Source: Carbonactinospora thermoautotrophica (GTDB taxonomy: Bacteria; Actinomycetota; Actinomycetes; Streptomycetales; Carbonactinosporaceae). Taken from it: 64,000 nucleotides of DNA. The stretch is taken from positions 620,001-684,000 of the forward strand of contig NZ_JYIJ01000018.1 of assembly GCF_001543895.1 (NCBI RefSeq). The letters are read 5' to 3'. Positions 1 to 64,000 of this stretch are shown one piece after another. Numbering within the stretch: position 1 is the stretch's first letter; every line of letters starts with the position of its first letter. Both the position numbers and the translations under genes were made by a program. The notes below the pieces were generated by a model. The model worked only from the letters and a program-made list of their open reading frames with translations, made no database searches and had not been told where the DNA came from.

Positions 1-76
1 CCACCTCGCCCTCGTAGTCGTCGGGGAAACGCAGCGTTCTCGCCTCGTACGGCTCGCCCAGCACGTCCACGGACAT
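1..76 (-). CDS. N-terminus of a probable alpha/beta hydrolase (cut by window edge)
   Basis: Reading leftwards from an ATG at 76, 25 codons stay open to the window edge, beginning MSVDVLGEPYEARTL. From memory this opening (VDVLG.PYE..T..P.D.EG) resembles the start of actinobacterial alpha/beta hydrolases, but no catalytic motif is inside the window, so the family is only an inference. It diverges from the cobalamin operon, so the space between them must hold both promoters. Confidence 0.4.
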   Translation of the reverse strand, partial: MSVDVLGEPYEARTLRFPDDYEGEV

Positions 77-204
77 GACGGAAGTCTGGCCCGCGCGTCC
101 GGCCTTGGCAAAGGAGCTGGCACCGGAGCTGGCAGCCGAACCGCCGCCCGGGTGTGATCTCCCGCGCGTTGCGCGGCTCCCCTGTCCGGTCGAACAGATC
201 TTGT

Positions 205-430
205 GCCATGCTTGCGGGCGACGGTTGCGGAGGAACCCGGTGCGAATCCGGGGCGGTCCCGCCACTGTGACCGGGAAGTTCGCTTCCAACGAACGGGCTC
301 GATCGCCGCAGAGCCGGGGCGGTCCCCGCTCCGGCGCGACGGTTCGTTTCGGACCCCGCCGAGGCCACGGCCCAGCGGCTGGAAGGCCGGGAGCGAGCGA
401 TGATCCGGGAGCCAGGAGACTCCGGGCCGT
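205..430 (+). promoter_or_regulatory. Cobalamin (AdoCbl-type) riboswitch
   Basis: The core carries the conserved blocks of the class in the right order: a ggaacccggtgcgaatccgg segment at about 232-251, gcggtcccgccactgtga at 253-270, and a B12 box (gagccaggagactccg) at about 409-424. It lies upstream of a long operon of corrin genes, which is the expected target. Cobalamin binding would be expected to lower operon expression. The mechanism (translational or transcriptional) cannot be decided by eye; the roughly 75 bases between the B12 box and the first Shine-Dalgarno leave room for an expression platform. Confidence 0.9.
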
Positions 431-505
431 CCGCCGCACCCGGGCGTGTCATCCGGGCGCGGCGAGGACCCTGACGGGCGTGGATACCCGGAGGAGGAGT
501 TCGGC

Positions 506-535
506 ATGACCGCTGTCCCGGGACGGGCGCGATGA
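506..535 (+). CDS. Possible 9-codon leader ORF coupled to the chelatase gene
   Basis: A very good Shine-Dalgarno (ggaggagg, about 490-498) sits the right distance before ATG 506, not before the chelatase start at 532. ATG 506 opens the peptide MTAVPGRAR and stops at TGA 533-535, which overlaps the downstream ATG as ATGA. The ribosome recruited here would terminate on the chelatase start. This may be a translational coupling device downstream of the riboswitch, or an accident; no conservation data are available. Confidence 0.35.
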
Positions 536-2547
536 GCGCCGTGGGATACCCGTTCTCGGCGATCGTGGGGCTGGCGGACCTGCGGCTCGCGCTGTTGCTC
601 AACGCCGTGTCACCGGCCATCGGCGGCGTCCTCGTGCGCGGCGAGAAGGGCACGGCCAAGTCCACCATGGTGCGCGCGCTGGCCGCGCTGCTGCCCGAGG
701 TGGACGTGGTGGCCGGCTGCCGGTTCGCCTGCGACCCGGCACAGCCCGACCCGGCCTGCCCGGACGGGCCGCACGAGGCGTCCGCGCCGTATGAGACGCG
801 GCGTGCCAGGCTCGTGGAGCTGCCGGTCGGCGCCACCGAGGACCGGCTGGTGGGCTCACTCGACCTGGAGCGCGCGCTCACCGAGGGCGTCAAGGCGTAC
901 GAGCCGGGGCTGCTTGCCGCCGCGCACCGCGGCGTGCTGTACGTCGACGAGGTCAACCTGCTGCACGACCACCTGGTCGACCTGCTGCTCGACGCCGCCG
1001 CCATGGGCACCTGCCACGTGGAGCGCGAAGGCGTGTCGGTCCGCCACGCCGCGCGGTTCCTGCTGGTCGGCACCATGAACCCCGAGGAGGGCGAGCTGCG
1101 CCCGCAGCTGCTCGACCGGTTCGGGCTCACGGTCGAGGTCCGGGCCAGCCGCGATCCGGGCGAACGCGCCGAGGTGGTGCGCCGCCGGCTCGCGTACGAG
1201 GCCGACCCGGCCGGGTTCGCCGCCCGGTGGCGGGAGGCCGACGAGGAACTGGCCCGCCGGATCGCCGACGCCCGCGCGCTGCTGCCGCGCGTCGAGTTGC
1301 CCGACACCGAGCTGGAGCGGATCGCCCGGGTGTGCGCGGCGTTCGAGGTGGACGGCCTGCGTGCCGACCTGGTGACCGCCCGCGCCGCGATCGCGCTCGC
1401 CGCCTGGCACGGCCGGGACCGGGTGACCGCCGACGACGTGCGCCAGGCCGCGTTGCTCGCCCTGCCGCACCGGCGCCGCCGCAACCCCTTCGACGCGCCC
1501 GGCCTGGACCCCGAAACCCTGGACGAGGCGCTGGGCGAGCCCGACCCGGACCCCGAGCCCCCGGCCGGCGGGCCGGGCGGCCAGGACGGCGACCGGGCGG
1601 AGGGCAGCGCCGACCACAGCGCCGACCACAGCGTCGAGCAGGGCGCCGACCACGGCGCCGAGCAGGGCGCCGAGCCCCCACCGGGGCCCGGCGCGGCCGA
1701 GCAGGCGCCGGTCAAGCCGGGCGAGCCGTTCCGGGCGCGGTTGTTGTCGGTGCCGGGCGTCGGCTCCGGCCGGGCCGGCCGCCGGTCCCGGGCCGAGACC
1801 TCCTACGGCCGCACGGTGCGTGCCCGCCGGCCCGTCCAGCCGGTCACCCGGCTGCACCTGACCGGCACGCTGCGCGCCGCCGCCCCCCACCAGGTGGCGC
1901 GCGGCCGCGCGCCGGGCGGCGGGCTGGTCCTGCGCCGGGAGGACCTGCGCGAGGCGGTCCGCGAGGGCCGGGAGGGCAACCTCGTGCTGTTCGTCGTGGA
2001 CGCCTCCGGGTCGATGGGCGCGCGGCAGCGGATGCGCGCGGTCAAGGGGGCGGTGCTGTCGCTGCTGCTCGACGCCTACCAGCGGCGGGACAAGGTCGGG
2101 CTGGTCACGTTCCGGGGCAGCGGGGCCGAGATCGTGCTCCAGCCGACGTCCTCGGTCGACGTGGCCGCCGCCCGGCTGGAGACGCTGCCGACCGGCGGGC
2201 GGACCCCGCTCGCGGCCGGCCTGCTCACCGCGCACAAGGTGCTGTACCACGAGCACCTGCGCGACCCGCGCCGCCGGCCCCTGCTGGTGGTGGTCACCGA
2301 CGGCCGGGCCACCCACGGGCCCGATCCCGTCGGCGAGGCGCGGCGGGCCGCCCGGCTGCTGGCCGCCCGCCGGGTCGCCGGCGTGGTCGTGGACTGTGAG
2401 ACCGGCCCGGTACGGCTCGGCCTGGCCCAGCGGCTTGCCGCCGACCTCGGCGCGCTCGCCTTGCGCCTGGACGAGCTCGCCGCCGACGCGCTAGCCGGGC
2501 TGGTCAGGGGGATCAAGGATCCCAGGGATTCGCGGAGGGCAGCCTGA
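532..2547 (+). CDS. Putative cobaltochelatase/Mg-chelatase ATPase, ChlI-ChlD fusion type
   Basis: A 671-residue protein with an N-terminal AAA+ module and a C-terminal von Willebrand A domain, the architecture of fused ChlI/BchD-type chelatase subunits. The P-loop GEKGTAKST is at residues 37-45, the Walker B region YVDEVNLL near 137-144, a long Pro/Glu/Asp/His-rich linker with repeated SADHS-type units near 340-385, and a MIDAS motif DASGS near 490. In actinobacteria this subunit pairs with CobN to insert cobalt into hydrogenobyrinate diamide using ATP; cobN is not in the window. The start at 532 is chosen because the protein then begins with the family's YPFSAIVG block. It overlaps a short upstream ORF as ATGA and is the first large gene after the riboswitch. 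Confidence 0.85.
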
Positions 2548-3155
2548 TGCCGCAGGGCAAGCCGCTCCTCGTGCCGGACGACGGGCTCACCACCCGGCAG
2601 CGCCGGCTCAAACCCCTGGTGATCGTGCACACCGGGCCAGGCAAGGGGAAGTCCACGGCCGCGTTCGGGCTGGCGCTGCGCGCCTGGAACGCGGGCTGGC
2701 CGATCGGGGTGTTCCAGTTCGTGAAGTCCGCCAAGTGGCGGGTCGGCGAGGAGTTCGCCCTGCGCGCGCTCGGCCAGGTGCACGAGCAGACCGGCCAGGG
2801 CGCTCCCGTGGCCTGGCACAAGATGGGCGAGGGCTGGTCCTGGATCCAGCGGGACATCGCCGACCAGGCCGAGAACGCCCGCGAGGGCTGGGCGCAGGTT
2901 AAGCGGGACCTCGCGGCCGAGACGTACCGGCTGTACGTGCTGGACGAGTTCACGTACCCGATCAAGTGGGGCTGGGTGGACGTGGACGATGTGATCGAGA
3001 CGCTGCGCGGGCGGCCCGGCACCCAGCACGTGGTGATCACCGGCCGGGACGCGCACCCGCGGCTGGTGGAGCACGCCGACCTGGTCACGGAGATGACCAA
3101 GGTCAAGCACCCCATGGACGTGGGCCAGAAGGGCCAGAAGGGGATCGAGTGGTAG
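2547..3155 (+). CDS. cobO: Cob(I)yrinic acid a,c-diamide adenosyltransferase
   Basis: A 202-residue CobO/BtuR/CobA-type adenosyltransferase. It attaches the 5'-deoxyadenosyl group of ATP to cob(I)yrinate diamide in the cytoplasm. The P-loop GPGKGKST lies at residues 30-37, followed by the family segments FQFVKSAKW and YVLDEFTYPIKWGW. Length matches the family. The start overlaps the chelatase stop as TGATG, with ggaggg at about 2534-2539 as the ribosome site, so the two are translationally coupled. Confidence 0.93.
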   Translation: MPQGKPLLVPDDGLTTRQRRLKPLVIVHTGPGKGKSTAAFGLALRAWNAGWPIGVFQFVKSAKWRVGEEFALRALGQVHEQTGQGAPVAWHKMGEGWSWIQRDIADQAENAREGWAQVKRDLAAETYRLYVLDEFTYPIKWGWVDVDDVIETLRGRPGTQHVVITGRDAHPRLVEHADLVTEMTKVKHPMDVGQKGQKGIEW

Positions 3156-3161
3156 GCGCTC

Positions 3162-4505
3162 ATGGGTGAGCTGCCGCGGATCGTCATCGCCGCGCCCGCG
3201 TCCGGGCACGGCAAGACGACCATCGCCGTCGGGCTCATGGCCGCCTTCGCGCGGCGCGGGGTGCGCGTGTCCCCGCACAAGGTCGGCCCGGACTACATCG
3301 ATCCGGGGTATCACGCCCTCGCCGCGGGCCGTCCCGGACGCAACCTCGACCCGTTCCTGGTAGGCGAGCACCGGATCGTCCCGCTGTTCCGGCACGGGGC
3401 GCGCGGCGCGCAACTGGCGATCATCGAGGGAGTGATGGGCCTGTACGACGGCGCGCAAGGCCGCGGGGAGTTCGCCTCCACCGCGCACGTGGCCAAGCTG
3501 CTCGACGCGCCGGTCGTGCTCGTCGTGGACGCCGCCGCCCAGGGCCGTTCGGTGGCCGCGCTCGTGCACGGCTTCCGCGCCTACGACCCGGACGTGCGCC
3601 TCGGCGGGGTGATCCTCAACCGGGTCGGCTCAGACCGGCACGAGGAGATCCTGCGGGAGGCGATCGCCGGTCTGGGCCTGCCCGTGCTCGGCGTGCTGCG
3701 CCGTACCGAGTCGATCGCCACGCCGTCCCGCCACCTCGGCCTGATCCCGGTCGCTGAGCGCCGCGAGGAGGCGGTCCGGACCGTGGACGCGCTCGCCGAG
3801 CTGGTGGGTGGGGCGGTCGACCTGGAGGCGCTGTTGGCTCTGGCCTGCTCGGCCGGCCCGCTGCCCGGGGCGGATTGGAACCCCTACGCCGAGGTGGGCG
3901 ATCCGGTCGCCGGGCGGCCCCAGGTCGCGCTGGCCGCCGGCCCGGCGTTCACGTTCTCGTACGCGGAAAGCGCCGAGCTGCTGCGGGCCGCCGGCGCGGA
4001 GGTGGTGACCTTCGACCCGCTGCGGGACGAGATGCTGCCACCCGACGCGCTCGGGCTGGTGATCGGCGGCGGCTTCCCCGAGGTGTACGCCGAGGAGCTG
4101 TCCGCCAACGAGACGCTGCGCAAGCAGATCGCGGACTTCGCCGCGACCGGCGGGGCGATCGCGGCCGAATGCGCCGGCCTGCTGTACCTGTGCCGGGAGC
4201 TCGACGGGACCCCCATGTGCGGGGTGCTGGCCGCCGAGGCGCGGATGACCGAGCGGCTCACGCTCGGGTACCGGGAGGCGATCGCCACCCGGTCCTCCCC
4301 GCTGGCCCGCTGCGGGGAGCGGGTGCGCGGGCACGAGTTCCACCGTACCCGGGTGACCCCGGCGGCGAGCACCCCCGCCGCGTGGGCGTTCCCCACCGGC
4401 GGGGTCGAGGGGTTCGTGCAGGCGAACGTGCACGCCTCCTACCTGCACCTGCACTGGGCCGGGTACCCGCGGCTGGCCCGGCGGTTCGTGGAGGCGTGCC
4501 GATGA
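3162..4505 (+). CDS. cobB: Cobyrinate/hydrogenobyrinate a,c-diamide synthase
   Basis: A 447-residue amidotransferase of the CobB/CbiA family that amidates the a and c side chains with glutamine and ATP. The N-terminal dethiobiotin-synthase-like ATPase has the P-loop PASGHGKTT at residues 12-20. The C-terminal class I glutaminase-like domain has its nucleophile Cys in AAECAGLLYL (about residue 337) and a downstream His-rich block VHASYLHLHW near 425-435. It starts 6 bases after cobO. The stop overlaps the next ATG as ATGA. Confidence 0.92.
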   Translation: MGELPRIVIAAPASGHGKTTIAVGLMAAFARRGVRVSPHKVGPDYIDPGYHALAAGRPGRNLDPFLVGEHRIVPLFRHGARGAQLAIIEGVMGLYDGAQGRGEFASTAHVAKLLDAPVVLVVDAAAQGRSVAALVHGFRAYDPDVRLGGVILNRVGSDRHEEILREAIAGLGLPVLGVLRRTESIATPSRHLGLIPVAERREEAVRTVDALAELVGGAVDLEALLALACSAGPLPGADWNPYAEVGDPVAGRPQVALAAGPAFTFSYAESAELLRAAGAEVVTFDPLRDEMLPPDALGLVIGGGFPEVYAEELSANETLRKQIADFAATGGAIAAECAGLLYLCRELDGTPMCGVLAAEARMTERLTLGYREAIATRSSPLARCGERVRGHEFHRTRVTPAASTPAAWAFPTGGVEGFVQANVHASYLHLHWAGYPRLARRFVEACR

Positions 4506-5617
4506 GCCGGTTCCCCGAGACCCGGCTGGAGACCGACCGGCTGGTGCTCCGGCCGTTCCGGGCCGAGGACGTCCCGGATCTGGTCGAGATGTTCGCCGAC
4601 AAGGAGTGCGCCACCTGGCTGACCGTCCCCCAGCCGTACACGTTCGAGCACGGGCTGGACTGGGCGACGCGCGCCGCGCACGAGCTACGGGAGACCGGCG
4701 ACGGCATCCACTGGGCCGTGGCGGAGCGGTCGACCGGACGGTTCGTCGGCGCTTTCGGTCTGGAGAAGACCGATTGGCGCGTCCGGGCCGCCGTGGTCGG
4801 GTACTCGGTCACGCCCGCCCGGCGCGGCCAGGGGTACGCCACGGAGGCGCTGCGCGCCATCGCCGAGTGGCTGCTGCGCGAGCAGGGCTTCGCCCGGCTG
4901 GAGCTGCGCGCGGCCACCGGCAATGTCGCCTCCCAACGGGTGGCGCGCAAGGCCGGGTTCCGGCGGGAGGGGCTGTTGCGGGGCGCCGGCATCACCTCCG
5001 CCGGGCGGGCCGACCTGGTCGTGTACGGCCTCACCCCCGCCGACCTGGACCAGCTGCCGCTCCCCGCCCGGCGATTCCCGGAGGCCCGGCTGGAGACCGC
5101 GCGGCTGGTGCTGCGGCCGCTGGAGGAGGGGGATGCGCCGGCGCTGCGCGAGACGCTCGCCGACGCGGACAGCGCAGCCTGGCTGACCGCGCCCCAGCCG
5201 TACACCCTGGAGCTGGCCCGCGACTGGGTCACCGCGGCCGCGCACGAGCTGCGACAGTCCGGCGACGGCGTCCACTGGGCCATGGTGGACCGGGCGAGCG
5301 GGGCGTTCGTGGGCACCGTGGGCCTGCGGCGCACCGACTGGACGGACCGGCGCACCGAGGTCTCCTATGCGGTCCACCCGGCGGCCCGCGGCCACGGGTA
5401 CGCGGCCGAGGCGGTGCGGGCCGTCGGCGGCTGGGTGCTGCGCGAGCAGGGCTTCGTCCGGCTGGAGCTGCGCGCGGCCACCGGCAACCGCGCCTCGCAG
5501 CGGGTCGCGGAGAAGGCGGGCTTCACCCGCGAGGGGGTGCTGCGCCAGGCCGGGTACACCCACCAGGGGCAGCAGGACTACGTGATCTTCAGCCTGATCA
5601 GGAGCGATTTGGCATGA
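4502..5617 (+). CDS. Tandem-GNAT (RimJ/RimL-type) acetyltransferase
   Basis: A 371-residue protein made of two similar GNAT domains, each about 180 residues. Both open with RFPE(T/A)RLET.RLVLRP, contain a W-L-T-(V/A)-P-Q-P-Y-T block and end with a Gly-rich acetyl-CoA loop (ARRGQGYATEA; AARGHGYAAEA) followed by LREQGF.RLELRAATGN. The start at 4502 overlaps cobB as ATGA; the frame is open further upstream, but that part is antisense-like read-through of cobB. Substrate is unknown: RimJ/L proteins modify protein N-termini or small molecules. Its position inside the corrin operon suggests co-expression but no known B12 step needs an acetyltransferase. The DNA of the two LREQGF segments is nearly identical, suggesting recent duplication or gene conversion. 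Confidence 0.85.
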   Translation: MSRFPETRLETDRLVLRPFRAEDVPDLVEMFADKECATWLTVPQPYTFEHGLDWATRAAHELRETGDGIHWAVAERSTGRFVGAFGLEKTDWRVRAAVVGYSVTPARRGQGYATEALRAIAEWLLREQGFARLELRAATGNVASQRVARKAGFRREGLLRGAGITSAGRADLVVYGLTPADLDQLPLPARRFPEARLETARLVLRPLEEGDAPALRETLADADSAAWLTAPQPYTLELARDWVTAAAHELRQSGDGVHWAMVDRASGAFVGTVGLRRTDWTDRRTEVSYAVHPAARGHGYAAEAVRAVGGWVLREQGFVRLELRAATGNRASQRVAEKAGFTREGVLRQAGYTHQGQQDYVIFSLIRSDLA

Positions 5618-6351
5618 GCGGGCGGCTGGTGGGGATCGGAGTGGGTCCGGGGGACCCGGAGCTGGTCACGGTCAAGGCGGTACGGCGGCTGCGCGAGGCC
5701 GACGTGGTGCTCGTGCCGGTGCTCGCGCTGGACGAACCCGGCCGGGCCGAGGCGACCGTGCGCGCCCACGTCGACGCCGCCCGGATCAAGCGCGTGGTGT
5801 TCGCGCTCAACGACCGGGGCGGAATCACCCCCAGGCGCGCCGCCGCCTGGGACGCCGCCGCCCGGGCCGTCGCCGGGGAGTTCGCGGCCGGCGCGCGGAC
5901 AGTGGCGTTCGCCACGATCGGCGACCCCAACGTGTACTCGACGTTCACTTACCTGGCGCAGACCGTGCGCGAGCTGGTGCCCGGGGTGGAGATCGAGACC
6001 GTGCCCGGGATCACCGCCATGCAGGATCTGGCCGCCCGCTCCGGCACCGTGCTGGTGGAGGGGGCCGAGTCGCTGGCGCTGATGCCGCTGACCGGGGGCG
6101 TGGCGCGGTTCCGCGACGCGCTGGACCGGTACGACACGGTGGTGGCGTACAAGTTCGGCGGCGTCGCCGAGGAGGTGCTGGCCGCGCTGCGCGAGACCGG
6201 CCGGCTCGACGACGCGGTGTACGGGGCCCGCCTCGGCCTGGCCGGCGAGGACGTCCGGCCCGCCCGCGACCTGGGCGGCGAGCCCCTGCCGTACCTGTCC
6301 ACCCTGATCGCGCCCGGCCGGCGCACCACCCGCGGAGGGAAGCTGACATGA
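5614..6351 (+). CDS. cobI: Precorrin-2 C20-methyltransferase
   Basis: A 245-residue SAM-dependent tetrapyrrole methylase. The N-terminal GIGVGPGDPELVTVKAVRRL block and the mid-protein FATIGDPNVYSTFTYL and VPGITAMQDLAAR segments are characteristic of CobI/CbiL, which methylates C20 of precorrin-2 or its cobalt form. Length is usual for the family. ATG at 5614 overlaps the previous stop, and the stop overlaps cobM, so it is coupled on both sides. Confidence 0.92.
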   Translation: MSGRLVGIGVGPGDPELVTVKAVRRLREADVVLVPVLALDEPGRAEATVRAHVDAARIKRVVFALNDRGGITPRRAAAWDAAARAVAGEFAAGARTVAFATIGDPNVYSTFTYLAQTVRELVPGVEIETVPGITAMQDLAARSGTVLVEGAESLALMPLTGGVARFRDALDRYDTVVAYKFGGVAEEVLAALRETGRLDDAVYGARLGLAGEDVRPARDLGGEPLPYLSTLIAPGRRTTRGGKLT

Positions 6352-7199
6352 CCGCGCGATCTGACTCTTGTGCGCCGGAACGGCGCCAGGGCAAGGTGAC
6401 CTTCGTCGGCGCGGGGCCCGGCGCGGCGGACCTGCTGACGTTCCGGGCCGCCCGGGCCATCGCCGAGGCGGACGTGGTGATCTGGGCGGCCAGCCTGGTC
6501 CACCCGGACGTGCTCCAGCACGCCCGGGCGGACGCCGAGATCATCGACTCCGCGCGGCTGCCCATGGAGGGCGTGCTGCCGGTGTACGAGCGGGCCGCCC
6601 GCGAGGGGTTGCGGGTCGCGCGGATCCACTCCGGCGACCCGGCGTTGTGGGGCGCGCTGCAGGAACAGCTCGACCGGTGCCGCGAGCTGGGTCTGCGGAC
6701 CGAGGTGGTGCCCGGCGTGTCGGCGTTCTCCGCGGTGGCGGCGATCGTCCAGCGGGAGCTGACCATCCCGGAGGTCGCCCAGTCGGTGATCCTCACCCGG
6801 CTCGGCGGCGGCAAGACGCCCATGCCGCCGGGGGAGGAGGTGCGCGAGTTCGCCCGGCACGGCACCACCATGGCGGTCTTCCTGTCCGCCGCCCGGTCCG
6901 GCCAGCTCCAGGACGAGCTGCTGGCGGGCGGGTACCACCCGGACACGCCGGTCGTCGTCGCCTACCAGGCCACCTGGCCTGATGAGCTGGTGCTGCGCTG
7001 CACGGTCGGCACCCTGGAGCAGACCGTCAAGGCGCGCAAGCTCTGGAAGCACACCCTGTTCCTGGTCGGCCCGGCCCTGGCCGCCGGCGGCACCCGCTCG
7101 CACCTGTACCACCCGGGGCACTTCCACACCTACCGGCGCGCCGACCGGGAGGCCCGGCGCCGGCTGCGCCAGGCCCGCACCGAGGGGGCGCCGGGATGA
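6348..7199 (+). CDS. cobM: Precorrin-4 C11-methyltransferase
   Basis: A 283-residue tetrapyrrole methylase. FVGAGPGAADLLTFRAARAI near residues 15-35, the conserved IHSGDPALWGALQEQ, and VPGVSAFSAVAA match CobM/CbiF, which methylates C11 of (cobalt-)precorrin-4. The C-terminus carries a basic extension (HTYRRADREARRRLRQA) after the usual end (YHPGHFHTYR). It overlaps both cobI and cbiD by ATGA junctions. Confidence 0.93.
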   Translation: MTARSDSCAPERRQGKVTFVGAGPGAADLLTFRAARAIAEADVVIWAASLVHPDVLQHARADAEIIDSARLPMEGVLPVYERAAREGLRVARIHSGDPALWGALQEQLDRCRELGLRTEVVPGVSAFSAVAAIVQRELTIPEVAQSVILTRLGGGKTPMPPGEEVREFARHGTTMAVFLSAARSGQLQDELLAGGYHPDTPVVVAYQATWPDELVLRCTVGTLEQTVKARKLWKHTLFLVGPALAAGGTRSHLYHPGHFHTYRRADREARRRLRQARTEGAPG

Positions 7200-8341
7200 G
7201 CCAGCCCCCCGAACTGCGCGAGCCCGACCTGCCGCGCACGGCCAAGGTGCGGACCAGGGCGCTGCGCACCGGCTGGACGACCGGTACCTGCGCGTCCGCC
7301 GCGGCCAAGGCCGCGGCGCTGCTGCTGGCCACCGGCGAGCCGCAGCCGGTCGTGGAGGTGGCGCTGCCCTCCGGCCGGCGGGTCACCTTCGCGACCGACC
7401 GGTGCGAGCTGCTGCCGGGCGGCAAGGCCGAGGCTGTGGTCGTCAAGGACGCCGGCGACGACCCCGACGTCACCCACGGCGCGCACCTCACCGCGACCGT
7501 CTCCTGGCGGGACGAGCCCGGCATCGAGCTGGACGGCGGCGTCGGGGTCGGCGTGGTCACCAAGCCGGGCCTCGGCCTGGAGGTCGGCGGGCCGGCCATC
7601 AACCCCGTACCCCGGCGCATGATCACCCAGGCCGTCGGCGAGGCCGTGGATCTGGCGCGACGCGGTGTGCGTGTGGTGATCTCCGTGCCCGAGGGCGAGC
7701 GGATGGCCCGCAAGACCACCAACGCCAAGCTCGGCATCATCGGCGGCATCTCGATCCTCGGCACGACCGGGATCGTCCGGCCGTTCTCCACCGCCTCCTG
7801 GCGGGCCTCGGTGGTGCAGGCCGTGCAGGTGATGGCCGCGCAGGGGGAGCGCACCCTCGTGCTGTGCACCGGCGGCCGCACCGAGGCCGGCGCCCGGGCG
7901 CTGCTGCCGGAGCTGCCGGAGGTGTGCTTCGTCGAGGTCGGCGACTTCACCGGCGCGGCGCTGCGCAAGGCCGTCGAGGTCGGTGTGGAGCGGGTGGTCT
8001 TCGTCGGCATGATCGGGAAGCTCACCAAGCTCGCCGCCGGCGTGCTCATGACCCACTACACCCGCTCGAAGGTCCGCCCCGACCTGCTCGCCGATCTCAC
8101 CCGCGACCTGGGCGGCCCGCACCCCGTCGTGGCCGAGGTCGCCAGGGCCAACACCGCCCGGCACGCGTACGAGATCTGGGCGGGCGCGGGCCTGCTGCGC
8201 GCGTGCGGGGACGAGCTGTGCCGGCGCGTCGCCGAGGTGCTGGAGCGGTTCACCGCGGGGCGGCTCGCCGCCGAGGTGGCGATGGTCGATTTCACCGGCC
8301 AGCGCGTGGTCGCCGCGACGCGAGGGGAGTGGGTGGCGTGA
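7196..8341 (+). CDS. cbiD: Cobalt-precorrin-5B C1-methyltransferase
   Basis: A 381-residue CbiD. The diagnostic RTGWTTGTCASAAAKAA block is at about residues 24-40 and a GGRTEAGAR block near 225. CbiD is the C1-methylating enzyme of the oxygen-independent route and replaces CobF. The start was taken at ATG 7196 (ATGA overlap with cobM). The stop lies inside the GTG of cobL. Confidence 0.92.
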   Translation: MSQPPELREPDLPRTAKVRTRALRTGWTTGTCASAAAKAAALLLATGEPQPVVEVALPSGRRVTFATDRCELLPGGKAEAVVVKDAGDDPDVTHGAHLTATVSWRDEPGIELDGGVGVGVVTKPGLGLEVGGPAINPVPRRMITQAVGEAVDLARRGVRVVISVPEGERMARKTTNAKLGIIGGISILGTTGIVRPFSTASWRASVVQAVQVMAAQGERTLVLCTGGRTEAGARALLPELPEVCFVEVGDFTGAALRKAVEVGVERVVFVGMIGKLTKLAAGVLMTHYTRSKVRPDLLADLTRDLGGPHPVVAEVARANTARHAYEIWAGAGLLRACGDELCRRVAEVLERFTAGRLAAEVAMVDFTGQRVVAATRGEWVA

Positions 8342-9552
8342 CCGGTTTCGCGCGGCGGCGCATCACCGTCATCGGGTACCACCGCGACACCATGTCCGCG
8401 CGTGCCCTGGACAAGCTCGCCACCGCGACCCTGGTGGTCGCCGGGGAACGGTACTTCGACCTGCTGCCCGTGCCGGAGCGCGCGCAGCGCTGCGCGTTCG
8501 GCCGGCTCGACACGGCCCTGGACGTGATCGCCGCACACCAGGGGCACGTGGTCGTGGTCGCCAGCGGCGACCCGGGCTTCTTCGGCATCGTGCGGGCACT
8601 GGCCGAGCGGTTCGGGCCGGACGAGCTGGAGGTGCTGCCCGCGCTGTCCTCGGTGGCCGCCGCGTTCTCCCGCCTCGGCCTGCCCTGGGACGACGCGGTC
8701 GTGGTGTCGGCGCACGGGCGCGACATCCGGCCGGCGATCAACGCCTGCCGCGCGTACCCCAAGGTGGCCGTGCTCACCGGGCCCGGGACCGGCCCGCGGG
8801 AGCTGGCCCAGGGACTCGCCGGCACCGGCCGTCGGCTCGCGGTGCTGTCCAACCTGGGCGAACCGGGGGAGAGCGTGGTCCGGATGGACGTGGACGAGGC
8901 CGCCAAGACCGAGTTCGCCGGCCCGCTCAACGTGACCGTGGTCCTGGACGAGCAGCGGCTCGTCGGGCAGCGGCGCGTCTTCGCCGGGCCTCCCCGCGCG
9001 CCCCGGCGCTGGGCGCTGCACGAGGACGCCTACGAGCACCGCGACTCGATGATCACCAAGTCCGAGGTGCGGGCGCTCGCGCTCGCCAAGCTCGGCCCCG
9101 GCCTCGGCGACCTGGTCTGGGACGTGGGCGCCGGCTCGGGCTCGGTCGCCGTCGAGTGCGCCCGGTTCGGCGCGGCGGTCATCGCGATCGAGCGCGATCC
9201 GCAGGCGTGCGCGATGATCCGGCGCAACGCCCAGGCCCACGACGTGTACGTGGAGGTGGTCGAGGGCTCGGCCCCCGAGGCGTTCGCCGGCCTGCCCGAC
9301 CCGGACGCGATCTTCGTCGGCGGGGGCGCCATGGAGGTCATCGAGGCCTCCGCGCGGCGCGGCGCGCAGCGGGTGGTGGTCGCGCTCGCCGCCTTGGAGC
9401 GGGTGTCGCGCACCCGCCGCGTGCTCAGCAGGGCCGGGTACGCGGTCGGCGGCGTCCTGCTGCACGCCGAGCGGCTGACCGAGCTGCCCGGCGGCGTGCA
9501 CCGGCTGGCCGCGGTCAACCCCGTCTTCGTGCTGTGGGGTGAGCGCCGATGA
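8338..9552 (+). CDS. cobL: Precorrin-6Y C5,15-methyltransferase (decarboxylating), CbiE-CbiT fusion
   Basis: A 404-residue two-domain enzyme. The N-terminal CbiE-like methylase (about residues 1-200) contains VVASGDPGFFGIVRALAERF; the C-terminal CbiT Rossmann methyltransferase contains VWDVGAGSGSVAVECARF near residue 260 followed by AIERD. It methylates C5 and C15 and decarboxylates the ring C acetate. The GTG at 8338 is chosen since it gives a GTGA overlap with cbiD; the open frame upstream is out-of-phase cbiD sequence. Confidence 0.92.
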   Translation: MTGFARRRITVIGYHRDTMSARALDKLATATLVVAGERYFDLLPVPERAQRCAFGRLDTALDVIAAHQGHVVVVASGDPGFFGIVRALAERFGPDELEVLPALSSVAAAFSRLGLPWDDAVVVSAHGRDIRPAINACRAYPKVAVLTGPGTGPRELAQGLAGTGRRLAVLSNLGEPGESVVRMDVDEAAKTEFAGPLNVTVVLDEQRLVGQRRVFAGPPRAPRRWALHEDAYEHRDSMITKSEVRALALAKLGPGLGDLVWDVGAGSGSVAVECARFGAAVIAIERDPQACAMIRRNAQAHDVYVEVVEGSAPEAFAGLPDPDAIFVGGGAMEVIEASARRGAQRVVVALAALERVSRTRRVLSRAGYAVGGVLLHAERLTELPGGVHRLAAVNPVFVLWGERR

Positions 9553-11282
9553 GGCACCCGATCGGCGTGGTGGCCGCCACCGCGAGCGGCCGGACCGCCG
9601 CCGCCACCCTGGCGAGCGCCTGGCCTAAGGAGGTGCGGGTCTTCGCGGCGGACTCGGTGGCCGAAGCGCTGCGGGAGGCGTTTCGCGCCTGCGAGGCGGT
9701 GGTCAGCTTCCTCGCCGTGGGCGCGACCGTGCGGATTCTCGCCCCGCTGCTGGAGCACAAGACCACCGACCCGGCCGTGGTGTGCGTGGACGAGTCCCGG
9801 CGGTACGCGGTCCCCGTGCTCGGCGGCCATCACGGCGCGAACGCGCTGGCCGAGCGGGTCGCGGGTGTGCTCGGCTGCACGCCGGTGGTCACGACCGCCT
9901 CCGACGCCGTCGCCGTGCCCGGGCTGGACGAGCTGGCCGACCTGATGGGCTGGCGGATCGAACCCGGCAGCGACCTGGCCGGGGTCGGCGCGGCCCTGCT
10001 GTCTGGTGAGCCGGTCGCCCTGTCCGGCGACCTCACCTGGCCGCTGCCCGCCCTGCCCCCGAACGTCACGCGGGTGTCCACCCCGGAGCCAGGGCTTCCC
10101 GTGATCGCGGTGACCGACGAGGACCTTGCAGCGGGGCGCGGGCTGGTGGTGTACCGGCCGCCGTCGCTCGTCGTGGGCGTCGGCGCGAGCCGGGGGGCGA
10201 GCGCTGAGGAGGTGCTGGAGACGATCGACGCGGCGCTCGCCGAGGCTCGGCTGAGCCCGCTGTCGGTCCGGCACTTGGCCTCGGTGGACGCCAAGGCGGA
10301 CGAGGCCGGGCTCCTGGCGGCGGCCGAGCGCCGGGGCTGGCCGGTCGTGTGCCACCCGGCCGAGGCGCTCGCCCGGGTGGAGACCCCCAACCCGTCCGAG
10401 GTCGTGCGGGCCGCCGTCGGCACCCCCAGCGTCGCCGAGGCCGCGGCGAGGTACGCCGGCCCCGGCCGCCCGCTGGGCGAGCTGGTCGTGCCCAAGCGCA
10501 GGAGCGCCCGGGCCAACCCCATGGTCACCGTGGCCGTGGCCCGGCACCGGGGGCGCGGGCGGCTGGCGATCGTCGGGCTCGGGCCGGGCGCCCGCGACCT
10601 GCTGACCCCGCGTGCCGTGGCCGAGCTGCGGCGCGCCTCGGTGGTCGTCGGCCTGGACCAGTACGTCGACCAGGTCCGCGACCTGCTGCGCCCCGGCACC
10701 GAGGTGGTGGCCAGCGGGCTCGGCCAGGAGGAGGAACGCGCCCGCACCGCGGTCGAGCTGGCCCGCGCCGGCCGCGCGGTCGCGCTGATCGGATCGGGCG
10801 ACGCGGGGGTGTACGCGATGGCGAGCCCGGCCCTGGACCTCGCCGACGAGGCGATCGACGTGGTCGGCGTGCCCGGCGTCACCGCCGCCGCGGCCGCCGC
10901 CAGCCTGCTCGGCGCGCCGCTCGGCCACGACCACGCCTACATCTCGCTGTCGGATCTGCACACCCCCTGGGCGGCGATCGAGCGCCGGATCCGGGCCGCG
11001 GCCGAGGGCGACTTCGTGGTCTGCTTCTACAACCCGCGCAGCCGGCAGCGGGACTGGCAGCTCGCCCGCGCCGTCGAGATCCTCGCCGCGCACCGCCCGC
11101 CCAAGACCCCCGTCGGGTACGTGCGCAACGCCACCCGGGAGGGGGAGCGGGTCGTGCTCACCACGCTCGCCGACTTCGACCCCGCCGAGGTCGACATGTA
11201 CACGGTCGTGCTGGTCGGCAGCAGCAGCACCCGGATCGTGGCCGGCCGCATGGTGACCCCGAGGGGGTATCGGTGGTCGTGA
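9549..11282 (+). CDS. cobJ: CbiG-CobJ fusion: cobalt-precorrin-5A hydrolase / precorrin-3B C17-methyltransferase
   Basis: A 577-residue fusion. Residues 1 to about 330 match CbiG, which opens the delta-lactone and releases the C20 fragment; they include FLAVGATVRILAPLL, AVPVLGGHHGANALA and VGVGASRGASAEE. From about residue 337 the protein is a tetrapyrrole methylase (LAIVGLGPGARDLLTPRAV, SGDAGVYAMASPAL, FYNPRSRQR) of the CobJ/CbiH class that methylates C17 during ring contraction. CbiG-CobJ fusions are known in actinobacteria. No CobG is seen nearby, which fits an oxygen-independent contraction. A small ferredoxin gene overlaps the end. Confidence 0.92.
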   Translation: MRHPIGVVAATASGRTAAATLASAWPKEVRVFAADSVAEALREAFRACEAVVSFLAVGATVRILAPLLEHKTTDPAVVCVDESRRYAVPVLGGHHGANALAERVAGVLGCTPVVTTASDAVAVPGLDELADLMGWRIEPGSDLAGVGAALLSGEPVALSGDLTWPLPALPPNVTRVSTPEPGLPVIAVTDEDLAAGRGLVVYRPPSLVVGVGASRGASAEEVLETIDAALAEARLSPLSVRHLASVDAKADEAGLLAAAERRGWPVVCHPAEALARVETPNPSEVVRAAVGTPSVAEAAARYAGPGRPLGELVVPKRRSARANPMVTVAVARHRGRGRLAIVGLGPGARDLLTPRAVAELRRASVVVGLDQYVDQVRDLLRPGTEVVASGLGQEEERARTAVELARAGRAVALIGSGDAGVYAMASPALDLADEAIDVVGVPGVTAAAAAASLLGAPLGHDHAYISLSDLHTPWAAIERRIRAAAEGDFVVCFYNPRSRQRDWQLARAVEILAAHRPPKTPVGYVRNATREGERVVLTTLADFDPAEVDMYTVVLVGSSSTRIVAGRMVTPRGYRWS

Positions 11283-11440
11283 TCGGCGCCTGCCAGGGCT
11301 GCGGCGCGTGCCTGTTGACCTGCCCCGAGCACGCGATCCGGCCGGCGGGCGGGCGGCTGGTCGTGCGGCACGACCGGTGCACCGGTTGCGGTGAATGCGT
11401 CGAGGTGTGCCCGGTGGACGCGATCACGGAGGTGGACTGA
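11273..11440 (+). CDS. Small 2[4Fe-4S] ferredoxin in the cobalamin operon
   Basis: A 55-residue protein with two complete four-cysteine clusters, CQGCGACLLTCP and CTGCGECVEVCP, so it should hold two [4Fe-4S] centres and carry electrons in the cytoplasm. GTG 11273 is chosen because gaggggg (11261-11267) lies five bases upstream; GTG 11279, which forms a GTGA overlap with cobJ, is the alternative. It ends on the ATG of cobH. Its tight coupling to cobJ and cobH suggests it serves a redox step of corrin synthesis, such as ring contraction or cobalt reduction; that is inference. Confidence 0.85.
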   Translation: MVVIGACQGCGACLLTCPEHAIRPAGGRLVVRHDRCTGCGECVEVCPVDAITEVD

Positions 11441-12030
11441 TGGCGCGCGCCATCCATCCGATCGAGCGGGAGTCGTACGCGATTCTGCGCTCCCGGGTCG
11501 ACACCTCGGCCCTGCCGCCCTACACCCGGGCGGTGGTGGAGCGTGTCATCCACGCCAGCGCCGACCTTGCGTACCTGACCGACCTGGTGTGCGACGAGGC
11601 CGCGCTGGAGCGGGCTGTCCGGGCGCTGCGCGCGGGCGCCCCCGTGGTCGCCGACGTGGCGATGGTCGCCGCCGGGATCACCGCGCGCGAGGTGGTGTGC
11701 CGAATCAGCGACCCGCGCGCCCGCGAGCTGGCCCGCGCCCGCGGCATCACCCGGTCCGCGGCCGGGGTGCGGCTCGCCTACCAGGAGGTCGGCCCGGGCG
11801 CGGTGTGGGTGGTCGGCTGCGCGCCCACCGCCCTGTACGAGCTGATCGGCCTGGACGCCGATCCCGCCCTGGTGATCGGGTTGCCGGTGGGGTTCGTCGG
11901 CGCCGCGGAGTCCAAGGCCGCGCTGCGGTCCTCCGGCCTGCCGGCGGTGAGCAACGTGTCGGAGAAAGGGGGCTCCGCGGTCGCCGCCGCGGCGCTGAAC
12001 GCCCTGCTGTACCTGGAGGAGAGCGAGTGA
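11440..12030 (+). CDS. cobH: Precorrin-8X methylmutase
   Basis: A 196-residue CobH/CbiC protein, which moves the C11 methyl group to C12 to give hydrogenobyrinate. The family's catalytic His is in RVIHASADLAYL (about residue 35), followed by PVVADVAMVAAGI and a GLPVGFVGAAESK segment near 145-160. ATG 11440 is used (TGATGG overlap with the ferredoxin) since it places IHPIERESYAI at the N-terminus as in the family. It ends on the GTG of the CbiX gene. Confidence 0.92.
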   Translation: MARAIHPIERESYAILRSRVDTSALPPYTRAVVERVIHASADLAYLTDLVCDEAALERAVRALRAGAPVVADVAMVAAGITAREVVCRISDPRARELARARGITRSAAGVRLAYQEVGPGAVWVVGCAPTALYELIGLDADPALVIGLPVGFVGAAESKAALRSSGLPAVSNVSEKGGSAVAAAALNALLYLEESE

Positions 12031-12989
12031 GCAAGGCGCTGCTCATCGTCGGCCACGGCACCCGCAGCGACCACGGGGTGGCGGAGTTCGACCGGTTCGT
12101 CGACCGGGTGCGCCGGCTCGCCCCCGCGCACGGCATCCCCGCGGTGGAGGGCGGTTTCATCGAGCTGGCCCCGCCCCCGGTCACCGACGCGGTCGGCAAA
12201 CTGGTTGCCGCCGGCCAGACCGAGTTCGCGGCCGTGCCGCTGGTGCTCGTCGCCGCCGGGCACGCCAAGGGCGACATCCCCGCCGCGCTCAAGCGGGAGC
12301 TGGCCCGGTACCCGGGGATCTCCTACCGGTACGGCCGCCCGCTCGGCCCGCATCCCACCTTGCTTTCCCTGATGGAGGAGCGGCTGGACGCGGTGCTGCC
12401 GCGCGCGGAGCGGCCCGGCACCGCCGTGCTGGTCGTCGGCCGCGGCTCGACCGACCCGGACGCGAACGCCGAGGTCCACAAGGTGGCCCGGCTGTTCTGG
12501 GAGGGCCGCGGGTTCGCGTTCGCCGAGACCGCCTTCGTCTCGCTCGCCTGGCCCGGGGTGCCCGAGGGCCTGGAACGCTGCCGCCTGCTGGGGGCGCGGC
12601 GCATCGTCGTCCTGCCGTACTTCCTGTTCCCCGGCGTGCTGCCGGACCGGATCGTCACGCAGGCGAAGGAGTACGCGACCGGCCACCCCGATCTGGACGT
12701 CCGCATCGCCGACCTGATCGGGGACTGCGACGGGCTGGCCGACCTGGTGCTCGAGCGGTACTGGGAGGCGCTCGGCGGCGACATCCGGATGAACTGCGAC
12801 TCCTGCGTCTACCGGGTGGCCCTGCCCGGGTTCGAGCACCGCGTCGGCGCCCCGCAGCGCCCGCACGACCACCCCCACGACCCGGCCGACCCGCACGGGC
12901 ACCACCATCACGGTCACGGGCATGCGCACGAGCACGGGCACCATCACGGGAACGCGCACGGGCACGGAGGGCACGGGCATGCCCACTGA
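12027..12989 (+). CDS. cbiX: Sirohydrochlorin/cobalt chelatase, CbiX type, with His-rich tail
   Basis: A 320-residue protein with two chelatase half-domains: LLIVGHGTRSDHG at the N-terminus and VLVVGRGSTDPDANAE near residue 138, each carrying the entry motif of class II chelatases (the second has Arg where the first has His). After MNCDSCVYRVALPGFEHR, typical for this family, come about 45 residues dominated by His (HGHHHHGHGHAHEHGHHHG). Such tails bind Co or Ni in other metal-handling proteins. It would insert cobalt early, into sirohydrochlorin. GTG 12027 overlaps cobH as GTGA. Confidence 0.9.
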   Translation: MSKALLIVGHGTRSDHGVAEFDRFVDRVRRLAPAHGIPAVEGGFIELAPPPVTDAVGKLVAAGQTEFAAVPLVLVAAGHAKGDIPAALKRELARYPGISYRYGRPLGPHPTLLSLMEERLDAVLPRAERPGTAVLVVGRGSTDPDANAEVHKVARLFWEGRGFAFAETAFVSLAWPGVPEGLERCRLLGARRIVVLPYFLFPGVLPDRIVTQAKEYATGHPDLDVRIADLIGDCDGLADLVLERYWEALGGDIRMNCDSCVYRVALPGFEHRVGAPQRPHDHPHDPADPHGHHHHGHGHAHEHGHHHGNAHGHGGHGHAH

Positions 12990-14244
12990 GCCGTCGCCGG
13001 AGTTCGGGGGCCAGACGGTGCTCCCGGAGGGGTCCGGACCTCCAGATAACAGGCCTAAGCTGCGCAACGAACACCACTACCCGGGCGAGCGCCCGCCCGG
13101 GGACCGCCACGACCGGGGAGAACACCCGCAGCGCCCCGCCCCGGACTACGACCTGGCGCACCACGGGGACGCCGAGGTGGCGCCGGGCCTGGTGGACCTG
13201 GCCGTCAACGTGCGCCGCCGCGAGCCGCCCGCGTGGCTGCGGGAGCGGCTGACCGAGAGCCTGCGGGACCTGGCCGCCTACCCGGACCCTGGGCGGGCCC
13301 GCAAGGCGGTGGCGGACCGGCACCGCCGGGACCCGGAGGAGGTGCTGCTCACCGCCGGGGCGGCCGAGGCGTTCGTGCTGATCGCCCGCGCGTTCCGGCC
13401 GCGGCGCGCGGTGGTGGTGCACCCGCAGTTCACCGAGCCGGAGGCGGCGCTCCGCGCGGCCGGCCACCCGGTGGAGCGGGTCTTCCTCACCCCCGAGGAG
13501 GGGTTCGCGCTCGCCCCCGAACGCGTACCCGAAGACGCCGATCTGGTCGTCGTCGGCAACCCCACCAACCCGACCTCGGTGCTGCACCCGGCCGGCGCGG
13601 TCGCCGCGCTGGCCCGGCCCGGCCGCGTCCTGGTGGTGGACGAGGCGTTCGCGGACACGATCCCCGGCGAGCCCGAGTCGCTGGCCGGGCGCGCCGACCT
13701 GCCCGGCGTCATCGTCCTGCGCAGCCTGACCAAGACCTGGGGCCTGGCTGGCCTGCGGGTCGGGTACGCGCTGGCCGGCCCGGACCTGATCCGGGAACTC
13801 GCCCACGCCCAGCCGCTGTGGGCGGTCTCCACCCCGGCGCTGGTGGCCGCCGAGGCGTGCAGCACGCCCGCCGCCTTGGCCGAGGTCGAGCGGGACGCCC
13901 ACGCTCTCGCCGCGGAGCGCGCCTACCTGGTGGAGCGGCTGCACGCCGTCCCCGGCGTGCACCTGCCGGTCCGGCCGCGCGCCTCGTTCGCGCTGCTCCG
14001 CGTGCCGGACGGCCGCGCGGTCCGGGAGCGGCTGCGTGCGCTCGGCTTCGCGGTGCGCCGCGCCGACACCTTCCCCGGCCTGGGGCCCGACTGGCTGCGC
14101 GTGGCGGTACGCGACCGAGGAGTCACCGACGCCTTCATCGCCGCGCTGCAGGAAGCCCTGCGCCTCGGCGCGACGCACGGCCGGCGCGAAGCGGCCGATC
14201 CGGTGAGCCCGCATAGCGCGGGTGGAGCGAAGGAGGCACGATGA
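12979..14244 (+). CDS. cobC: CobC-like PLP-dependent aminotransferase (threonine-phosphate decarboxylase family)
   Basis: A 421-residue class I/II aminotransferase fold protein of the CobC/CobD/HisC group. PLP motifs: VVVGNPTNPTS, VVDEAFADT, and the Schiff-base lysine in RSLTKTWGLAGLRVGYAL (about residue 255). In cobalamin synthesis this family supplies (R)-1-amino-2-propanol phosphate by decarboxylating threonine phosphate. The first 70 residues are Pro/His/Glu-rich and look unstructured. Start at ATG 12979 overlaps the CbiX stop by 11 bases. Confidence 0.82.
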   Translation: MPTEPSPEFGGQTVLPEGSGPPDNRPKLRNEHHYPGERPPGDRHDRGEHPQRPAPDYDLAHHGDAEVAPGLVDLAVNVRRREPPAWLRERLTESLRDLAAYPDPGRARKAVADRHRRDPEEVLLTAGAAEAFVLIARAFRPRRAVVVHPQFTEPEAALRAAGHPVERVFLTPEEGFALAPERVPEDADLVVVGNPTNPTSVLHPAGAVAALARPGRVLVVDEAFADTIPGEPESLAGRADLPGVIVLRSLTKTWGLAGLRVGYALAGPDLIRELAHAQPLWAVSTPALVAAEACSTPAALAEVERDAHALAAERAYLVERLHAVPGVHLPVRPRASFALLRVPDGRAVRERLRALGFAVRRADTFPGLGPDWLRVAVRDRGVTDAFIAALQEALRLGATHGRREAADPVSPHSAGGAKEAR

Positions 14245-15971
14245 GCGGGACGTACGAGCCGTCGATCCGCGACGCGGTGCACCGGGTGATCCGGGAACGC
14301 CGCGACGTGCGCACCGGGTTCCGGCGCGACCCGATCCCGGACGACGTCCTCACCCGGATCCTGGAGGCGGCGCACCACGCGCCCAGCGTCGGGTTCTCCC
14401 AGCCGTGGGACTTCCTGCTCGTCCGCTCCGAGGAAACCCGGCGTCGGGTGCGCGAGCTGGCCATGCGGCAGCGCGACTGGTACGCCGACGCGCTCCCGGC
14501 CGCGCGCGCCCGCGCGTTCCGCGGCCTGAAAATCGAGGCGATCCTGGACACGCCGGTCAACATCGTGGTCACCTGCGACCCGACCCGCGGCGGCCGGTAC
14601 ACGCTCGGCCGCTACAGTCAGCCGCAGACGGCCGCGTACTCCGCCTGCCTCGCGGTGGAGAACCTGTGGCTGGCCGCCCGCGCCGAAGGGCTCGGCGTGG
14701 GCTGGGTGAGCTTCTTCGACGAGCGCGAGCTGGCCGGCCTGCTGGGCATCCCGCGGCACCTGGAGGTAGTCGCCTACCTGTGCGTCGGGTACGTGGACGC
14801 CTTCCCCGACGAGCCCGAGCTGGCCGCCGCCGGCTGGGCCCGCCGCCGCCCGCTCGCCTGGGCCGTGCACGAGGAGCGGTACGGGCGGCGCACGCTGCCT
14901 GGACAGGAGCCGGTGAGTCTGCTGGAGGAGACGCTGGCCGCGATCCGCCCGCTGGACGAGGACGCGGTCGCCGACGCTCGGAGCCGGCAGGACCGGATGA
15001 CCAAGCCCCGCGGCTCGCTCGGTGTCCTGGAGGACGTGTCGGTCCAGCTCGCCGGGCTCGCCGGGGCCTGCCCGCCACCGCTGCCGGAGCCGGCCGCGGT
15101 CGCGGTGTTCGCCGGCGACCACGGCGTCCACGCGCAAGGCGTGACACCCTGGCCGCAGGAGGTCACCGCCCAGATGGTCGCCAACTTCCTGGCCGGTGGT
15201 GCGGTCGTGAACGCGTTCGCCGCCCAGGTCGGCGCCGAGGTGTGCGTGGTCGACGTGGGCGTGGTGGCCGACCTGGAGCCCACCCCGGGCCTGCTGCCCC
15301 GCAAGGTCCGGTACGGCACCGCCGACATGACCGAGCAGCCCGCCATGACCCGGGAGGAGGCCGTCCGCGCTGTGGAGGTCGGCGTCGAGACCGCGCGCGA
15401 CCTGGTCGCCGCCGGCAACCGCTGCCTGGTCACCGGCGACATGGGCATCGCCAACACCACCGCGTGCGCCGCACTGATCGCCGCGTTCACCGGCTCGGAC
15501 CCCGCCGCGGTGACCGGCCGCGGCACGGGCGTGGACGACGCGACGTACGCCCACAAGATCGACGTCGTGCGCCGTGCCCTGGACCGGCACTGCCCGGATC
15601 CGGCCGACCCGCTCGGTGTCCTCGCCGCCGTGGGCGGCCTGGAGCATGCCGCGATCGCCGGGTTCCTGCTCGGCGCCGCGGCGCTGCGCGTGCCGGTGAT
15701 CCTGGACGGCGTGATCGCCGGATCGGCCGCGCTGGTCGCCGCCGCGCTCGAGCCGACCGCCAAGGCCGCCTGGATCGCCGGCCACCGCTCCGCCGAGCCC
15801 GGCCACGCCATCGCCCTCCGCCATCTGGGCCTGCGCCCGCTGGTCGACCTGGAACTCCGCCTCGGTGAGGGCACCGGCGCCCTGCTCGCCCTGCCGCTGG
15901 TCCAGTCCGCGGTACGGGCGCTCCGCGAGGTCGCCACCTTCGACTCGGCCGGGGTTTCGGAGAAGAACTGA
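14241..15971 (+). CDS. cobT: BluB-CobT fusion: DMB synthase / NaMN:DMB phosphoribosyltransferase
   Basis: A 576-residue fusion. Residues 1 to about 215 match BluB, the flavin-destroying enzyme that makes 5,6-dimethylbenzimidazole from FMNH2 and O2 (RRDVRTGFRRDPIPDD, AAHHAPSVGFSQPWDF, VENLWLAARAEGLGVGW). From about residue 226 the protein is CobT (DRMTKPRGSLGVLE, VFAGDHGVHAQGVTPWPQ, GDMGIANTT, LRLGEGTGALLALP with the catalytic Glu at about 543), which activates DMB to alpha-ribazole phosphate. One polypeptide therefore makes and uses the lower ligand. ATG 14241 overlaps the cobC stop. Confidence 0.93.
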   Translation: MSGTYEPSIRDAVHRVIRERRDVRTGFRRDPIPDDVLTRILEAAHHAPSVGFSQPWDFLLVRSEETRRRVRELAMRQRDWYADALPAARARAFRGLKIEAILDTPVNIVVTCDPTRGGRYTLGRYSQPQTAAYSACLAVENLWLAARAEGLGVGWVSFFDERELAGLLGIPRHLEVVAYLCVGYVDAFPDEPELAAAGWARRRPLAWAVHEERYGRRTLPGQEPVSLLEETLAAIRPLDEDAVADARSRQDRMTKPRGSLGVLEDVSVQLAGLAGACPPPLPEPAAVAVFAGDHGVHAQGVTPWPQEVTAQMVANFLAGGAVVNAFAAQVGAEVCVVDVGVVADLEPTPGLLPRKVRYGTADMTEQPAMTREEAVRAVEVGVETARDLVAAGNRCLVTGDMGIANTTACAALIAAFTGSDPAAVTGRGTGVDDATYAHKIDVVRRALDRHCPDPADPLGVLAAVGGLEHAAIAGFLLGAAALRVPVILDGVIAGSAALVAAALEPTAKAAWIAGHRSAEPGHAIALRHLGLRPLVDLELRLGEGTGALLALPLVQSAVRALREVATFDSAGVSEKN

Positions 15972-16026
15972 AGGCCGCCGTCGCCGAAACAGCCGTGAAA
16001 CAATGGGGCGCTCCACTGGGAAAGAC

Positions 16027-17247
16027 ATGAGCGAGAAAGCACACCTGATCTATCCCGCCGGCCTGAACCTGGCGGGCCGCCGCGTCGTGGTCGTCGGCGG
16101 CGGGGCGGTGGCGCAACGGCGCCTGCCCGGGCTGCTCGACGCCGGGGCTGACGTGCTGCTGATCGCGCCGCACGTCACGCCCTCGATCGAGGCCATGGCG
16201 GCGGCCGGGGAGATCCGGTGGGAGCGCCGTCCGTACCGGCCGGGCGACCTGGAGCACGCCTGGTACGCGCTGGCCCTCACCGACTCGCCCGAGGTGAACG
16301 CCGCGGTGGCGGCCGAGGCCGAGCAGCGGCGCGTCTTCTGCGTCCGCGCCGACCAGGCGCATCTCGGCACCGCGCGTACCCCCGCCACCGGCCGGCACGA
16401 CGAGATCACGGTCGCCGTGCTGAGCGGGGACCCGCGCCGGTCGGCTGCGGTGCGCGACGCGGTGGTCGAGAGCCTGCGCGAGGGTACGCTGGCCGCGCCC
16501 CACCACCGGGAGAAGCGGCCCGGCGTGGCCCTGGTCGGCGGCGGGCCGGGCGACCCGGAGCTGATCACGGTGCGGGGCCGGCGGCTGCTCGCCGAGGCCG
16601 ACGTCGTGGTCGTGGACCGGCTCGCGCCCCGCGCGCTGCTGGACGAGCTGCCCCCGTACGTCGAGGTGGTCGACGCGGCGAAGATCCCGTACGGCCGGGC
16701 GATGGCACAGGAGGAGATCAATCGGATCATCGTCGAGCGCGCCAAGGCCGGGAAGTTCGTGGTGCGGCTCAAGGGCGGTGACTCGTTCGTGTTCGGCCGT
16801 GGCTACGAGGAGGTCATCGCCTGCGCCGAGGCGGGCGTCCCGGTCACGGTCGTGCCCGGCATCACCAGCGCGATCGCCGTGCCGGCGCTGGCCGGCATCC
16901 CGGTCACCCACCGGGGGATCGCGCACGAGTACACCGTCGTGTCCGGGCACGTCGACCCGGACAGCCCCAAGTCGCTCGTGGACTGGACAGCCCTGGCCCG
17001 CCTGCGCGGCACGCTGGTGCTGCTCATGGCCGTCGAGCGGCTCGGGGCCATCGCGAAGACGTTGATCGAGCACGGGCGGGACGCCGACACCCCGGCGGCC
17101 GTCATCCAGGACGGCACCCTGCCGGGTGAGCGGGTCGTGCGGGCCACGCTCGGCACGATCGCCGAGGCGGCCGAGCGTGAAGGCGTCCGCCCTCCAGCCG
17201 TGGTCGTGATCGGAGACGTGGTACGCCTGTCCGCGCTAGGCGGTTAG
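16027..17247 (+). CDS. cysG: Siroheme synthase-like uroporphyrinogen-III C-methyltransferase with precorrin-2 dehydrogenase domain
   Basis: A 406-residue protein. The N-terminal Rossmann domain (RRVVVVGGGAVAQRRLPGLL, residues 15-35) corresponds to the precorrin-2 dehydrogenase/ferrochelatase part of CysG. From about residue 160 (VALVGGGPGDPELITVRG) it is a SUMT that makes precorrin-2 from uroporphyrinogen III; VVRLKGGDSFVFGRGYEE and VPGITSAIAVPALAGIPVTHRG are typical. It provides the branch-point substrate for B12 and siroheme. ATG 16027 is preceded by gggaaag. The gene converges on and overlaps the DUF1876 gene by four bases. Confidence 0.9.
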   Translation: MSEKAHLIYPAGLNLAGRRVVVVGGGAVAQRRLPGLLDAGADVLLIAPHVTPSIEAMAAAGEIRWERRPYRPGDLEHAWYALALTDSPEVNAAVAAEAEQRRVFCVRADQAHLGTARTPATGRHDEITVAVLSGDPRRSAAVRDAVVESLREGTLAAPHHREKRPGVALVGGGPGDPELITVRGRRLLAEADVVVVDRLAPRALLDELPPYVEVVDAAKIPYGRAMAQEEINRIIVERAKAGKFVVRLKGGDSFVFGRGYEEVIACAEAGVPVTVVPGITSAIAVPALAGIPVTHRGIAHEYTVVSGHVDPDSPKSLVDWTALARLRGTLVLLMAVERLGAIAKTLIEHGRDADTPAAVIQDGTLPGERVVRATLGTIAEAAEREGVRPPAVVVIGDVVRLSALGG

Positions 17248-17507
17248 GCGTGCAGGTGCGCCTCCTGGTGGGTGACCGCCTCGATGTCGGCGGCGGCCTT
17301 CTCCAGCAGTTCGTGCGCCAGATTCGACAGGGCCCGGGCGGTGGCCACCTCCTCGCCGATCTTCGGTTCGGGCTTGTCGTGCGGGTTGCGGCGCGAGTAC
17401 CCGTGGCCCACGCAGTCGGGGGCATTGGGTCCGGTCAGCCGTGCCGTCGCCGCGGTGCGCGTGCCGTCCTCTTCGAAGGTGACCTCGACGTTCCAGCGGT
17501 TCTCCAT
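17244..17507 (-). CDS. DUF1876 domain protein
   Basis: An 87-residue protein with the DUF1876 pattern: NVEVTFEEDGTRTAATARL, a central GHGYSRRNPHDKPEPKIGEE and the C-terminal ARALSNLAHELLEKAAADIE...HQEAHL. The family is a small dsRBD-like fold common in actinobacteria with no proven function. The start at 17507 is chosen over an ATG six codons upstream because a perfect aggaggt sits eight bases before it. Convergent with cysG. Confidence 0.85.
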   Translation of the reverse strand: MENRWNVEVTFEEDGTRTAATARLTGPNAPDCVGHGYSRRNPHDKPEPKIGEEVATARALSNLAHELLEKAAADIEAVTHQEAHLHA

Positions 17508-17598
17508 GGGAACCACCTCCTGCATTCCAGGGTGCTCCTATTCCCGTATTCCCGCCAGGGCGAAAGGCCCTGAGCGTTTGCCGTACCGTCGACAGATC

Positions 17599-18405
17599 GT
17601 GGGAACCGTGTACGAGGTGGCCGATCCGGCCGACCCGCGGCTGGCCGACTACGTGGCGCTGACCGACGTCGAGCTGCGCCGCCGCAAGGAGCCGGCCGAG
17701 GGGCTGTTCATCGCCGAGGGGGAGAAGGTGATCCGGCGAGCGCTCGCCGCCGGGTACCCGATGCGGTCGATGCTGCTCAGCCCCCGGTGGCTCGACGCGA
17801 TGCGCGACGTGATCGAGGCCGCCGACGCGTCGGTGTACGTGGGGGGCGAGGCCCTGCTGGAAGGCGTCACCGGATACCGCGTGCACCGCGGCGCGCTGGC
17901 CGCGATGGCGCGCAAGCCGCTGCCGCCGCCGGGCGAGCTGCTCGCCACCGGCCGGCGGCTGGCGATCCTGGAGGATCTGGTCGACTCCACGAACGTGGGG
18001 GTTGTCTTCCGTGGCGCGGCCGCCCTCGGCATCGACGCGGTGCTGCTCAGCCCGCGGTGCGCCGACCCGCTGTACCGCCGGGCGGTCAAGGTCTCCATGG
18101 GCGCGGTGTTCACGATCCCGTACGCCCGCCTGGAGCCCTGGCCCGCGGCCCTGGCCGAGGCCCGGGCCGCCGGGTATACGCTGCTCGCCCTGACCCCGGA
18201 CGAGCGGGCCGTGCCGCTCCACCAGGTCCCGTCCGCGGCCCTGGAGCGCTGCGCCCTGCTGCTCGGCGCCGAGGGGCCGGGCCTGTCCCCCCGCGCGCTG
18301 GAAGCCGCCGACCTGCGGGTGCGCATCCCCATGGCCCGCGGCGTCGACTCGCTCAACGTGGGCGCGGCGGCGGCCGTCGCCTTCTACGCGGTCACCACGA
18401 GATGA
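17599..18405 (+). CDS. TrmH/SpoU-family RNA 2'-O-methyltransferase
   Basis: A 268-residue SPOUT methyltransferase. An N-terminal substrate-binding region (LFIAEGEKVIRRALAAGY) is followed by the SpoU catalytic motifs: motif 1 LEDLVDSTNVGVVFRGAAALG, motif 2 LLLGAEGPGLSPRAL and motif 3 IPMARGVDSLNVGAAAAVAFY. It would methylate a ribose in rRNA or tRNA; the exact target cannot be read from sequence. Starts at 17599 or 17608 (both GTG) are possible. No link to neighbours is evident. Confidence 0.88.
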   Translation: MGTVYEVADPADPRLADYVALTDVELRRRKEPAEGLFIAEGEKVIRRALAAGYPMRSMLLSPRWLDAMRDVIEAADASVYVGGEALLEGVTGYRVHRGALAAMARKPLPPPGELLATGRRLAILEDLVDSTNVGVVFRGAAALGIDAVLLSPRCADPLYRRAVKVSMGAVFTIPYARLEPWPAALAEARAAGYTLLALTPDERAVPLHQVPSAALERCALLLGAEGPGLSPRALEAADLRVRIPMARGVDSLNVGAAAAVAFYAVTTR

Positions 18406-18576
18406 GGCGGCACCCGGTCCGCGGAGAGGTGCGTACTCGGCGCATCGGCGGCAGGCCCTGCATCGGTGATGCCGGTCAGCGCCTCCGGGGTGCCGTGGTA
18501 GAGCAGCTCGCCGGTGTCGCCGCCGCAAGAGACGCTGGTGGGGACTTTCCAGCACGTGAAAGGCGTTGAACTTTAC

Positions 18577-18876
18577 ATGAAAGGCGACAAGGTCGAGATC
18601 GTGGTCGATGCCGGTGACACCACCCGCACGTACGAGGTGGTGGCCACCCGGGCCGGCCGCCGGGTCGAGGTGAGCATCGGGCGCGGCGTCGTCGAGGTCG
18701 CCGAGGTCACGCGGGGTGGAAGCGTCGCCCGCACCGCCCGGTTCATGGCCAACCGGGTGCTCGCGCTGGTCGAGCACCCCGCCTCCCGCGCGCTGCTGCC
18801 CGACGAGGAAGGCACCGCCCGCCAGCCGGGCGAGCGCCCGCGGACGAAGGGTGGTACCACCGAGACGGCGGCGTGA
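18577..18876 (+). CDS. Small conserved-looking hypothetical protein
   Basis: A 99-residue ORF with good actinobacterial codon bias. The N-terminal half looks like a small beta-rich unit (KVEIVVDAGDTTRTYEVVATR, RRVEVSIGRGVVEVAEVTR), followed by RTARFMANRVLALVEHP, which reads as an amphipathic helix, and a hydrophilic tail. No motif of known function. ATG 18577 has only a weak ribosome site; GTG 18556 is an alternative. It converges on the XRE regulator with an 8-base gap. Confidence 0.55.
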   Translation: MKGDKVEIVVDAGDTTRTYEVVATRAGRRVEVSIGRGVVEVAEVTRGGSVARTARFMANRVLALVEHPASRALLPDEEGTARQPGERPRTKGGTTETAA

Positions 18877-18884
18877 ACACGCCC

Positions 18885-20258
18885 TCAGGCGACGACCGCG
18901 AGCAACTCCTCGTGGAACTCGCGGACGACTGGCACGTCCCGGAACCGGGTGGACTGTCGCTGGAAGTCCCGCAGCCGTTGCACGCTGCGGGCCGAGGCGA
19001 CCTGCTGGGCGGCTGCCAACGCCTCCCGGGCGGTCGCGCAGGCCCGGTCCAGGTCCTCCAGGAGCAGCTGGGTTGAGGCCAGCCGACCCAGGTACAGGGC
19101 ATGGTTGCGGACCTGGTCGGTGTCCTGCAGGGCCAGTGCCTCGGTGAGCAGGGGCTCCGCCTCGGCGGGCCGGCCCAGGTCCAGGAAGCAGATCCCGGCG
19201 TTGGCGGCGAGTTCGGCGGCGTCGAAGAACGCCACCGAGGTCCGCGAGGCCTCCTGCCCGGCCTCGGCGAACGCCTCCCGCGCGCGGTCCAGCGCCCGCA
19301 GGCACGGCGTCTCCTCGCCGAGCTTGGCGTACCCGCGCGCCTCCCGGGCGGCGAGCATGGCCTCCTCGCGCGGGGTCAGCGCGCCCGCCGCCCCGTCCCG
19401 CCCGGAGCGGGCCAGCGCCACGCCCTCGCGCGCCTTGCCGACGTACGTCGCCTGCAGGCTCATGCAGCCGAGGATCTGGGCGACGAGCCGGCGGTTCTCC
19501 GCGCCGTGGGCCGCGTACAGCGCCATGTCGTAGTACCGCCACGCGTCGCGGTACCGGCCCGCGTCGTAGCTGAGCCAGCCGCCGAGCTGGGCGAGCTCGG
19601 CGACGGCCGAGTGCAGCCGCCGGGCGAGGCCCGGCGGGCAGGAGCCCTTCAGCAGGGCGAAGGCACGGCGTACGTGGCGGGCGATCGGGGTGCACAGGTC
19701 GCTGCCCCCGAGTTCGCGGTCGATGTGCTGGAACCGTTTGACCAGGGCCTCGATCCGTTCCACGGCGGCGAGACCGACCCGCGCCGGGGTCTCGTTCTCG
19801 TCACCGATCCAGGACAGTCCGAGGCCCGGGCCGGGGGCGACCCAATCGCTCGTCTCCTCATCCACCCCCAGGCCGGTGATGGCCAGCGCGCCGCCGACGA
19901 ACTCACGGCGCCTCACGGGGTCATCACACTCCTCGGCATTTTCGCTCTCGGTCCTCGTGGGCGCGGTGAGCCGGGGAACCGCCTCGGAGAGCTGGCCCGG
20001 TATGCGGAACCCCAGCTCCTCGACGGAGACACCGAGTAGCTCGGTCAGCACACGGCGGTACGCCGGGCTGGGCCAGCGCACCTCTCCGCGCTCCCAGCGG
20101 CCCACCCGTTTTTCGTCGGCGGCGAGGTTCAACCCCATGCTCGCCGCTTTCGCTCGGATGGCCTCCGCGAATTCCTGCTGGCTCCAGTTCCGCTGGATCC
20201 GCAACGCCCGGAGCTTGTGGTTGGGCGTGTGTTCCTTGCCGGCTTTCTGGAACACCAT
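18885..20258 (-). CDS. XRE-family regulator with TPR-like sensor region
   Basis: A 457-residue protein. Residues 10-75 form a helix-turn-helix of the XRE class (LRALRIQRNWSQQEFAEAIR ... EKRVGRWERGEVRWPSPAYRR). A short RREFVGGALAITGLG segment follows, then a helical tetratricopeptide-like region from about 180 to 430, as in the large streptomycete group of HTH/TPR regulators. The start at 20258 is used because ggaggaggggg lies immediately before it. A small ORF is divergently placed, a layout common for this family with its partner protein. Confidence 0.85.
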   Translation of the reverse strand: MVFQKAGKEHTPNHKLRALRIQRNWSQQEFAEAIRAKAASMGLNLAADEKRVGRWERGEVRWPSPAYRRVLTELLGVSVEELGFRIPGQLSEAVPRLTAPTRTESENAEECDDPVRRREFVGGALAITGLGVDEETSDWVAPGPGLGLSWIGDENETPARVGLAAVERIEALVKRFQHIDRELGGSDLCTPIARHVRRAFALLKGSCPPGLARRLHSAVAELAQLGGWLSYDAGRYRDAWRYYDMALYAAHGAENRRLVAQILGCMSLQATYVGKAREGVALARSGRDGAAGALTPREEAMLAAREARGYAKLGEETPCLRALDRAREAFAEAGQEASRTSVAFFDAAELAANAGICFLDLGRPAEAEPLLTEALALQDTDQVRNHALYLGRLASTQLLLEDLDRACATAREALAAAQQVASARSVQRLRDFQRQSTRFRDVPVVREFHEELLAVVA

Positions 20259-20467
20259 GAACCCCCTCCTCCCGCGTCCGGTCATGACGCTAGCGCCGCT
20301 CGGTCACTTGCTGTAGCAAATTCACTCCAAAAAGTGACGAGGGCACCCGAAAGGCACCAGAAAGGGTTCCTCAAGGGCGTGGCGCGCGGCGCCGGGGCAC
20401 GCTTGGCTTTTGCGACGTTTGCACGCGGGACGACAACGACAGGGCGCGAAGCCAGGAGGTGAGCTGG

Positions 20468-20671
20468 ATGCTCTCGAGCCGGCGCGTGGGCGCCATGTCG
20501 AACGCGGCGACGTTCGACTCGGCCGCGTATGGCGCGGAGAGCCGGTGCTGGCTGCTCGGTTCGCACCGTCCGCGGGGTGAGTCCGCGGACCAGGACGAGA
20601 TGACCGACGGTGAGGTGCCGGGCGGAGCCAGCGGCTGGAGCACCCCGCCGGCCGCCCCGGGCCCGCGGTGA
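20468..20671 (+). CDS. Small ORF divergent from the XRE regulator
   Basis: A 67-residue ORF preceded by a perfect aggaggtgag (20454-20462) at ideal spacing to ATG 20468, which is the main support. The product (MLSSRRVGAMSNAATFDSAA...) has three Cys-free hydrophilic stretches and one Cys, no transmembrane segment and no recognised domain. It may be the partner or target of the divergent XRE/TPR regulator, as small proteins often are in streptomycetes. Function unknown. Confidence 0.5.
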   Translation: MLSSRRVGAMSNAATFDSAAYGAESRCWLLGSHRPRGESADQDEMTDGEVPGGASGWSTPPAAPGPR

Positions 20672-20685
20672 TTCCTGTCCTACAA

Positions 20686-20719
20686 CGAGCCCTGACGTGC
20701 GCGGGTACGCCAGGGCTCG
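20686..20719. terminator. Inverted repeat between convergent genes, probable bidirectional terminator
   Basis: Arms CGAGCCCTG (20686-20694) and CAGGGCTCG (20711-20719) pair perfectly, with CGT/ACG able to extend the stem inward. It lies between the small ORF (stop 20671) and the convergent MFS gene (stop 20730). No U-tract, as usual in actinobacteria. Confidence 0.6.
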
Positions 20720-20729
20720 CTGCGGCGGC

Positions 20730-22097
20730 CTAGCCGACCTGTTCGTGGTCTGGCACGACGGACTCCACCGGCGTTCCGCGCCGGGGCCGGGGGATCGCCG
20801 AGCCCAGCGGGACGACAGGGCCGGTCCGCCCGTTCGCGACCGGCGGCCGCCATCGCCCGGACCCGGTCAACCGTACCAGGGACAGCAGCGGCCGGTCCGA
20901 CAGCCGGGCGAGCGCGAACGCGGCCAGCACCGAGGCGCACGCGGTCGTCAGGCCGGCCAGTTCCAGCGCCTGGCGCGGGCCGAACCGGTCGCACAGCCAG
21001 CCGAGCGCTGGACCGCCGACCGCGCCCGCCGCCGAGGCCACCAGCCCGTGTACCGCGATCACCCGGCCTCGCATGTGCTCGGCGCTGTCGAGCTGGACCC
21101 GGGTGCCCATGGTCGTGTCGATGATCACCGCGCCGGCCGCGATCGGGAACATGAGCAGCGCGAACATGGCCAGCCCCGGTGCGGTGCCGCTCATCAGCTG
21201 CAGCATGCTCGTCACCGCGGCCATGACCAGCAGCAACCGTACGGTGAGCCGCTTGCGGGCCGCCGCGAGCACACCGCCGGCCACCGTGCCGACGGCGAAG
21301 ACGACCGACAGCAGGCCGTACCCGGGGGCGCCCGCCCCCAGCGGACCCTCGCTCATCGCGGCCATCGTGACCTGGTAGTTGCGGCCCAGGCTGCTCAGCG
21401 TGAACCCCAGCGCGAACAGCACCAGCAGGCGGGGCATCGCCCGAAGGTACCGCAGGCCGGCCACGATCCCGCGCTGGTGCCGGGCGGGCCGCGCGATCCG
21501 GTGCAGTTGGTCGGTGCGCACCGCGAGGATCGCGGCGAGCACCGCGCCGAAGCTCAGCGCGTTGAGCAGGAACAGGGCTCCGGTGCCGGTGAGGGGCACC
21601 AACGCTCCCGCGAGGCTCATGCCGAGGATCCGGCCGGAGGAGTTGATGATCGAGCCGAGCGCGAGCGCGTTCCCCAGGTCCTCGCGGCCCACGATCTCCG
21701 CGCCGAACCGGCCGAGTGCCGGGCCCTCCAGCGAGCCGACGACCCCGGAGACGAACGCCACCGCGTACACCGGGAGCACCGAGTCGTCGTGACGGTATGC
21801 GATCACGGCGAGCGCCGCCGCGAGCAGCGCGTGCCCGGTCTGCGTCACCAGCAGCAGCGGACGGGCCGGAACCCGGTCCGCGATGGCTCCGCCCCACAGG
21901 CCGAACATCAGCGCCGGCACGGCCTGGAGCAGGATCGCGAACCCGACGTGGGTGGCCGAGGAAGTGAGCTGGAGGATCAGCCAGTTCAGGCCGAGGACCT
22001 GCATCCAGGTGCCGGTGACCGAGATCAGGTCGGCGGTGGCCCAGAGCCGGTAGTTGCGGTGTTTCAGGGCACTGAACATCGGCGGCAACCGCCGCAC
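20730..22097 (-). CDS. MFS transporter, EntS/MFS_3-like exporter
   Basis: A 455-residue integral membrane protein with about 12 hydrophobic segments. It has the MFS_3 hallmarks: ALKHRNYRLWATADLISVTGTWMQ at the N-terminus, LLQAVPALMFGLWGGAIADR with the loop 2-3 signature, and SLEGPALGRFGAEIVGREDLGNALAL in the middle, plus MRGRVIAVHGLV in the second half. Homologues export siderophores or drugs; the substrate here is unknown. The GTG at 22097 with gagac upstream is used; ATG 22079 is an alternative. It ends in a hydrophilic tail. Confidence 0.85.
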   Translation of the reverse strand: MRRLPPMFSALKHRNYRLWATADLISVTGTWMQVLGLNWLILQLTSSATHVGFAILLQAVPALMFGLWGGAIADRVPARPLLLVTQTGHALLAAALAVIAYRHDDSVLPVYAVAFVSGVVGSLEGPALGRFGAEIVGREDLGNALALGSIINSSGRILGMSLAGALVPLTGTGALFLLNALSFGAVLAAILAVRTDQLHRIARPARHQRGIVAGLRYLRAMPRLLVLFALGFTLSSLGRNYQVTMAAMSEGPLGAGAPGYGLLSVVFAVGTVAGGVLAAARKRLTVRLLLVMAAVTSMLQLMSGTAPGLAMFALLMFPIAAGAVIIDTTMGTRVQLDSAEHMRGRVIAVHGLVASAAGAVGGPALGWLCDRFGPRQALELAGLTTACASVLAAFALARLSDRPLLSLVRLTGSGRWRPPVANGRTGPVVPLGSAIPRPRRGTPVESVVPDHEQVG

Positions 22098-22421
22098 CTG
22101 CGTCTCCTCTCGTCGGCTGACCCGCGGGCACGGCGGTCCGCGAACATCGGTGCCTCGTGATTTGTTCCGGCGACCGAGTCTACTGCTGCGTAATGTGCGA
22201 TATATGGGGTTAAGAAACTACAAAACGTTGCGAAAACGGCACCATGTCGAATGTCACAGTAAGACACGCCCGGCCCTGCCGGTGATCTCGGCCGGAGTGA
22301 CCCGCGCGATGGCGAGCAGGGCGAGCATTCTCCTGCCCCCGGGGACGCCTGCGCTGGTTCGACGCGGGGATGGAGGGGTTGTCTTCACGACGGCGTCGGA
22401 CCCCGGGCCGGGCGGGGATGG
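22098..22421. other. Intergenic region with AT-rich promoter-like stretch
   Basis: No convincing gene. The segment 22185-22262 is clearly less GC-rich than its surroundings and contains, on the minus strand, a TATATC candidate -10 about 95 bases before the MFS start, so it probably holds the MFS promoter. The part next to 22421 is the 3' flank of the thiol dioxygenase gene. Confidence 0.4.
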
Positions 22422-22928
22422 TCAGGCGGCGATCTCGGCGGGGTCGAGCGGGCGCAGCTCGTCGGCGTAGCTCACCGAGACGCGGCGCATCACGCCGTCC
22501 TCGGTGATCACGTACTGGCCCAGGCGCCACAGCGGCGGGGAGTACGCGTGGATCGACACGCTCTGGGGCGCCACGCCGGTGAGGCGGTGGATGTGGTCGG
22601 GGCCGAAGCAGAACGACTCGCCCTCCTTGACCACCACCTCCACGTGGTCGCCGCCGATGCGCGGGTTGCTCTCCAAGATCGCACCCTGGACCACACGCAC
22701 CGCGCCGGAGGAGACGTCGTGGTCGTGCCAACCGGTGTCGTTCCGCGGGGTCCAGCACAGCAGCCACACGTCGACGTACTCGTCGCGGTAGAGCGACTCG
22801 TAGTGCCGCTTCTCGTCGGAGAAGGCCACCAGGTGACGCCACAGCTCAGGACGTTCGGCCAGATTGTCGACGAGCTGACGCAGCTCCCGCTTGTCCAGGG
22901 TGCGGGCGGGCAGCGCCTCGAAGGTCAT
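22422..22928 (-). CDS. Cysteine dioxygenase family protein (thiol dioxygenase), copy 1
   Basis: A 168-residue cupin of the CDO type I family, which uses Fe(II) and O2 to oxidise a thiol to a sulfinate. The expected three-His iron site is H68 and H70 in GWHDHDVSSGAV and a third His (H112 or H114) in FGPDHIHRLTG. The Tyr and Cys of the mammalian crosslink are not obvious, as usual in bacterial members, so 3-mercaptopropionate or another thiol could be the substrate. ATG 22928 with gagga upstream overlaps the amidohydrolase stop as ATGA, so the two are one transcription unit under the LacI-type operator region. Confidence 0.85.
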   Translation of the reverse strand: MTFEALPARTLDKRELRQLVDNLAERPELWRHLVAFSDEKRHYESLYRDEYVDVWLLCWTPRNDTGWHDHDVSSGAVRVVQGAILESNPRIGGDHVEVVVKEGESFCFGPDHIHRLTGVAPQSVSIHAYSPPLWRLGQYVITEDGVMRRVSVSYADELRPLDPAEIAA

Positions 22929-23857
22929 CGCGGTCCTCCTCTGCTGTGCCTGATCGCTGCTGTGTCTGATCGTTCGCCGTGGAGCAGGCGATGCGGGTTC
23001 GTGGTGCGCAGGGCGCACATAGCGGCGTCGCCGAGGCCGGGATCGCGCGGCGACGCGTACGGCCGGTCGGACCCGTGCACGATCACGTCGATGCCGAGCA
23101 CGCGGACCACGGCGTCGACCGCCCGTGGCCCGTAGGAGGACGTCTCGACGAAGACGTCCGGGTCGACCACCCCCCTGCCGCCGCCGCGCACGGCCAGCCG
23201 CTCGCCGTGCAGCGGCGCGAGGCCGGCCAGCAGGGCGAAGCAGACGCGCAAAGAGGGGTGGCGCGGCCGGCCGTACGCCCGGAACGCGAACCAGGCCTGG
23301 TGCATCTGTTGCACGTACGGCACGAGCGCGGGCCACCAGGCGGGTGCCCCCGGCGGGGCGGGCGGCGCGGCCCCGGGATGCACGAACAGCGGTAGGCCCC
23401 GCCGCTCCAGCAGGTCGAGCAGCGGGGCGCAGCGCGCGTACCCGGCCTCGTCGAGCAGCGCGGTGGCGGGCAACTGCAGGCCGACGAACCCGCGGCGCAG
23501 CTCCCGGTCCAGCGCGGCCGGGTCGATCTCGGTCAGGCACGCGGACGCCCACGCGCGGAACGGCTCAGGCAGCGCGGCGGCGCCGTCGTGGTACGCGGCG
23601 AGCAGGGGCGCGGCCTCCTCCGGCGGCAGCCACTCCACGCCGAGCGGGCTGGACAGCGACACGAGCGCGAGATCCAGGCCGTCCGCCCGGACCAGCTCGG
23701 CGCGGCGAGCCACGTCGTGGTCGGCCGGGTCCACCTCGTAGTCCGGCTCGCCGGCCAGCAGCAGCGTCCACCCGACCAGGCGGGGCGGCTCGGCGCGCTC
23801 GCGCAGCGCCTCGACGAAGGGGGTGGGCCACAGGTGCTGGTGCACGTCGGCACGCAC
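22925..23857 (-). CDS. Amidohydrolase-2 family protein
   Basis: A 310-residue TIM-barrel amidohydrolase. The N-terminal metal motif is VHQHLWP (residues 5-11), followed by WLPPEEAAPLLAAYHD, FVHPGAA (metal His), and near the end VIVHGSDRPY with the catalytic Asp. The family includes decarboxylases and lactone hydrolases of aromatic or dicarboxylic acids; the substrate is not predictable. GTG 23857 is preferred because gaggaggt precedes it and the protein then starts directly at the metal motif. It is coupled to a thiol dioxygenase and divergent from a LacI regulator. Confidence 0.8.
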   Translation of the reverse strand: MRADVHQHLWPTPFVEALRERAEPPRLVGWTLLLAGEPDYEVDPADHDVARRAELVRADGLDLALVSLSSPLGVEWLPPEEAAPLLAAYHDGAAALPEPFRAWASACLTEIDPAALDRELRRGFVGLQLPATALLDEAGYARCAPLLDLLERRGLPLFVHPGAAPPAPPGAPAWWPALVPYVQQMHQAWFAFRAYGRPRHPSLRVCFALLAGLAPLHGERLAVRGGGRGVVDPDVFVETSSYGPRAVDAVVRVLGIDVIVHGSDRPYASPRDPGLGDAAMCALRTTNPHRLLHGERSDTAAIRHSRGGPR

Positions 23858-23903
23858 GCCGCCACCTCCTCGCGTATCCGTACATCCGCCTGGTCGCACT
23901 GCC

Positions 23904-23941
23904 TGAACCGATTCACTGAACCGTTTCAGTGAATCGGTTCA
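23904..23941. promoter_or_regulatory. Triple LacI-type operator inside a 38-bp perfect inverted repeat
   Basis: TGAACCGATTCA (23904-23915), TGAACCGTTTCA (23917-23928) and TGAATCGGTTCA (23930-23941) are three 12-mers spaced one base apart. Together they form a 17-bp-arm perfect palindrome around CCGT. LacI-family sites are palindromes with a central CG, as here. The array lies between the divergent amidohydrolase and LacI genes, so it most likely controls both. Confidence 0.8.
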
Positions 23942-23981
23942 CCAGGTTTCGTGTCAAGCTGCCGCACCTGGCTCGCGGGGG

Positions 23982-24010
23982 CTGAACAACATGGCGGCGC
24001 GCACTAGGCT
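23982..24010 (+). promoter_or_regulatory. Candidate leaderless promoter of the LacI gene
   Basis: CTGAAC at 23982-23987 and TAGGCT at 24005-24010 are separated by 17 bases. The second box ends six bases before the GTG at 24017, and no ribosome site is present, so transcription probably starts on the start codon (leaderless mRNA). Confidence 0.45.
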
Positions 24011-24016
24011 GGCTCC

Positions 24017-25024
24017 GTGCGGCAATCCCGGAAACGCGCCACCATCCGCCAGGTCGCCGAGGCCACCGGTTTATCGCCGGCCGCGGTCTCGTACGCGCTG
24101 CGCGGCATGCAGGTGTCGGAGGAGACCCAGCGGCGGGTGCGCCAGGCCGCCGCCGAGCTGGGGTACGAGGCCAACCCCATCGCCCGCGCGTTGGCCAGCG
24201 GGCGCACCGGCATGGTCGGCCTGCTGTGCGGCTCGCTGGAGGACCTGTGGCAGCAGTCCCTGGCGGTCGGCATCAGCCGGGCGCTGCTGGCCCGTGACCG
24301 GTACGCGCTGATCCTCGACGCGGCCGGCGACCCCGCGCGCGAGCGGCTGCTCGCCCAACAGTTGCGCGACCAGCGGGTGGACGGCCTGATCGTGTTCCCG
24401 CTCGACCCGTCCGCCGCCCTGTGGGCCGAGCTGGCCGACACCCTGCCGGTCGTCTCGATCGGCGACTCCCTCCAGGGCGCGACCACCACCGGCGAGGTGG
24501 TGTTCGACAACCGCGCCGGGGTCACCCTGGCCCTGGAGCACCTGCACGCGCTCGGTCACCGGCGGATCGCCGTGCTCACCCCGACCCGCTCGAGCACCCC
24601 CGACCGCCCGGCAGAGGTGCGCGTCGCAGCCGAGGCGGACCGGCTCGGGCTGGACGTGTCCGTCGTCACCTCGCCGCACGCGTTGCCCGAGGCCACCGAG
24701 GTCGCCCGCCGCGTGCTGAGCGCGCGGAACCGCCCGACCGCGGTCTTCTGCTTCGCCGACTCCATCGCCTACGGCGCGTACGCGGCAGCCCGCGAGCTGG
24801 GGCTGGACATCCCCGGCGACGTGTCCGTGGCCGGGTACGACGCCCACCCCATGTCCCGGCTGCTCACCCCGGAGCTCACCACGTTCGACTGGGGCGTCGA
24901 CAGCATCATCCGCCAGGCCGTCCGCCTCGTGGTCAACGCGATCGACGGCAAACCCCAGCGCCGCCGCATCGTCCACCCGCCGAAGCTGTGCCCCGGCGCG
25001 TCGACGAGCGTCCCTGCCCGCTGA
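24017..25024 (+). CDS. LacI-family transcriptional regulator
   Basis: A 335-residue LacI/GalR protein. The helix-turn-helix with hinge helix occupies residues 8-60 (ATIRQVAEATGLSPAAVSYALRG ... VRQAAAELGYEANPIARALASG), followed by a periplasmic-binding-protein-like ligand domain (GLLCGSLEDLWQQSLAVGI, VDGLIVFPLD, LGHRRIAVLTP, VAGYDAHPMS). It likely represses the divergent amidohydrolase-dioxygenase operon and itself through the triple operator. The ligand is unknown. Confidence 0.9.
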   Translation: MRQSRKRATIRQVAEATGLSPAAVSYALRGMQVSEETQRRVRQAAAELGYEANPIARALASGRTGMVGLLCGSLEDLWQQSLAVGISRALLARDRYALILDAAGDPARERLLAQQLRDQRVDGLIVFPLDPSAALWAELADTLPVVSIGDSLQGATTTGEVVFDNRAGVTLALEHLHALGHRRIAVLTPTRSSTPDRPAEVRVAAEADRLGLDVSVVTSPHALPEATEVARRVLSARNRPTAVFCFADSIAYGAYAAARELGLDIPGDVSVAGYDAHPMSRLLTPELTTFDWGVDSIIRQAVRLVVNAIDGKPQRRRIVHPPKLCPGASTSVPAR

Positions 25025-25070
25025 ACCGCCTGGTGGGGCCGGGCAGCCGGCGACCGCGCGGTGGGGGGAA

Positions 25071-26267
25071 TCAGGCGTGGACCAGCGCGTCGGGGGTCAG
25101 CTGGTCCGGGGTGGTGTGACCGGACAGCGCGAGGGTCAGGTCGAGCTCGGCGAGCAGGCAGCGCAGCACGTGGCGCACCCCCTCCTCGCCGCCGAGCGCG
25201 AGGCCGTACACGTACGGGCGGCCGACCAGGACGGCGTCCGCACCCAAGGCGAGGGCCTTGACCACGTCGGCGCCGGTGCGGATCCCGCTGTCGAACAGGA
25301 TGGCGGCCCGGCCGTCGACCGCGGCGGCCACGCCGGGGAGGGCGTCCAGCGCGGCGATCGAACCGTCCACCTGCCGACCGCCGTGGTTGGACACGATCAC
25401 CCCGTCCATGCCGGCGTCCACGGCCCGGCGGGCGTCGTCGGGGTGGAGGATCCCCTTGAGCAGGATCGGCCCGTCCCAGTGTTCGCGCAGGAACGGCAGG
25501 TCTTCCCAGGTCTTGCTGGGGTCGGCGAACATGGCGGCCCAGTGGGCCACCGCGGCGGCCGGGTCCTCCTCCGCCGGCTTGGCCAGGCCGGCGCGGAAAG
25601 CCGGGTCGGCGAGGTAGTTGGCGAGCCCGACCCGCTGGAGGAACGGCAGGTACGCCTGGTCGAGGTCGCGCGTGCGCCAGGCGAGCAGGAACGTGTCGAG
25701 CGTGACGACCAGCGCCTCGTACCCCGCCCGCTCGGCCCGCTCCAGGAAGCTCACCGCCACCTCACGGTCGCGCGGCCAGTACAACTGGTACCAGCGCGGC
25801 GCGTCCCCGGCCGCCTGCGCGACCTCCTCCATCGGGTACGAGGCGACGGTGCTGTGCACCAGTGGCAGGCCGAGCGAGGCGGCGGCCCGGGCGACGGCCA
25901 GCTCGCCCTCGGGGTGGACGACGGAGAGCACGCCGACCGGGGCGAGCAGCACCGGGGCCGGCATGCGGGTGCCGAGTACGGTCCGGGACAGGTCCCGGAC
26001 GGTGACGTCCCGCAGCATCCGGGGCACGATCCGCCACCGGTCGAATGCCGCCCGGTTGGCGCGCATGGTGGCGCCTGTGCCGGCGCCGCCGGCGACGTAC
26101 CCGTACGCTGTGGGTTCCATCCGGTCCCGGGCGATCTCCGCCAAGGCGGAGAGGTCGGTGGTGATCGGCGGGACCTGCCCGCTGAGGCCGCCCAGGTAGA
26201 TCTCGTACTGGTACGCGCCGAAGTGCCGCTGGTCGGGGACGAGGGGCGGGCTGCCCGTGTGCTCCAT
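25071..26267 (-). CDS. Lactate 2-monooxygenase-like FMN-dependent alpha-hydroxy-acid oxidase
   Basis: A 398-residue FMN enzyme. TIM-barrel motifs: LLAPVGVLSVVHPEGELAVA, PRWYQLYWPRDREVA, VVTLDTFLLAWRTRDLD, ILLKGILHPDDARRAVDAG and VSNHGGRQVDGSIAALDAL (catalytic His and Arg), then FDSGIRTGADVVKALALGADAV. The length and the WRTRDLDQAYLPFL insertion match lactate 2-monooxygenase, which converts L-lactate to acetate, CO2 and water. ATG 26267 has gaaggggg upstream. It is divergent from an RpiR-type regulator that may control it. Confidence 0.85.
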   Translation of the reverse strand: MEHTGSPPLVPDQRHFGAYQYEIYLGGLSGQVPPITTDLSALAEIARDRMEPTAYGYVAGGAGTGATMRANRAAFDRWRIVPRMLRDVTVRDLSRTVLGTRMPAPVLLAPVGVLSVVHPEGELAVARAAASLGLPLVHSTVASYPMEEVAQAAGDAPRWYQLYWPRDREVAVSFLERAERAGYEALVVTLDTFLLAWRTRDLDQAYLPFLQRVGLANYLADPAFRAGLAKPAEEDPAAAVAHWAAMFADPSKTWEDLPFLREHWDGPILLKGILHPDDARRAVDAGMDGVIVSNHGGRQVDGSIAALDALPGVAAAVDGRAAILFDSGIRTGADVVKALALGADAVLVGRPYVYGLALGGEEGVRHVLRCLLAELDLTLALSGHTTPDQLTPDALVHA

Positions 26268-26309
26268 GCCGGGGACCCCCTTCTCGGGTGATCTGTCCGC
26301 TGCTTTCTG

Positions 26310-26323
26310 GCATGGAACCATGC
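26310..26323. promoter_or_regulatory. Inverted repeat in the lactate oxidase/RpiR divergent region
   Basis: GCATGG-AA-CCATGC is a perfect 6-bp-arm palindrome roughly midway between the two divergent starts (26267 and 26375), a natural operator candidate for the RpiR protein. A TAGGCT box follows at 26331. Confidence 0.4.
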
Positions 26324-26374
26324 GTTTGCCTAGGCTGTGAATAGCTTCGTACATGTTCCCAGAAGGGCTCCAGG

Positions 26375-27256
26375 GTGAGAAGTGGCGACCAGGCGACCCG
26401 GCAGCGGACTCCCACCGAACGGCTGCTCGCGCTCTTCGACGGTCACCGGCTGTCGCCCACCCAGCGCCGGATCGCCCAGTACCTGCTGGACCACCTGCCC
26501 GAGGCCGCGTTCCTGTCCAGCGTCGACCTGGCCGAGCGGGCGGGCGTGAGCCAGCCGTCGGTGACCAGGTTCGCGGTCGCGCTCGGCTTCTCCGGGTACC
26601 CGGCCCTGCGCGAGGCGTTGCGGCCGATCGCGCTGAGCGCCGCCGCTGACTCGCCTGACACCCCCGAGGAGATCCGGCGCAACGAGCTGCAGGCCGCGGT
26701 CGCCGCCGAGATACGCAACCTAGAGAGTCTGCACCGGATGCTGGCCAACCCGACCCAGGTGCTCGACCTCGGCCGGCGGCTCGCCGCCTCGGTGCCGCTC
26801 ACCGTGCTCGGCCTGCGGATCTCCGCGCCGCTCGCCGAGTACTTCGCGTACGCCGCCAAACGCATCCATCCCGACGTGCGCTGCGTCACCGCGGGCGGCA
26901 GCGCGGTGTACGACGCGCTGCTGCAGGCCCAGACCGCGGGCGGGACGTGGCTGCTCGCGTTCGCCATGCCCCGGTACGCGGCCGAGACCGTGCAGGCGCT
27001 GCGGTTCGCCCGCGAACTGGGGCTGAAGTCCGCCGTGGTGACCGATGTGCCGTTCGTGCCGTTTGCCCGGGACGTCGACATGGTCCTCCCGGTGGGGGTC
27101 GGTTCGCGCCTGGTCTTCGACTCCTACGCCGCCCCGGTCGTGCTCGCCGCCGTCGTCCTCCAGGCCATGGCCGACGCCGCCCCGGAGCGCACCCAGACCT
27201 GCCTGGAGGCGTACGAGCAGGTGGCCGAGCGCGAGGACTTCTTCTACGGGCGCTGA
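26375..27256 (+). CDS. MurR/RpiR-family transcriptional regulator
   Basis: A 293-residue regulator. The RpiR N-terminal HTH spans about residues 15-90 (SPTQRRIAQYLLDHLPEAAFLSSVDLAERAGVSQPSVTRFAVALGFSGYPALREAL) and the SIS sugar-isomerase domain about 120-280. Although SIS domains usually sense phosphosugars, other RpiR proteins answer to non-sugar catabolites; pairing with a lactate oxidase homologue suggests such a role. GTG 26375 is preceded by agaagg. Confidence 0.88.
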   Translation: MRSGDQATRQRTPTERLLALFDGHRLSPTQRRIAQYLLDHLPEAAFLSSVDLAERAGVSQPSVTRFAVALGFSGYPALREALRPIALSAAADSPDTPEEIRRNELQAAVAAEIRNLESLHRMLANPTQVLDLGRRLAASVPLTVLGLRISAPLAEYFAYAAKRIHPDVRCVTAGGSAVYDALLQAQTAGGTWLLAFAMPRYAAETVQALRFARELGLKSAVVTDVPFVPFARDVDMVLPVGVGSRLVFDSYAAPVVLAAVVLQAMADAAPERTQTCLEAYEQVAEREDFFYGR

Positions 27257-27328
27257 CCCCGGCCGGGTGGTCCCAACCGTTCGGAAAGCTCTCGCGTTCG
27301 CCGGGGGGACCAAGTGGATGGGCTCCGC

Positions 27329-28777
27329 TCAGAGCCCGGCGAGCTGCGGCAGCACCCGCGCCGCCTGGTCCAGGTCCTCGTCCAGGGACCGGTCGGTGGT
27401 CACCGGGCTGAGCGCGGCGTCGGCCAGCTCGTACGCCTCGCGCAGCGCGCCCGGGGCCGGGGTGAGGCCGCGCATGCGCAGCGCTCGCACCGTGGCGACC
27501 AGCTCGCAGGAGAGCACGACGCGGTAGGCGTACACGGCCTCGGATGTGTTGCGCGCGGCCTGGCTGGAGAAGGTGGCGTGCTCTTCCACGCCGCGGGAGA
27601 CGACGGCGGTGGCGAGAGCCGCGGGGGCGGCGTGTTGGCGCAGGTGGGCGAGGGCTGACTGGGCGACGTACTCCAGGATCATCAGCCCGGAGGAGCCCTC
27701 CGGGCCGGCGGCCAGGAACGGGCGCTGCCCGGTGAACTCCGGCTCCATGAGGGTGCTGAGCCGGGCCGCCGAGAGCGCCGAGGTCTGGAAGAGCGCGACC
27801 CGCATCGCGTCGAGGGCGAGCCCCAGGTACGCGGTGTGGAAGTTGCCGTTGTGCAGCACCCGGCGGTGGCGCGCGTCGACGAGCGGGTTCTCGCCGGCGG
27901 AGTTCATCTCGATGGCGAGCACCCGCTCCAGGTGGATGGCGGCGTCGATCGCCGGCCCGTGCACCTGGGGGACCGCCCGGTAGCTGAACGGGTCCTGGAT
28001 GCGTGCCGGCTTGATCGGCTGGTCGGCGAGCAGCTCGCGCAACCGCGCCGCGACCGCCTGCTGGCCGGGGTGGGGTCGTGCTTCGTGGACCGCCTCGGCG
28101 TACGGTTCGGGGTTGCCGTCCACGGCGAGGAACGCCAGCGCGGCGATCACGATGCTCGCGTACAGCAGCTCGCGGGCGTCGGCCAGGCTGAGCGCGGCCT
28201 CGCCCACGGTGGCGGCGTTGGAGCTGATGAACGCGAGCGCGTCGGCCGGGTCCAGCCGGTACGGCTCCAGGCTGCCGTACTGCCAGGGCGCCTCGCCGAT
28301 CAGGCAGAGCGCGACGGAGGCGAGCGCGGTGAGGTCACCGGTGCCGATCGATCCGAAGGTGCGCACCGGCGGGACGAGCCCCCGGTTGAGCACTTCGGCG
28401 AGGACGTCCAGCATCGCCGGGTCCACCCCGGAGCCGCCGGCGGCGAGCTGGTTGAGCCGGACCAGCAGCATCGCGCGCGTGCGGGCGGCGTCGAGCAGCG
28501 GGCCGGCGCCACCGGCGTGGCTGCGCAGCAGGCGCAGGCCGTGCGCCGGTTCGGTCACCTCGACCGACCGGTTGGCGCCGACCCCGGTGGTCCGGCCGTA
28601 CACCGGCTGCTCGACCTGGACGGCCCGGACCGCCTCGTAGGCGGCGCGGGCCCGCGCGACACCGTCCGGGTGCACGCGGACCGGAGCCTGATCCCGGGCG
28701 ACGCGGCGGACGTGCTCACAGGTCAGGCGCCTGCCGTCGACGACGACGGGCTGCTCCGGGACGCTGGACAAGGCCAT
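27329..28777 (-). CDS. Histidine ammonia-lyase superfamily protein lacking the Ala-Ser-Gly cofactor triad
   Basis: A 482-residue member of the HAL/PAL superfamily: YGRTTGVGAN near residue 60 (substrate Tyr), GSIGTGDLTALA at 142-153, FISSNAATVGEAAL, QDPFSYRAVPQVHG, AIEMNSAGENPLVD and NGNFHTAYLGLALD. True HutH has GSVGASGDLAPLAH, in which Ala-Ser-Gly cyclises to the MIO cofactor. Here one residue is missing and Thr-Gly stands at the site, so ordinary MIO formation is doubtful. It sits at the hut locus, divergent from an OpuC-type importer. It could be the HutH of this organism or a MIO-free lyase such as an ergothionase (betaine lyase). ATG 28777 with gagg upstream is used. Confidence 0.8.
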   Translation of the reverse strand: MALSSVPEQPVVVDGRRLTCEHVRRVARDQAPVRVHPDGVARARAAYEAVRAVQVEQPVYGRTTGVGANRSVEVTEPAHGLRLLRSHAGGAGPLLDAARTRAMLLVRLNQLAAGGSGVDPAMLDVLAEVLNRGLVPPVRTFGSIGTGDLTALASVALCLIGEAPWQYGSLEPYRLDPADALAFISSNAATVGEAALSLADARELLYASIVIAALAFLAVDGNPEPYAEAVHEARPHPGQQAVAARLRELLADQPIKPARIQDPFSYRAVPQVHGPAIDAAIHLERVLAIEMNSAGENPLVDARHRRVLHNGNFHTAYLGLALDAMRVALFQTSALSAARLSTLMEPEFTGQRPFLAAGPEGSSGLMILEYVAQSALAHLRQHAAPAALATAVVSRGVEEHATFSSQAARNTSEAVYAYRVVLSCELVATVRALRMRGLTPAPGALREAYELADAALSPVTTDRSLDEDLDQAARVLPQLAGL

Positions 28778-28853
28778 GGGCACCTCGGTGCGGACGCGGG
28801 AGACGGGGAAGACAGTCGGTTACCACAACCGCGTAACGGCTGAGATGAGTATC

Positions 28854-28882
28854 TTGACACTTTCTTCAGCCAACAAGAGCAT
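28854..28882 (+). promoter_or_regulatory. Candidate promoter of the ABC importer/hut operon
   Basis: A perfect TTGACA (28854-28859) is followed after 17 bases by gagcat (28877-28882), a poor -10. The region is AT-rich for this genome and lies 40 bases before the TTG start of the ATPase gene. A nearby GTTAC-n9-GTAAC inverted repeat (28819-28837) could be an operator. Confidence 0.4.
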
Positions 28883-28923
28883 GAAAACATTCATTCACGT
28901 CCGCCCTGGCGACGGGAGCCGCC

Positions 28924-30060
28924 TTGATCATCTTCGACAGCGTCACCAAGCGCTTCCCGGATGGCACGACGGCGGTGGACCACCTCGACCTGGAGATCCC
29001 CACCGGAAAGATCACCGTGCTCGTCGGCCCGTCGGGGTGCGGCAAGACGACCACGCTCCGCATGATCAACCGGATGGTCGAGCCGACCTCCGGGCGCGTC
29101 CTGCTGGACGGTGAGGACGTCCGCACGGTCGACCCGCCCACGCTGCGCCGGCGGATCGGGTACGTGATCCAGCAGGCGGGCCTGTTCCCGCACCGGACGA
29201 TCCTCGACAACATCGCCACCGTCCCATACCTGCTCGGTTGGAACAAGAAGAAGGCCCGCGCCCGGGCGATGGAGCTGCTGGAGCGGGTCGGGCTGCCGGC
29301 GTCCTTCGCGAAGCGGTACCCCTTCCAGCTCTCCGGCGGCCAGCAGCAGCGGGTCGGCGTCGCCCGCGCGCTCGCCGCCGACCCGCCGGTCATGCTGATG
29401 GACGAGCCGTTCAGCGCCGTCGACCCGGTGGTGCGCAAGAGCCTGCAGGAGGAGTTCCTGCGGCTGCAGGCCGAGCTGCACAAGACGATCGTGTTCGTCA
29501 CCCACGACATCGACGAGGCGATCAAGCTCGGGGACATGATCGCGGTCATGCGCGTCGGCGGGAAGCTCGCCCAGTACGACCCGCCCGAGGTCCTGCTCGC
29601 CCGGCCGGCGGACGCGTTCGTCCAGGACTTCCTGGGTGCCGACCGCGGCATCCGGCGGCTGTCGTTCCTGAGCGCGAGCGCGCTGCCGCTGCACGAGGCG
29701 CCGGTCGTCCCGCAGGGCACCGCGCTGCGCGACGCCCCGGCGATCGCCGAGCGCGCCGGCGATCCCTGGCTGCTCGTGGTGGACGCCGAACGCCGGCCCC
29801 TCGGGTGGTACTCGGTCAAGGACGGCGTGACCGGCGACGGCACCCTGGGCGAGGCCGCGCTCGCCCCGTACGGGCGGACCTTCCGCCCCGGGCAGGACTC
29901 GCTGCGCGTCGCCCTGGACAGCGCCGTGCTGTCCCCGTCCGGTCACGCGGTCGCGGTCGACGACGACGGGCGCGTCGTGGGGGTCGCCTCCCAGGCGGAC
30001 ATCACCGAGGCCATCCAGGCCCTCGACAGCGAGAGCGGCCGCGCCGGGAGGCAGCCGTGA
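28924..30060 (+). CDS. ABC transporter ATP-binding protein, OpuCA/ProV type with CBS domains
   Basis: A 378-residue ATPase of the quaternary-amine uptake family. Walker A GPSGCGKT (35-42), signature LSGGQQQR (about 137-144), Walker B MLMDEPF, and switch His in FVTHDIDEAIKLGD. A C-terminal CBS-like region (about 260-370, VVDAERRPLGWYSV, HAVAVDDDGRVVGVASQADI) is typical of OpuCA. TTG 28924 is the start, with gggag upstream. It begins a co-oriented group of two permeases, a binding protein, hutU and the M20 hydrolase. The substrate is probably a betaine-like or imidazole compound, given the gene company. Confidence 0.9.
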   Translation: MIIFDSVTKRFPDGTTAVDHLDLEIPTGKITVLVGPSGCGKTTTLRMINRMVEPTSGRVLLDGEDVRTVDPPTLRRRIGYVIQQAGLFPHRTILDNIATVPYLLGWNKKKARARAMELLERVGLPASFAKRYPFQLSGGQQQRVGVARALAADPPVMLMDEPFSAVDPVVRKSLQEEFLRLQAELHKTIVFVTHDIDEAIKLGDMIAVMRVGGKLAQYDPPEVLLARPADAFVQDFLGADRGIRRLSFLSASALPLHEAPVVPQGTALRDAPAIAERAGDPWLLVVDAERRPLGWYSVKDGVTGDGTLGEAALAPYGRTFRPGQDSLRVALDSAVLSPSGHAVAVDDDGRVVGVASQADITEAIQALDSESGRAGRQP

Positions 30061-30701
30061 GGTGGGACTGGGTCGGCAGCCACCTCGACCTGTTCGCCAA
30101 GCTGCTCGCCCAGCACGTGTACCTGTCGGTGACCCCGGTGCTGTACGGGCTGCTGATCTCGCTGCCGCTGGGCCTGGCCTGCGTCCGGTGGCCCCGGATC
30201 TACCCGCCGGTGCTCGCCGCGACCAGCGTCCTGTACGCGCTGCCGTCGATCGCGCTGTTTGTGTTCCTGCTCGACTACACGGGCCTGGCGCCGGCGACGG
30301 CGATCATCCCGCTGACGGTGTACACGCTGTCGGTGCTCATCCGCAACGTCGTCGACGGCCTGCGCTCGGTGCCCGAGCCGGTGCGGCAGGCCGCCACCGC
30401 CATGGGCTTCGGCGCCGCCCGCCGGCTGGTCCAGGTCGAGCTGCCGATCGCCACCCCGATCGTGATCGCCGGACTGCGGGTCGCCACCGTGTCCAACATC
30501 AGCCTGGTCAGCATCGGGTCCCTGATCGGCCTCGGCGGTCTCGGGCAGCTGTTCACCGACGGGTTCCAGCGGTCCTTCCCGACGCCGATCATCGTCGGCA
30601 TCGTGCTCACGATCGCCCTCGCGGTGCTCGCCGACGGGCTGCTGGTCCTGCTGCAGCGGCTGCTGACCCCGTGGACCCGCGCGAGGAGAGCCGGCGCATG
30701 A
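30057..30701 (+). CDS. ABC transporter permease, OpuCB/ProW type (1)
   Basis: A 214-residue permease with about five to six transmembrane segments. The BPD-transport core is seen in PEPVRQAATAMGFGAARRLVQVELPIATPIVIAGLR, the EAA loop that docks to the ATPase. GTG 30057 overlaps the ATPase stop (GTGA); the stop is overlapped by the second permease. OpuC-class permeases import glycine betaine, choline, carnitine and, in the EgtU branch, ergothioneine. Confidence 0.9.
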   Translation: MRWDWVGSHLDLFAKLLAQHVYLSVTPVLYGLLISLPLGLACVRWPRIYPPVLAATSVLYALPSIALFVFLLDYTGLAPATAIIPLTVYTLSVLIRNVVDGLRSVPEPVRQAATAMGFGAARRLVQVELPIATPIVIAGLRVATVSNISLVSIGSLIGLGGLGQLFTDGFQRSFPTPIIVGIVLTIALAVLADGLLVLLQRLLTPWTRARRAGA

Positions 30702-31375
30702 GCGTGCTGCAACTGTTCCTGGACTGGATCTCCCAGCCCGCGCAGTGGACCGGCCCGGAGGGCATCCCGGCCCGGCTGGCCGAGCACCTGTGGTACTCGG
30801 TCGTCGCACTGGCCGTCGCGGCCGCCGTCGCGCTGCCGGCGGGCCTGGCGATCGGGCACACCGGGCGCGGCGCGTTCCTCGTGGTGAACTCCGCGAACGC
30901 CGCGCGGGCCCTGCCGACCCTCGGCCTGCTGGTGCTCGTCGTCACCCTGGTGGGCCTCGGCCTCGTGCCGGTGCTGGTGCCCCTGATCGCGCTCGCGATC
31001 CCGCCGATCCTGGTCAACACGTACGAGGGCATCCGGCAGGTGGACGCTGACCTGCGGGACGCGGCCGAGGGCATGGGCATGACCGGCCGGGAGGTGCTGC
31101 TCAAGGTCGAGGCGCCGGTCGCCCTGCCGCTCATCCTGCTCGGCCTGCGCACCGCCGCCATCCAGATCGTGGCGACCGCGACCATCGCCGCCTACGTCGG
31201 CCTCGGCGGGCTCGGCCGGTTCATCTTCGACGGCCTGGCCCGGCGCGACTACGAGACGGTGGTGGGCGGCGCCGCCCTGGTCGCGCTGCTCGCCGTCCTC
31301 ACCGAGATCGTCTTCGCGCTGATCCAGCGGTTCGTGGTCTCGCCCGGAATCCGCCACCGAGCGGCCGCACGGTGA
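30698..31375 (+). CDS. ABC transporter permease, OpuCD/ProW type (2)
   Basis: A 225-residue permease with about six transmembrane segments. The EAA loop reads VDADLRDAAEGMGMTGREVLLKVEAPVALPLILLGLR. ATG 30698 overlaps the first permease by four bases. It forms the heterodimeric channel with that protein. Confidence 0.9.
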   Translation: MSVLQLFLDWISQPAQWTGPEGIPARLAEHLWYSVVALAVAAAVALPAGLAIGHTGRGAFLVVNSANAARALPTLGLLVLVVTLVGLGLVPVLVPLIALAIPPILVNTYEGIRQVDADLRDAAEGMGMTGREVLLKVEAPVALPLILLGLRTAAIQIVATATIAAYVGLGGLGRFIFDGLARRDYETVVGGAALVALLAVLTEIVFALIQRFVVSPGIRHRAAAR

Positions 31376-31409
31376 CTCCGGACCATGTGAACGACAGGAG
31401 GAAGTCCGT

Positions 31410-32312
31410 ATGAAGCGCATCATCCGCGGCGCCGCCCTGGCCGCGCTGTTCGCCCTGACCGCCTGCGGCGGTGGCGGGAACCCGCTCGAGCAGGGCGGCG
31501 CCGCCCAGCCCGGCACGATCACCGTGGGCTCGGCCAACTTCCAGGAGAACGTGCTGCTGGCGGAGATCTACGCCCAGGCGTTGGAGGCCAAGGGCATCAA
31601 GGTCAACCGCAAGTTCAACATCGGCAGCCGCGAGGTCATCTTCGACCAGATCAAGAGCGGCGCCCTGACGGTCCTGCCCGAGTACAACGGCGCGCTGCTC
31701 GCGTACCTGGACAAGGACGCCAAGGCCACCTCGACCGAGCAGGTCAACATCGCGCTCAAGCAGAAGCTCCCGCCGGAACTGGAGCTGCTCGACTCGGCCC
31801 CGGCCGAGAACAAGGACTCGGTCACGGTGACCAAGGCCACCGCGGACAAGTACAAGCTGAAGACCCTGGAGGATCTGGCCCCGGTCGCCAAGGACATGAC
31901 GCTCGGCGGGCCTCCGGAGTTCAAGACCCGGATGCAGGGCGTGGTCGGCCTGAAGAGCGTGTACGGCATCGAGTTCAAGGAGTTCAAGCCGCTCGACACC
32001 GCCGGCCCGGTCACCGTGGCCGCGCTCAAGAACGGTGACATCCAGGCGGCCAACCTGTTCACCACCGACCCCTCTATCCCGCAGAACGGCTTCGTGGTCC
32101 TGGAGGACCCCAAGGACCTGTTCAGCGCCCAGAACGTGACGCCGCTCGTGTACAAGAAGGGCGTCGACGACAAGGTCAGGAGCACGCTCAACGCCGTCTC
32201 GGTCAAGCTCGACACCAAGACGCTGACCGAGCTGGACAAGCGGCTGATCGTCGACAAGGACGACGCCGAGCAGATCGCCAAGGACTGGCTCAAGTCCCAG
32301 GGCTTGGCCTGA
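31410..32312 (+). CDS. OpuAC-type substrate-binding lipoprotein
   Basis: A 300-residue binding protein. A signal peptide with lipobox LTAC places the lipidated Cys at about residue 20, so the protein is anchored outside the cell membrane. The mature part has the OpuAC/OsmX features [55 protein letters not shown]. Such proteins bind quaternary amines in an aromatic cage; the same fold serves the ergothioneine-binding EgtU domain. The ligand cannot be fixed by eye. Good gacaggagg ribosome site before ATG 31410. Confidence 0.9.
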
Positions 32313-32332
32313 TCGCAACGGAGGGAAGCACC

Positions 32333-33994
32333 GTGTCCAGTGACCCGCGTACCGTGCGGGCGCCGCGCGGCACCGAGCTGAGCTGCAAAGGCTGGCCCCA
32401 GGAAGCCGCGTTGCGGATGCTCATGAACAACCTTGACCCCGAGGTGGCCGAGCATCCCGAGGAGCTGATCGTCTACGGCGGCTCCGGCAAGGCCGCCCGC
32501 GACTGGGCGTCGTTCGACGCGATCGTGCGCACGCTCCGGGACCTGGCGGGCGACGAGACCCTGCTCGTGCAGTCCGGCAAGCCGGTCGGCGTGTTCCGCA
32601 CCCACGAGTGGGCGCCCCGGGTGCTGATCGCCAACTCCAACCTGGTCCCGGACTGGGCCACCTGGGAGGAGTTCCGCCGGCTGGAGGCGCTCGGGCTCAC
32701 CATGTTCGGCCAGATGACCGCCGGTTCCTGGATCTACATCGGCACCCAGGGCATCCTCCAGGGCACGTACGAGACGTTCGCCGCGGTCGCCGCGAAGCGG
32801 TTCGGCGGCTCGCTCGCCGGCACCATCACGCTCACCGCAGGCCTCGGCGGCATGGGCGGCGCCCAGCCGCTGGCCGTCACCATGAACGGCGGCGTGGTCA
32901 TCTGCGTCGAATGCGACCCGTCCCGCATCCGCCGGCGCATCGAGCACCGGTACCTGGACGTCCAGGCGGCCGGTGTCGAGGAGGCGCTGCGGCTCGCCGT
33001 CGAGGCCCGCGACGAGCGCCGGCCGCTGTCGATCGGCGTGCTCGGCAACGCGGCCGAGATCGTGCCGCGGCTGCTCGCCATGGACGCGCCGATCGACATC
33101 GTCACCGACCAGACCTCGGCGCACGACCCGCTGAAGTACCTGCCTGTCGGGGTCGCGTTCGAGGACTGGGCCGACTACGCGGCCAGCAAGCCCGAGGAGT
33201 TCACCCGCCGGGCGCGTGAGTCGATGGCCAGGCACGTCGAGGCCATGGTCGGGTTCCTCGACCGGGGCGCGGAGGTCTTCGACTACGGCAACTCGATCCG
33301 GGGCGAGGCCAAGCTCGCCGGGTACCGGCGGGCGTTCGACTTCCCCGGCTTCGTGCCCGCCTACATCCGGCCGCTGTTCTGCGAGGGCAAGGGCCCGTTC
33401 CGGTGGGCGGCGCTTTCTGGTGACCCGGCCGACATCGCCAAGACCGACCGGGCCGTGATGGAGCTGTTCCCCGAGAACGAGGCGCTCACCCGGTGGCTGC
33501 GGATGGCCGGGGAGAAGGTCCACTACCAGGGCCTGCCCGCGCGGATCTGCTGGCTCGGATACGGGGAGCGGCACCGGGCGGGCCTGCGGTTCAACGAGAT
33601 GGTCGCCTCCGGGGAGCTGTCCGCGCCGATCGTCATCGGGCGGGACCACCTGGACTGCGGCTCGGTCGCCTCGCCGTACCGGGAGACCGAGGCCATGCTC
33701 GACGGCTCCGACGCGATCGCCGACTGGCCGCTGCTCAACGCCCTGCTCAACACCGCCTCCGGCGCGGCCTGGGTGTCGATCCACCACGGCGGCGGCGTCG
33801 GCATCGGCCGGTCCATCCACGCCGGCCAGGTCACGGTCGCGGACGGCACCGAGCTGTCGGCTCAGAAGCTGGAGCGGGTGCTCACCAACGACCCGGGCAT
33901 GGGCGTCATCCGGCACGTCGACGCCGGGTACGACCGGGCGGTCGAAGTCGCCGAGGAGCGCGGCGTCCGTGTCCCCATGCGGGAGAGCAGGTGA
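32333..33994 (+). CDS. hutU: Urocanate hydratase
   Basis: A 553-residue urocanase, which adds water to urocanate using tightly bound NAD+ to give imidazolone propionate. Family blocks: [45 protein letters not shown], the NAD loop [27 protein letters not shown] with the active-site Cys, and [23 protein letters not shown]. All look canonical. GTG 32333 has ggaggg upstream. It follows the importer genes after 20 bases and overlaps the M20 gene as GTGA, so uptake and catabolism appear co-transcribed. Confidence 0.95.
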
Positions 33995-35190
33995 CCTTCG
34001 AGAAGCTCTGGGGGGACCTGCTGCCGGTCGGGCGGTACGGCCCGACCGGCGGCTACCGCCGGTACTCCTGGACGGCGGCCGACGCCGAATGCCGGGCGTG
34101 GTTCGTCGAGGAGGCCACCCGGCGCGGGCTCACCGTCGAGACCGACCGCAACGGCAACCTGTGGGCCTGGTGGGGCGCACCGGGCCCGGGCGCGGTGGTC
34201 ACCGGATCGCACCTGGACTCGGTACCGGACGGCGGCGCCTTCGACGGGCCGCTCGGGGTGGTGTCCGCGCTCGCCGCGATCGACCTGCTGCGCGCGCGGG
34301 GCGCGCGGCCGGTCCGGCCGCTCGCCGTGGCCGTGTTCGTCGAGGAGGAGGGCGCCCGGTTCGGCGTGCCCTGCCTGGGGTCGCGGCTGCTCACCGGCGC
34401 GATCTCCCCAGAGCGGGCGCGCGGGCTGCGTGACGCGGACGGGGTGACCCTCGCCGAGGCGGTGGCCGCGTACGGCCTCGACCCGGACGCCCTCGGCCCG
34501 GACACCGAGCGTCTGCGCTCGATCGGCGTGTTCGTCGAGCTGCATGTCGAGCAGGGCCGCGGGCTGGTCGACCTCGGCGCGCCGGTCGGCGTGGCCAGCT
34601 CGATCTGGCCGCACGGCCGCTGGCGGTTCGACTTCACCGGGGAGGCCAACCACGCCGGCACGACCCGCCTGGAGGACCGGCGCGACCCCATGCTGACCTT
34701 CGCCAACACCGTGCTCGCCGCCCGCAAGAAGGCCCGGCTGGCCGGCGCGCTCGCCACGGTCGGCAAGGTCCACGTGGAGCCGAACGGCACCAACGCCATC
34801 CCGTCGGCCGTCCACGCCTGGCTCGACGCGCGCGCCCCTGATGAGGAGACGCTGCGCGCCGTGGTCGGCGAGATCGTCCAGGCCGCCCGGGAGCGGGCCG
34901 CCCGTGACGGCACCGGCTTCGCCGAGACCTGCGAGTCGTACACCCCCGTGGTCGAGTTCGCCGGCGACCTGCGGGACCGGCTGGCCGGGGTCCTCGGCGG
35001 GGCGCCCGTCCTGCCCACCGGCGCCGGCCACGACGCGGGCGTGCTCGCCGCCGAGGTCCCGACCGCCATGCTGTTCGTCCGCAACCCGACCGGTGTCTCC
35101 CACGCGCCCGCCGAGCACGCCGAGCTGCCCGACTGCCTGGCTGGCGTGGCGGCCCTGGCGGCCGTGCTGGAGGACCTGGGGTGCCGGTGA
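33991..35190 (+). CDS. M20-family amidohydrolase (allantoate/N-carbamoyl-amino-acid hydrolase type)
   Basis: A 399-residue zinc peptidase-fold hydrolase. Metal motifs: [21 protein letters not shown] (His and Asp), [16 protein letters not shown] (paired Glu), [11 protein letters not shown] (His) and a final SHAPAEHAE (His). The family hydrolyses allantoate, N-carbamoyl or N-formyl amino acids. No HutG deformylase is found in the window, so this protein may release glutamate from N-formyl- or N-carbamoyl-glutamate. From memory, the order hutU-M20-hutF-hutI also occurs in streptomycetes. GTG 33991 overlaps hutU. Confidence 0.85.
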
Positions 35191-35228
35191 CGCCCAGGCC
35201 TCTTGTGCGTGGGGGCGGGGGACTCTTT

Positions 35229-35278
35229 CGTCGAGTGTGCGTGTCGTCACACATGTGTGACGACACGCACACTCGACG
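35229..35278. terminator. Perfect 50-bp palindrome downstream of the importer-hutU operon
   Basis: The sequence from 35229 to 35278 equals its own reverse complement, with arms built from CGTCGAGTGTGCGTG TCGTCACACA. As RNA it would form a stem of more than 20 bp. It begins 39 bases after the M20 stop, so termination is the simplest reading. The absence of a loop, the moderate GC and repeated GTGTG/CACAC units also allow a protein-binding or mobile palindromic unit. Confidence 0.65.
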
Positions 35279-35586
35279 CCCGGGGGACGCCCTGGCCGCT
35301 CAGCCCGGGGACTTCGACCACCTGGCCTGACGCCCCAGATCCACGAGCGCCGTCCGGAGCAGGCCAAGGCGGCGCTCAGCTTCGCTCGACCAGGCGAGCT
35401 GGTAGGCGAGCATCGAGCGGTATTCCTCGGTCGTGTTCCTTCTTCGACGCCGCCGCTCCCGGCCAGGCGGCCGGCTCAGGAGGTAGCTCCCCTTTTGTAG
35501 CAACTGGATTCAAGCGATCGAGGTGCTGAATACGTCTATGCTGCAACCGGTGTGAAGAGGCACCTGAAGGCGTGCGGGAGGGCCGG
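35279..35586. other. Intergenic region before hutF
   Basis: No supported gene. It should hold the separate hutF promoter; the stretch 35495-35540 (tagcaactggattcaagc, ctgaatacgtctatgctg) is the AT-richest part and contains tacgtctatg-type boxes, but no clear -35/-10 pair. Confidence 0.35.
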
Positions 35587-36924
35587 ATGGCGGCAGCGCG
35601 GAAGTGGTGGGCCGAGTACGCCTGGACACCGGGCGGGCTGGCCGAGCGGGTGCTGATCGAGACCGAGGGGGAGCGGATCCGGGCCGTGCGGCCGGGCGCC
35701 GACGCGCCCTCGGAGGCCGAGCGGCTGCGCGGGCTCACCCTGCCCGGGCTGGCCAACGCGCACTCGCACGCGTTCCACCGGGCGCTGCGGGGGCGAACCC
35801 AGGCCGAGCGCGGCACGTTCTGGACGTGGCGGCGGCAGATGTACGCCGTGGCAGAGCGGCTCACGCCCGAGTCGTACCGGGCGCTGGCGCGGGCCGTGTA
35901 CGCGGAGATGGCGCTGGCCGGGATCACCTGCGTGGGCGAGTTCCACTACCTGCACCACGCGCCGGGCGGCGTCCCGTACGCCGACCCCAACGCCATGGGC
36001 GAGGCGCTGATCCAGGCCGCGGCCGAGGCCGGGATCAGGATCACGCTGCTGGACACCTGCTACCTGGCCGGCGGCATCGGCCGGCCGCTGGAGGGGGCGC
36101 AGCTACGGTTCGGCGACGGCGACGCCGAGCGCTGGGCGGCCCGGGCGGGCGGGCTGCGGCCCGCCGCGCACGCCCGGATCGGCGCCGCCCTGCACTCGGT
36201 GCGCGCCGTGCCGCGCGAGCAGATGGATCCGGTCGTCGCCTGGGCGGCGGACCGCGACGCACCCCTGCACGTCCACCTGTCCGAGCAGCGCGCCGAGAAC
36301 GAGGCGTGCCAGGCCGCGTACGGCCTCACCCCAGCGCAGGTGCTCGCCGAAGCGGGCGCGCTCGGCCCGCGCACGTCGGTCGTGCACGCCACCCACCTGA
36401 CCGAGCAGGACGTCGAGCTGATCGGCGCCTCCCGCGCGTACACCTGCATGTGCCCGACCACCGAGCGGGACCTGGCCGACGGGATCGGACCGGCGCGCAC
36501 CCTGTACGAGGCGGGCTCGCCGGTCACACTCGGCAGCGACAGCCACGCGGTGATCGACCTGTTCGAGGAGGCCCGCGCGGTGGAGCTGGACGAGCGGCTG
36601 CGGACCGAGACGCGCGGCCACTGGTCCGCGGCCGAGCTGCTGCACGCCGCCACCGCCGCCGGGCATGCTTCGCTGGGGTGGCCGGAGGCCGGGCGGCTGG
36701 AACCGGGCGCGCTCGCCGACTTCGTCACGATCGCGCTGGACACCCCGCGGCTGGCCGGGTTCCGCCCGGACACCGCCGCTGAGTCGGTGGTCTTCGCCGC
36801 CACCGCCGCCGACGTGCGGCACGTGGTCGTGGGCGGCCGCCCGGTGGTGCGGGACGGGGCGCACCTGCTGGTCGGCGACGTCGCAGGCGCGCTGGAGCGG
36901 GCTTTCGCGGAGGTGCTCGCGTGA
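35587..36924 (+). CDS. hutF: Formimidoylglutamate deiminase
   Basis: A 445-residue amidohydrolase that converts N-formimino-glutamate to N-formyl-glutamate and ammonia. Metal motif [18 protein letters not shown] (His pair near residue 60), then [15 protein letters not shown] with a further His, [11 protein letters not shown] and [17 protein letters not shown] with the catalytic Asp. Length is typical. ATG 35587 is preferred with gggaggg upstream; GTG 35572 is possible. It overlaps hutI as GTGA. Confidence 0.92.
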
Positions 36925-38084
36925 GCGCCGTCCTGGTCCGCAATATCTCCGTCCTGGTCACGAACTCGCCCGAGCACGGTGCGGGCCTCCTCGGCGTGCT
37001 GGCGGACGCCGCGTTGGTCGCCGAGGACGGCCGGGTCGCCTGGGTGGGCCCGGACGCGGGCGCGCCCGCCGCCGACGAGGCCGTGGACGCCGCCGGCCGC
37101 TGCGTGATCCCCGGCTTCGTGGACAGCCACGCCCACCTGGTGTTCGCCGGTGACCGGTCGGCGGAATTCGCCGCCCGGATGAGCGGCCGGCCCTACGCCG
37201 CCGGCGGCATCCGCACCACGGTCGCCGCCACCCGGTCCGCGACCGACGAGCAGTTGCGCGCCAACCTGCGCCGCCTGGTCACCGAGGCGCTGCGGCAGGG
37301 CACGACGACGATCGAGTGCAAGTCCGGGTACGGGCTCACGCCGGCCGACGAGGTGCGGTCGCTGCGCCTGGCGCGCGAGGTCACCGACGAGGTGACGTAC
37401 CTGGGCGCGCACGTGGTGCCGCCGGAGTACGCGTACCACGAGTACGTGGACCTGGTCCGCGGCGCGATGCTGGACGCCTGCGCGCCGTACGCGAAGTGGG
37501 TGGACGTGTTCTGCGAGCGGGGCGCGTTCGATGCCGACGCCACCCGGGAGATCCTGCGGGCGGGCGCGGCGCGCGGGCTGGGCCTGCGGGTGCACGCCAA
37601 CCAGCTCGGCCCCGGCCCGGGCGTCCGGATCGCCGTCGAGCTCCGGGCCGCGTCCGCCGACCACTGCACCCACCTGTCGGACGCGGACGTGGACGCGCTT
37701 GCCGCATCGGACACGGTGGCGACCCTGCTGCCGGGGGTGGAGTTCTCCACCCGGTCCCCGTACCCGGACGCGCGCCGGCTCCTCGACGCCGGGGCGACCG
37801 TCGCGCTGGCCAGCGACTGCAACCCAGGCTCCTGCTACACCTCCAGCATGCCGTTCTGCGTGGCGCTGGCGGTCCGGGAGATGCGGATGACCCCTGAGGA
37901 GGCGCTGTGGGCGGCCACCGCCGGGGGCGCGCGGGCGCTGCGCCGCGACGACGTCGGCCGTCTCGCGCCCGGGGCGCGCGCCGACTTCGTGCTGCTGGAC
38001 GCGCCGAACCCAATCTACCTGGCGTACCGGCCAGGGGTGCCGCTGGTGGCGGGGGTGTGGAAGGACGGGATCCGCGTCGTGTAG
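36921..38084 (+). CDS. hutI: Imidazolonepropionase
   Basis: A 387-residue amidohydrolase that opens imidazolone propionate to formiminoglutamate. Metal site [24 protein letters not shown] near residue 70, followed by the substrate-binding [61 protein letters not shown] and [18 protein letters not shown]. All are canonical for HutI. GTG 36921 gives a four-base overlap with hutF. The pair completes the route from imidazolone propionate to formylglutamate. Confidence 0.94.
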
Positions 38085-38105
38085 TCCGAGCCGAACCCGG
38101 CCGTC

Positions 38106-38387
38106 TCACGCACGCCGGGGGTGGTAGGCGTCGGCGCGGGCGCGGACGTCGAGCACGACCACTGCGTGCTTGTCCTCGTCGATCCGGTACCGGACACGGT
38201 AGCTGCTGCGCCGAGCGACCCACTGTCCGACGAACGGATCCCGCAAGGGCTTGCCGACCCGGTACGGGTCGTCGCGCAGCGCCCCGTCGAGCAACTCCCA
38301 GACCGCCATGGCGATCTTGATCGGAAGCTCCTGGGTGAGAGCTCGCCGGGCGGGCCGGGCCACGAGCAGGTCGTAGCGGTCACTCAC
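38106..38387 (-). CDS. RelE/ParE-family toxin
   Basis: A 93-residue protein with the RelE fold pattern: YDLLVARPARRALTQELP at the N-terminus, GKPLRDPFVGQWVARRSSYRVRYRIDEDKHAVVVLDVRARADAY at the C-terminus (conserved Arg/Tyr strand). RelE toxins cut mRNA on the ribosome. GTG 38387 overlaps the antitoxin stop by four bases, the usual coupling. Confidence 0.88.
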   Translation of the reverse strand: MSDRYDLLVARPARRALTQELPIKIAMAVWELLDGALRDDPYRVGKPLRDPFVGQWVARRSSYRVRYRIDEDKHAVVVLDVRARADAYHPRRA

Positions 38388-38683
38388 GCGGCTCCGGCTC
38401 CCCGCTCGCGCCGGACGCGTTCGCGCATGAGCTCCGCCATCTCCTCGCCGGTGGTCACGTCGCCGGTCGCCACGGACTCCTCCGCCTCGGCCAGCCGGTC
38501 GCGGTCCTCGGGGTCGTTGAGCAGCGCGAGCGTCTCCATGATCGACTCGTAGTCCTCGATCGACACCACGACGGCGGCGGGAACGCCGTTGCGGGTGATG
38601 GTGACCGCCTCGTGGGTGCGCGCCACCTCGTCGACCAGGACTGACAGCCGGTTGCGCACCTCGGCGAGTGGTAGTGTCTTCAT
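38384..38683 (-). CDS. Phd/YefM-family antitoxin
   Basis: A 99-residue Phd/YefM antitoxin: MKTLPLAEVRNRLSVLVDEVARTHEAVTITRNGVPAAVVVSIEDYESIMETL is the DNA-binding domain, and the acidic C-terminal tail should wrap the toxin. ATG 38683 is used because it stands directly after a palindromic promoter. It probably represses its own operon. Confidence 0.88.
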   Translation of the reverse strand: MKTLPLAEVRNRLSVLVDEVARTHEAVTITRNGVPAAVVVSIEDYESIMETLALLNDPEDRDRLAEAEESVATGDVTTGEEMAELMRERVRRERGAGAA

Positions 38684-38700
38684 GGCTAGAATTCTAGCCA
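38683..38700 (-). promoter_or_regulatory. Palindromic operator/-10 of the toxin-antitoxin operon
   Basis: TGGCTAGAATTCTAGCCA is a perfect 18-bp palindrome that touches the antitoxin ATG. On the minus strand it contains TAGAAT, a strong -10, ending seven bases before ATG, with TGTACA 18 bases further upstream. This predicts a leaderless message and autorepression by occlusion of the -10. Confidence 0.6.
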
Positions 38701-38978
38701 AGTAATGAGTGGGCTGTACAGAATTCGCGCTACTCGCTCGCCGGGAAGGTACCGCCCGGCGGCCGGCTGAGCCTCACCCGCACAGCGGGTAGAAGCGGAG
38801 CAGGGTTCTCGACCGGAAGCACGCTGATCGAATCCCGCCTCGGCGGCGTACGGCGCGCGGTGTCCGGCCGCATCACGGTGCCGGTCGCTGCCGAACCCGG
38901 CTCGGTCAGCGATGCGGGCAGGCGGCAGGCGTTCCAGCCGTCCATCATCCGTTCCACCTCGCCCCGGCCCGGCGACGA

Positions 38979-39563
38979 CTAGGCCTGGCCGGCGAGCTCG
39001 TCCAGGTGCGCGGCGAGCAGCTCGACGACGCGCTGCGGCGTCGTGGTCGCGGGATCCAGGACGCGGTGCAGCGCGAGCCCGTCGATCAGCGCGTGCAGCC
39101 GCTCGGCCTCGGCGGCGACGTCGAGGCCGGGGCGGCGGGCCAGGGCCTCGACGCAGCGGCGGCACAGCTCGCGCAGCTTGGAGTGCCCCTCGTCGCGGAG
39201 CGCGCGCAGCTTCGGGTCGACCAGGGCGCGGGCGGTGAAGGCGAGCCACACCTCCATCTCGGCGTGGCGTTCGGCGTCCAGCGGCAGGGCCTCCTGCAGC
39301 GCGCGCTCCACCACCTGGCGCGGGTCGCCGCTGAGGTCCAAGGCCGCGATCCGCCGCTGCACCCGCTCGTGGACCAGCCGCATCGCGAAGGCCAGCAGTT
39401 CGGACTGGGTGGCGAAGTAGTGCCGCAGTGAGCCCATGGAGAGCCCGGCCTCCCGGGCGACGTTGCGCACCGAGGCGTGTTCCAGGCCGTCGCGGCGGAT
39501 GACGCGCCACACCGACTCGGCGAGTTCCCGCCGGCGGGCTTCCGGATCCACGACCTTCGGCAT
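38979..39563 (-). CDS. TetR/AcrR-family regulator
   Basis: A 194-residue TetR protein. The HTH is at residues 10-55 (RRRELAESVWRVIRRDGLEHASVRNVAREAGLSMGSLRHYFATQSELLAFAM), with a helical ligand domain after it. ATG 39563 faces a small membrane protein across two inverted repeats, so that gene and the regulator itself are the likely targets. The 295 bases downstream (38684-38978) hold no gene I can support. Confidence 0.9.
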   Translation of the reverse strand: MPKVVDPEARRRELAESVWRVIRRDGLEHASVRNVAREAGLSMGSLRHYFATQSELLAFAMRLVHERVQRRIAALDLSGDPRQVVERALQEALPLDAERHAEMEVWLAFTARALVDPKLRALRDEGHSKLRELCRRCVEALARRPGLDVAAEAERLHALIDGLALHRVLDPATTTPQRVVELLAAHLDELAGQA

Positions 39564-39573
39564 GCCCTCTTCT

Positions 39574-39616
39574 TAGCACGGATGTGCTACTCTCGGGAAA
39601 TCGCACAGTTGTGCTA
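39574..39616. promoter_or_regulatory. Two inverted repeats, probable TetR operators
   Basis: TAGCAC-GGAT-GTGCTA (39574-39589) and GCACA-GT-TGTGC (39603-39614) share the TAGCAC/GTGCTA theme and are 29 bases apart (three helical turns, start to start). They lie between the divergent TetR gene and the membrane protein gene. Confidence 0.6.
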
Positions 39617-39631
39617 GTACCTGGGGTTCCC

Positions 39632-40258
39632 GTGATCTTTTCGGTGATCATCGCGTGCGAGATCGGCTTTTGGATCGTGCTGCTCGCCGGTCTTTGCGCG
39701 CGGTACCTGCTGCGCCGGCGCAGGCTCGGCGCGGCGCTGCTGTGCTGCGTCCCGCTGGTGGACCTCGTGCTGCTGGTCGCGACAGTGCTGCACCTGCGCG
39801 GTGGGGCCACCGCCGGCTGGGAGCACGGCCTGGCCGCGGTCTATCTCGGCGTCTCGGTCGCCTACGGGCACCAGATGGTGCGCTGGGCCGACGAGCGGTT
39901 CGCCCACCGGTTCGCCGGCGGGCCGCCTCCCACCCGCCCGCCCAAGTTCGGCCCGGGCCACGCCCGGCACCAGCGGCAGCAGTGGCTGCGGCACCTGCTG
40001 GCCTGGGCAACCGGCTGCGGGCTGCTCCTGGCCGCCATGGCATACGTCGGCGACCGGGACCGCACCACGGCGCTGGAAGGCTGGATCCACCGCTGGACGC
40101 TGGTGCTGGCCATCGACTTCCTCTGGTCGTTCAGCTACACGATCTGGCCGCGCAAGCCCGAGGCGGAACCGCCGGCCTACCACGCGTTCAGCCGCGCAGC
40201 TCGCGCAGCACGGCGGCGAGCCGGTCGACCGCCCAGTCCAGCTCGTCCGCCTCGATGA
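39632..40258 (+). CDS. Small multi-pass membrane protein under TetR control
   Basis: A 208-residue protein with about five hydrophobic segments: VIFSVIIACEIGFWIVLLAGL, AALLCCVPLVDLVLLVATVLHL, AAVYLGVSVAYG, LLAWATGCGLLLAAMAYV and WTLVLAIDFLWSFSYTIW. No known domain is recognised with confidence; from memory it resembles uncharacterised actinobacterial proteins found next to TetR regulators. GTG 39632 is an estimate. Its 3' end overlaps the convergent ornithine aminotransferase gene by 71 bases, so the last residues (Arg/Pro-rich) may not be conserved. Confidence 0.65.
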   Translation: MIFSVIIACEIGFWIVLLAGLCARYLLRRRRLGAALLCCVPLVDLVLLVATVLHLRGGATAGWEHGLAAVYLGVSVAYGHQMVRWADERFAHRFAGGPPPTRPPKFGPGHARHQRQQWLRHLLAWATGCGLLLAAMAYVGDRDRTTALEGWIHRWTLVLAIDFLWSFSYTIWPRKPEAEPPAYHAFSRAARAARRRAGRPPSPARPPR

Positions 40259-41417
40259 CCAGCGGCGGAGCCAGCCGGACGGTGGAGCCGTGCGTGTCCT
40301 TGGCCAGCACCCCCTTGGCGGCCAGCCGTTCGCACACCTCCCGCCCGGTGGCGAGCGCGGGGTCGACGTCGATACCAGCCCACAGGCCGAGCGAGCGCAC
40401 CTCGGTCACGCCCTGCCCGACCAGCTCGTCCAGCCGTGCGCGCAGCCGCTGGCCGAGCGAGCGGGCCCGCGCCTGGTACTCCCCGGTGCGCAGCAGCCGG
40501 ACCACGGCCCGGCCGACGGCACACGCCAGCGGGTTGCCGCCGAACGTGCTGCCGTGCTCGCCGGGGCGCAGCACGCCGAGCACGTCACGGCGCCCGACGA
40601 CCGCCGACACCGGGAGGACGCCGCCGCCCAGGGCCTTGCCCAGCACGTACAGGTCGGGCACGACGCCGAAGCGCTCGCAGGCGAACGTGGCGCCCGCCCG
40701 CCCGAGCCCGGACTGGATCTCGTCGGCGATCAGCAGCACGTTGCGCCGCGTGCAGATCTCCCGCGCCGCCGGCAGGTAGTGCGGCGGCGGCACGATCACC
40801 CCGGCCTCGCCCTGCACCGGCTCCAGCAGCACGGCCACGGTCGTGTCGTCGATCGCGCGCGTGAGCGCGGAGGCGTCCCCGTACGGCACGATCCGGAACC
40901 CCGGCGTGTACGGCCCGTACTCGTCGTGCGTGACCGGGTCGGTGGAGAAGCTCACCAGGCTGATCGTGCGGCCGTGGAAGTTGTTCTCGGCCACGACCAC
41001 GCTCGCCCGGCCGTCCGGGACGCGCTTGACCTGATACCCCCATTTGCGTGCCACCTTGAGCGCGCTCTCCACGGCCTCCGCCCCGGAGTTCATCGGCAGC
41101 ACCATGTCCATGCCGGCCAGCTCGGCCAGCTCCTGGCAGAACGGCCCGAACTGGTCGTGGTAGAACGCCCGGCCGGTCAGGGTGAGCCGGTCCAGTTGGG
41201 CTCGGGCGGCGGCGAGGATCCGCGGGTGCCGGTGCCCGAAGTTCAGCGCGGAGTACGCGGCCAGGCAGTCCAGGTACCGCTTGCCCTCCATGTCGGTCAC
41301 CCAGGCGCCCTCGCCGTACGCGAGCACGACCGGCAACGGGTGGTAGTTGTGCGTCGAGTGGTCCTCGGCCAGCCTGACGGCCTCGGTGCCGCTCCTCGCG
41401 CCGCTGAGCTCGCGCAC
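40188..41417 (-). CDS. rocD: Ornithine aminotransferase
   Basis: A 409-residue class III aminotransferase. It transfers the delta-amino group of ornithine to 2-oxoglutarate, giving glutamate semialdehyde. Diagnostic blocks: HNYHPLPVVLAYGEGAWVTDMEGKRYLD, SALNFGHRHPRI, MNSGAEAVESALKVARKWGY, FHGRTI, LIADEIQSGLGRAG and the PLP lysine in YVLGKALGGGVLPVSAVVG. GTG 41417 is preferred because ggagga precedes it and VRELSG... is then the N-terminus. Being close to the hut genes it may share a role in glutamate-family amino acid use. Confidence 0.9.
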   Translation of the reverse strand: MRELSGARSGTEAVRLAEDHSTHNYHPLPVVLAYGEGAWVTDMEGKRYLDCLAAYSALNFGHRHPRILAAARAQLDRLTLTGRAFYHDQFGPFCQELAELAGMDMVLPMNSGAEAVESALKVARKWGYQVKRVPDGRASVVVAENNFHGRTISLVSFSTDPVTHDEYGPYTPGFRIVPYGDASALTRAIDDTTVAVLLEPVQGEAGVIVPPPHYLPAAREICTRRNVLLIADEIQSGLGRAGATFACERFGVVPDLYVLGKALGGGVLPVSAVVGRRDVLGVLRPGEHGSTFGGNPLACAVGRAVVRLLRTGEYQARARSLGQRLRARLDELVGQGVTEVRSLGLWAGIDVDPALATGREVCERLAAKGVLAKDTHGSTVRLAPPLVIEADELDWAVDRLAAVLRELRG

Positions 41418-41783
41418 ACCCGTTCCTCCGTGCCGGTGGGATCCCGTGTAGGGGTGGTACCCGCGCATGCGGGGTGAGACCGGGCAAGTGCCCCGAGATC
41501 AGCCGTTCGCGGATGAACGGGATCGGGCGGGAGAACGCGGAGCGGGTGTACCGGCTGAGCAGGCGGTGAGCTTAGGGGTTATTGGAATACCGGGTCACGC
41601 GGCGCAAGTCTTCCGCCGATCGAGTGAATATTACGTCTGTTTTATCACTAACATTGCCGGATCGGACGCTTCCGTCCCTTATTGACCTGGGCGTAGCCTT
41701 GAGCAGTCGGCCCCTCCGTCACCTAGTCGGCGGGAGACAGCGCGAGCTTTCACGCCCGCGTTCTCGGAGAGGAGTTGCCCGAG
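41418..41783. other. Intergenic region; possible amidohydrolase tail remnant
   Basis: No intact gene. Codons ending at TGA 41567-41569 read ...MNGIGRENAERVYRLSRR, which resembles the very end of amidohydrolase-2 proteins, but only about 18 codons are convincing. The part 41575-41690 is AT-richer and probably contains the promoter of the STAS gene. Confidence 0.3.
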
Positions 41784-42182
41784 ATGGTCCGCGGTGCACA
41801 GCCTGCCGGCACCCTGAACCCCGCATCGGTCCCCGGCCCCTGCGCACCCGGCCCTTTCCTCGCGGTGGAGCACCGTGGGGGGTGGGTCGTGGTCGATCTG
41901 CCCGAAGAGGTGGATCTCGTCAACATCGGCGAGATCGAGCAAGCGCTGGTCAGACTGGTCGCCGCCGGCCACTGCCGGATCGTCCTCAACGCCAGCCGGC
42001 TCGATTTCATCGACTCGACCGGCCTGAGCGGCCTGGTGCGCGCTCTGTCCGTCGCACGAAGCCAGCAGGGCACGGTCCGGTTCGCCCACGCTTCTCCGTG
42101 GACGGCCCGCGTCATGCGGGTCGCCGGCTTGCACCGGGTGCTCGCGGTGTACGACTCCGTCGAAGAGGCCGTGGCCGACTGA
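41784..42182 (+). CDS. STAS-domain anti-anti-sigma factor-like protein
   Basis: A 132-residue STAS protein. A Pro-rich N-terminal stretch is followed by VVVDLPEEVDLVNIGEIEQALVRLV and the phosphorylation-site loop LDFIDSTGLSGLVRAL, where the Ser of DSTGL is the residue phosphorylated by anti-sigma kinases. It would release a sigma factor by binding its anti-sigma partner; no partner gene is adjacent. ATG 41784 with gagaggag upstream. Confidence 0.85.
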   Translation: MVRGAQPAGTLNPASVPGPCAPGPFLAVEHRGGWVVVDLPEEVDLVNIGEIEQALVRLVAAGHCRIVLNASRLDFIDSTGLSGLVRALSVARSQQGTVRFAHASPWTARVMRVAGLHRVLAVYDSVEEAVAD

Positions 42183-42265
42183 GCCGGGTGCCGTTCCACT
42201 GGCGGGTACGCCGGATCTCACCAGACATCCGCGCGCCCTGGCGCACGCGCCGGGAGCACGCGATC

Positions 42266-42847
42266 ATGAATGGGATGAGCGAGGCTGAAGGGACGACCGC
42301 CGATGGCGGGAGCGCGGCCGTCGAGCTGTTGGGACTGCTCGCCGACCGGGAGCGGTTGCGCGTGTTCGCCGCACTCGTCCTCGGCCCGGGCGACAGCCGG
42401 GACGTGGCCGCCCGGGCGGGGCTTCCGGTGCGGGACGCCCTTCGTGCCCTCACCCGGTTGGAGGCCGGCGGGCTGGTGGGCCGCGAGGCCGGCCGCTGGG
42501 TGGCGTACGAGCGGGTGCTGGCGGACGCGGTCAGTCGCGCGGCGGCCGCCCGGGAGCCGGAGGAGTTCGGCGCCGCGGATCCGGCCGAGACGGCGGTGCT
42601 GCGGGTGTTCTTCCGCGACGGCCGCCTGGTCTCCATCCCGGCCCAGCGCACGAAGCGGCTGGTGGTGCTCGACCACGTGGCGCGCGTGTTCGAGCCCGGG
42701 GTGCGCTACCCGGAGCGGGAGGTGGACGCGATCCTGCGCGCGTTCCACCCCGACCACGCGGCGCTGCGCCGGTACCTGGTCGACGAGGGGTTCCTGTCGC
42801 GGGAGAACGGCGAGTACTGGCGCACCGGCGGCACGGTGGTGATCTAG
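42266..42847 (+). CDS. DUF2087 protein with ArsR-like HTH
   Basis: A 193-residue protein. The N-terminal half reads as a winged helix (ELLGLLADRERLRVFAALVLGPGDSRDVAARAGLPVRDALRALTRLEAGGLV), and the C-terminal half is DUF2087 (TKRLVVLDHVARVFEPGVRYPEREVDAILRAFHPDHAALRRYLVDEGFLSR). DUF2087 proteins are thought to be regulators, without a defined ligand. ATG 42266 (gggag upstream) or 42275. An insertion sequence starts 13 bases after the stop. Confidence 0.85.
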   Translation: MNGMSEAEGTTADGGSAAVELLGLLADRERLRVFAALVLGPGDSRDVAARAGLPVRDALRALTRLEAGGLVGREAGRWVAYERVLADAVSRAAAAREPEEFGAADPAETAVLRVFFRDGRLVSIPAQRTKRLVVLDHVARVFEPGVRYPEREVDAILRAFHPDHAALRRYLVDEGFLSRENGEYWRTGGTVVI

Positions 42848-42859
42848 GCTGGCCGTCTC

Positions 42860-44447
42860 AGCTTGGCGTTTAACTTCAGCCCGTGGTCAGCTCGTGGAGC
42901 TGGCCACGGGTTTTGCCGTTCCCCGGACAGGGGTGCGGCCTTGGCGTGATCATGTGCGTTGCCGAAGCACCCATGATCGACACCAAGGCCGTGAGGATGA
43001 GTCTGCAAGACGATGCCGCCCGCGTCGAGTCCCGGACCGTGTTGTCCCGGTTCCGGGCCGGCTTCTACGCCTGCCTGACCGCGCGGGCGGATGCGTTGTT
43101 CGCGTTGACCGGCGCGTTGCTGTGCAGCGACGGGCCGGTCAGGACGCTGGCCGGCCTGGCGCTGGCGCCGGAGCACCGGCGCGGTCACGGCGCGTTGTAC
43201 GGCGGGGTGAACCACGGCCGGATCGACGCGGAGCGCCTGCGGGACCTGCTCGCCGCACCACCGCTGCCGAAGACGGGGGACGGGCGGATCGTGCCGGCGG
43301 TGGATGTCAGCCCCTGGCCGCGGCCGGACGCGGCCACCAGCCCGGGCCGGCTGTTCTGCCACACCTGGGGCCGCGGCCGAAGCCGCCACGAGATGATCCC
43401 GGGCTGGCCCTACCCGGTCGTGGCCGCCCTGGAGACCGGCCGCACCTGCTGGACCGCGGTGCTGGACGCCGTGCGCCTCGGCCCGGACGACGATGTGGCG
43501 GCCGTCACCGCCAACCAGGTCCGCGGCGTCGTCCAGCGGCTGGCGGCGGCCGGGCAGCACCGCGAAAGGCGATCCGGACATCCTGATCGTGGTCGACGCC
43601 GGCTACCACACACCCCGGCTGGCTTATCTGCTGGCCGACCTGCCGGTGGAGGTACTCGGCCGGCTGCGCTCAGACCGGGTGCTGCGCCGGCCCGCACCAC
43701 CCCGCCGCTACGCCCCGAAGGGGGGACGGCCGCCCAGGCACGGCGGGGAGTTCCGCTTCACCGACCCGCACCCCCTGGCACCAGCCGGACACCACCACCA
43801 CACCCACCGCCCGCTACGGCACCGTGACCGCCACCGCCTGGGACCGGCTGCACCCCCGCCTCACCCACCGCGCCGCCTGGCTCGACCACCCCGGCGACCT
43901 TACCCATCCTGGAGGACACCCTGATCCGGCTGCGGGTCAACCACCCGCCCGGCGACCGGGATCCCCAGCCGGTGCGGGGTGTGGCCCTCGCACACCGGCG
44001 CCGCACCCGCCGACGTCGACCGGCTCTGGCAGGCATACCTGCGCCGCTTCGACCTGGAGCACACCGTCCAGCTGATCAAACAGACCCCCGGCTGGACCAC
44101 CCCCAGACTCCGCAGCCCCCCAGGCCGCCGACCGCTGCCTGGCTCGTCATCGCCGCGTATACCCAACTCCGGCTCGCCCGCCCCCTGGCCGCCGACCCGC
44201 CCCGCCCCTGGGAACGGCCCGCCACCCCGGGCCGGCTCACCCCCGCCCGGGTCCGGCGCGGGTTCCGAAACCTCCGCGTGAAGACCACCCCTTCCCGCCC
44301 GGGCGCCGAAACCCAGCCGGCCCGGCCCCGGACACCCACCCGGCTCCACCAACCGCCAGCCCGCACCGCGCTACCACGTCGGCAAGACCACCAAACGCGG
44401 CCTCACCCTCACCGCCCGACAGAAACAAGCAGGTTAAACGACAAGCT
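42860..44447 (+). mobile_element. Decayed insertion sequence (NF041680-type transposase), about 1.6 kb
   Basis: Terminal inverted repeats AGCTTGGCGTTTAAC (42860-42874) and GTTAAACGACAAGCT (44433-44447) match at 14 of 15 positions. A TCA flanks both ends (42858-42860 and 44447-44449), consistent with a 3-bp target duplication if the repeats are counted from GCTTG. Everything between is one frameshifted transposase gene. Confidence 0.8.
42973..44437 (+). pseudogene. Frameshifted transposase, NF041680-like
   Basis: Pieces of one transposase occur in changing frames: SLQDDAARVESRTVLSRFRAGFYACLTARADALFAL to VDVSPWPRPDAATSPGRLFCHTWGRGRSRHEMIPGWPYP in the first, then DPDILIVVDAGYHTPRLAYLLADLPVEVLGR, then TATAWDRLHPRLTHRAAWLDH, then LIRLRVNHPPGDRDPQPV, then GAAPADVDRLWQAYLRRFDLEHTVQLIKQTPGW, then VIAAYTQLRLARPLAADPPRPWERPATPGRLTPARVRRGF. 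At least five frame changes make it non-functional. The order is that of a full-length enzyme, so decay was by small indels. Confidence 0.85.
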
Positions 44448-44971
44448 CAGTCGATCAGTGGGCTGCGGCGCTCCAGGAAGACCGTGTCGCGCCAGCGCCC
44501 GTGGTGGCGGTCGATGCGCTCCCGCACGCCGACCACCCGGAAGCCGACCTTGCGGTGCAGGGCGAGGCTGGCGGTGTTCTCCGGGAAGATCGCGGTCTGC
44601 AGGGTCCAGATGCCGGCCGCCTCGCTGGAGGAGATCACGGCCCGCAGCAGCGCGCTGCCCACGCCCTTGCCGTGCGCGTCCGGGTGGACGTACACCGACT
44701 CCTCCGCCACCCCGGCGTACACGCAGCGGCTGGACACCGGGCTGAGCGCCACCCAGCCGAGCACGCGGTCGCCGTCGAGCGCGACCCAGCGGTGGTCGGG
44801 GAGGTGGGCGGCGTCCCAGCGGGTCCAGTCGGGCGCGGTGGTCTCGAAGGTCGCGTTGCCGGTGTCGATCCCCATCTGGTAGATGGCGAGCACCTGCTCG
44901 GCGTGCTCGGGGAGCATCGGGGCGATGCGGAAGGGCGTGGTGTCCTGCCGGGGGTCTTGCGTACTGTTCAT
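44447..44971 (-). CDS. GNAT acetyltransferase, phosphinothricin acetyltransferase-like
   Basis: A 174-residue GNAT protein. FRIAPMLPEHAEQVLAIYQMGIDTGNATFETTAPDW and VYVHPDAHGKGVGSALL (acetyl-CoA loop), then ENTASLALHRKVGFRVVGVRERI, match the PAT/MddA group that acetylates phosphinothricin, methionine sulfoximine or similar amines. ATG 44971 is used; no ribosome site is seen, so the message may be leaderless. Its TGA stop coincides with the target duplication of the adjacent insertion sequence, so the last residues may differ from the ancestral protein. Confidence 0.85.
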   Translation of the reverse strand: MNSTQDPRQDTTPFRIAPMLPEHAEQVLAIYQMGIDTGNATFETTAPDWTRWDAAHLPDHRWVALDGDRVLGWVALSPVSSRCVYAGVAEESVYVHPDAHGKGVGSALLRAVISSSEAAGIWTLQTAIFPENTASLALHRKVGFRVVGVRERIDRHHGRWRDTVFLERRSPLID

Positions 44972-45152
44972 TGGTGATCGACGATATTGGATCAATCGTC
45001 GCGCTCTCAAGCCCCGGCACGATGCCGACGGCCCGGGGCGGCGTCGCTCGCCGGCCACTGGCCATCGCGGGGGGGGGGGCTCACCGTCGATGCCCGCACG
45101 GGTAGGGCTGGGGCCGCGAGCGCTGCCCGCTCGACCACGAGCCGAGCGCCGA

Positions 45153-45368
45153 TCAGCGGCGGAGGAACAGCGTCAGCAGGATCGTCAGCACTACTGACAC
45201 GATCAACATCGAGGTGATTGGCACGTACACCCGGGTGTGCTCGGTGACGATCCGGATGTCACCCGGTAGGCGGCCGAACCACGAGAGCCAGCCTGCCCAG
45301 GCCAGCGCCCCGATCGCCACCAGCGCCAGCCCGGCGATCACCAGCCAGGGTCCGAAATCTCTCCCCAC
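45153..45368 (-). CDS. DUF2905 small membrane protein
   Basis: A 71-residue protein with two hydrophobic helices around the DUF2905 signature: GPWLVIAGLALVAIGALAWAG, WFGRLPGDIRI, and PITSMLIVSVVLTILLTLF. Function unknown; found in many bacteria. GTG 45368 is chosen as the start because the helix then follows directly; the open frame further upstream has no domain similarity. Confidence 0.8.
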   Translation of the reverse strand: MGRDFGPWLVIAGLALVAIGALAWAGWLSWFGRLPGDIRIVTEHTRVYVPITSMLIVSVVLTILLTLFLRR

Positions 45369-45467
45369 ACCGAAAAATCTTTCCCGCCACGAAATAGGGT
45401 GAACCCGCCCCGTGCGCCGTCGCAGCGCGCCACGATGGTCATGATCGGGTGCGCCGTAGGGGATGAG

Positions 45468-45626
45468 ATGCCGTACTACCGGGTCAACGGAATCCTGTTC
45501 AAGATCAAGGAGTGGGATGGGGAGTACCGCCCGATCTGCCTGACCTGCTGGTGGCAGGGCCGGTGGGAGCACTCGCTGACGCACGCGGAGACCGAGGCGC
45601 GCTGGCATGCCCGGTTCGCGCACTGA
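45468..45626 (+). CDS. Small hypothetical protein
   Basis: A 52-residue ORF (MPYYRVNGILFKIKEWDGEYRP..., CLTCWWQGRWEHSLTHAETEARWHARF). The start has gggga just upstream. It contains one CxxC and several His, which might form a small metal site, but no known family is recognised. It converges with the radical SAM gene nine bases away. Confidence 0.5.
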   Translation: MPYYRVNGILFKIKEWDGEYRPICLTCWWQGRWEHSLTHAETEARWHARFAH

Positions 45627-45635
45627 GCCGGCGGT

Positions 45636-46934
45636 TCAGCCGGTCCTGCGGCGTGGGATGCGACGTGGATAGGCCCGGGCGGTCCGGGCCAGCCGGGTGG
45701 CGTGTTCTTGCTGGCGGCGCCAGTGGCCGTACAGGTCGCCGCGGGCGGCCAGGCGATCGAACGCGCGCAGGGTATCGGCGGGCACGAAGGCGGGCTCGGC
45801 GTCCCGCCAGGGGGTGCCGGGCAGCGGCATGAACGTGTGGGCGTGGATCCGCGCGCCCAGCTCGGTCAGCTCCTCGGCGAGCCGCAGCGACGCCGCGGCG
45901 TCCTCGGGGGTCTCGCCCGGCATGCCGAAGATGAAGTCGACGTTGGGCCGAAATCCGTGCTCGACCGCGATGCGCACGGCGTCCCGGACCGACTGCACCC
46001 CGTGGCCGCGCTTGGCCGCCTGCAGGATGCGGTCCGAGCCGGACTGCGCGCCGATGATGATGTTGTCGTTGGCCACGTACTTCTTCAGCAGCCGCATCGC
46101 CTCGGGCGTCACGTGCTCGGGACGGATCTCGGAGGGGAAGCTGCCGAAGAAGAGCCGCCCGTGCGGGGGCAGTTCGGCCTTCACCCCGGCGAGCAGCTCC
46201 TCGACGGCCGCGAGGTCCGGCTCCTCGGTCTGCGTCCCGTAGGAGAGCGAGGTGGGCGTGATGAACCGGACGTCCTTCAGGCCCGCCTTCACCATCTCCC
46301 GCACGTGCCAGCGCACGTTCTCCACACCCCGGTGCCGGAACCGCGCGGAGAACATGAACGGCGTCTGACAGAACCGGCAGGTGTAGACACAGCCGCGGGT
46401 GATCTCGATCGGCCCGAACTTGCGGAACCGCAGCGAGAACGACGGGAACTCGTCCAGCGGCCGCTTGATCGCAGGCAGGGTGCGCAGCGCGACGCCGTCT
46501 CCGTCGCGCACCGCCAGCCCCGGCACCTCGGTCAACGGACGGCCCGAGCCCACCGCCTCCACCAGCGCGACCACCGTCGACTCGCCCTCGTCGATCGCGG
46601 CGACGTCCCAGCCGGAATCCAACACGTGCTGCGGCTCGGCGGTCGCATGCACACCGCCCGCCACGTGCGTCACCCGCGGGTCGTCGAACACCCGCCGCAC
46701 GGCGGCCAACTCCTCGGCCATGGCGTCGGCGTCAGGGGAGTAGAACGACCACAGCACCAGCACCCGCGCGGCGTCGCGGCAGGCCGCCTCGATCTCCGTC
46801 GCCGTCTCCGCGACCGTGGTGCCGAACCGCACCTCGTACCGCACCTGCGGTTCACGGGTCTCCAGCGCGCCGAGCAGCGCGTGCATGCCGTAGGTCACCG
46901 CTTTGCGGTAGCGCACCACGACCGAGACGTCCAT
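45636..46934 (-). CDS. B12-binding domain/radical SAM protein, TIGR04013-like
   Basis: A 432-residue protein. An N-terminal B12-binding-like Rossmann region (VLVLWSFYSPDADAMAEEL, VAGGVHATAEP) precedes a radical SAM domain with the cluster motif RGCVYTCRFCQ (CxxxCxxC, about residue 190) and GSDRILQAAKRGHG, VDFIFGMPGETPED. This matches the MJ_1487-type family; the substrate is unknown. ATG 46934 is used because it starts at MDVSVVVRYRKA, the family N-terminus. A cobalamin-dependent enzyme in a genome with a full B12 locus is coherent. Confidence 0.85.
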   Translation of the reverse strand: MDVSVVVRYRKAVTYGMHALLGALETREPQVRYEVRFGTTVAETATEIEAACRDAARVLVLWSFYSPDADAMAEELAAVRRVFDDPRVTHVAGGVHATAEPQHVLDSGWDVAAIDEGESTVVALVEAVGSGRPLTEVPGLAVRDGDGVALRTLPAIKRPLDEFPSFSLRFRKFGPIEITRGCVYTCRFCQTPFMFSARFRHRGVENVRWHVREMVKAGLKDVRFITPTSLSYGTQTEEPDLAAVEELLAGVKAELPPHGRLFFGSFPSEIRPEHVTPEAMRLLKKYVANDNIIIGAQSGSDRILQAAKRGHGVQSVRDAVRIAVEHGFRPNVDFIFGMPGETPEDAAASLRLAEELTELGARIHAHTFMPLPGTPWRDAEPAFVPADTLRAFDRLAARGDLYGHWRRQQEHATRLARTARAYPRRIPRRRTG

Positions 46935-47072
46935 GCCGGGCAATCTAACGCCTCCGGTGGAGCGGGACGACACCGGCGTGTCGTCCATCACGGACCTACT
47001 CGGATGGCGTAATCCCGTCAGTTGCGCGCGCATCGGGGCAGGAGACTGTACAGGCACCGAGGAGGTACATGG

Positions 47073-48548
47073 ATGAGTCGATCGGACGATCCGGAGTCGT
47101 GGCGGGCCCCGCACCCGGGGTCGGCGCGGGCCGGTGTGCGGGACCATGTGGTGGTCATCTCCGGTAGCGTCGGCGCGGGCCACGACGGCGCCGCCCGCGA
47201 GCTGGAGCGCCGGCTGCGCGCCCTTGGCTTCCAGGTGGAATGCCATGACTTCCTGGATCTGCTCCCCAGCCAGGTGGGACGGCTGTTCAAGGGTGCGTAC
47301 AAGGGCATGCTGGCCGAGGCTCCCTGGAGCTGGCAGGCCCTGTACGGCCTGCTGGACAGGTCCCGGACGCTGACCGGGCTCGTCCGGGGCCTGGCCGGGA
47401 TCGCCCGCCCCCGGGTGCGCGCGCTGATCAGGAAGGAGACCTGCCTCGCCGTCGCCACCTACCCGCTGGCCGGCCAGGTGCTCGGCCAGCTGCGCCAGCG
47501 CGGCGAGGTAGCGGTGCCGGTGGCCATGTATTTCACCGACTTCTCCGTGCACCGGCTGTGGGTGTCCCGGTACGTGGACGTGCACCTCGCCCCGCACGCG
47601 GTCTCGGCCGAGGAAGCCCGGGCGCTCGGCGCACCCGCCGTGGTGGTGGCCGGCCCGCTGGTCCGGCCGGGGTTCGCGCCGCCGACGCGGTCTGGGCGCC
47701 AGGCGGCCCGCGCCCGGTTCGGGCTGCCGTTCGACCGCCGGCTCGCCCTGGTGGCGAGCGGCTCGTGGGGCGTGGGCGACGTGGCGCGCACCGTCGCCGA
47801 GATCGCCGCGACCGGCCTGGCCGATCCGGTCGTGGTCTGCGGCCGGAACGAGCAGCTGCGCCGAGAGCTCGCCGGGCAGGGGATCGGGCACGTGTTCGGC
47901 TGGGTGGACGACATGCCGGCGCTCATGCGCGCGGTCGACGTGATGGTGCAGAACGGCTGCGGGCTCACCGTGCTGGAGGCGTTCGCCTCCGGGCTGCCGG
48001 TGGCCACGTACCGGTGCATCCCCGGGCACGGGCGGACCAACGCGGCGGCCTGGGACCGGGCCGGGCTCGCCACCTGGATCCGACAGCCCGAGGAGCTGCC
48101 GGGCGCGCTGGCCGAGTTGCTGGACGGGCCGCTTCGCCACCGGCAGGTGACCGCTGCGGGGGACCTGTTCTCACGAGATCCGGTGGCGCTCGCCACCCGG
48201 CTCGCCCAGCCGGTGCTCCCCGCCCTCCTGGCTCGTGCCACCCCGCTGCCCGCCCGGGTCGGCATGGCCGGCGCGCGCCTGGCGCTGCTGCTGTCCGGCG
48301 CCGGGGCGGGCGTCGTCGCCTACGGGTCCGGGGAGGTTCGGCCCCGCGCCGACGGCGTGGTCTTCCCGGTGCCGCACCCCCGGGCGGGCGTTCCGGACGG
48401 GGGTGCTCCGACGGCCCAAGACTCCGGCGTCTCCGCCTGGCGCCTCAAGGACATCGATCTTGTCGATCCGCGCCCGGTGCCACCGCGGACGCGACAGGAT
48501 GGAGATGCGGAAGCTCGTCTCGCCGAGGGAGTGAGCGGAACGACATGA
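47073..48548 (+). CDS. MGDG synthase/MurG-like glycosyltransferase
   Basis: A 491-residue GT28-fold enzyme. The N-terminal MGDG_synth domain contains VVVISGSVGAGHDGAARELERRL and FKGAYKGMLAEAPWSWQALYGLLD; the nucleotide-sugar domain has LVASGSWGVGDV, VVCGRNEQLRREL, HVFGWVDDMPALMRAVDVMVQNGCGLTVLEAFASGLPV. A hydrophobic segment near residues 405-430 could anchor it to the membrane. It probably glycosylates a lipid acceptor. ATG 47073 with ggaggt upstream. It overlaps a deacetylase homologue as ATGA. Confidence 0.85.
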   Translation: MSRSDDPESWRAPHPGSARAGVRDHVVVISGSVGAGHDGAARELERRLRALGFQVECHDFLDLLPSQVGRLFKGAYKGMLAEAPWSWQALYGLLDRSRTLTGLVRGLAGIARPRVRALIRKETCLAVATYPLAGQVLGQLRQRGEVAVPVAMYFTDFSVHRLWVSRYVDVHLAPHAVSAEEARALGAPAVVVAGPLVRPGFAPPTRSGRQAARARFGLPFDRRLALVASGSWGVGDVARTVAEIAATGLADPVVVCGRNEQLRRELAGQGIGHVFGWVDDMPALMRAVDVMVQNGCGLTVLEAFASGLPVATYRCIPGHGRTNAAAWDRAGLATWIRQPEELPGALAELLDGPLRHRQVTAAGDLFSRDPVALATRLAQPVLPALLARATPLPARVGMAGARLALLLSGAGAGVVAYGSGEVRPRADGVVFPVPHPRAGVPDGGAPTAQDSGVSAWRLKDIDLVDPRPVPPRTRQDGDAEARLAEGVSGTT

Positions 48549-49267
48549 AGCGCATCCTGCGGCTCGGGTGCGCGGTGACCGCGGGATTCGTCGCCGCGCA
48601 CGCCGGGCCTGCGGTGACCGGCATACGTCCGGTGCGGCGCTTCCTCTGGCCGCACCTGGCGGGCGTGGGCGCGGATGACCACGTCGCCCTCACGTTCGAC
48701 AGCGGGCCTGACCCAGAGGCCACCCCGCGGTTCCTCGACGTGCTGGACGAGTACAAGGTACGCGCCACGTTCTTCGTCCTGGGGTCGGGGCTGCGGCGCT
48801 CGCCCGGCCTCGGCCGGGAGATCGCGCAGGCCGGTCACGAGATCGCGGTCCGCGGTTGGGAGCAGCGCAGCCTGCTGCTCACCGGGCCGGACGCCACGTA
48901 CGACGACATCGCCCGCACCTGCGATCTGGCCGCCGAGGTGACCGGCGAGGAACCCCGGTACTTCCGCCCCGCGTACGGGATCCTCACCACGCCCGCCCTG
49001 CTGGCGGCCCGCCGGCTCGGGCTCACCCCGGTGCTGTGGACCTACGCGGTCCGGGGGTGGACGCCGTACGCGACGCCGGCCTCGGTGTACCGCGCGGCCG
49101 CTCGCCGGTCCGTGCGGGGCGGCACGCTGCTGTTGGACGACTCCGCCCGCCCGTCGCAGCGCTGGGGACTCGCCGCCTTGCCGCGCCTGCTTGAGGAGTA
49201 CGCCCGCCGCGGGTACCGGGTGGGGCCGCTTCGCGAGCACGCCCGAGGGGAGCCGGTCTTTTCGTAG
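48545..49267 (+). CDS. Polysaccharide deacetylase-like protein with lost metal ligands
   Basis: A 240-residue NodB-fold protein with an N-terminal hydrophobic segment that may anchor or export it. Motif 1 is TFDSGPD (50-56) instead of TFDDGP, and motif 2 is GHEIAVRGWEQ (97-107), where active enzymes have His-x3-His at the positions of R103 and Q107. All three metal ligands are thus replaced, while the base D52 stays. It is most likely not a deacetylase but a binding or scaffold partner of the glycosyltransferase it overlaps by four bases. Confidence 0.82.
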   Translation: MKRILRLGCAVTAGFVAAHAGPAVTGIRPVRRFLWPHLAGVGADDHVALTFDSGPDPEATPRFLDVLDEYKVRATFFVLGSGLRRSPGLGREIAQAGHEIAVRGWEQRSLLLTGPDATYDDIARTCDLAAEVTGEEPRYFRPAYGILTTPALLAARRLGLTPVLWTYAVRGWTPYATPASVYRAAARRSVRGGTLLLDDSARPSQRWGLAALPRLLEEYARRGYRVGPLREHARGEPVFS

Positions 49268-49317
49268 GCCTGCGCGTGCCCTGTCACCCGAGGCGTACGC
49301 CGCCGGACGATCGCGGG

Positions 49318-49348
49318 ATCTGGCCGGGCGGGCGTCGCCCGGCCAGAT
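49318..49348. terminator. Bidirectional terminator between convergent genes
   Basis: ATCTGGCCGGGCG and CGCCCGGCCAGAT form a perfect 13-bp stem around the 5-base loop GGCGT. It lies between the deacetylase-like gene (stop 49267) and the convergent ctaD (stop 49381). Confidence 0.8.
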
Positions 49349-49380
49349 GTCGGTTCCGACGGCGAGCACATCGGAATCAG

Positions 49381-51117
49381 TCACCCGGTGGCCTCCTCGC
49401 GGCGGGTGAGGTCCGGGCCGCCGAGAGCTTGGGCCAGCCGGCCCTCGTTCGTGGTCGGGTACTCCAGCCTGGCTATCTCCGGGTGGTGCAGGTCGAAGGC
49501 CGGGGACTCAGACCGGATGCGCGGCAGGAAGGTGAAGTTGTGCCGCGGCGGGGGGCAGGAGGTGGCCCACTCCAGCGACCGGGCGTAGCCCCACGGGTCG
49601 TCCACGGTGACCCGCCGGCCCTTCTTCGCTGTCTTGTACACGTTGTACAGGAACGGCAGGGTGGACAGGCCGAGCAGGAACGACCCGATCGAGGAGACCA
49701 TGTTCATCCCGGTGAAGCCGTCGCTGGCCAGGTAGTCGACGTAGCGGCGGGGCATGCCCGCCGCGCCCAGCCAGTGCTGGACCAGGAACGTGGTGTGGAA
49801 ACCGACGAACAGCGTCCAAAAGTGGATCTTGCCGAGCCGCTCGTCCAGCATCTTGCCGGTCCACTTCGGCCACCAGAAGTAGAAGCCGCCGAACATGGCG
49901 AACACCACGGTGCCGAACAGCACGTAGTGGAAGTGCGCGACCACGAAGTAGCTGTCGGTGACGTGGAAGTCCAGCGGCGGGGAGGCGAGGATGACCCCGG
50001 TCAGCCCGCCCAGCAGGAACGTCACCAGGAAGCCGATCGACCACAGCATCGGGGTTTCGAAGCTGAGCGAGCCCCGCCACATGGTGCCGATCCAGTTGAA
50101 GAACTTCACCCCGGTGGGGATGGCGATCAGGAAGGTCATGAAGGAGAAGAACGGCAGCATGACCGCGCCGGTGGGGAACATGTGGTGCGCCCACACCGTC
50201 ACCGACAGGCCCGCGATGGCGATGGTGGCCGCGACCAGCCCCTTGTAGCCGAAGACCGGCTTGCGGGAGAACACCGGGATGATCTCGGTGACGATGCCGA
50301 AGAACGGCAGGGCGAGGATGTAGACCTCCGGGTGGCCGAAGAACCAGAACAGGTGCTGCCACAGGATCGGCCCGCCGTTGGCGGCGTCGAAGATGTGCGC
50401 CCCGAACTTGCGGTCGACCTCCAACGCCAGCAGCGCCGCCGCCAGCGGCGGGAAGGCCATCAGCACCAGGATCGAGGTGAGCAGCACGTTCCAGGTGAAG
50501 ATCGGCATCCGGAACATGGTCATGCCCGGGGCGCGCATGCAGATGATCGTGGTGATGAAGTTCACCGCGCCGAGGATGGTGCCCAGGCCGGACAGCGTCA
50601 GGCCCATGATCCACAGGTCGGCGCCGATGCCCGGCGAGCGGACGGTGTCGGTCAGCGGCGCGTAGGCGAACCACCCGAAGTCCGCCGCGCCGTCCGGGGT
50701 CAGGAACCCCGCGATGACGATGAGCCCGCCGAACAAAAACAGCCAGTAGCTGAGCATGTTCAGCCGCGGGAACGCCACGTCCGGGCTGCCGATCTGCAGC
50801 GGCATGACCGCGTTCGCGAACCCGGCGAATATGGGCGTGGCGAACATCAGCAGCATGATCGTGCCGTGCATGGTGAACAGCTGGTTGTACTGCTCGTTCG
50901 ACACGAACTGCAGGCCCGGCTGCGCCAGCTCCGCGCGGATGATCAGCGCCATCAGCCCGGCCACCAGGAAGAAGCAGAACGAGGTGATCAGGTACAGGTG
51001 GCCGATCACCTTGTGATCGGTGGTGCTCAACCACCGCACGATCGTCTCGCCGCGTGTCTTCGCGCGCCGCACCGGGCGTTCCCATTCGCTGCGAGGGATC
51101 ACGTCTACGAGCGCCAT
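49381..51117 (-). CDS. ctaD: Cytochrome c oxidase subunit I (orphan copy)
   Basis: A 578-residue haem-copper oxidase with about 12 transmembrane helices. Key residues are present: haem a ligand in TMHGTIMLL, the CuB/His-Tyr motif [10 protein letters not shown], the [10 protein letters not shown] CuB histidines, and [10 protein letters not shown] for haem a and a3. It reduces O2 and pumps protons in the cell membrane. No ctaC, ctaE or ctaF lies beside it, unlike the main actinobacterial operon, so this is probably a second copy. ATG 51117 gives the usual N-terminus. Confidence 0.93.
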
Positions 51118-51574
51118 GTCGGCCTCCCGTCCCGGACCCGGTCGGCCCCGAGTCCGTCAAGCTGCTCGCCGATGTCCTCCGTGCGGCCTCGGCGCCGGTG
51201 AGCGGTGCCGAGTTCCACGTCAGCCTTGAGCCGCGTCAGGATCGCGTGGTGTCCACCTCGTGGGTGCGGGCGGGACCTGATACCCGGTTTTGCTCTATTC
51301 AGTTTTGTTTTGTCATATATCTTTAATTTGCTGTATATCTCCCGTCCTTCTGCCATCTCCTCTGTTCTTTGCGGTGCCCGTTTCGGCACTCCCCAATGCG
51401 TACTCACCGATACCTGGCGTCCTTGAACGTCCTGACGCCTTGCCCGTCAGGCCGGCGCTGGCTTGGGCGAGCCCAGGGGAACGGCTGGATTCCGTACGGG
51501 CTATCCAGGTCCGAAACGGGTAGATGCGCATTGTCCGGAGAGCGTTTCCCGGAAGGCAGCCCGGGGAGGGTGAG
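51118..51574. other. Intergenic region with a sharply AT-rich island
   Basis: No supported gene. The interval about 51285-51345 (ttttgctctattcag, tttgtcatatatctttaatttgctg) is far below the GC content of everything around it. It probably contains the ctaD promoter and perhaps that of the M50 gene, but its length and composition also fit foreign DNA. Short ORFs crossing it have no similarity I recognise. Confidence 0.5.
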
Positions 51575-52765
51575 ATGCGAGATTCCTTGCGAATCGGACG
51601 GATCGCGGGTATTCGCGTTGGTTTCAACATCAGCGTGCTCGTGATCGTGGTGATCTTGGTGGTCGGCCTCGCGCTCGGCCGGTTCCCGGCGACGTTCCCC
51701 GGCCGCAGCCCGGCCGCGTACCTGCTGGCAGCCCTTGTCACCGCGTTCGTGTTCCTGCTGTCCCTGCTCGCCCACGAGCTGGCCCACGCGATCGTGGCGC
51801 GGCGCAACGGCATCGAGGTCGAGGGCATCACCCTGTGGCTGTTCGGCGGGGTGGCGCAGCTGCGCGGCGAGCCCCGCACACCTGGCGCGGACTTTCGGGT
51901 CGCGGTGGTCGGCCCGCTCACCAGCCTGGTGCTCGCGCTGGTGTTCGGGCTGGCGGCGGCTCTCGTCGCGGCCGTGGCCGAGCCTGGCCTGACCGTGAGC
52001 GCGCTCATGTACCTGGCGGTGGTCAACGTCATGCTGGCCGTCTTCAACCTGATCCCCGCCGCGCCCCTGGACGGAGGCCGGGTGCTGCGCGCGTTCCTGT
52101 GGTGGCGCAGCCGTGACCGGCTCCGGGCGGCGGTCACCGCGGCCCGCGCCGGGCGGGTCTTCGGGTACACGCTGATCGGGCTGGGGTTCTTGCAACTCGT
52201 CGTCGGGCTCGGCTTCGGCGGGCTGTGGCTCGCGCTGATCGGCCTGTTCCTGGTCAACGCCGCTACCGCGGAGGAACAGCAGACCCAGGCGAACGCCGCG
52301 CTGCACGGCATCCGCGTCATCGACGTGATGACCCGCAACCCGGTCACCGCGAGCCCCGAAGAACCGCTGTCGCTGTTCATCGACCGGACGGTGCTGACCC
52401 ACCGGTTCTCGACGTACCCGTTGGTGGACACCGTGGGCCGGCTCTCCGGCCTGGTCACCCTGAACCGGATCCGCGCCGTCGCGCCGGAGCGTCGCGCGGT
52501 CACCCGCCTCGGCGACATCGCCTGCCCGCCCGACCAGGTGCCGGTGGCCCGGCCCGAGGAGCCGCTCACCGACCTGCTCCCGCGCATGGCCGGCTGCCCG
52601 GACGGCCGTGCCGTGGTGGTCGACGCGTCCGGCGTGGTCATCGGCCTGATCACCCCGAGCGACATCAGCCGCGCCCTCCAACTGCGCGACCTGCGCCCGT
52701 TCGACCCGTACCCGACCCCGCGCGGCGCCGACGTCTCCCTCACCCACCACCGGCACGCCGCCTAG
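51575..52765 (+). CDS. Site-2 protease (M50) with CBS domains
   Basis: A 396-residue intramembrane zinc protease. HELAH near residue 69 and PLDGGRV near 165 provide the metal ligands, within about six transmembrane segments; the C-terminal 130 residues hold two CBS-like motifs (IRVIDVMTRNPVTASPEEPL ... VVIGLITPSDISRAL). Proteins of this architecture cleave membrane-bound regulators; the substrate is unknown. ATG 51575 is preferred with ggggagg five bases upstream. Confidence 0.9.
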   Translation: MRDSLRIGRIAGIRVGFNISVLVIVVILVVGLALGRFPATFPGRSPAAYLLAALVTAFVFLLSLLAHELAHAIVARRNGIEVEGITLWLFGGVAQLRGEPRTPGADFRVAVVGPLTSLVLALVFGLAAALVAAVAEPGLTVSALMYLAVVNVMLAVFNLIPAAPLDGGRVLRAFLWWRSRDRLRAAVTAARAGRVFGYTLIGLGFLQLVVGLGFGGLWLALIGLFLVNAATAEEQQTQANAALHGIRVIDVMTRNPVTASPEEPLSLFIDRTVLTHRFSTYPLVDTVGRLSGLVTLNRIRAVAPERRAVTRLGDIACPPDQVPVARPEEPLTDLLPRMAGCPDGRAVVVDASGVVIGLITPSDISRALQLRDLRPFDPYPTPRGADVSLTHHRHAA

Positions 52766-52874
52766 CCGGCCGGCGTACCGTTCGGCGGCACCCGGGTTCC
52801 GCACCCGGCGGCGCTGGTTCCTGGCCCGCTGGGGCCGGTCTTGCGGAACAGGATCGGGCCCCGAAAGCCCGCCG

Positions 52875-52916
52875 GCCTGTGGTCGCCACCGCGGGGCCGC
52901 GGTGGCGACCACAGGC
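52875..52916. terminator. Long GC-rich hairpin downstream of the M50 gene
   Basis: CCTGTGGTCGCCACCGCGG and CCGCGGTGGCGACCACAGG pair perfectly around two G residues; one more G-C pair extends it on each side. It lies about 110 bases after the protease stop and before the glycine riboswitch, so it should stop transcription into that leader. Confidence 0.7.
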
Positions 52917-53027
52917 TACCCGGCCGCGCGGTCCGCGGTGGGCGGCAGGGGCGAGCCGCGGCTCGTTGACACGTCACGCGGGGGTCCTTAGCTTCGGGGC
53001 TGACGACTGAAGACGCCGTCGAATCCC

Positions 53028-53200
53028 GAGTGGGAGAGACCCGCCGCGTCAGGCGGGCGCCGAAGGAGCAACCACCCCCGGAAGCTTTCCGGCACAGCTA
53101 CCGCTCGGCGGAGGCGACTCTGGACAGGCGGCCCTCTGGCCAGGGCGCCACGGTCCAAGCCGCGACGAAGTTCTCAAGTCATGACAGGAGGCCGTACCGG
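53028..53200 (+). promoter_or_regulatory. Tandem glycine riboswitch
   Basis: The first aptamer shows gggagagac (53032-53040), gcgccgaaggagcaacc (53059-53075) and gcgactctggaca (53114-53126). The second follows directly with gggcgccacggtccaagccgcgac (about 53143-53167), ttctcaagtcatgacagga (53171-53189). These blocks and their order fit the two-aptamer glycine class. The next gene is gcvT, the standard target. Glycine would be expected to switch expression on. Confidence 0.85.
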
Positions 53201-53330
53201 ATCCTTGCGCCGCCGGGCGCGGGGCGACCGAAGGAACCTCCGCAGACCTCTCGATCGCTCTCCCCAACCCAAGCCCTACGCTGGCGTTTCTGCCTTATCT
53301 TTCACCCTTCAACCCGGAGTGAGCAGACCC

Positions 53331-54443
53331 ATGAGCGAGACGCTGCGCACACCCCTGCACGCCGTCCACGAGGAGCTCGGTGCCGTCTTCACCGACTTCG
53401 CCGGTTGGCGGATGCCGCTGCGCTACGGTTCGGAGACAGCTGAGCACCAGGCCGTACGCCAGGCAGCCGGCATGTTCGACCTGTCCCACATGGGGGAGAT
53501 CGTCGTGCGCGGCCCCCAGGCCGGCGCCGCGCTCGACTACGCCCTGGTCGGGCACTTGTCCGTGGTCGGCGTCGGGCGTGCGCGATACACCATGATCTGC
53601 ACCGAAAGCGGCGGCGTGCTGGACGACCTGGTCGTGTACCGCACTGGGGAGCAGGAGTACCTGGTCGTCGCCAACGCCGCCAACGTCGCCGTGGTGGCCC
53701 GGGAGCTCACCGAGCGTGCCCGGGGCTTCGACGCGGAGGTGCGGGACGCCTCAGCTGAGTACGCGCTGATCGCCGTCCAGGGTCCGCGAGCCGCCGCACT
53801 GCTGGCCGGCCTGACCGACGTCGACCTTGACAAGGTCAGGTACTACGCGTGCGTCGAGGCCAAGGTCGGCAAGTGGCCTGCGCTGCTGGCCCGGACCGGG
53901 TACACCGGCGAGGACGGCTTTGAGCTGTTCCTCGCCCCGGACGACGCCGAGCCGGTCTGGCGGGCGGTGGCGGGCGCCGGAGAGGCACACGGGCTGCGAC
54001 CCGCCGGCCTCGCCTGCCGCGACACGCTGCGCCTGGAGGCGGGCATGCCGTTGTACGGTAACGAGCTACGCGCCGACCTCACTCCCTACGAGGCGGGGCT
54101 GGGTCGGGTGGTGAAGTTCGACCACGGCGACTTCGTGGGCCGCGCCGCCCTCGCCGCACGGGCCGAGTCCGGCCCGCGGATCAGCCTGATCGGCCTGGTC
54201 GCCACCGGCCGACGCTCGCCGCGCAAGGGCTACCCGGTCATCGATCCGCGCTCCGACCGGCCGATCGGCACCGTCACCAGCGGCGCGCCATCCCCGACGC
54301 TGGGCAAGCCGATCGCCATGGCGTACGTGCCCAACGACCAAGCCGAACCCGGCACGCGGCTCTGCGTGGAGGTGCGCGGCTCGCTGGAGCCGGTGGACGT
54401 GGTGGCCCTTCCGTTCTACCGCGCCCGCGACAGGCATCGGTAG
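53331..54443 (+). CDS. gcvT: Glycine cleavage system T protein (aminomethyltransferase)
   Basis: A 370-residue GcvT, which moves the methylene group of the lipoyl-bound aminomethyl intermediate to tetrahydrofolate. Typical segments: TPLHAVHEELGAVFTDFAGWRMPLRYG, MFDLSHMGEIVVRG, TGYTGEDGFELF, LACRDTLRLEAGMPLYGNEL and the C-terminal RSPRKGYPV. ATG 53331 gives the family N-terminus. It is controlled by the glycine riboswitch and followed by gcvH; gcvP is not in the window. Confidence 0.95.
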   Translation: MSETLRTPLHAVHEELGAVFTDFAGWRMPLRYGSETAEHQAVRQAAGMFDLSHMGEIVVRGPQAGAALDYALVGHLSVVGVGRARYTMICTESGGVLDDLVVYRTGEQEYLVVANAANVAVVARELTERARGFDAEVRDASAEYALIAVQGPRAAALLAGLTDVDLDKVRYYACVEAKVGKWPALLARTGYTGEDGFELFLAPDDAEPVWRAVAGAGEAHGLRPAGLACRDTLRLEAGMPLYGNELRADLTPYEAGLGRVVKFDHGDFVGRAALAARAESGPRISLIGLVATGRRSPRKGYPVIDPRSDRPIGTVTSGAPSPTLGKPIAMAYVPNDQAEPGTRLCVEVRGSLEPVDVVALPFYRARDRHR

Positions 54444-54544
54444 AGCCGGAAGGTGAAAGGTCCGTGAAGACCCCGTAAAGACCTGTGAAGGCGGAGCCGC
54501 GCGCGGGTGGAGCGCTGCTCATATCGACCCTGGAAAGGATCGTC

Positions 54545-54919
54545 GTGAGTGATTTCCCCGAGAACCTGTGGTACTCGACCGAGCACGAGTGGCTGACGCC
54601 GGGGGAGGACCCGGCGACCGTGGGCATCACCAAGCACGCGGCCGACGCCCTCGGCGACATCGTGTATGTCCAGTTGCCCGAGGTCGGTGACCGGGTCGAG
54701 GCCGGCCAGCCGTGCGGAGAGCTGGAGTCCACCAAATCGGTGAGCGACCTGTACGCCCCGGCGACCGGCGAGGTCGTCGAGGTCAACCGGGCCGTGCTGG
54801 ACAACCCCGGCCTGATCAACAGCGACCCCTACGGCGCCGGCTGGCTGTTCCGGGTCAAGTTGGAAAGCGAGCCGGAGGGCCTGCTGAGCGCCGAGCAGTA
54901 CGCGGCGCACGTGGATTAG
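54545..54919 (+). CDS. gcvH: Glycine cleavage system H protein
   Basis: A 124-residue lipoyl carrier. [41 protein letters not shown] and [15 protein letters not shown] hold the lipoylated Lys (about residue 64). It shuttles the aminomethyl group between P, T and L proteins. GTG 54545 with ggaaagga upstream. Same operon as gcvT, 101 bases downstream. Confidence 0.95.
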
Positions 54920-54955
54920 GGAGGTGCTCCGGGCGGGTCGCAGTCGGCGTCACTT

Positions 54956-55004
54956 CCTGGTCCCCCTGGACAGCAGGCTCATGCCAGTCGCCAAGGGGAC
55001 CAGG
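54956..55004. terminator. Inverted repeat between gcvH and the convergent dehydrogenase gene
   Basis: CCTGGTCCCC (54956-54965) and GGGGACCAGG (54995-55004) are perfect complements with a 29-base interval that can fold further. It is placed between two convergent stops (54919 and 55016). Confidence 0.65.
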
Positions 55005-55015
55005 CCGTCCTCCGG

Positions 55016-56014
55016 TCAGGGCACCAGCACGGCCACGCCCCGCACTCGGCCGCCGGCCAGATCGCCCAGCGCGCGGTCGGCCGCGGTCAAGGGGTAGGGG
55101 GTGACGGCGACGCGGGGACGCACCCGGTCGGCCAAGGCGAGGAACTCCCGGCCGTCCTCACGGGTGTTGGCGGTCACCGAGCGGACGGTCTTCTCGTAGA
55201 ACAGGTGCTGCTCGTACCTGAGCGGGGGCACGTCGGTCAGGTGGATGCCGGCGATCGCCAGCGTGCCGCCGCGGTCCAAGGCGGCGAGCGCCACGGGAAC
55301 CAACTCGCCGGCCGGGGCGAACAGGATGGCGGAGTCCAGCGGCTCCGGCGGGCCCGCGTGCGGGTCGCCGGCGGAGGCGGCGCCCAGGTCGAGCGCGAGC
55401 CGCCGGGCGGCTGAAGAACGGGTCAGCACGTGGACGGTCGCGCCCTGCGCGAGGGCGATCTGGGCGGCGAGGTGCGCGGACGCGCCGAACCCGTACACAC
55501 CGAGCCGGCCCCCGGGCGGGAGCTGGGCCAGCTTCAACGCGCGGTACCCGATGACGCCCGCGCACAGCAGGGGAGCGGCGTCCACGTCGTTCCAGCCGGC
55601 CGGGATCGGATACGCGTAGTCCTCGCTGATCAGGGCGTACTCGGCGTAGCCACCGTCGGCGTCCCACCCGGTGTACACCGATCTGGGGCACAGGTTCTCC
55701 GCCCCGCGCCGGCAGTAGGGGCAGGTGCCGCAGGTGCCGCGCAGCCAGGCGATGCCGACCCGGTCGCCGACCGCGAACTGCCGGACGTCCGGGCCGACGG
55801 CCGCCACCTCACCCACCACCTCGTGGCCGGGAGTCGTCTCCGGGCGGCGCGGCGGCAGGTCGCCCTCGGCGAGGTGCAGGTCGGTGCGGCACACCCCGCA
55901 GGCCGCCACCCGCACCAGCAGCTCGCCCGGCCCGGGTTCGGGAACGTCCCGCTCCACCAGCGCGAGCGGGCCGGTGGAGATCGGGCCGGGCTGGCGTACG
56001 ATCCATGCCTTCAT
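55016..56014 (-). CDS. Zinc-dependent alcohol dehydrogenase
   Basis: A 332-residue MDR enzyme. Catalytic zinc ligands in [13 protein letters not shown] and [12 protein letters not shown]; structural zinc cysteines in [23 protein letters not shown]-binding segment [19 protein letters not shown]. The pattern matches the AdhP/AdhA-like group (TIGR02822) that acts on primary alcohols or aldehydes. ATG 56014 has ggagggagg upstream. Confidence 0.9.
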
Positions 56015-56142
56015 CCGGTCCTCCCTCCAGTCCGTGGACGCGCCCGCGCGGCCACGCCGGGCGGGCACCGCAGCCAGCGTCCGAACTTACCGGCGCCCGG
56101 GACAGCGTGCCGGGTGGGCAGCATCCCGCGCGCCTCGGTGCG

Positions 56143-56559
56143 TCAGGACCGCGGGACGGCCTGCGGCCGGGCACCGAACCGGTCCGGCGTGCTGTGCGGC
56201 GCGCCGCCCGGGTCGCCCGCGGCGCGGCCGTCCACCTTGGCGGCGACCTTGGCGAGGATCTCCACCATCTCCTCGCACCAGAAGGCCAGCCCGCACAGCT
56301 GGTAGGAGAAGAAGCCGTTCTTCAAGGCCGGGCTGTTCTTCTCGAACACCTTGTGCCCCAGGACCTGCAGCGCCCAGCCGCCGATGAACACCGGGACGCC
56401 GACCTTGGGGCGGCCGAAGACGAGCGGCAGCGAGAAGGCGACCGTGGGGATGCCCACCAGGTGCGTCGCCCGCACACCCCGGGACGTGTGCTGAGACCGG
56501 TAGTAGGCCATCTTCTCCTGGAACGGAGCGGACTTCGGCGGGGGAGCAATCTCCGGCAT
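56143..56559 (-). CDS. DUF962/Mpo1-like membrane protein
   Basis: A 138-residue protein with the Mpo1-like pattern: MAYYRSQHTSRGVRATHLVGIPTVAFSLPLVFG, FIGGWALQVLGHKVFEKNSPAL. The His residues (QHTS, THLVG, LGHK) form a probable metal site; yeast Mpo1 is a 2-hydroxy-fatty-acid dioxygenase in the alpha-oxidation route, but function in bacteria is unproven. ATG 56559 with gagaggtgag upstream. Nothing supported between this gene and 56848. Confidence 0.8.
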   Translation of the reverse strand: MPEIAPPPKSAPFQEKMAYYRSQHTSRGVRATHLVGIPTVAFSLPLVFGRPKVGVPVFIGGWALQVLGHKVFEKNSPALKNGFFSYQLCGLAFWCEEMVEILAKVAAKVDGRAAGDPGGAPHSTPDRFGARPQAVPRS

Positions 56560-56848
56560 GGTCTCACCTCTCAAGAACGTGACGCTGATTGTTCTTCAGC
56601 CTCGTTGATCTGTCAGCCCCCCGGTACCCGGTTCGGGGAGCATCCGCGTTATTCGCGCGGCGGAAGGCGTCACCCCGCGCGCCAGGCCTGCCACAGGGTG
56701 GGCGGGATGCCGCCGGGTAATGTCCGGCTCGGCCGCTCGAGGAGAATCCTGGGGAGTCGAGCAGGCGGACCAGCGCCGAAGCCGGCCACGGCGTTCGCCG
56801 GGAACCCGGCGCCGGACGCCCCCGTTGTCCTGGTGACCGAGGTGAGGT

Positions 56849-57502
56849 GTGGTCGGGGAACGTTTGGTGCAGGGGCGTGAGCTGGCCCCGCGCAGGTGGC
56901 AGGATCTGCGCGGGACGGCGGACGGGCACGTCGAGGTCCTGCGGTACCCGCGCGGCGTGGTGCTCGTCGTGGCTGGCGTCCCGGGCGCGGGCAAGAGCAC
57001 CCTGCTGCACAGGTTGTTCCCCATCAGCGGGGCCGAGCAGGCCCCGGTGTGGCTACCCGGCGACGTGCTGGTGGTCGACTCCGAGCAGGCACGCAACCGC
57101 TGGCGGCAGCACCTCGGGCCGAGAGTCCCGTACCGGCTGTACCGGCCGCTGGTCCACCTCACCAACCTGTGGAGCACGCTGCGCGCCCTGCGCCGCGGTG
57201 CCACGGTGGTCCTGCACGACTGCGGGACGCGACGCTGGTGGCGTCACCTCGTGACCCGCGCCGCCCGGCGGCCGGTGCATGTCATCCTGCTCGACGTGCC
57301 GCCCGAGCTGGCGCTGGCCGGCCAGCGGGCACGCAACCGCCTGGTCCGCGGCCGCGCGTTCCGCCGACACCTGCGGGCCTGGCGGCGGCTCGTGCCGGAC
57401 CCGGAGGCCGCCGCCCCGCCCCGCTCCGTGTCCAGCTGCGCCTCGTGCCTGGTCCTCGACCGCGCGGCCGCCGCCCGGTTGCGGGCCATCAGCTTCTCCT
57501 GA
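56849..57502 (+). CDS. P-loop ATP-binding protein (kinase-like)
   Basis: A 217-residue protein with Walker A AGVPGAGKST (about residues 42-51) and a second-strand VVLHDCGTRRWWRH, then LLDVPPELALAGQRARNRLVRGRAFRRHLRAWRRL, a lid-like Arg-rich helix as in small-molecule kinases or zeta-toxin-like ATPases. The substrate is not identifiable. GTG 56849 lies in a gaggtgaggt context. Confidence 0.7.
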   Translation: MVGERLVQGRELAPRRWQDLRGTADGHVEVLRYPRGVVLVVAGVPGAGKSTLLHRLFPISGAEQAPVWLPGDVLVVDSEQARNRWRQHLGPRVPYRLYRPLVHLTNLWSTLRALRRGATVVLHDCGTRRWWRHLVTRAARRPVHVILLDVPPELALAGQRARNRLVRGRAFRRHLRAWRRLVPDPEAAAPPRSVSSCASCLVLDRAAAARLRAISFS

Positions 57503-57570
57503 CGCGGCGCGGGCACCCGGGGGAGCCGTACGGCTCGTCTGCGCGCTGCCGTGCAGGTGAGCTGGGGACC

Positions 57571-58137
57571 TCACCAGTCCACGCCGACACGTTCGACGCC
57601 CGTGCGGATCAGATCCTCGCCGGTCCACTCGTAGCGGCGCATCTCAGTGAGGGCGGGGGAGTACACGTGCACGCTGACCGCCGGGGCCGCCGACTCGTTG
57701 CCGAGGTCGTGCACGTGGTGCGGGCCGAACACCCGCACCTGGTCGGTGCGCACGGTCAGCTCGCGCAGCCGCCCGCCGCGGCGGTCCGCGTGCTGATCGA
57801 AGCTGCGCTCGGTCAGCGCGCCCACCGCCAGCGCGAAGACGCCGAACGCGCCGCCGTGGTCGTGCAGCCCGGTGCGCTGGCCGGGCAGCCAGGAGAGCAG
57901 CCACACCTCGGACTCGGGCTCGCGGCGCAGCAGCCGGTACCAGCGGCGGTCCCGGGTGAACTCGACCAGATGCCACCAGTCCTGGGGGCGGGCGGCGATC
58001 TGGCTGGCCTGCCGGGCCAGCCAGGCGACGCTCGGGCCGGTGCGGGCGGTGAGCGTGTGGAGCCCGGAGGGTGCCATCGGGACCAGGTCGCCGGGCAGGG
58101 AGAACTCGCGGACGGTGGTACGGGTGTCGATGGGCAT
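57571..58137 (-). CDS. Cysteine dioxygenase family protein, copy 2
   Basis: A 188-residue CDO-type cupin. Iron ligands H92 and H94 in TGLHDHGGAFGVF and a His of FGPHHVHDLG (140-143). It probably oxidises cysteine to cysteine sulfinate, limiting free cysteine. ATG 58137 has aagga five bases upstream. A short ORF with five cysteines starts 216 bases upstream on the same strand, pointing to control by cysteinyl-tRNA supply. It shares the fold but little sequence with the copy at 22422-22928. Confidence 0.88.
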   Translation of the reverse strand: MPIDTRTTVREFSLPGDLVPMAPSGLHTLTARTGPSVAWLARQASQIAARPQDWWHLVEFTRDRRWYRLLRREPESEVWLLSWLPGQRTGLHDHGGAFGVFALAVGALTERSFDQHADRRGGRLRELTVRTDQVRVFGPHHVHDLGNESAAPAVSVHVYSPALTEMRRYEWTGEDLIRTGVERVGVDW

Positions 58138-58260
58138 GGTTGTCCTTCGCGGGCGGTACGGATGGGAACGCGGGCGCTCGGCGAGAGCGGGTTCCGGGAA
58201 GGACGCGGTCTGGTCAGCCAGCCGAGGGAGAGTCGGCGCGCGTTCGACGACGAGGCCGCG

Positions 58261-58353
58261 TCACAGCGAAGGACGACAACACAGGCAACAACACAGCGCG
58301 CTGGCCACGCGACGGAGCTTCACGTGGTGCAGACGGTCGGCGCGCTGGTACAT
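58261..58353 (-). CDS. Cysteine-rich leader peptide upstream of the cysteine dioxygenase gene
   Basis: A 30-codon ORF begins MYQRADRLHHVKLRRVAS and ends ALCCCLCCRPSL, with five Cys codons in a run of six. The LRRVASALC part resembles the small leader peptides found before sulfur-metabolism operons in actinobacteria. Such ORFs work as cysteine-responsive attenuators in mycobacteria. There is no ribosome site; a TTGACA box lies upstream (58385-58390 on the plus strand as TGTCAA) and a TATCT stretch ends three bases before ATG, so the message is probably leaderless. Strong candidate for sensing cysteine in the gene that destroys it. Confidence 0.8.
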   Translation of the reverse strand: MYQRADRLHHVKLRRVASALCCCLCCRPSL

Positions 58354-58502
58354 GGCAGATAGGACACACGGTGTGAACCGCCGGTGTCAAACCGGCGTGT
58401 CACTCCTCTGGCGGCCGAAGCGCCGCCGCGGCCGGGTCGCACCGGGTACCGGGTCACCGAGGACACGAGGGACACCGGGACCAGAGCCTAAGCTGCGGTG
58501 CC

Positions 58503-58910
58503 ATGGCCTGCGTGTTCTGCGAGATCGTGGCCGGGCGGCGGCCGGCCCACGTGGTGCTGGACGACGAGATCGCGTTCGCGTTCCTGGACGCGCGGCCGCT
58601 GCTGAAGGGCCACACGCTGCTCGTGCCGCGCCAGCACTACGAGACCTTCGCCGACGTGCCCGGCGATCTCGTCGGGCCGCTGTTCGAGCGGGCGCAGCGG
58701 CTGTCCCGCGCGGTGGAGGAGGCGCTGGGCGCAGCGGGCTCGTTCGTGGCGATGAACAACCGGGTGAGCCAGAGCGTGCCCCACCTGCACGTCCACGTCG
58801 TGCCCCGCAACCGGGGCGACGGGCTGCGCGGGTTCTTCTGGCCGCGGACCAGGTACGCCGACGACGCCGAGGCCGCCGAGTACGCCGCCCGCCTGCGCGG
58901 CGCCCTGTAG
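58503..58910 (+). CDS. HIT-family protein
   Basis: A 135-residue histidine-triad protein: CVFCEIVAGRRPAHVVLDDE at the N-terminus, GHTLLVPRQHYETF, and the triad HLHVHVV (about residues 97-103) whose middle His is the nucleophile. HIT proteins hydrolyse nucleotide phosphoramidates or dinucleoside polyphosphates. Length and motifs are normal. Confidence 0.92.
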   Translation: MACVFCEIVAGRRPAHVVLDDEIAFAFLDARPLLKGHTLLVPRQHYETFADVPGDLVGPLFERAQRLSRAVEEALGAAGSFVAMNNRVSQSVPHLHVHVVPRNRGDGLRGFFWPRTRYADDAEAAEYAARLRGAL

Positions 58911-59019
58911 GTCGCGGGAGGTCGCGGGCCGCCCGTGCCCGGACCGCGGCGGGTGATCGGCTCGCGCCGTTCCCCGCTGCTGAGGAATGATCGACCCGGC
59001 TGAGGGTAAGTCAGCCCGC

Positions 59020-59373
59020 ATGACGGTCCACGTGCGGCGACTGTACGAGGACCCCGCGTCGCGGCGGGGGCGCTGCTTCCTGGTCGAGCGCCTGTGGCCG
59101 CGCGGAGTGCGCAAGGACGAGCTGGGGGACGTCACCTGGCTGAAGGACGTGGCGCCCAGCAACGAGCTGCGCGTGTGGTTCGGGCACGATCCGGAGCGCT
59201 GGCCGGAGTTCCGCGCCCGGTACCGGGCTGAGCTGGAGGCCGTCTCGGACGCGCTGGAGCCGCTGCTCGAGGCGGCGCGCCAGGGTGACACGACCCTCCT
59301 GTACACCGCGCGGGACACCGAGCGCAACAGCGCCCACGTGCTCGCCGAGGTACTGCGGGAACGACTCGGCTAG
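59020..59373 (+). CDS. DUF488 family protein
   Basis: A 117-residue protein of the DUF488 group: VRRLYEDPASRRGRCFLVERLWPRGVRKDEL, WLKDVAPSNELRVWFGHDPERWPEFRARY, TLLYTARDTERNSAHVLAEVL. The family is widespread and uncharacterised. ATG 59020 is selected over 58987 because it gives the conserved N-terminus. Confidence 0.88.
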   Translation: MTVHVRRLYEDPASRRGRCFLVERLWPRGVRKDELGDVTWLKDVAPSNELRVWFGHDPERWPEFRARYRAELEAVSDALEPLLEAARQGDTTLLYTARDTERNSAHVLAEVLRERLG

Positions 59374-59397
59374 TACTCCGGAACAGGCCGCGCCGGC

Positions 59398-59556
59398 GAA
59401 CGCGGCACCGGCACTTTACGGCTGGAAACGCGCCCTGAACGCCTTCGCCGTCGCCTTCGCCGTCTACTTCCCCGGCCGGCTCAAGCTGGCCTGACCACAA
59501 CAGAAGAAGGAAACCGCCCCAACAACCTCATACAGAAAAACCTTGACAAGCCCCGC
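59398..59556 (+). mobile_element. Right-end remnant of an IS256/Mutator-type element
   Basis: Codons reading LYGWKRALNAFAVAFAVYFPGRLKLA-stop (59415-59494) look like the C-terminus of a Mutator-type transposase. About 40 bases later comes tacagaaaaaccttgacaag (59531-59550), which resembles the terminal repeat of such elements. The rest of the element is absent. Confidence 0.5.
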
Positions 59557-59613
59557 CCGCCGACCAACGCTGACGCCCATCCTGCGAATTCGTCCAGACA
59601 GACAAGATGTGAG

Positions 59614-60555
59614 GTGCCTGTGCGTATCGCGATGAACATCGGCGGCGACCTCATCGGCGAGCCCAGCACGCCGCTGGAGATCGTCGATGAGGCGCGGCGG
59701 GCGGAGGCGGAAGGCTTTGGATCGGCCTGGACGGTGCACTTTTCCCGAGGGCTGGACGCGCTGAGCACGCTTGCGGCCGCCGGTATGGCGACCGATCGGA
59801 TAGAGCTCGGGGTAGCCGTCGTCCCCACCTACCCGCGCCACCCCCTCGCTCTGGCCCAGCAGGCGGCGACCACACAGGTCTTCTGCTCCGGGCGATTGAC
59901 CCTGGGGATCGGCGTCTCGCATCGACCGGTGATCGAAGGACTGCACGGCATCCCGTTCACCAGCCCGGCCGCCCACATGCGGGAGTATCTCTCGGTCCTC
60001 GGGCCGCTGCTGCGCGGGGAGAGCGTCAGCTTCCATGGCTCCTTCTACAAGGTCGAAGGCGGATTTACGGTGCCGGGCAGCTCTCCGGTGTCGGTGGTCG
60101 TCGGAGCGCTGTCCCCGCGGATGGTGCGCGCCGCGGGAGAGCTGGCCGACGGCGTGGTCACCTGGCTTGCCGGCCCGCGCACCCTGGCCGAGACCATCGT
60201 CCCCACGCTGCGCGAGTCCGCGAGGTCGGCTGGCCGGCCAGAGCCCCGGGTCGTCGCCGGGATGCCGGTCGCGGTCACCGACGATATCGATCTCGCGCGG
60301 CGGACCGTGCGGGAGAGGTTCGCCCGCTACGAGGGACTGGCCAACTATCAGCAGGTCTTCCAACGCGAAGGGGTGACGTCGGTCGCCGAGCTCGCGATCA
60401 TCGGGACGGAGGAGGAGGTCGAGAAGCAGCTTCGACGGTACGCCGATGCTGGCGTCACCGAGCTGTGGCCTGCGGTCTTTCCGGTCGGTGACGACGCCGG
60501 CGCCAGCACGCGGCGCACCCGCGCGCTCCTGGCCCGACTGGCCACTGAGCTGTGA
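59614..60555 (+). CDS. F420-dependent LLM-class oxidoreductase (TIGR03564-like)
   Basis: A 313-residue luciferase-like TIM-barrel protein: PLEIVDEARRAEAEGFGSAWTVHFSRG, IELGVAVVPTYPRHPLALAQQAATTQVFCSGRLTLGIGVSHRPVIEGLHG. This pattern belongs to the F420 group common in actinobacteria; the substrate is unknown. GTG 59614 or 59620. It begins just after an IS end, and a decayed lyase gene follows. Confidence 0.85.
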   Translation: MPVRIAMNIGGDLIGEPSTPLEIVDEARRAEAEGFGSAWTVHFSRGLDALSTLAAAGMATDRIELGVAVVPTYPRHPLALAQQAATTQVFCSGRLTLGIGVSHRPVIEGLHGIPFTSPAAHMREYLSVLGPLLRGESVSFHGSFYKVEGGFTVPGSSPVSVVVGALSPRMVRAAGELADGVVTWLAGPRTLAETIVPTLRESARSAGRPEPRVVAGMPVAVTDDIDLARRTVRERFARYEGLANYQQVFQREGVTSVAELAIIGTEEEVEKQLRRYADAGVTELWPAVFPVGDDAGASTRRTRALLARLATEL

Positions 60556-60586
60556 GCTCCGTGACCTCCCGGTATGCCACGGACCG

Positions 60587-61529
60587 GTATGCCACGGAGC
60601 TGATCGACTGGCCGATGCGCCGCTGCTGCACGACGGCCTCAACCTTGCTGCGGATGTGGCCCACGTTCTCGTCCTGAGAGACCAGGCGGTCGTGCCGGAA
60701 GAGGCCGCCCGTCGCCTCCTGGGCGTCTTGCTGGAGGCGGTGCGCACCCCGGCAGAGGACTTCGCGTAACGACCCGGCTCACGGGGAGGCCTACAACCGT
60801 CGGGAGCGGCGGTTCGCCGTCCAGATCGGCGTGACGCAGGCTGGCTGCACGTCGGATCCCCGCCGGGAAGCCGTCCGTATCGCGCTGCGGCTGTGCCTGC
60901 AGCGCGATACGGTGGACCTGATCGAGGCTGCGGCGAATTTCGCACAGGCGGCCAGCGAGCTGGTCGCGGACCACGCCGAGATGTTCATGACCGAGCAGAC
61001 GTACCTGCAGCATGCCCAGCCGTCGACGTTCGGCCGTTACCTGCTCTCGTTCACCTCTGCGGTGCAGCGGGAGATCGACCGGCTGGTCGAGCACGGCATG
61101 GATCAACCGTAGCCCAGGCGGCGCGGGCGGGGTGAAGGGCAGCCGGCTCACCGGGGACCGCGAACGGATCGCGGTACTGCTCGGCTTCGACGGCGTCATC
61201 GAGCACACCCGCGACGCGATGCGGCACGGACTGATCGGCCTGGTGGGCACCGCCGCCAGCCCGGTGACCACGCCGACCAAGCTGGCCGAGGACCTCGAAA
61301 TCTGGAGCAGCAGCGAGTTCGGCTACGTCCGCCTCGCGGACCGGCACACTCGGTCAAGCGTGCTGATGCCACAGAAGCGCAATCCCTACGCCCTGACCAT
61401 GGTGCGTGGCGAAGCGGGCATCCTGATCGGGCGGCTGACCGGAATGCTGGCGATCTCCAGATCTCCAAGACCCCCTCGGCGCGCAGTGACAACCTGATCT
61501 TCGCCTACGGCGAGGTACCGCGCGCTTGA
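60587..61529 (+). pseudogene. Broken argininosuccinate-lyase-like gene
   Basis: Fragments of one fumarase/ASL-superfamily protein appear in different frames: DAPLLHDGLNLAADVAHVLVLRDQAVVPEEAARRLL...PAEDFA-stop (to 60769), REAVRIALRLCLQRDTVDLIEAAANF...TYLQHAQPSTFGRYLLSF (to about 61111), SPGGAGGVKGSRLTGDRERIAVLLGFDGVIEHTRDAM...SSVLMPQKRNPYALTMVRGEAG (to about 61460) and QISKTPSARSDNLIFAYGEVPRA-stop. The signature SSVLMPQKRNP is intact, but stops and frameshifts interrupt the gene and the C-terminus is missing. Confidence 0.8.
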
Positions 61530-61553
61530 GCCGGCCTGCAAGGCCACCGCCTG

Positions 61554-62090
61554 ATGACCGGTGTGATCGGCGGAGTGAGCGTCGACGCCGACCGGATGTA
61601 CGCCGCCCTGGAATCGGGCTTTTCCCAGGCCACCGACCTCGCCGCCCCGACAGTGACGGTGATCTGCGACAACGCGACCATCCATCACAGCGGCGTCACC
61701 ACCCGCCTGCTGGCTGCCCACCCCCGTCTGCTCCTGGTCGAAGGCGCCCGCTACTGCCCGCGGGACAACCCGATCCGGCAACTGGTCCGCCTGGCCAAGA
61801 TCCGCTGGCGGGTCGAGCACGAGGACCGGGAGATGAAACACGGCCTGGGCCTGGACCACTACCAGGGCCGCGCCTGGCACCACTACCTTCCCCTCGTCAC
61901 CGCCGCCCACGCCTTCTGCACCCTTCGCTGCCTGGACCCAAAAGCCCAAACGCCGGCCTGGCCTTCTGCCAAGTCCTCACCACCCTCCAGAAGTTGCTCA
62001 GGTGCTGGACCAGCGCATGCCCCACCTGCCACCGCGATCTACCAGCGCAAACACCACCACAACAGCACCCACCCGGAGCGACCTGACGAA
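61554..62090 (+). mobile_element. Chimeric transposase remnants (IS630-like joined to IS701-like)
   Basis: One open frame starts with VTVICDNATIHHSGVTTRLLAAHPRLLLVEGARYCPRDNPI, typical of an IS630-type DDE domain, and at about 61785 passes in frame into LVRLAKIRWRVEHEDREMKHGLGLDHYQGRAWHHYLPLVTAAHAFCTL, typical of the IS701 C-terminal part. A frameshift near 61950 then leaves LAFCQVLTTLQKLLRCWTSACPTCHRDLP in another frame. Both elements are incomplete, so neither can be active. Confidence 0.65.
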
Positions 62091-62121
62091 GTACTACCTA
62101 GGGGATGTACTACCTAGGGGA
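62091..62121. repeat. 16-bp tandem duplication at the end of the exporter operon
   Basis: GTACTACCTAGGGGA occurs at 62091-62105 and 62107-62121, one base apart. The second copy contains the stop codon of the ABC ATPase gene (TAG at 62114-62116, minus strand). It adjoins IS remnants and may be a relic of insertion or excision. Confidence 0.6.
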
Positions 62122-63088
62122 CGCTGTCCTCCAATGTCGACAGGCCCTGCCGGTACAGCTGGTGGATCACGTCCTCGATGTCCGGTTCACGCAACGCGAT
62201 GTCGACCACCTCGTACCGGGCGGTGATGTCGGCGATCAGCGCCGCCGCGGACGAGCCGGGTGGGACGGCGAGCCACTGCCGGGGCCCGTCGACCCGGGTC
62301 ACCGACGCGCCGTCGGCCGTCAGCGGCGGCGCGGGCCGGGCCAGGTCCACCACGAGCGTGCGGGGCGTGGCCGCGCGGGCGCGCAGCTCCGCCAGGTCGC
62401 CGTCGTAGGCGAGCCGCCCCTGGTCGATCACCATGACCCGGCGGCACAGCCGCTCGATGTCGTCCAGGTCGTGGGTGGTGAGCAGGATCGTGGTGCCGCG
62501 CTCGGCGTTGATCCGCTCCAGGAACCCGCGCACGGCCGCCTTGCTCACCACGTCGAGCCCGATCGTGGGCTCGTCGAGGAACAGGATCGGCGGGTCGTGC
62601 AGCAGCGCGGCGGTCAGGTCGCCGCGCATCCGCTGGCCGAGGCTGAGCTGCCGGACCGGGGTGTCCAGGAACGGCCCCAGATCCAGCAGCTCGGTGAAGG
62701 CGGCGAGGTTCGCCGCGTACCGGTCGCGGTCGATCCGGTACATGTGGCGCAGCAGGCTGAGGCTGTCCCGCAGCGGCAGGTCCCACCACAGGGTGGTGCG
62801 CTGCCCGAACACCACGCCGATTCGCCGGGCGAGCCGCATGCGCTGCCGGGCCGGGTCCAGCCCGGCGACCCGGACGTGACCGGCGCTCGGGGTCAGGATG
62901 CCGGTGAGCATCTTGATCGTGGTGGACTTGCCGGCGCCGTTCGGGCCGATGTAGCCGACGATCTCGCCCGGCTGGATGGCGAAGGAGACACGGTCCACGG
63001 CGCGCACCTGCTCGCGGACCCGGCGGAACCGTCCGGCCCGGCGGCGCACCGGGAAGCTCTTCGCCGCGTCACGGACCTCGATGATCAT
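62114..63088 (-). CDS. ABC-2 exporter ATP-binding protein
   Basis: A 324-residue ATPase of the COG4586 type. Walker A GPNGAGKST (about 48-56), signature LSLGQRMR, Walker B LFLDEPTIGLD, switch TTHDLDD. The N-terminal KSFPVRRRAGRFRRVREQVRAVDRVSF is typical of this subfamily, which works with two ABC-2 permeases; the exported substrate is unknown. ATG 63088 follows the permease stop closely (63092). Confidence 0.9.
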   Translation of the reverse strand: MIIEVRDAAKSFPVRRRAGRFRRVREQVRAVDRVSFAIQPGEIVGYIGPNGAGKSTTIKMLTGILTPSAGHVRVAGLDPARQRMRLARRIGVVFGQRTTLWWDLPLRDSLSLLRHMYRIDRDRYAANLAAFTELLDLGPFLDTPVRQLSLGQRMRGDLTAALLHDPPILFLDEPTIGLDVVSKAAVRGFLERINAERGTTILLTTHDLDDIERLCRRVMVIDQGRLAYDGDLAELRARAATPRTLVVDLARPAPPLTADGASVTRVDGPRQWLAVPPGSSAAALIADITARYEVVDIALREPDIEDVIHQLYRQGLSTLEDSVP

Positions 63089-63091
63089 CAG

Positions 63092-63907
63092 TCAGCTCCC
63101 GGTCGAGCGGTAGTGGCGCAGCGCGGCCCGCCACGCGGCGGCCGCGACCAGGGCGAGCAGCAGGGCGGCCGCCGGGGACGCGAACCGGACGGCCGTCGGC
63201 AGGCCCAGCGGGTCGGGCCGGTCGAGGAGGTACAGGGCCGGCTGCCAGTTCACGAACGCGAGCGGCACCACCCAGGTGACCGCGTGGACCAGTTCGCGCC
63301 CGTAGATCGCGAGCGGGTACTGGGTGAGGAAGTTCCCGCCGTACGTGAACGCGTTGACCACCTCGCGGGTGTCGGCGACCACCACCTGGAACGCCGCGCC
63401 CAGCACCCACAGCGCTCCGTAGATCACCGCGCCGCTGACGATCATCACCGGCACGAGCAGCACGCGCCCGGGCGTCCAGCGCACCTCCAGTGCCGGGACC
63501 GCCCAGGCCAGCACGACCGCCGCCTGCAGGAGCCGCCCCACCCGGCGCGGCGTGAACCCCTCGGTGGCCAGCTGCGCCAGCGGGCTGACCGGCCGGATCA
63601 GCATGGCGTCCAGGGTGCCGGTGCGGATGTGGACGCCGACGTTGTCCAGGTTGATCAGGAGCAGGTACGCGATCCCGAACGACACGCACGAGGAGCCGTA
63701 CAGGAACGCCAGCTCCGGCAGCGAGAACCCGGCCAGCCGCGGGGTGTGCGCGAACAGCAGCCCGATCGCCACGAAGTCCAGCCCGGTGACCGCAAACTGG
63801 GTGCAGGTGAGCAGCAGGAGCGACGCGGGGTACTGCGCCGCGGCCCGGGTCCACATCCAGGCCAGCAGCGCGTACGCCCGCAGCGGCCCGAGCCCCCGGT
63901 CAGCCAC
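63092..63907 (-). CDS. ABC-2 type permease (COG3694-like)
   Basis: A 271-residue membrane protein with about six hydrophobic segments (SLLLLTCTQFAVTGLDFVAIGLLF, ELAFLYGSSCVSFGIAYLLL, LVPVMIVSGAVIYGALWVLG, WVVPLAFVNWQPALYLL, AALLLALVAAAAW). It has the GTLDAMLIRPVSPL block of this permease family. GTG 63907 overlaps the preceding permease gene by eight bases. Confidence 0.88.
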   Translation of the reverse strand: MADRGLGPLRAYALLAWMWTRAAAQYPASLLLLTCTQFAVTGLDFVAIGLLFAHTPRLAGFSLPELAFLYGSSCVSFGIAYLLLINLDNVGVHIRTGTLDAMLIRPVSPLAQLATEGFTPRRVGRLLQAAVVLAWAVPALEVRWTPGRVLLVPVMIVSGAVIYGALWVLGAAFQVVVADTREVVNAFTYGGNFLTQYPLAIYGRELVHAVTWVVPLAFVNWQPALYLLDRPDPLGLPTAVRFASPAAALLLALVAAAAWRAALRHYRSTGS

Positions 63908-64000
63908 CCTGGACCACCACCTTGCGGTGCGCCGCCCGGGTGGCCAGCCGGCCGAGCGCGAGCAGCGCCAGCGCCCACGCCGCCTGGAACGCGAGCGCCT
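63900..64000 (-). CDS. C-terminus of a second ABC-2 permease (cut by window edge)
   Basis: The last 33 codons read ALAFQAAWALALLALGRLATRA and HRKVVVQGG-stop. A final hydrophobic helix followed by a basic tail is the usual end of the COG4587-like partner permease. Its place as first gene of the exporter operon supports this. Confidence 0.75.
   Translation of the reverse strand, partial: ALAFQAAWALALLALGRLATRAAHRKVVVQGG

Follow-up and report, generated by a model that had tools for sequence, protein, structure and literature searches.

The window, which is the whole 64,000-nucleotide stretch of Carbonactinospora thermoautotrophica DNA analyzed here, contains a short open reading frame (ORF) ahead of a cysteine dioxygenase (CDO) gene (Table 1). 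This leader has 30 codons, five of them for cysteine, a C-terminal ALCCCLCCRPSL, and a gap of 123 nt to the CDO ATG (58137), all exactly as given in an earlier note, which had proposed a probably leaderless cysteine attenuator. Judged by similarity, the product of the downstream gene is cysteine dioxygenase; it scores 70.1 bits against PF05995, above the Pfam gathering score of 23, and solved CDO relatives in the PDB match it at E=1e-14. No clear same-strand gene directly follows CDO; the gene at 56849-57502, with an AAA-domain match, lies on the opposite strand, and a HIT-domain gene begins divergently at 58503. The window also holds a second CDO-family gene (22422-22928, minus strand; 37% identical, beginning MTFEALPARTLDKREL) downstream of a same-strand ORF, and no Cys-rich leader was detected before it. 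By eye, its product appears closer to the PDB 8QFL-8QFR group than does the copy behind the leader.

Table 1. Positions of the leader, its proposed control elements and the CDO gene in the window.
Feature	Position	Strand	Basis
-35-like TTGACA, first base at -37 from leader ATG	58385..58390	-	Sequence and conservation
Candidate -10 TCCTAT, at -11	58359..58364	-	Sequence and conservation; relatives have TGTCCTTGTGGGC-ATG; atypical
Leader ORF, MYQRADRLHHVKLRRVASALCCCLCCRPSL*	58261..58353	-	ORF list and translation; counterparts in relatives
Cys run, leader codons 21-26 (TGT TGT TGC CTG TGT TGT)	58276..58293	-	
Anti-Shine-Dalgarno (anti-SD) GTCCTTCGC, leader codons 27-30	58266..58274	-	9-bp perfect complement of 58142-58150; MFE and centroid folds
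Second GTCCTTC in the spacer, possible alternative anti-SD	58198..58204	-	Pairs with GACGCGG at leader stop in the full fold
CDO Shine-Dalgarno (SD) region GCGAAGGAC	58142..58150	-	Sequence and helix search
CDO gene, 188 aa, no Cys residue	57571..58137	-	PF05995, E=2e-19

Cysteine accounts for 5 of the last 10 leader residues as compared to 0.86% in the window ORFs. The codon choice is likewise anomalous: four of the five leader Cys codons are TGT, whereas the window ORFs use TGC 104 times and TGT 10 times. The Rfam search at the leader gave no match, and comparison of the leader with NCBIfam profiles returned 0 families at E≤1. A terminator-like hairpin, GCGTGGCCAGCGCGC then TGTGTTGTTG (58296-58311, minus strand), lies within the leader, directly 5' of the Cys run.

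A generic sigma-70 consensus scan of the window promoter region found no promoter, because the candidate -10 and the 20-nt spacer are atypical. The layout itself is nevertheless shared with class-A relatives, defined as fetched loci of the same order whose CDO begins MNSD-like (n=87): TTGACA stands 35 to 42 bases 5' of the leader-frame ATG in 87/87 of them and 36 to 37 bases in 85/87, mostly followed by the -10-region form listed in Table 1. This layout makes the leader ATG a likely site of transcription initiation; the transcript probably begins at or adjoining that codon, and the ORF is putatively leaderless. The earlier suggestion of a leaderless ORF thus gains from the conserved spacing of TTGACA, although the consensus scan gives it no support. 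Between the -35 and -10 elements, GGTTCACAC (58365-58381) is the reverse complement of GTGTGAACC, found in the same promoter stretch of class-A relatives, and the pair is a possible candidate operator.

CDO matches at E≤1e-20 were found in 273 of the 294 genomes of the order. Among the searched genomes, family f1 is represented by the window genome alone, and the order is dominated by a single genus, almost certainly Streptomyces; a contig scan for relatives gave two only, and named relatives with a leader are Streptomyces pinistramenti (L033) and Streptomyces sp. BHT-5-2 (L203). A poly-Cys leader precedes 87/87 class-A CDO genes, 87 to 302 nt upstream (median, 144), these rows being related rather than independent and coming mostly from one genus. 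Thus, the conservation that the earlier note had asked for is present, and the locus, which that note had called an unusual case, is widespread in the order. The typical class-A form is MLANLALTSTRTAGSHGAARARCSCCCCSSC, with an end like RCSCCCCSSC, and its Cys codons are TGT in 356 and TGC in 86 instances. The order has two further CDO types, one with leaders such as HVDFVRVASALCRRGRP and one with the leader RVHLDLVRYAGCTCRPFC; the window peptide reads like a leader of the former type plus a Cys run. Leaders of class B and C CDO genes match NCBIfam leader models, some below the cut-off, while the class-A poly-Cys leaders match none of NF042934, NF042936, and NF042933. Rhodanese follows the class B-D CDO genes; in L007, L010, L015, and L024, the class-A CDO is followed instead by CofD (2-phospho-L-lactate transferase, F420 pathway).

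Outside the order, 12 of 59 CDO loci have a short ORF in which Cys residues cluster toward the end, as compared to 1.6 in shuffles. The leader of family f21 is the five-residue MRCCC*, and that of f6 ends in QECCRA*, a form also found before CDO in Nocardia farcinica. In L168, L169, and L174, CTCCGG, the complement of the CDO SD CCGGAG, comes immediately after MRCCC*, and the arrangement may be a very small attenuator.

We found that in the MFE fold of the leader plus CDO start, GUCCUUCGC (codons 27-30, just 3' of the Cys run) is predicted to pair perfectly with the SD region, while the Cys codons are base-paired to the opening codons of CDO. The duplex between leader tail and CDO start reached -32.5, as compared to -16.2 ± 2.8 after synonymous recoding with the window's own codon usage (0/5000). 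The CDO start takes 17.1 kcal/mol to open, versus 8.7 ± 0.5 after synonymous leader recoding (0/150). This cost was about 12 after either TGT-to-TGC replacement only or Cys-to-Ser replacement, and 9.9 after synonymous change of the anti-SD. The stability of the whole-region fold is unremarkable (z -1.56). These results also bear on whether the ORF is a chance product or encodes a functional small protein with no regulatory role. Short ORFs are frequent in GC-rich DNA, and 90 of at least 25 aa lie within 8 kb around the locus; against such an origin stand the 87/87 conservation, the near-fixed promoter distance, the anomalous use of TGT, and a CDO start fold that needs the leader nucleotides. 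The chance ORF is therefore strongly disfavoured, and we regard either version as very improbable.

The pairing recurs in other lineages. In class A, the leader Cys codons, which include the otherwise uncommon UGU, form the helix with AUGAACAGCGACAGCGAC of CDO. Opposite A, the third base of the paired Cys codons is U in 184 cases (C cannot occur there by construction), and opposite G there are 61 cases of C and 17 of U. The odd UGU bias would thus arise because the sensing codons also serve as antisense to the target start. On the CDO side, Ser codons 3 and 5 are AGC in 147/148 cases, as compared to 12 TCC and 4 AGC in codons 9-33. Differing starts are accompanied by matching differing leaders in the window, classes A and C, f21, f6a/f6c, L194, L199, and B2; in Streptomyces sp. 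BHT-5-2, for example, CCGTCCTG stands against CAGGACGG, and S. pinistramenti has CCGTTCTG. The helix search found none for leaders B1, B3, B4, D1, L012, and f6e. Because energies of long gapped duplexes were uninformative in separating cognate from non-cognate leader:start pairs, the best ungapped helix was then used, and in this second attempt the helices covaried between lineages (permutation p=0.0057). When codons of class-A leaders were permuted or recoded, the signal was modest, with about 12% of controls as good, because the TGT/GCT repeats are self-similar.

To follow the effect of translation, we modelled a ribosome by removing the RNA to 10 nt past the A-site codon and calculated the cost of freeing CDO positions -15 to +6, in a scheme that omits RNA tertiary structure, kinetics, and ribosome queues. 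In the window, the cost was 17.1 with no ribosome, 12.7 to 13.2 with Cys 1-3 in the A site, 8.4 at Leu24, and 8.4 to 9.3 from there to the stop; the result depends on the exact footprint, and removal of 14 nt ahead shifts the switch to Cys 2. In class A (n=82), it stayed at 9.4 to 9.8 kcal/mol as far as the third codon ahead of the first Cys, then reached 7.2 at the first Cys and 5.9 by the stop, so that 2.7 of the gain of about 3.9 kcal/mol was present at the first Cys; L010 showed a weak effect among its members. In class C the start opens once the first Cys has been passed, and in L171 (f21) at the second Cys, while L198 and L206, with f6-type ECCR leaders, showed little or no opening. Since the scan places the switch at the Cys run, it provides what is, within the model, the strongest argument for cysteine supply as the signal.

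These data suggest that the leader is likely to be a cysteine-sensing translational attenuator of CDO, in which ribosome progress through the Cys codons probably sets the amount of enzyme. The transcript would start at or beside the leader ATG. With no ribosome present, complementarity predicts that the Cys codons and the next four fold over 120-odd nucleotides onto the CDO SD and start, keeping CDO silent. A ribosome more than halfway through the Cys run, or at the stop, would cover the anti-SD and lower the modelled cost from 17 to about 8-9 kcal/mol, with charged Cys-tRNA presumably determining where it dwells. We consider it unlikely that leader translation instead controls premature transcription termination before CDO, in a trp-type or Rho-dependent manner. 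Rho-dependent models have been proposed for the terminator-less mycobacterial cys leaders (PMC1262725), and other leaders of the same genome lack coupling to the RBS, which may point to another mechanism at those genes. However, no terminator-like site lies between the leader and CDO, the two found both being within the leader, and the strong lineage-specific pairing involves the CDO start itself. For translational attenuation by cysteine, as the earlier note had it in broader terms, conservation, rare-codon choice, a nucleotide-dependent leader:RBS helix, and a mycobacterial-like architecture all speak; the inverted logic it foresaw is one of two possible directions.

The direction of the response is more finely balanced. 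CDO degrades cysteine, which favors expression when cysteine is high. In the modelled window, a ribosome at Cys 1-3 does not yet cover the anti-SD, and covering it takes the addition of three cysteines; we therefore lean to high cysteine as the ON state here, with about an even chance of being right. In agreement with this direction, Streptomyces SCUT-3 grown on feathers raises cdo1 and cdo2 mRNA 50- and 8-fold, in a medium that differs in many ways (PMC7181669). Tentatively, and at somewhat under an even chance, we propose a ribosome-counting attenuator, arisen in several actinobacterial lineages, in which an anti-SD 3' of the sensing codons would turn on a catabolic gene when its substrate is plentiful. 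Ribosomes at the first Cys codons would leave CDO off, and it would come on only after several cysteines have been added.

It is also quite possible, if on balance improbable, that the same attenuator has the opposite sign, with a stall under cysteine shortage masking the sequestering strand and switching CDO on, as is reported for the mycobacterial short ORFs (sORFs; Canestrari et al. 2020). In that case, CDO would be part of a response that scavenges sulfur, perhaps with the neighboring rhodanese releasing sulfite from thiols. The modelled class-A geometry, mostly open already at the first Cys, argues for stalling as the ON state, as does the anti-SD at or 5' of the Cys codons in f6, L194, and L199; in the window itself, a stall at Cys codons 25-26 would likewise free the start. 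By analogy, CDO and sulfurtransferases of Gordonia are higher under sulfur limitation (PMC7661421). The surroundings also include sulfur genes, with rhodanese behind class B-D CDO and the L020 CDO operon divergent to an FMN reductase gene that has its own leader. Against this direction, CDO consumes cysteine, and in the models of the window, class C, and L171, full opening is reached only after one or more cysteines have been added. The earlier expectation that the logic should be inverted thus fits the window geometry, but class A and Gordonia favor the opposite, and induction of CDO by low cysteine is for these reasons not paradoxical a priori.

The genome itself carries about 14 related leaders of the cis_reg_atten type (L117-L130), 7 of them over the NCBIfam cut-off, several before sulfur genes, a context that would suit expression at low cysteine. 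The genes behind them include TauE, an SBP56-like selenium-binding protein, and DUF4395. Leader:RBS coupling was found in none of them except weakly in L119; they may use another mechanism and therefore do not fix the sign.

If cysteine turns CDO on, the locus would represent a rare amino-acid attenuator with reversed logic, overturning the usual rule that a stall means ON; if cysteine turns it off, actinobacterial CDO would serve sulfur scavenging. The finding may be relevant to keratin degradation by Streptomyces, in which CDO-derived sulfite has been proposed to act (PMC7181669). We found no report of a CDO leader in the open literature, and the novelty of the pairing is provisional because the key mycobacterial paper (Canestrari et al. 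2020) may list a CDO locus. Among the eight leaders of attenuator type given in the S. lividans re-annotation, not one is attributed to cysteine or CDO (PMC8079986).

Among known systems, a trp-type attenuator differs from the window, which has no terminator hairpin and U-tract between leader and gene. The window leader has a look-alike of the NF042934 cis_reg_atten type (grouped with NF042936, Ms4527A, and NF042933, Ms5788A) in HVxLRRVASALC, but differs in its extra Cys run, its anti-SD, and its lack of a profile match; the window site was absent from the own-genome scan with NF042934. Cys leaders of the cys/cbs operons in Mycobacterium, P. acnes, and B. longum also have Cys-codon runs near the stop; their targets, however, are cys operons and cbs, with no conserved terminator hairpins found and no CDO reported (PMC1262725).

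The closest resemblance is to mycobacterial polycysteine sORFs. With them the window shares consecutive Cys codons near the 3' end and a predicted RBS sequestration relieved by a modelled ribosome. Leaders that sense cysteine are known at genes of cysteine acquisition, and in the mycobacterial sORFs an RNA structure over the downstream start is reportedly disturbed by a ribosome on the Cys tract. These sORFs (Canestrari et al. 2020; doi 10.1111/mmi.14498) are reportedly likewise short, apparently leaderless, and equipped with a near-end Cys run and a target in cysteine metabolism. Relative to them, the window differs in its cysteine-degrading target, its perfect anti-SD 3' of the Cys run, its possibly reversed sign, and in the lineages and peptides involved. 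With the leader described here, control by cysteine-sensing peptides would no longer be confined to acquisition genes but would also cover the main enzyme of cysteine breakdown, and this within a very large genus.
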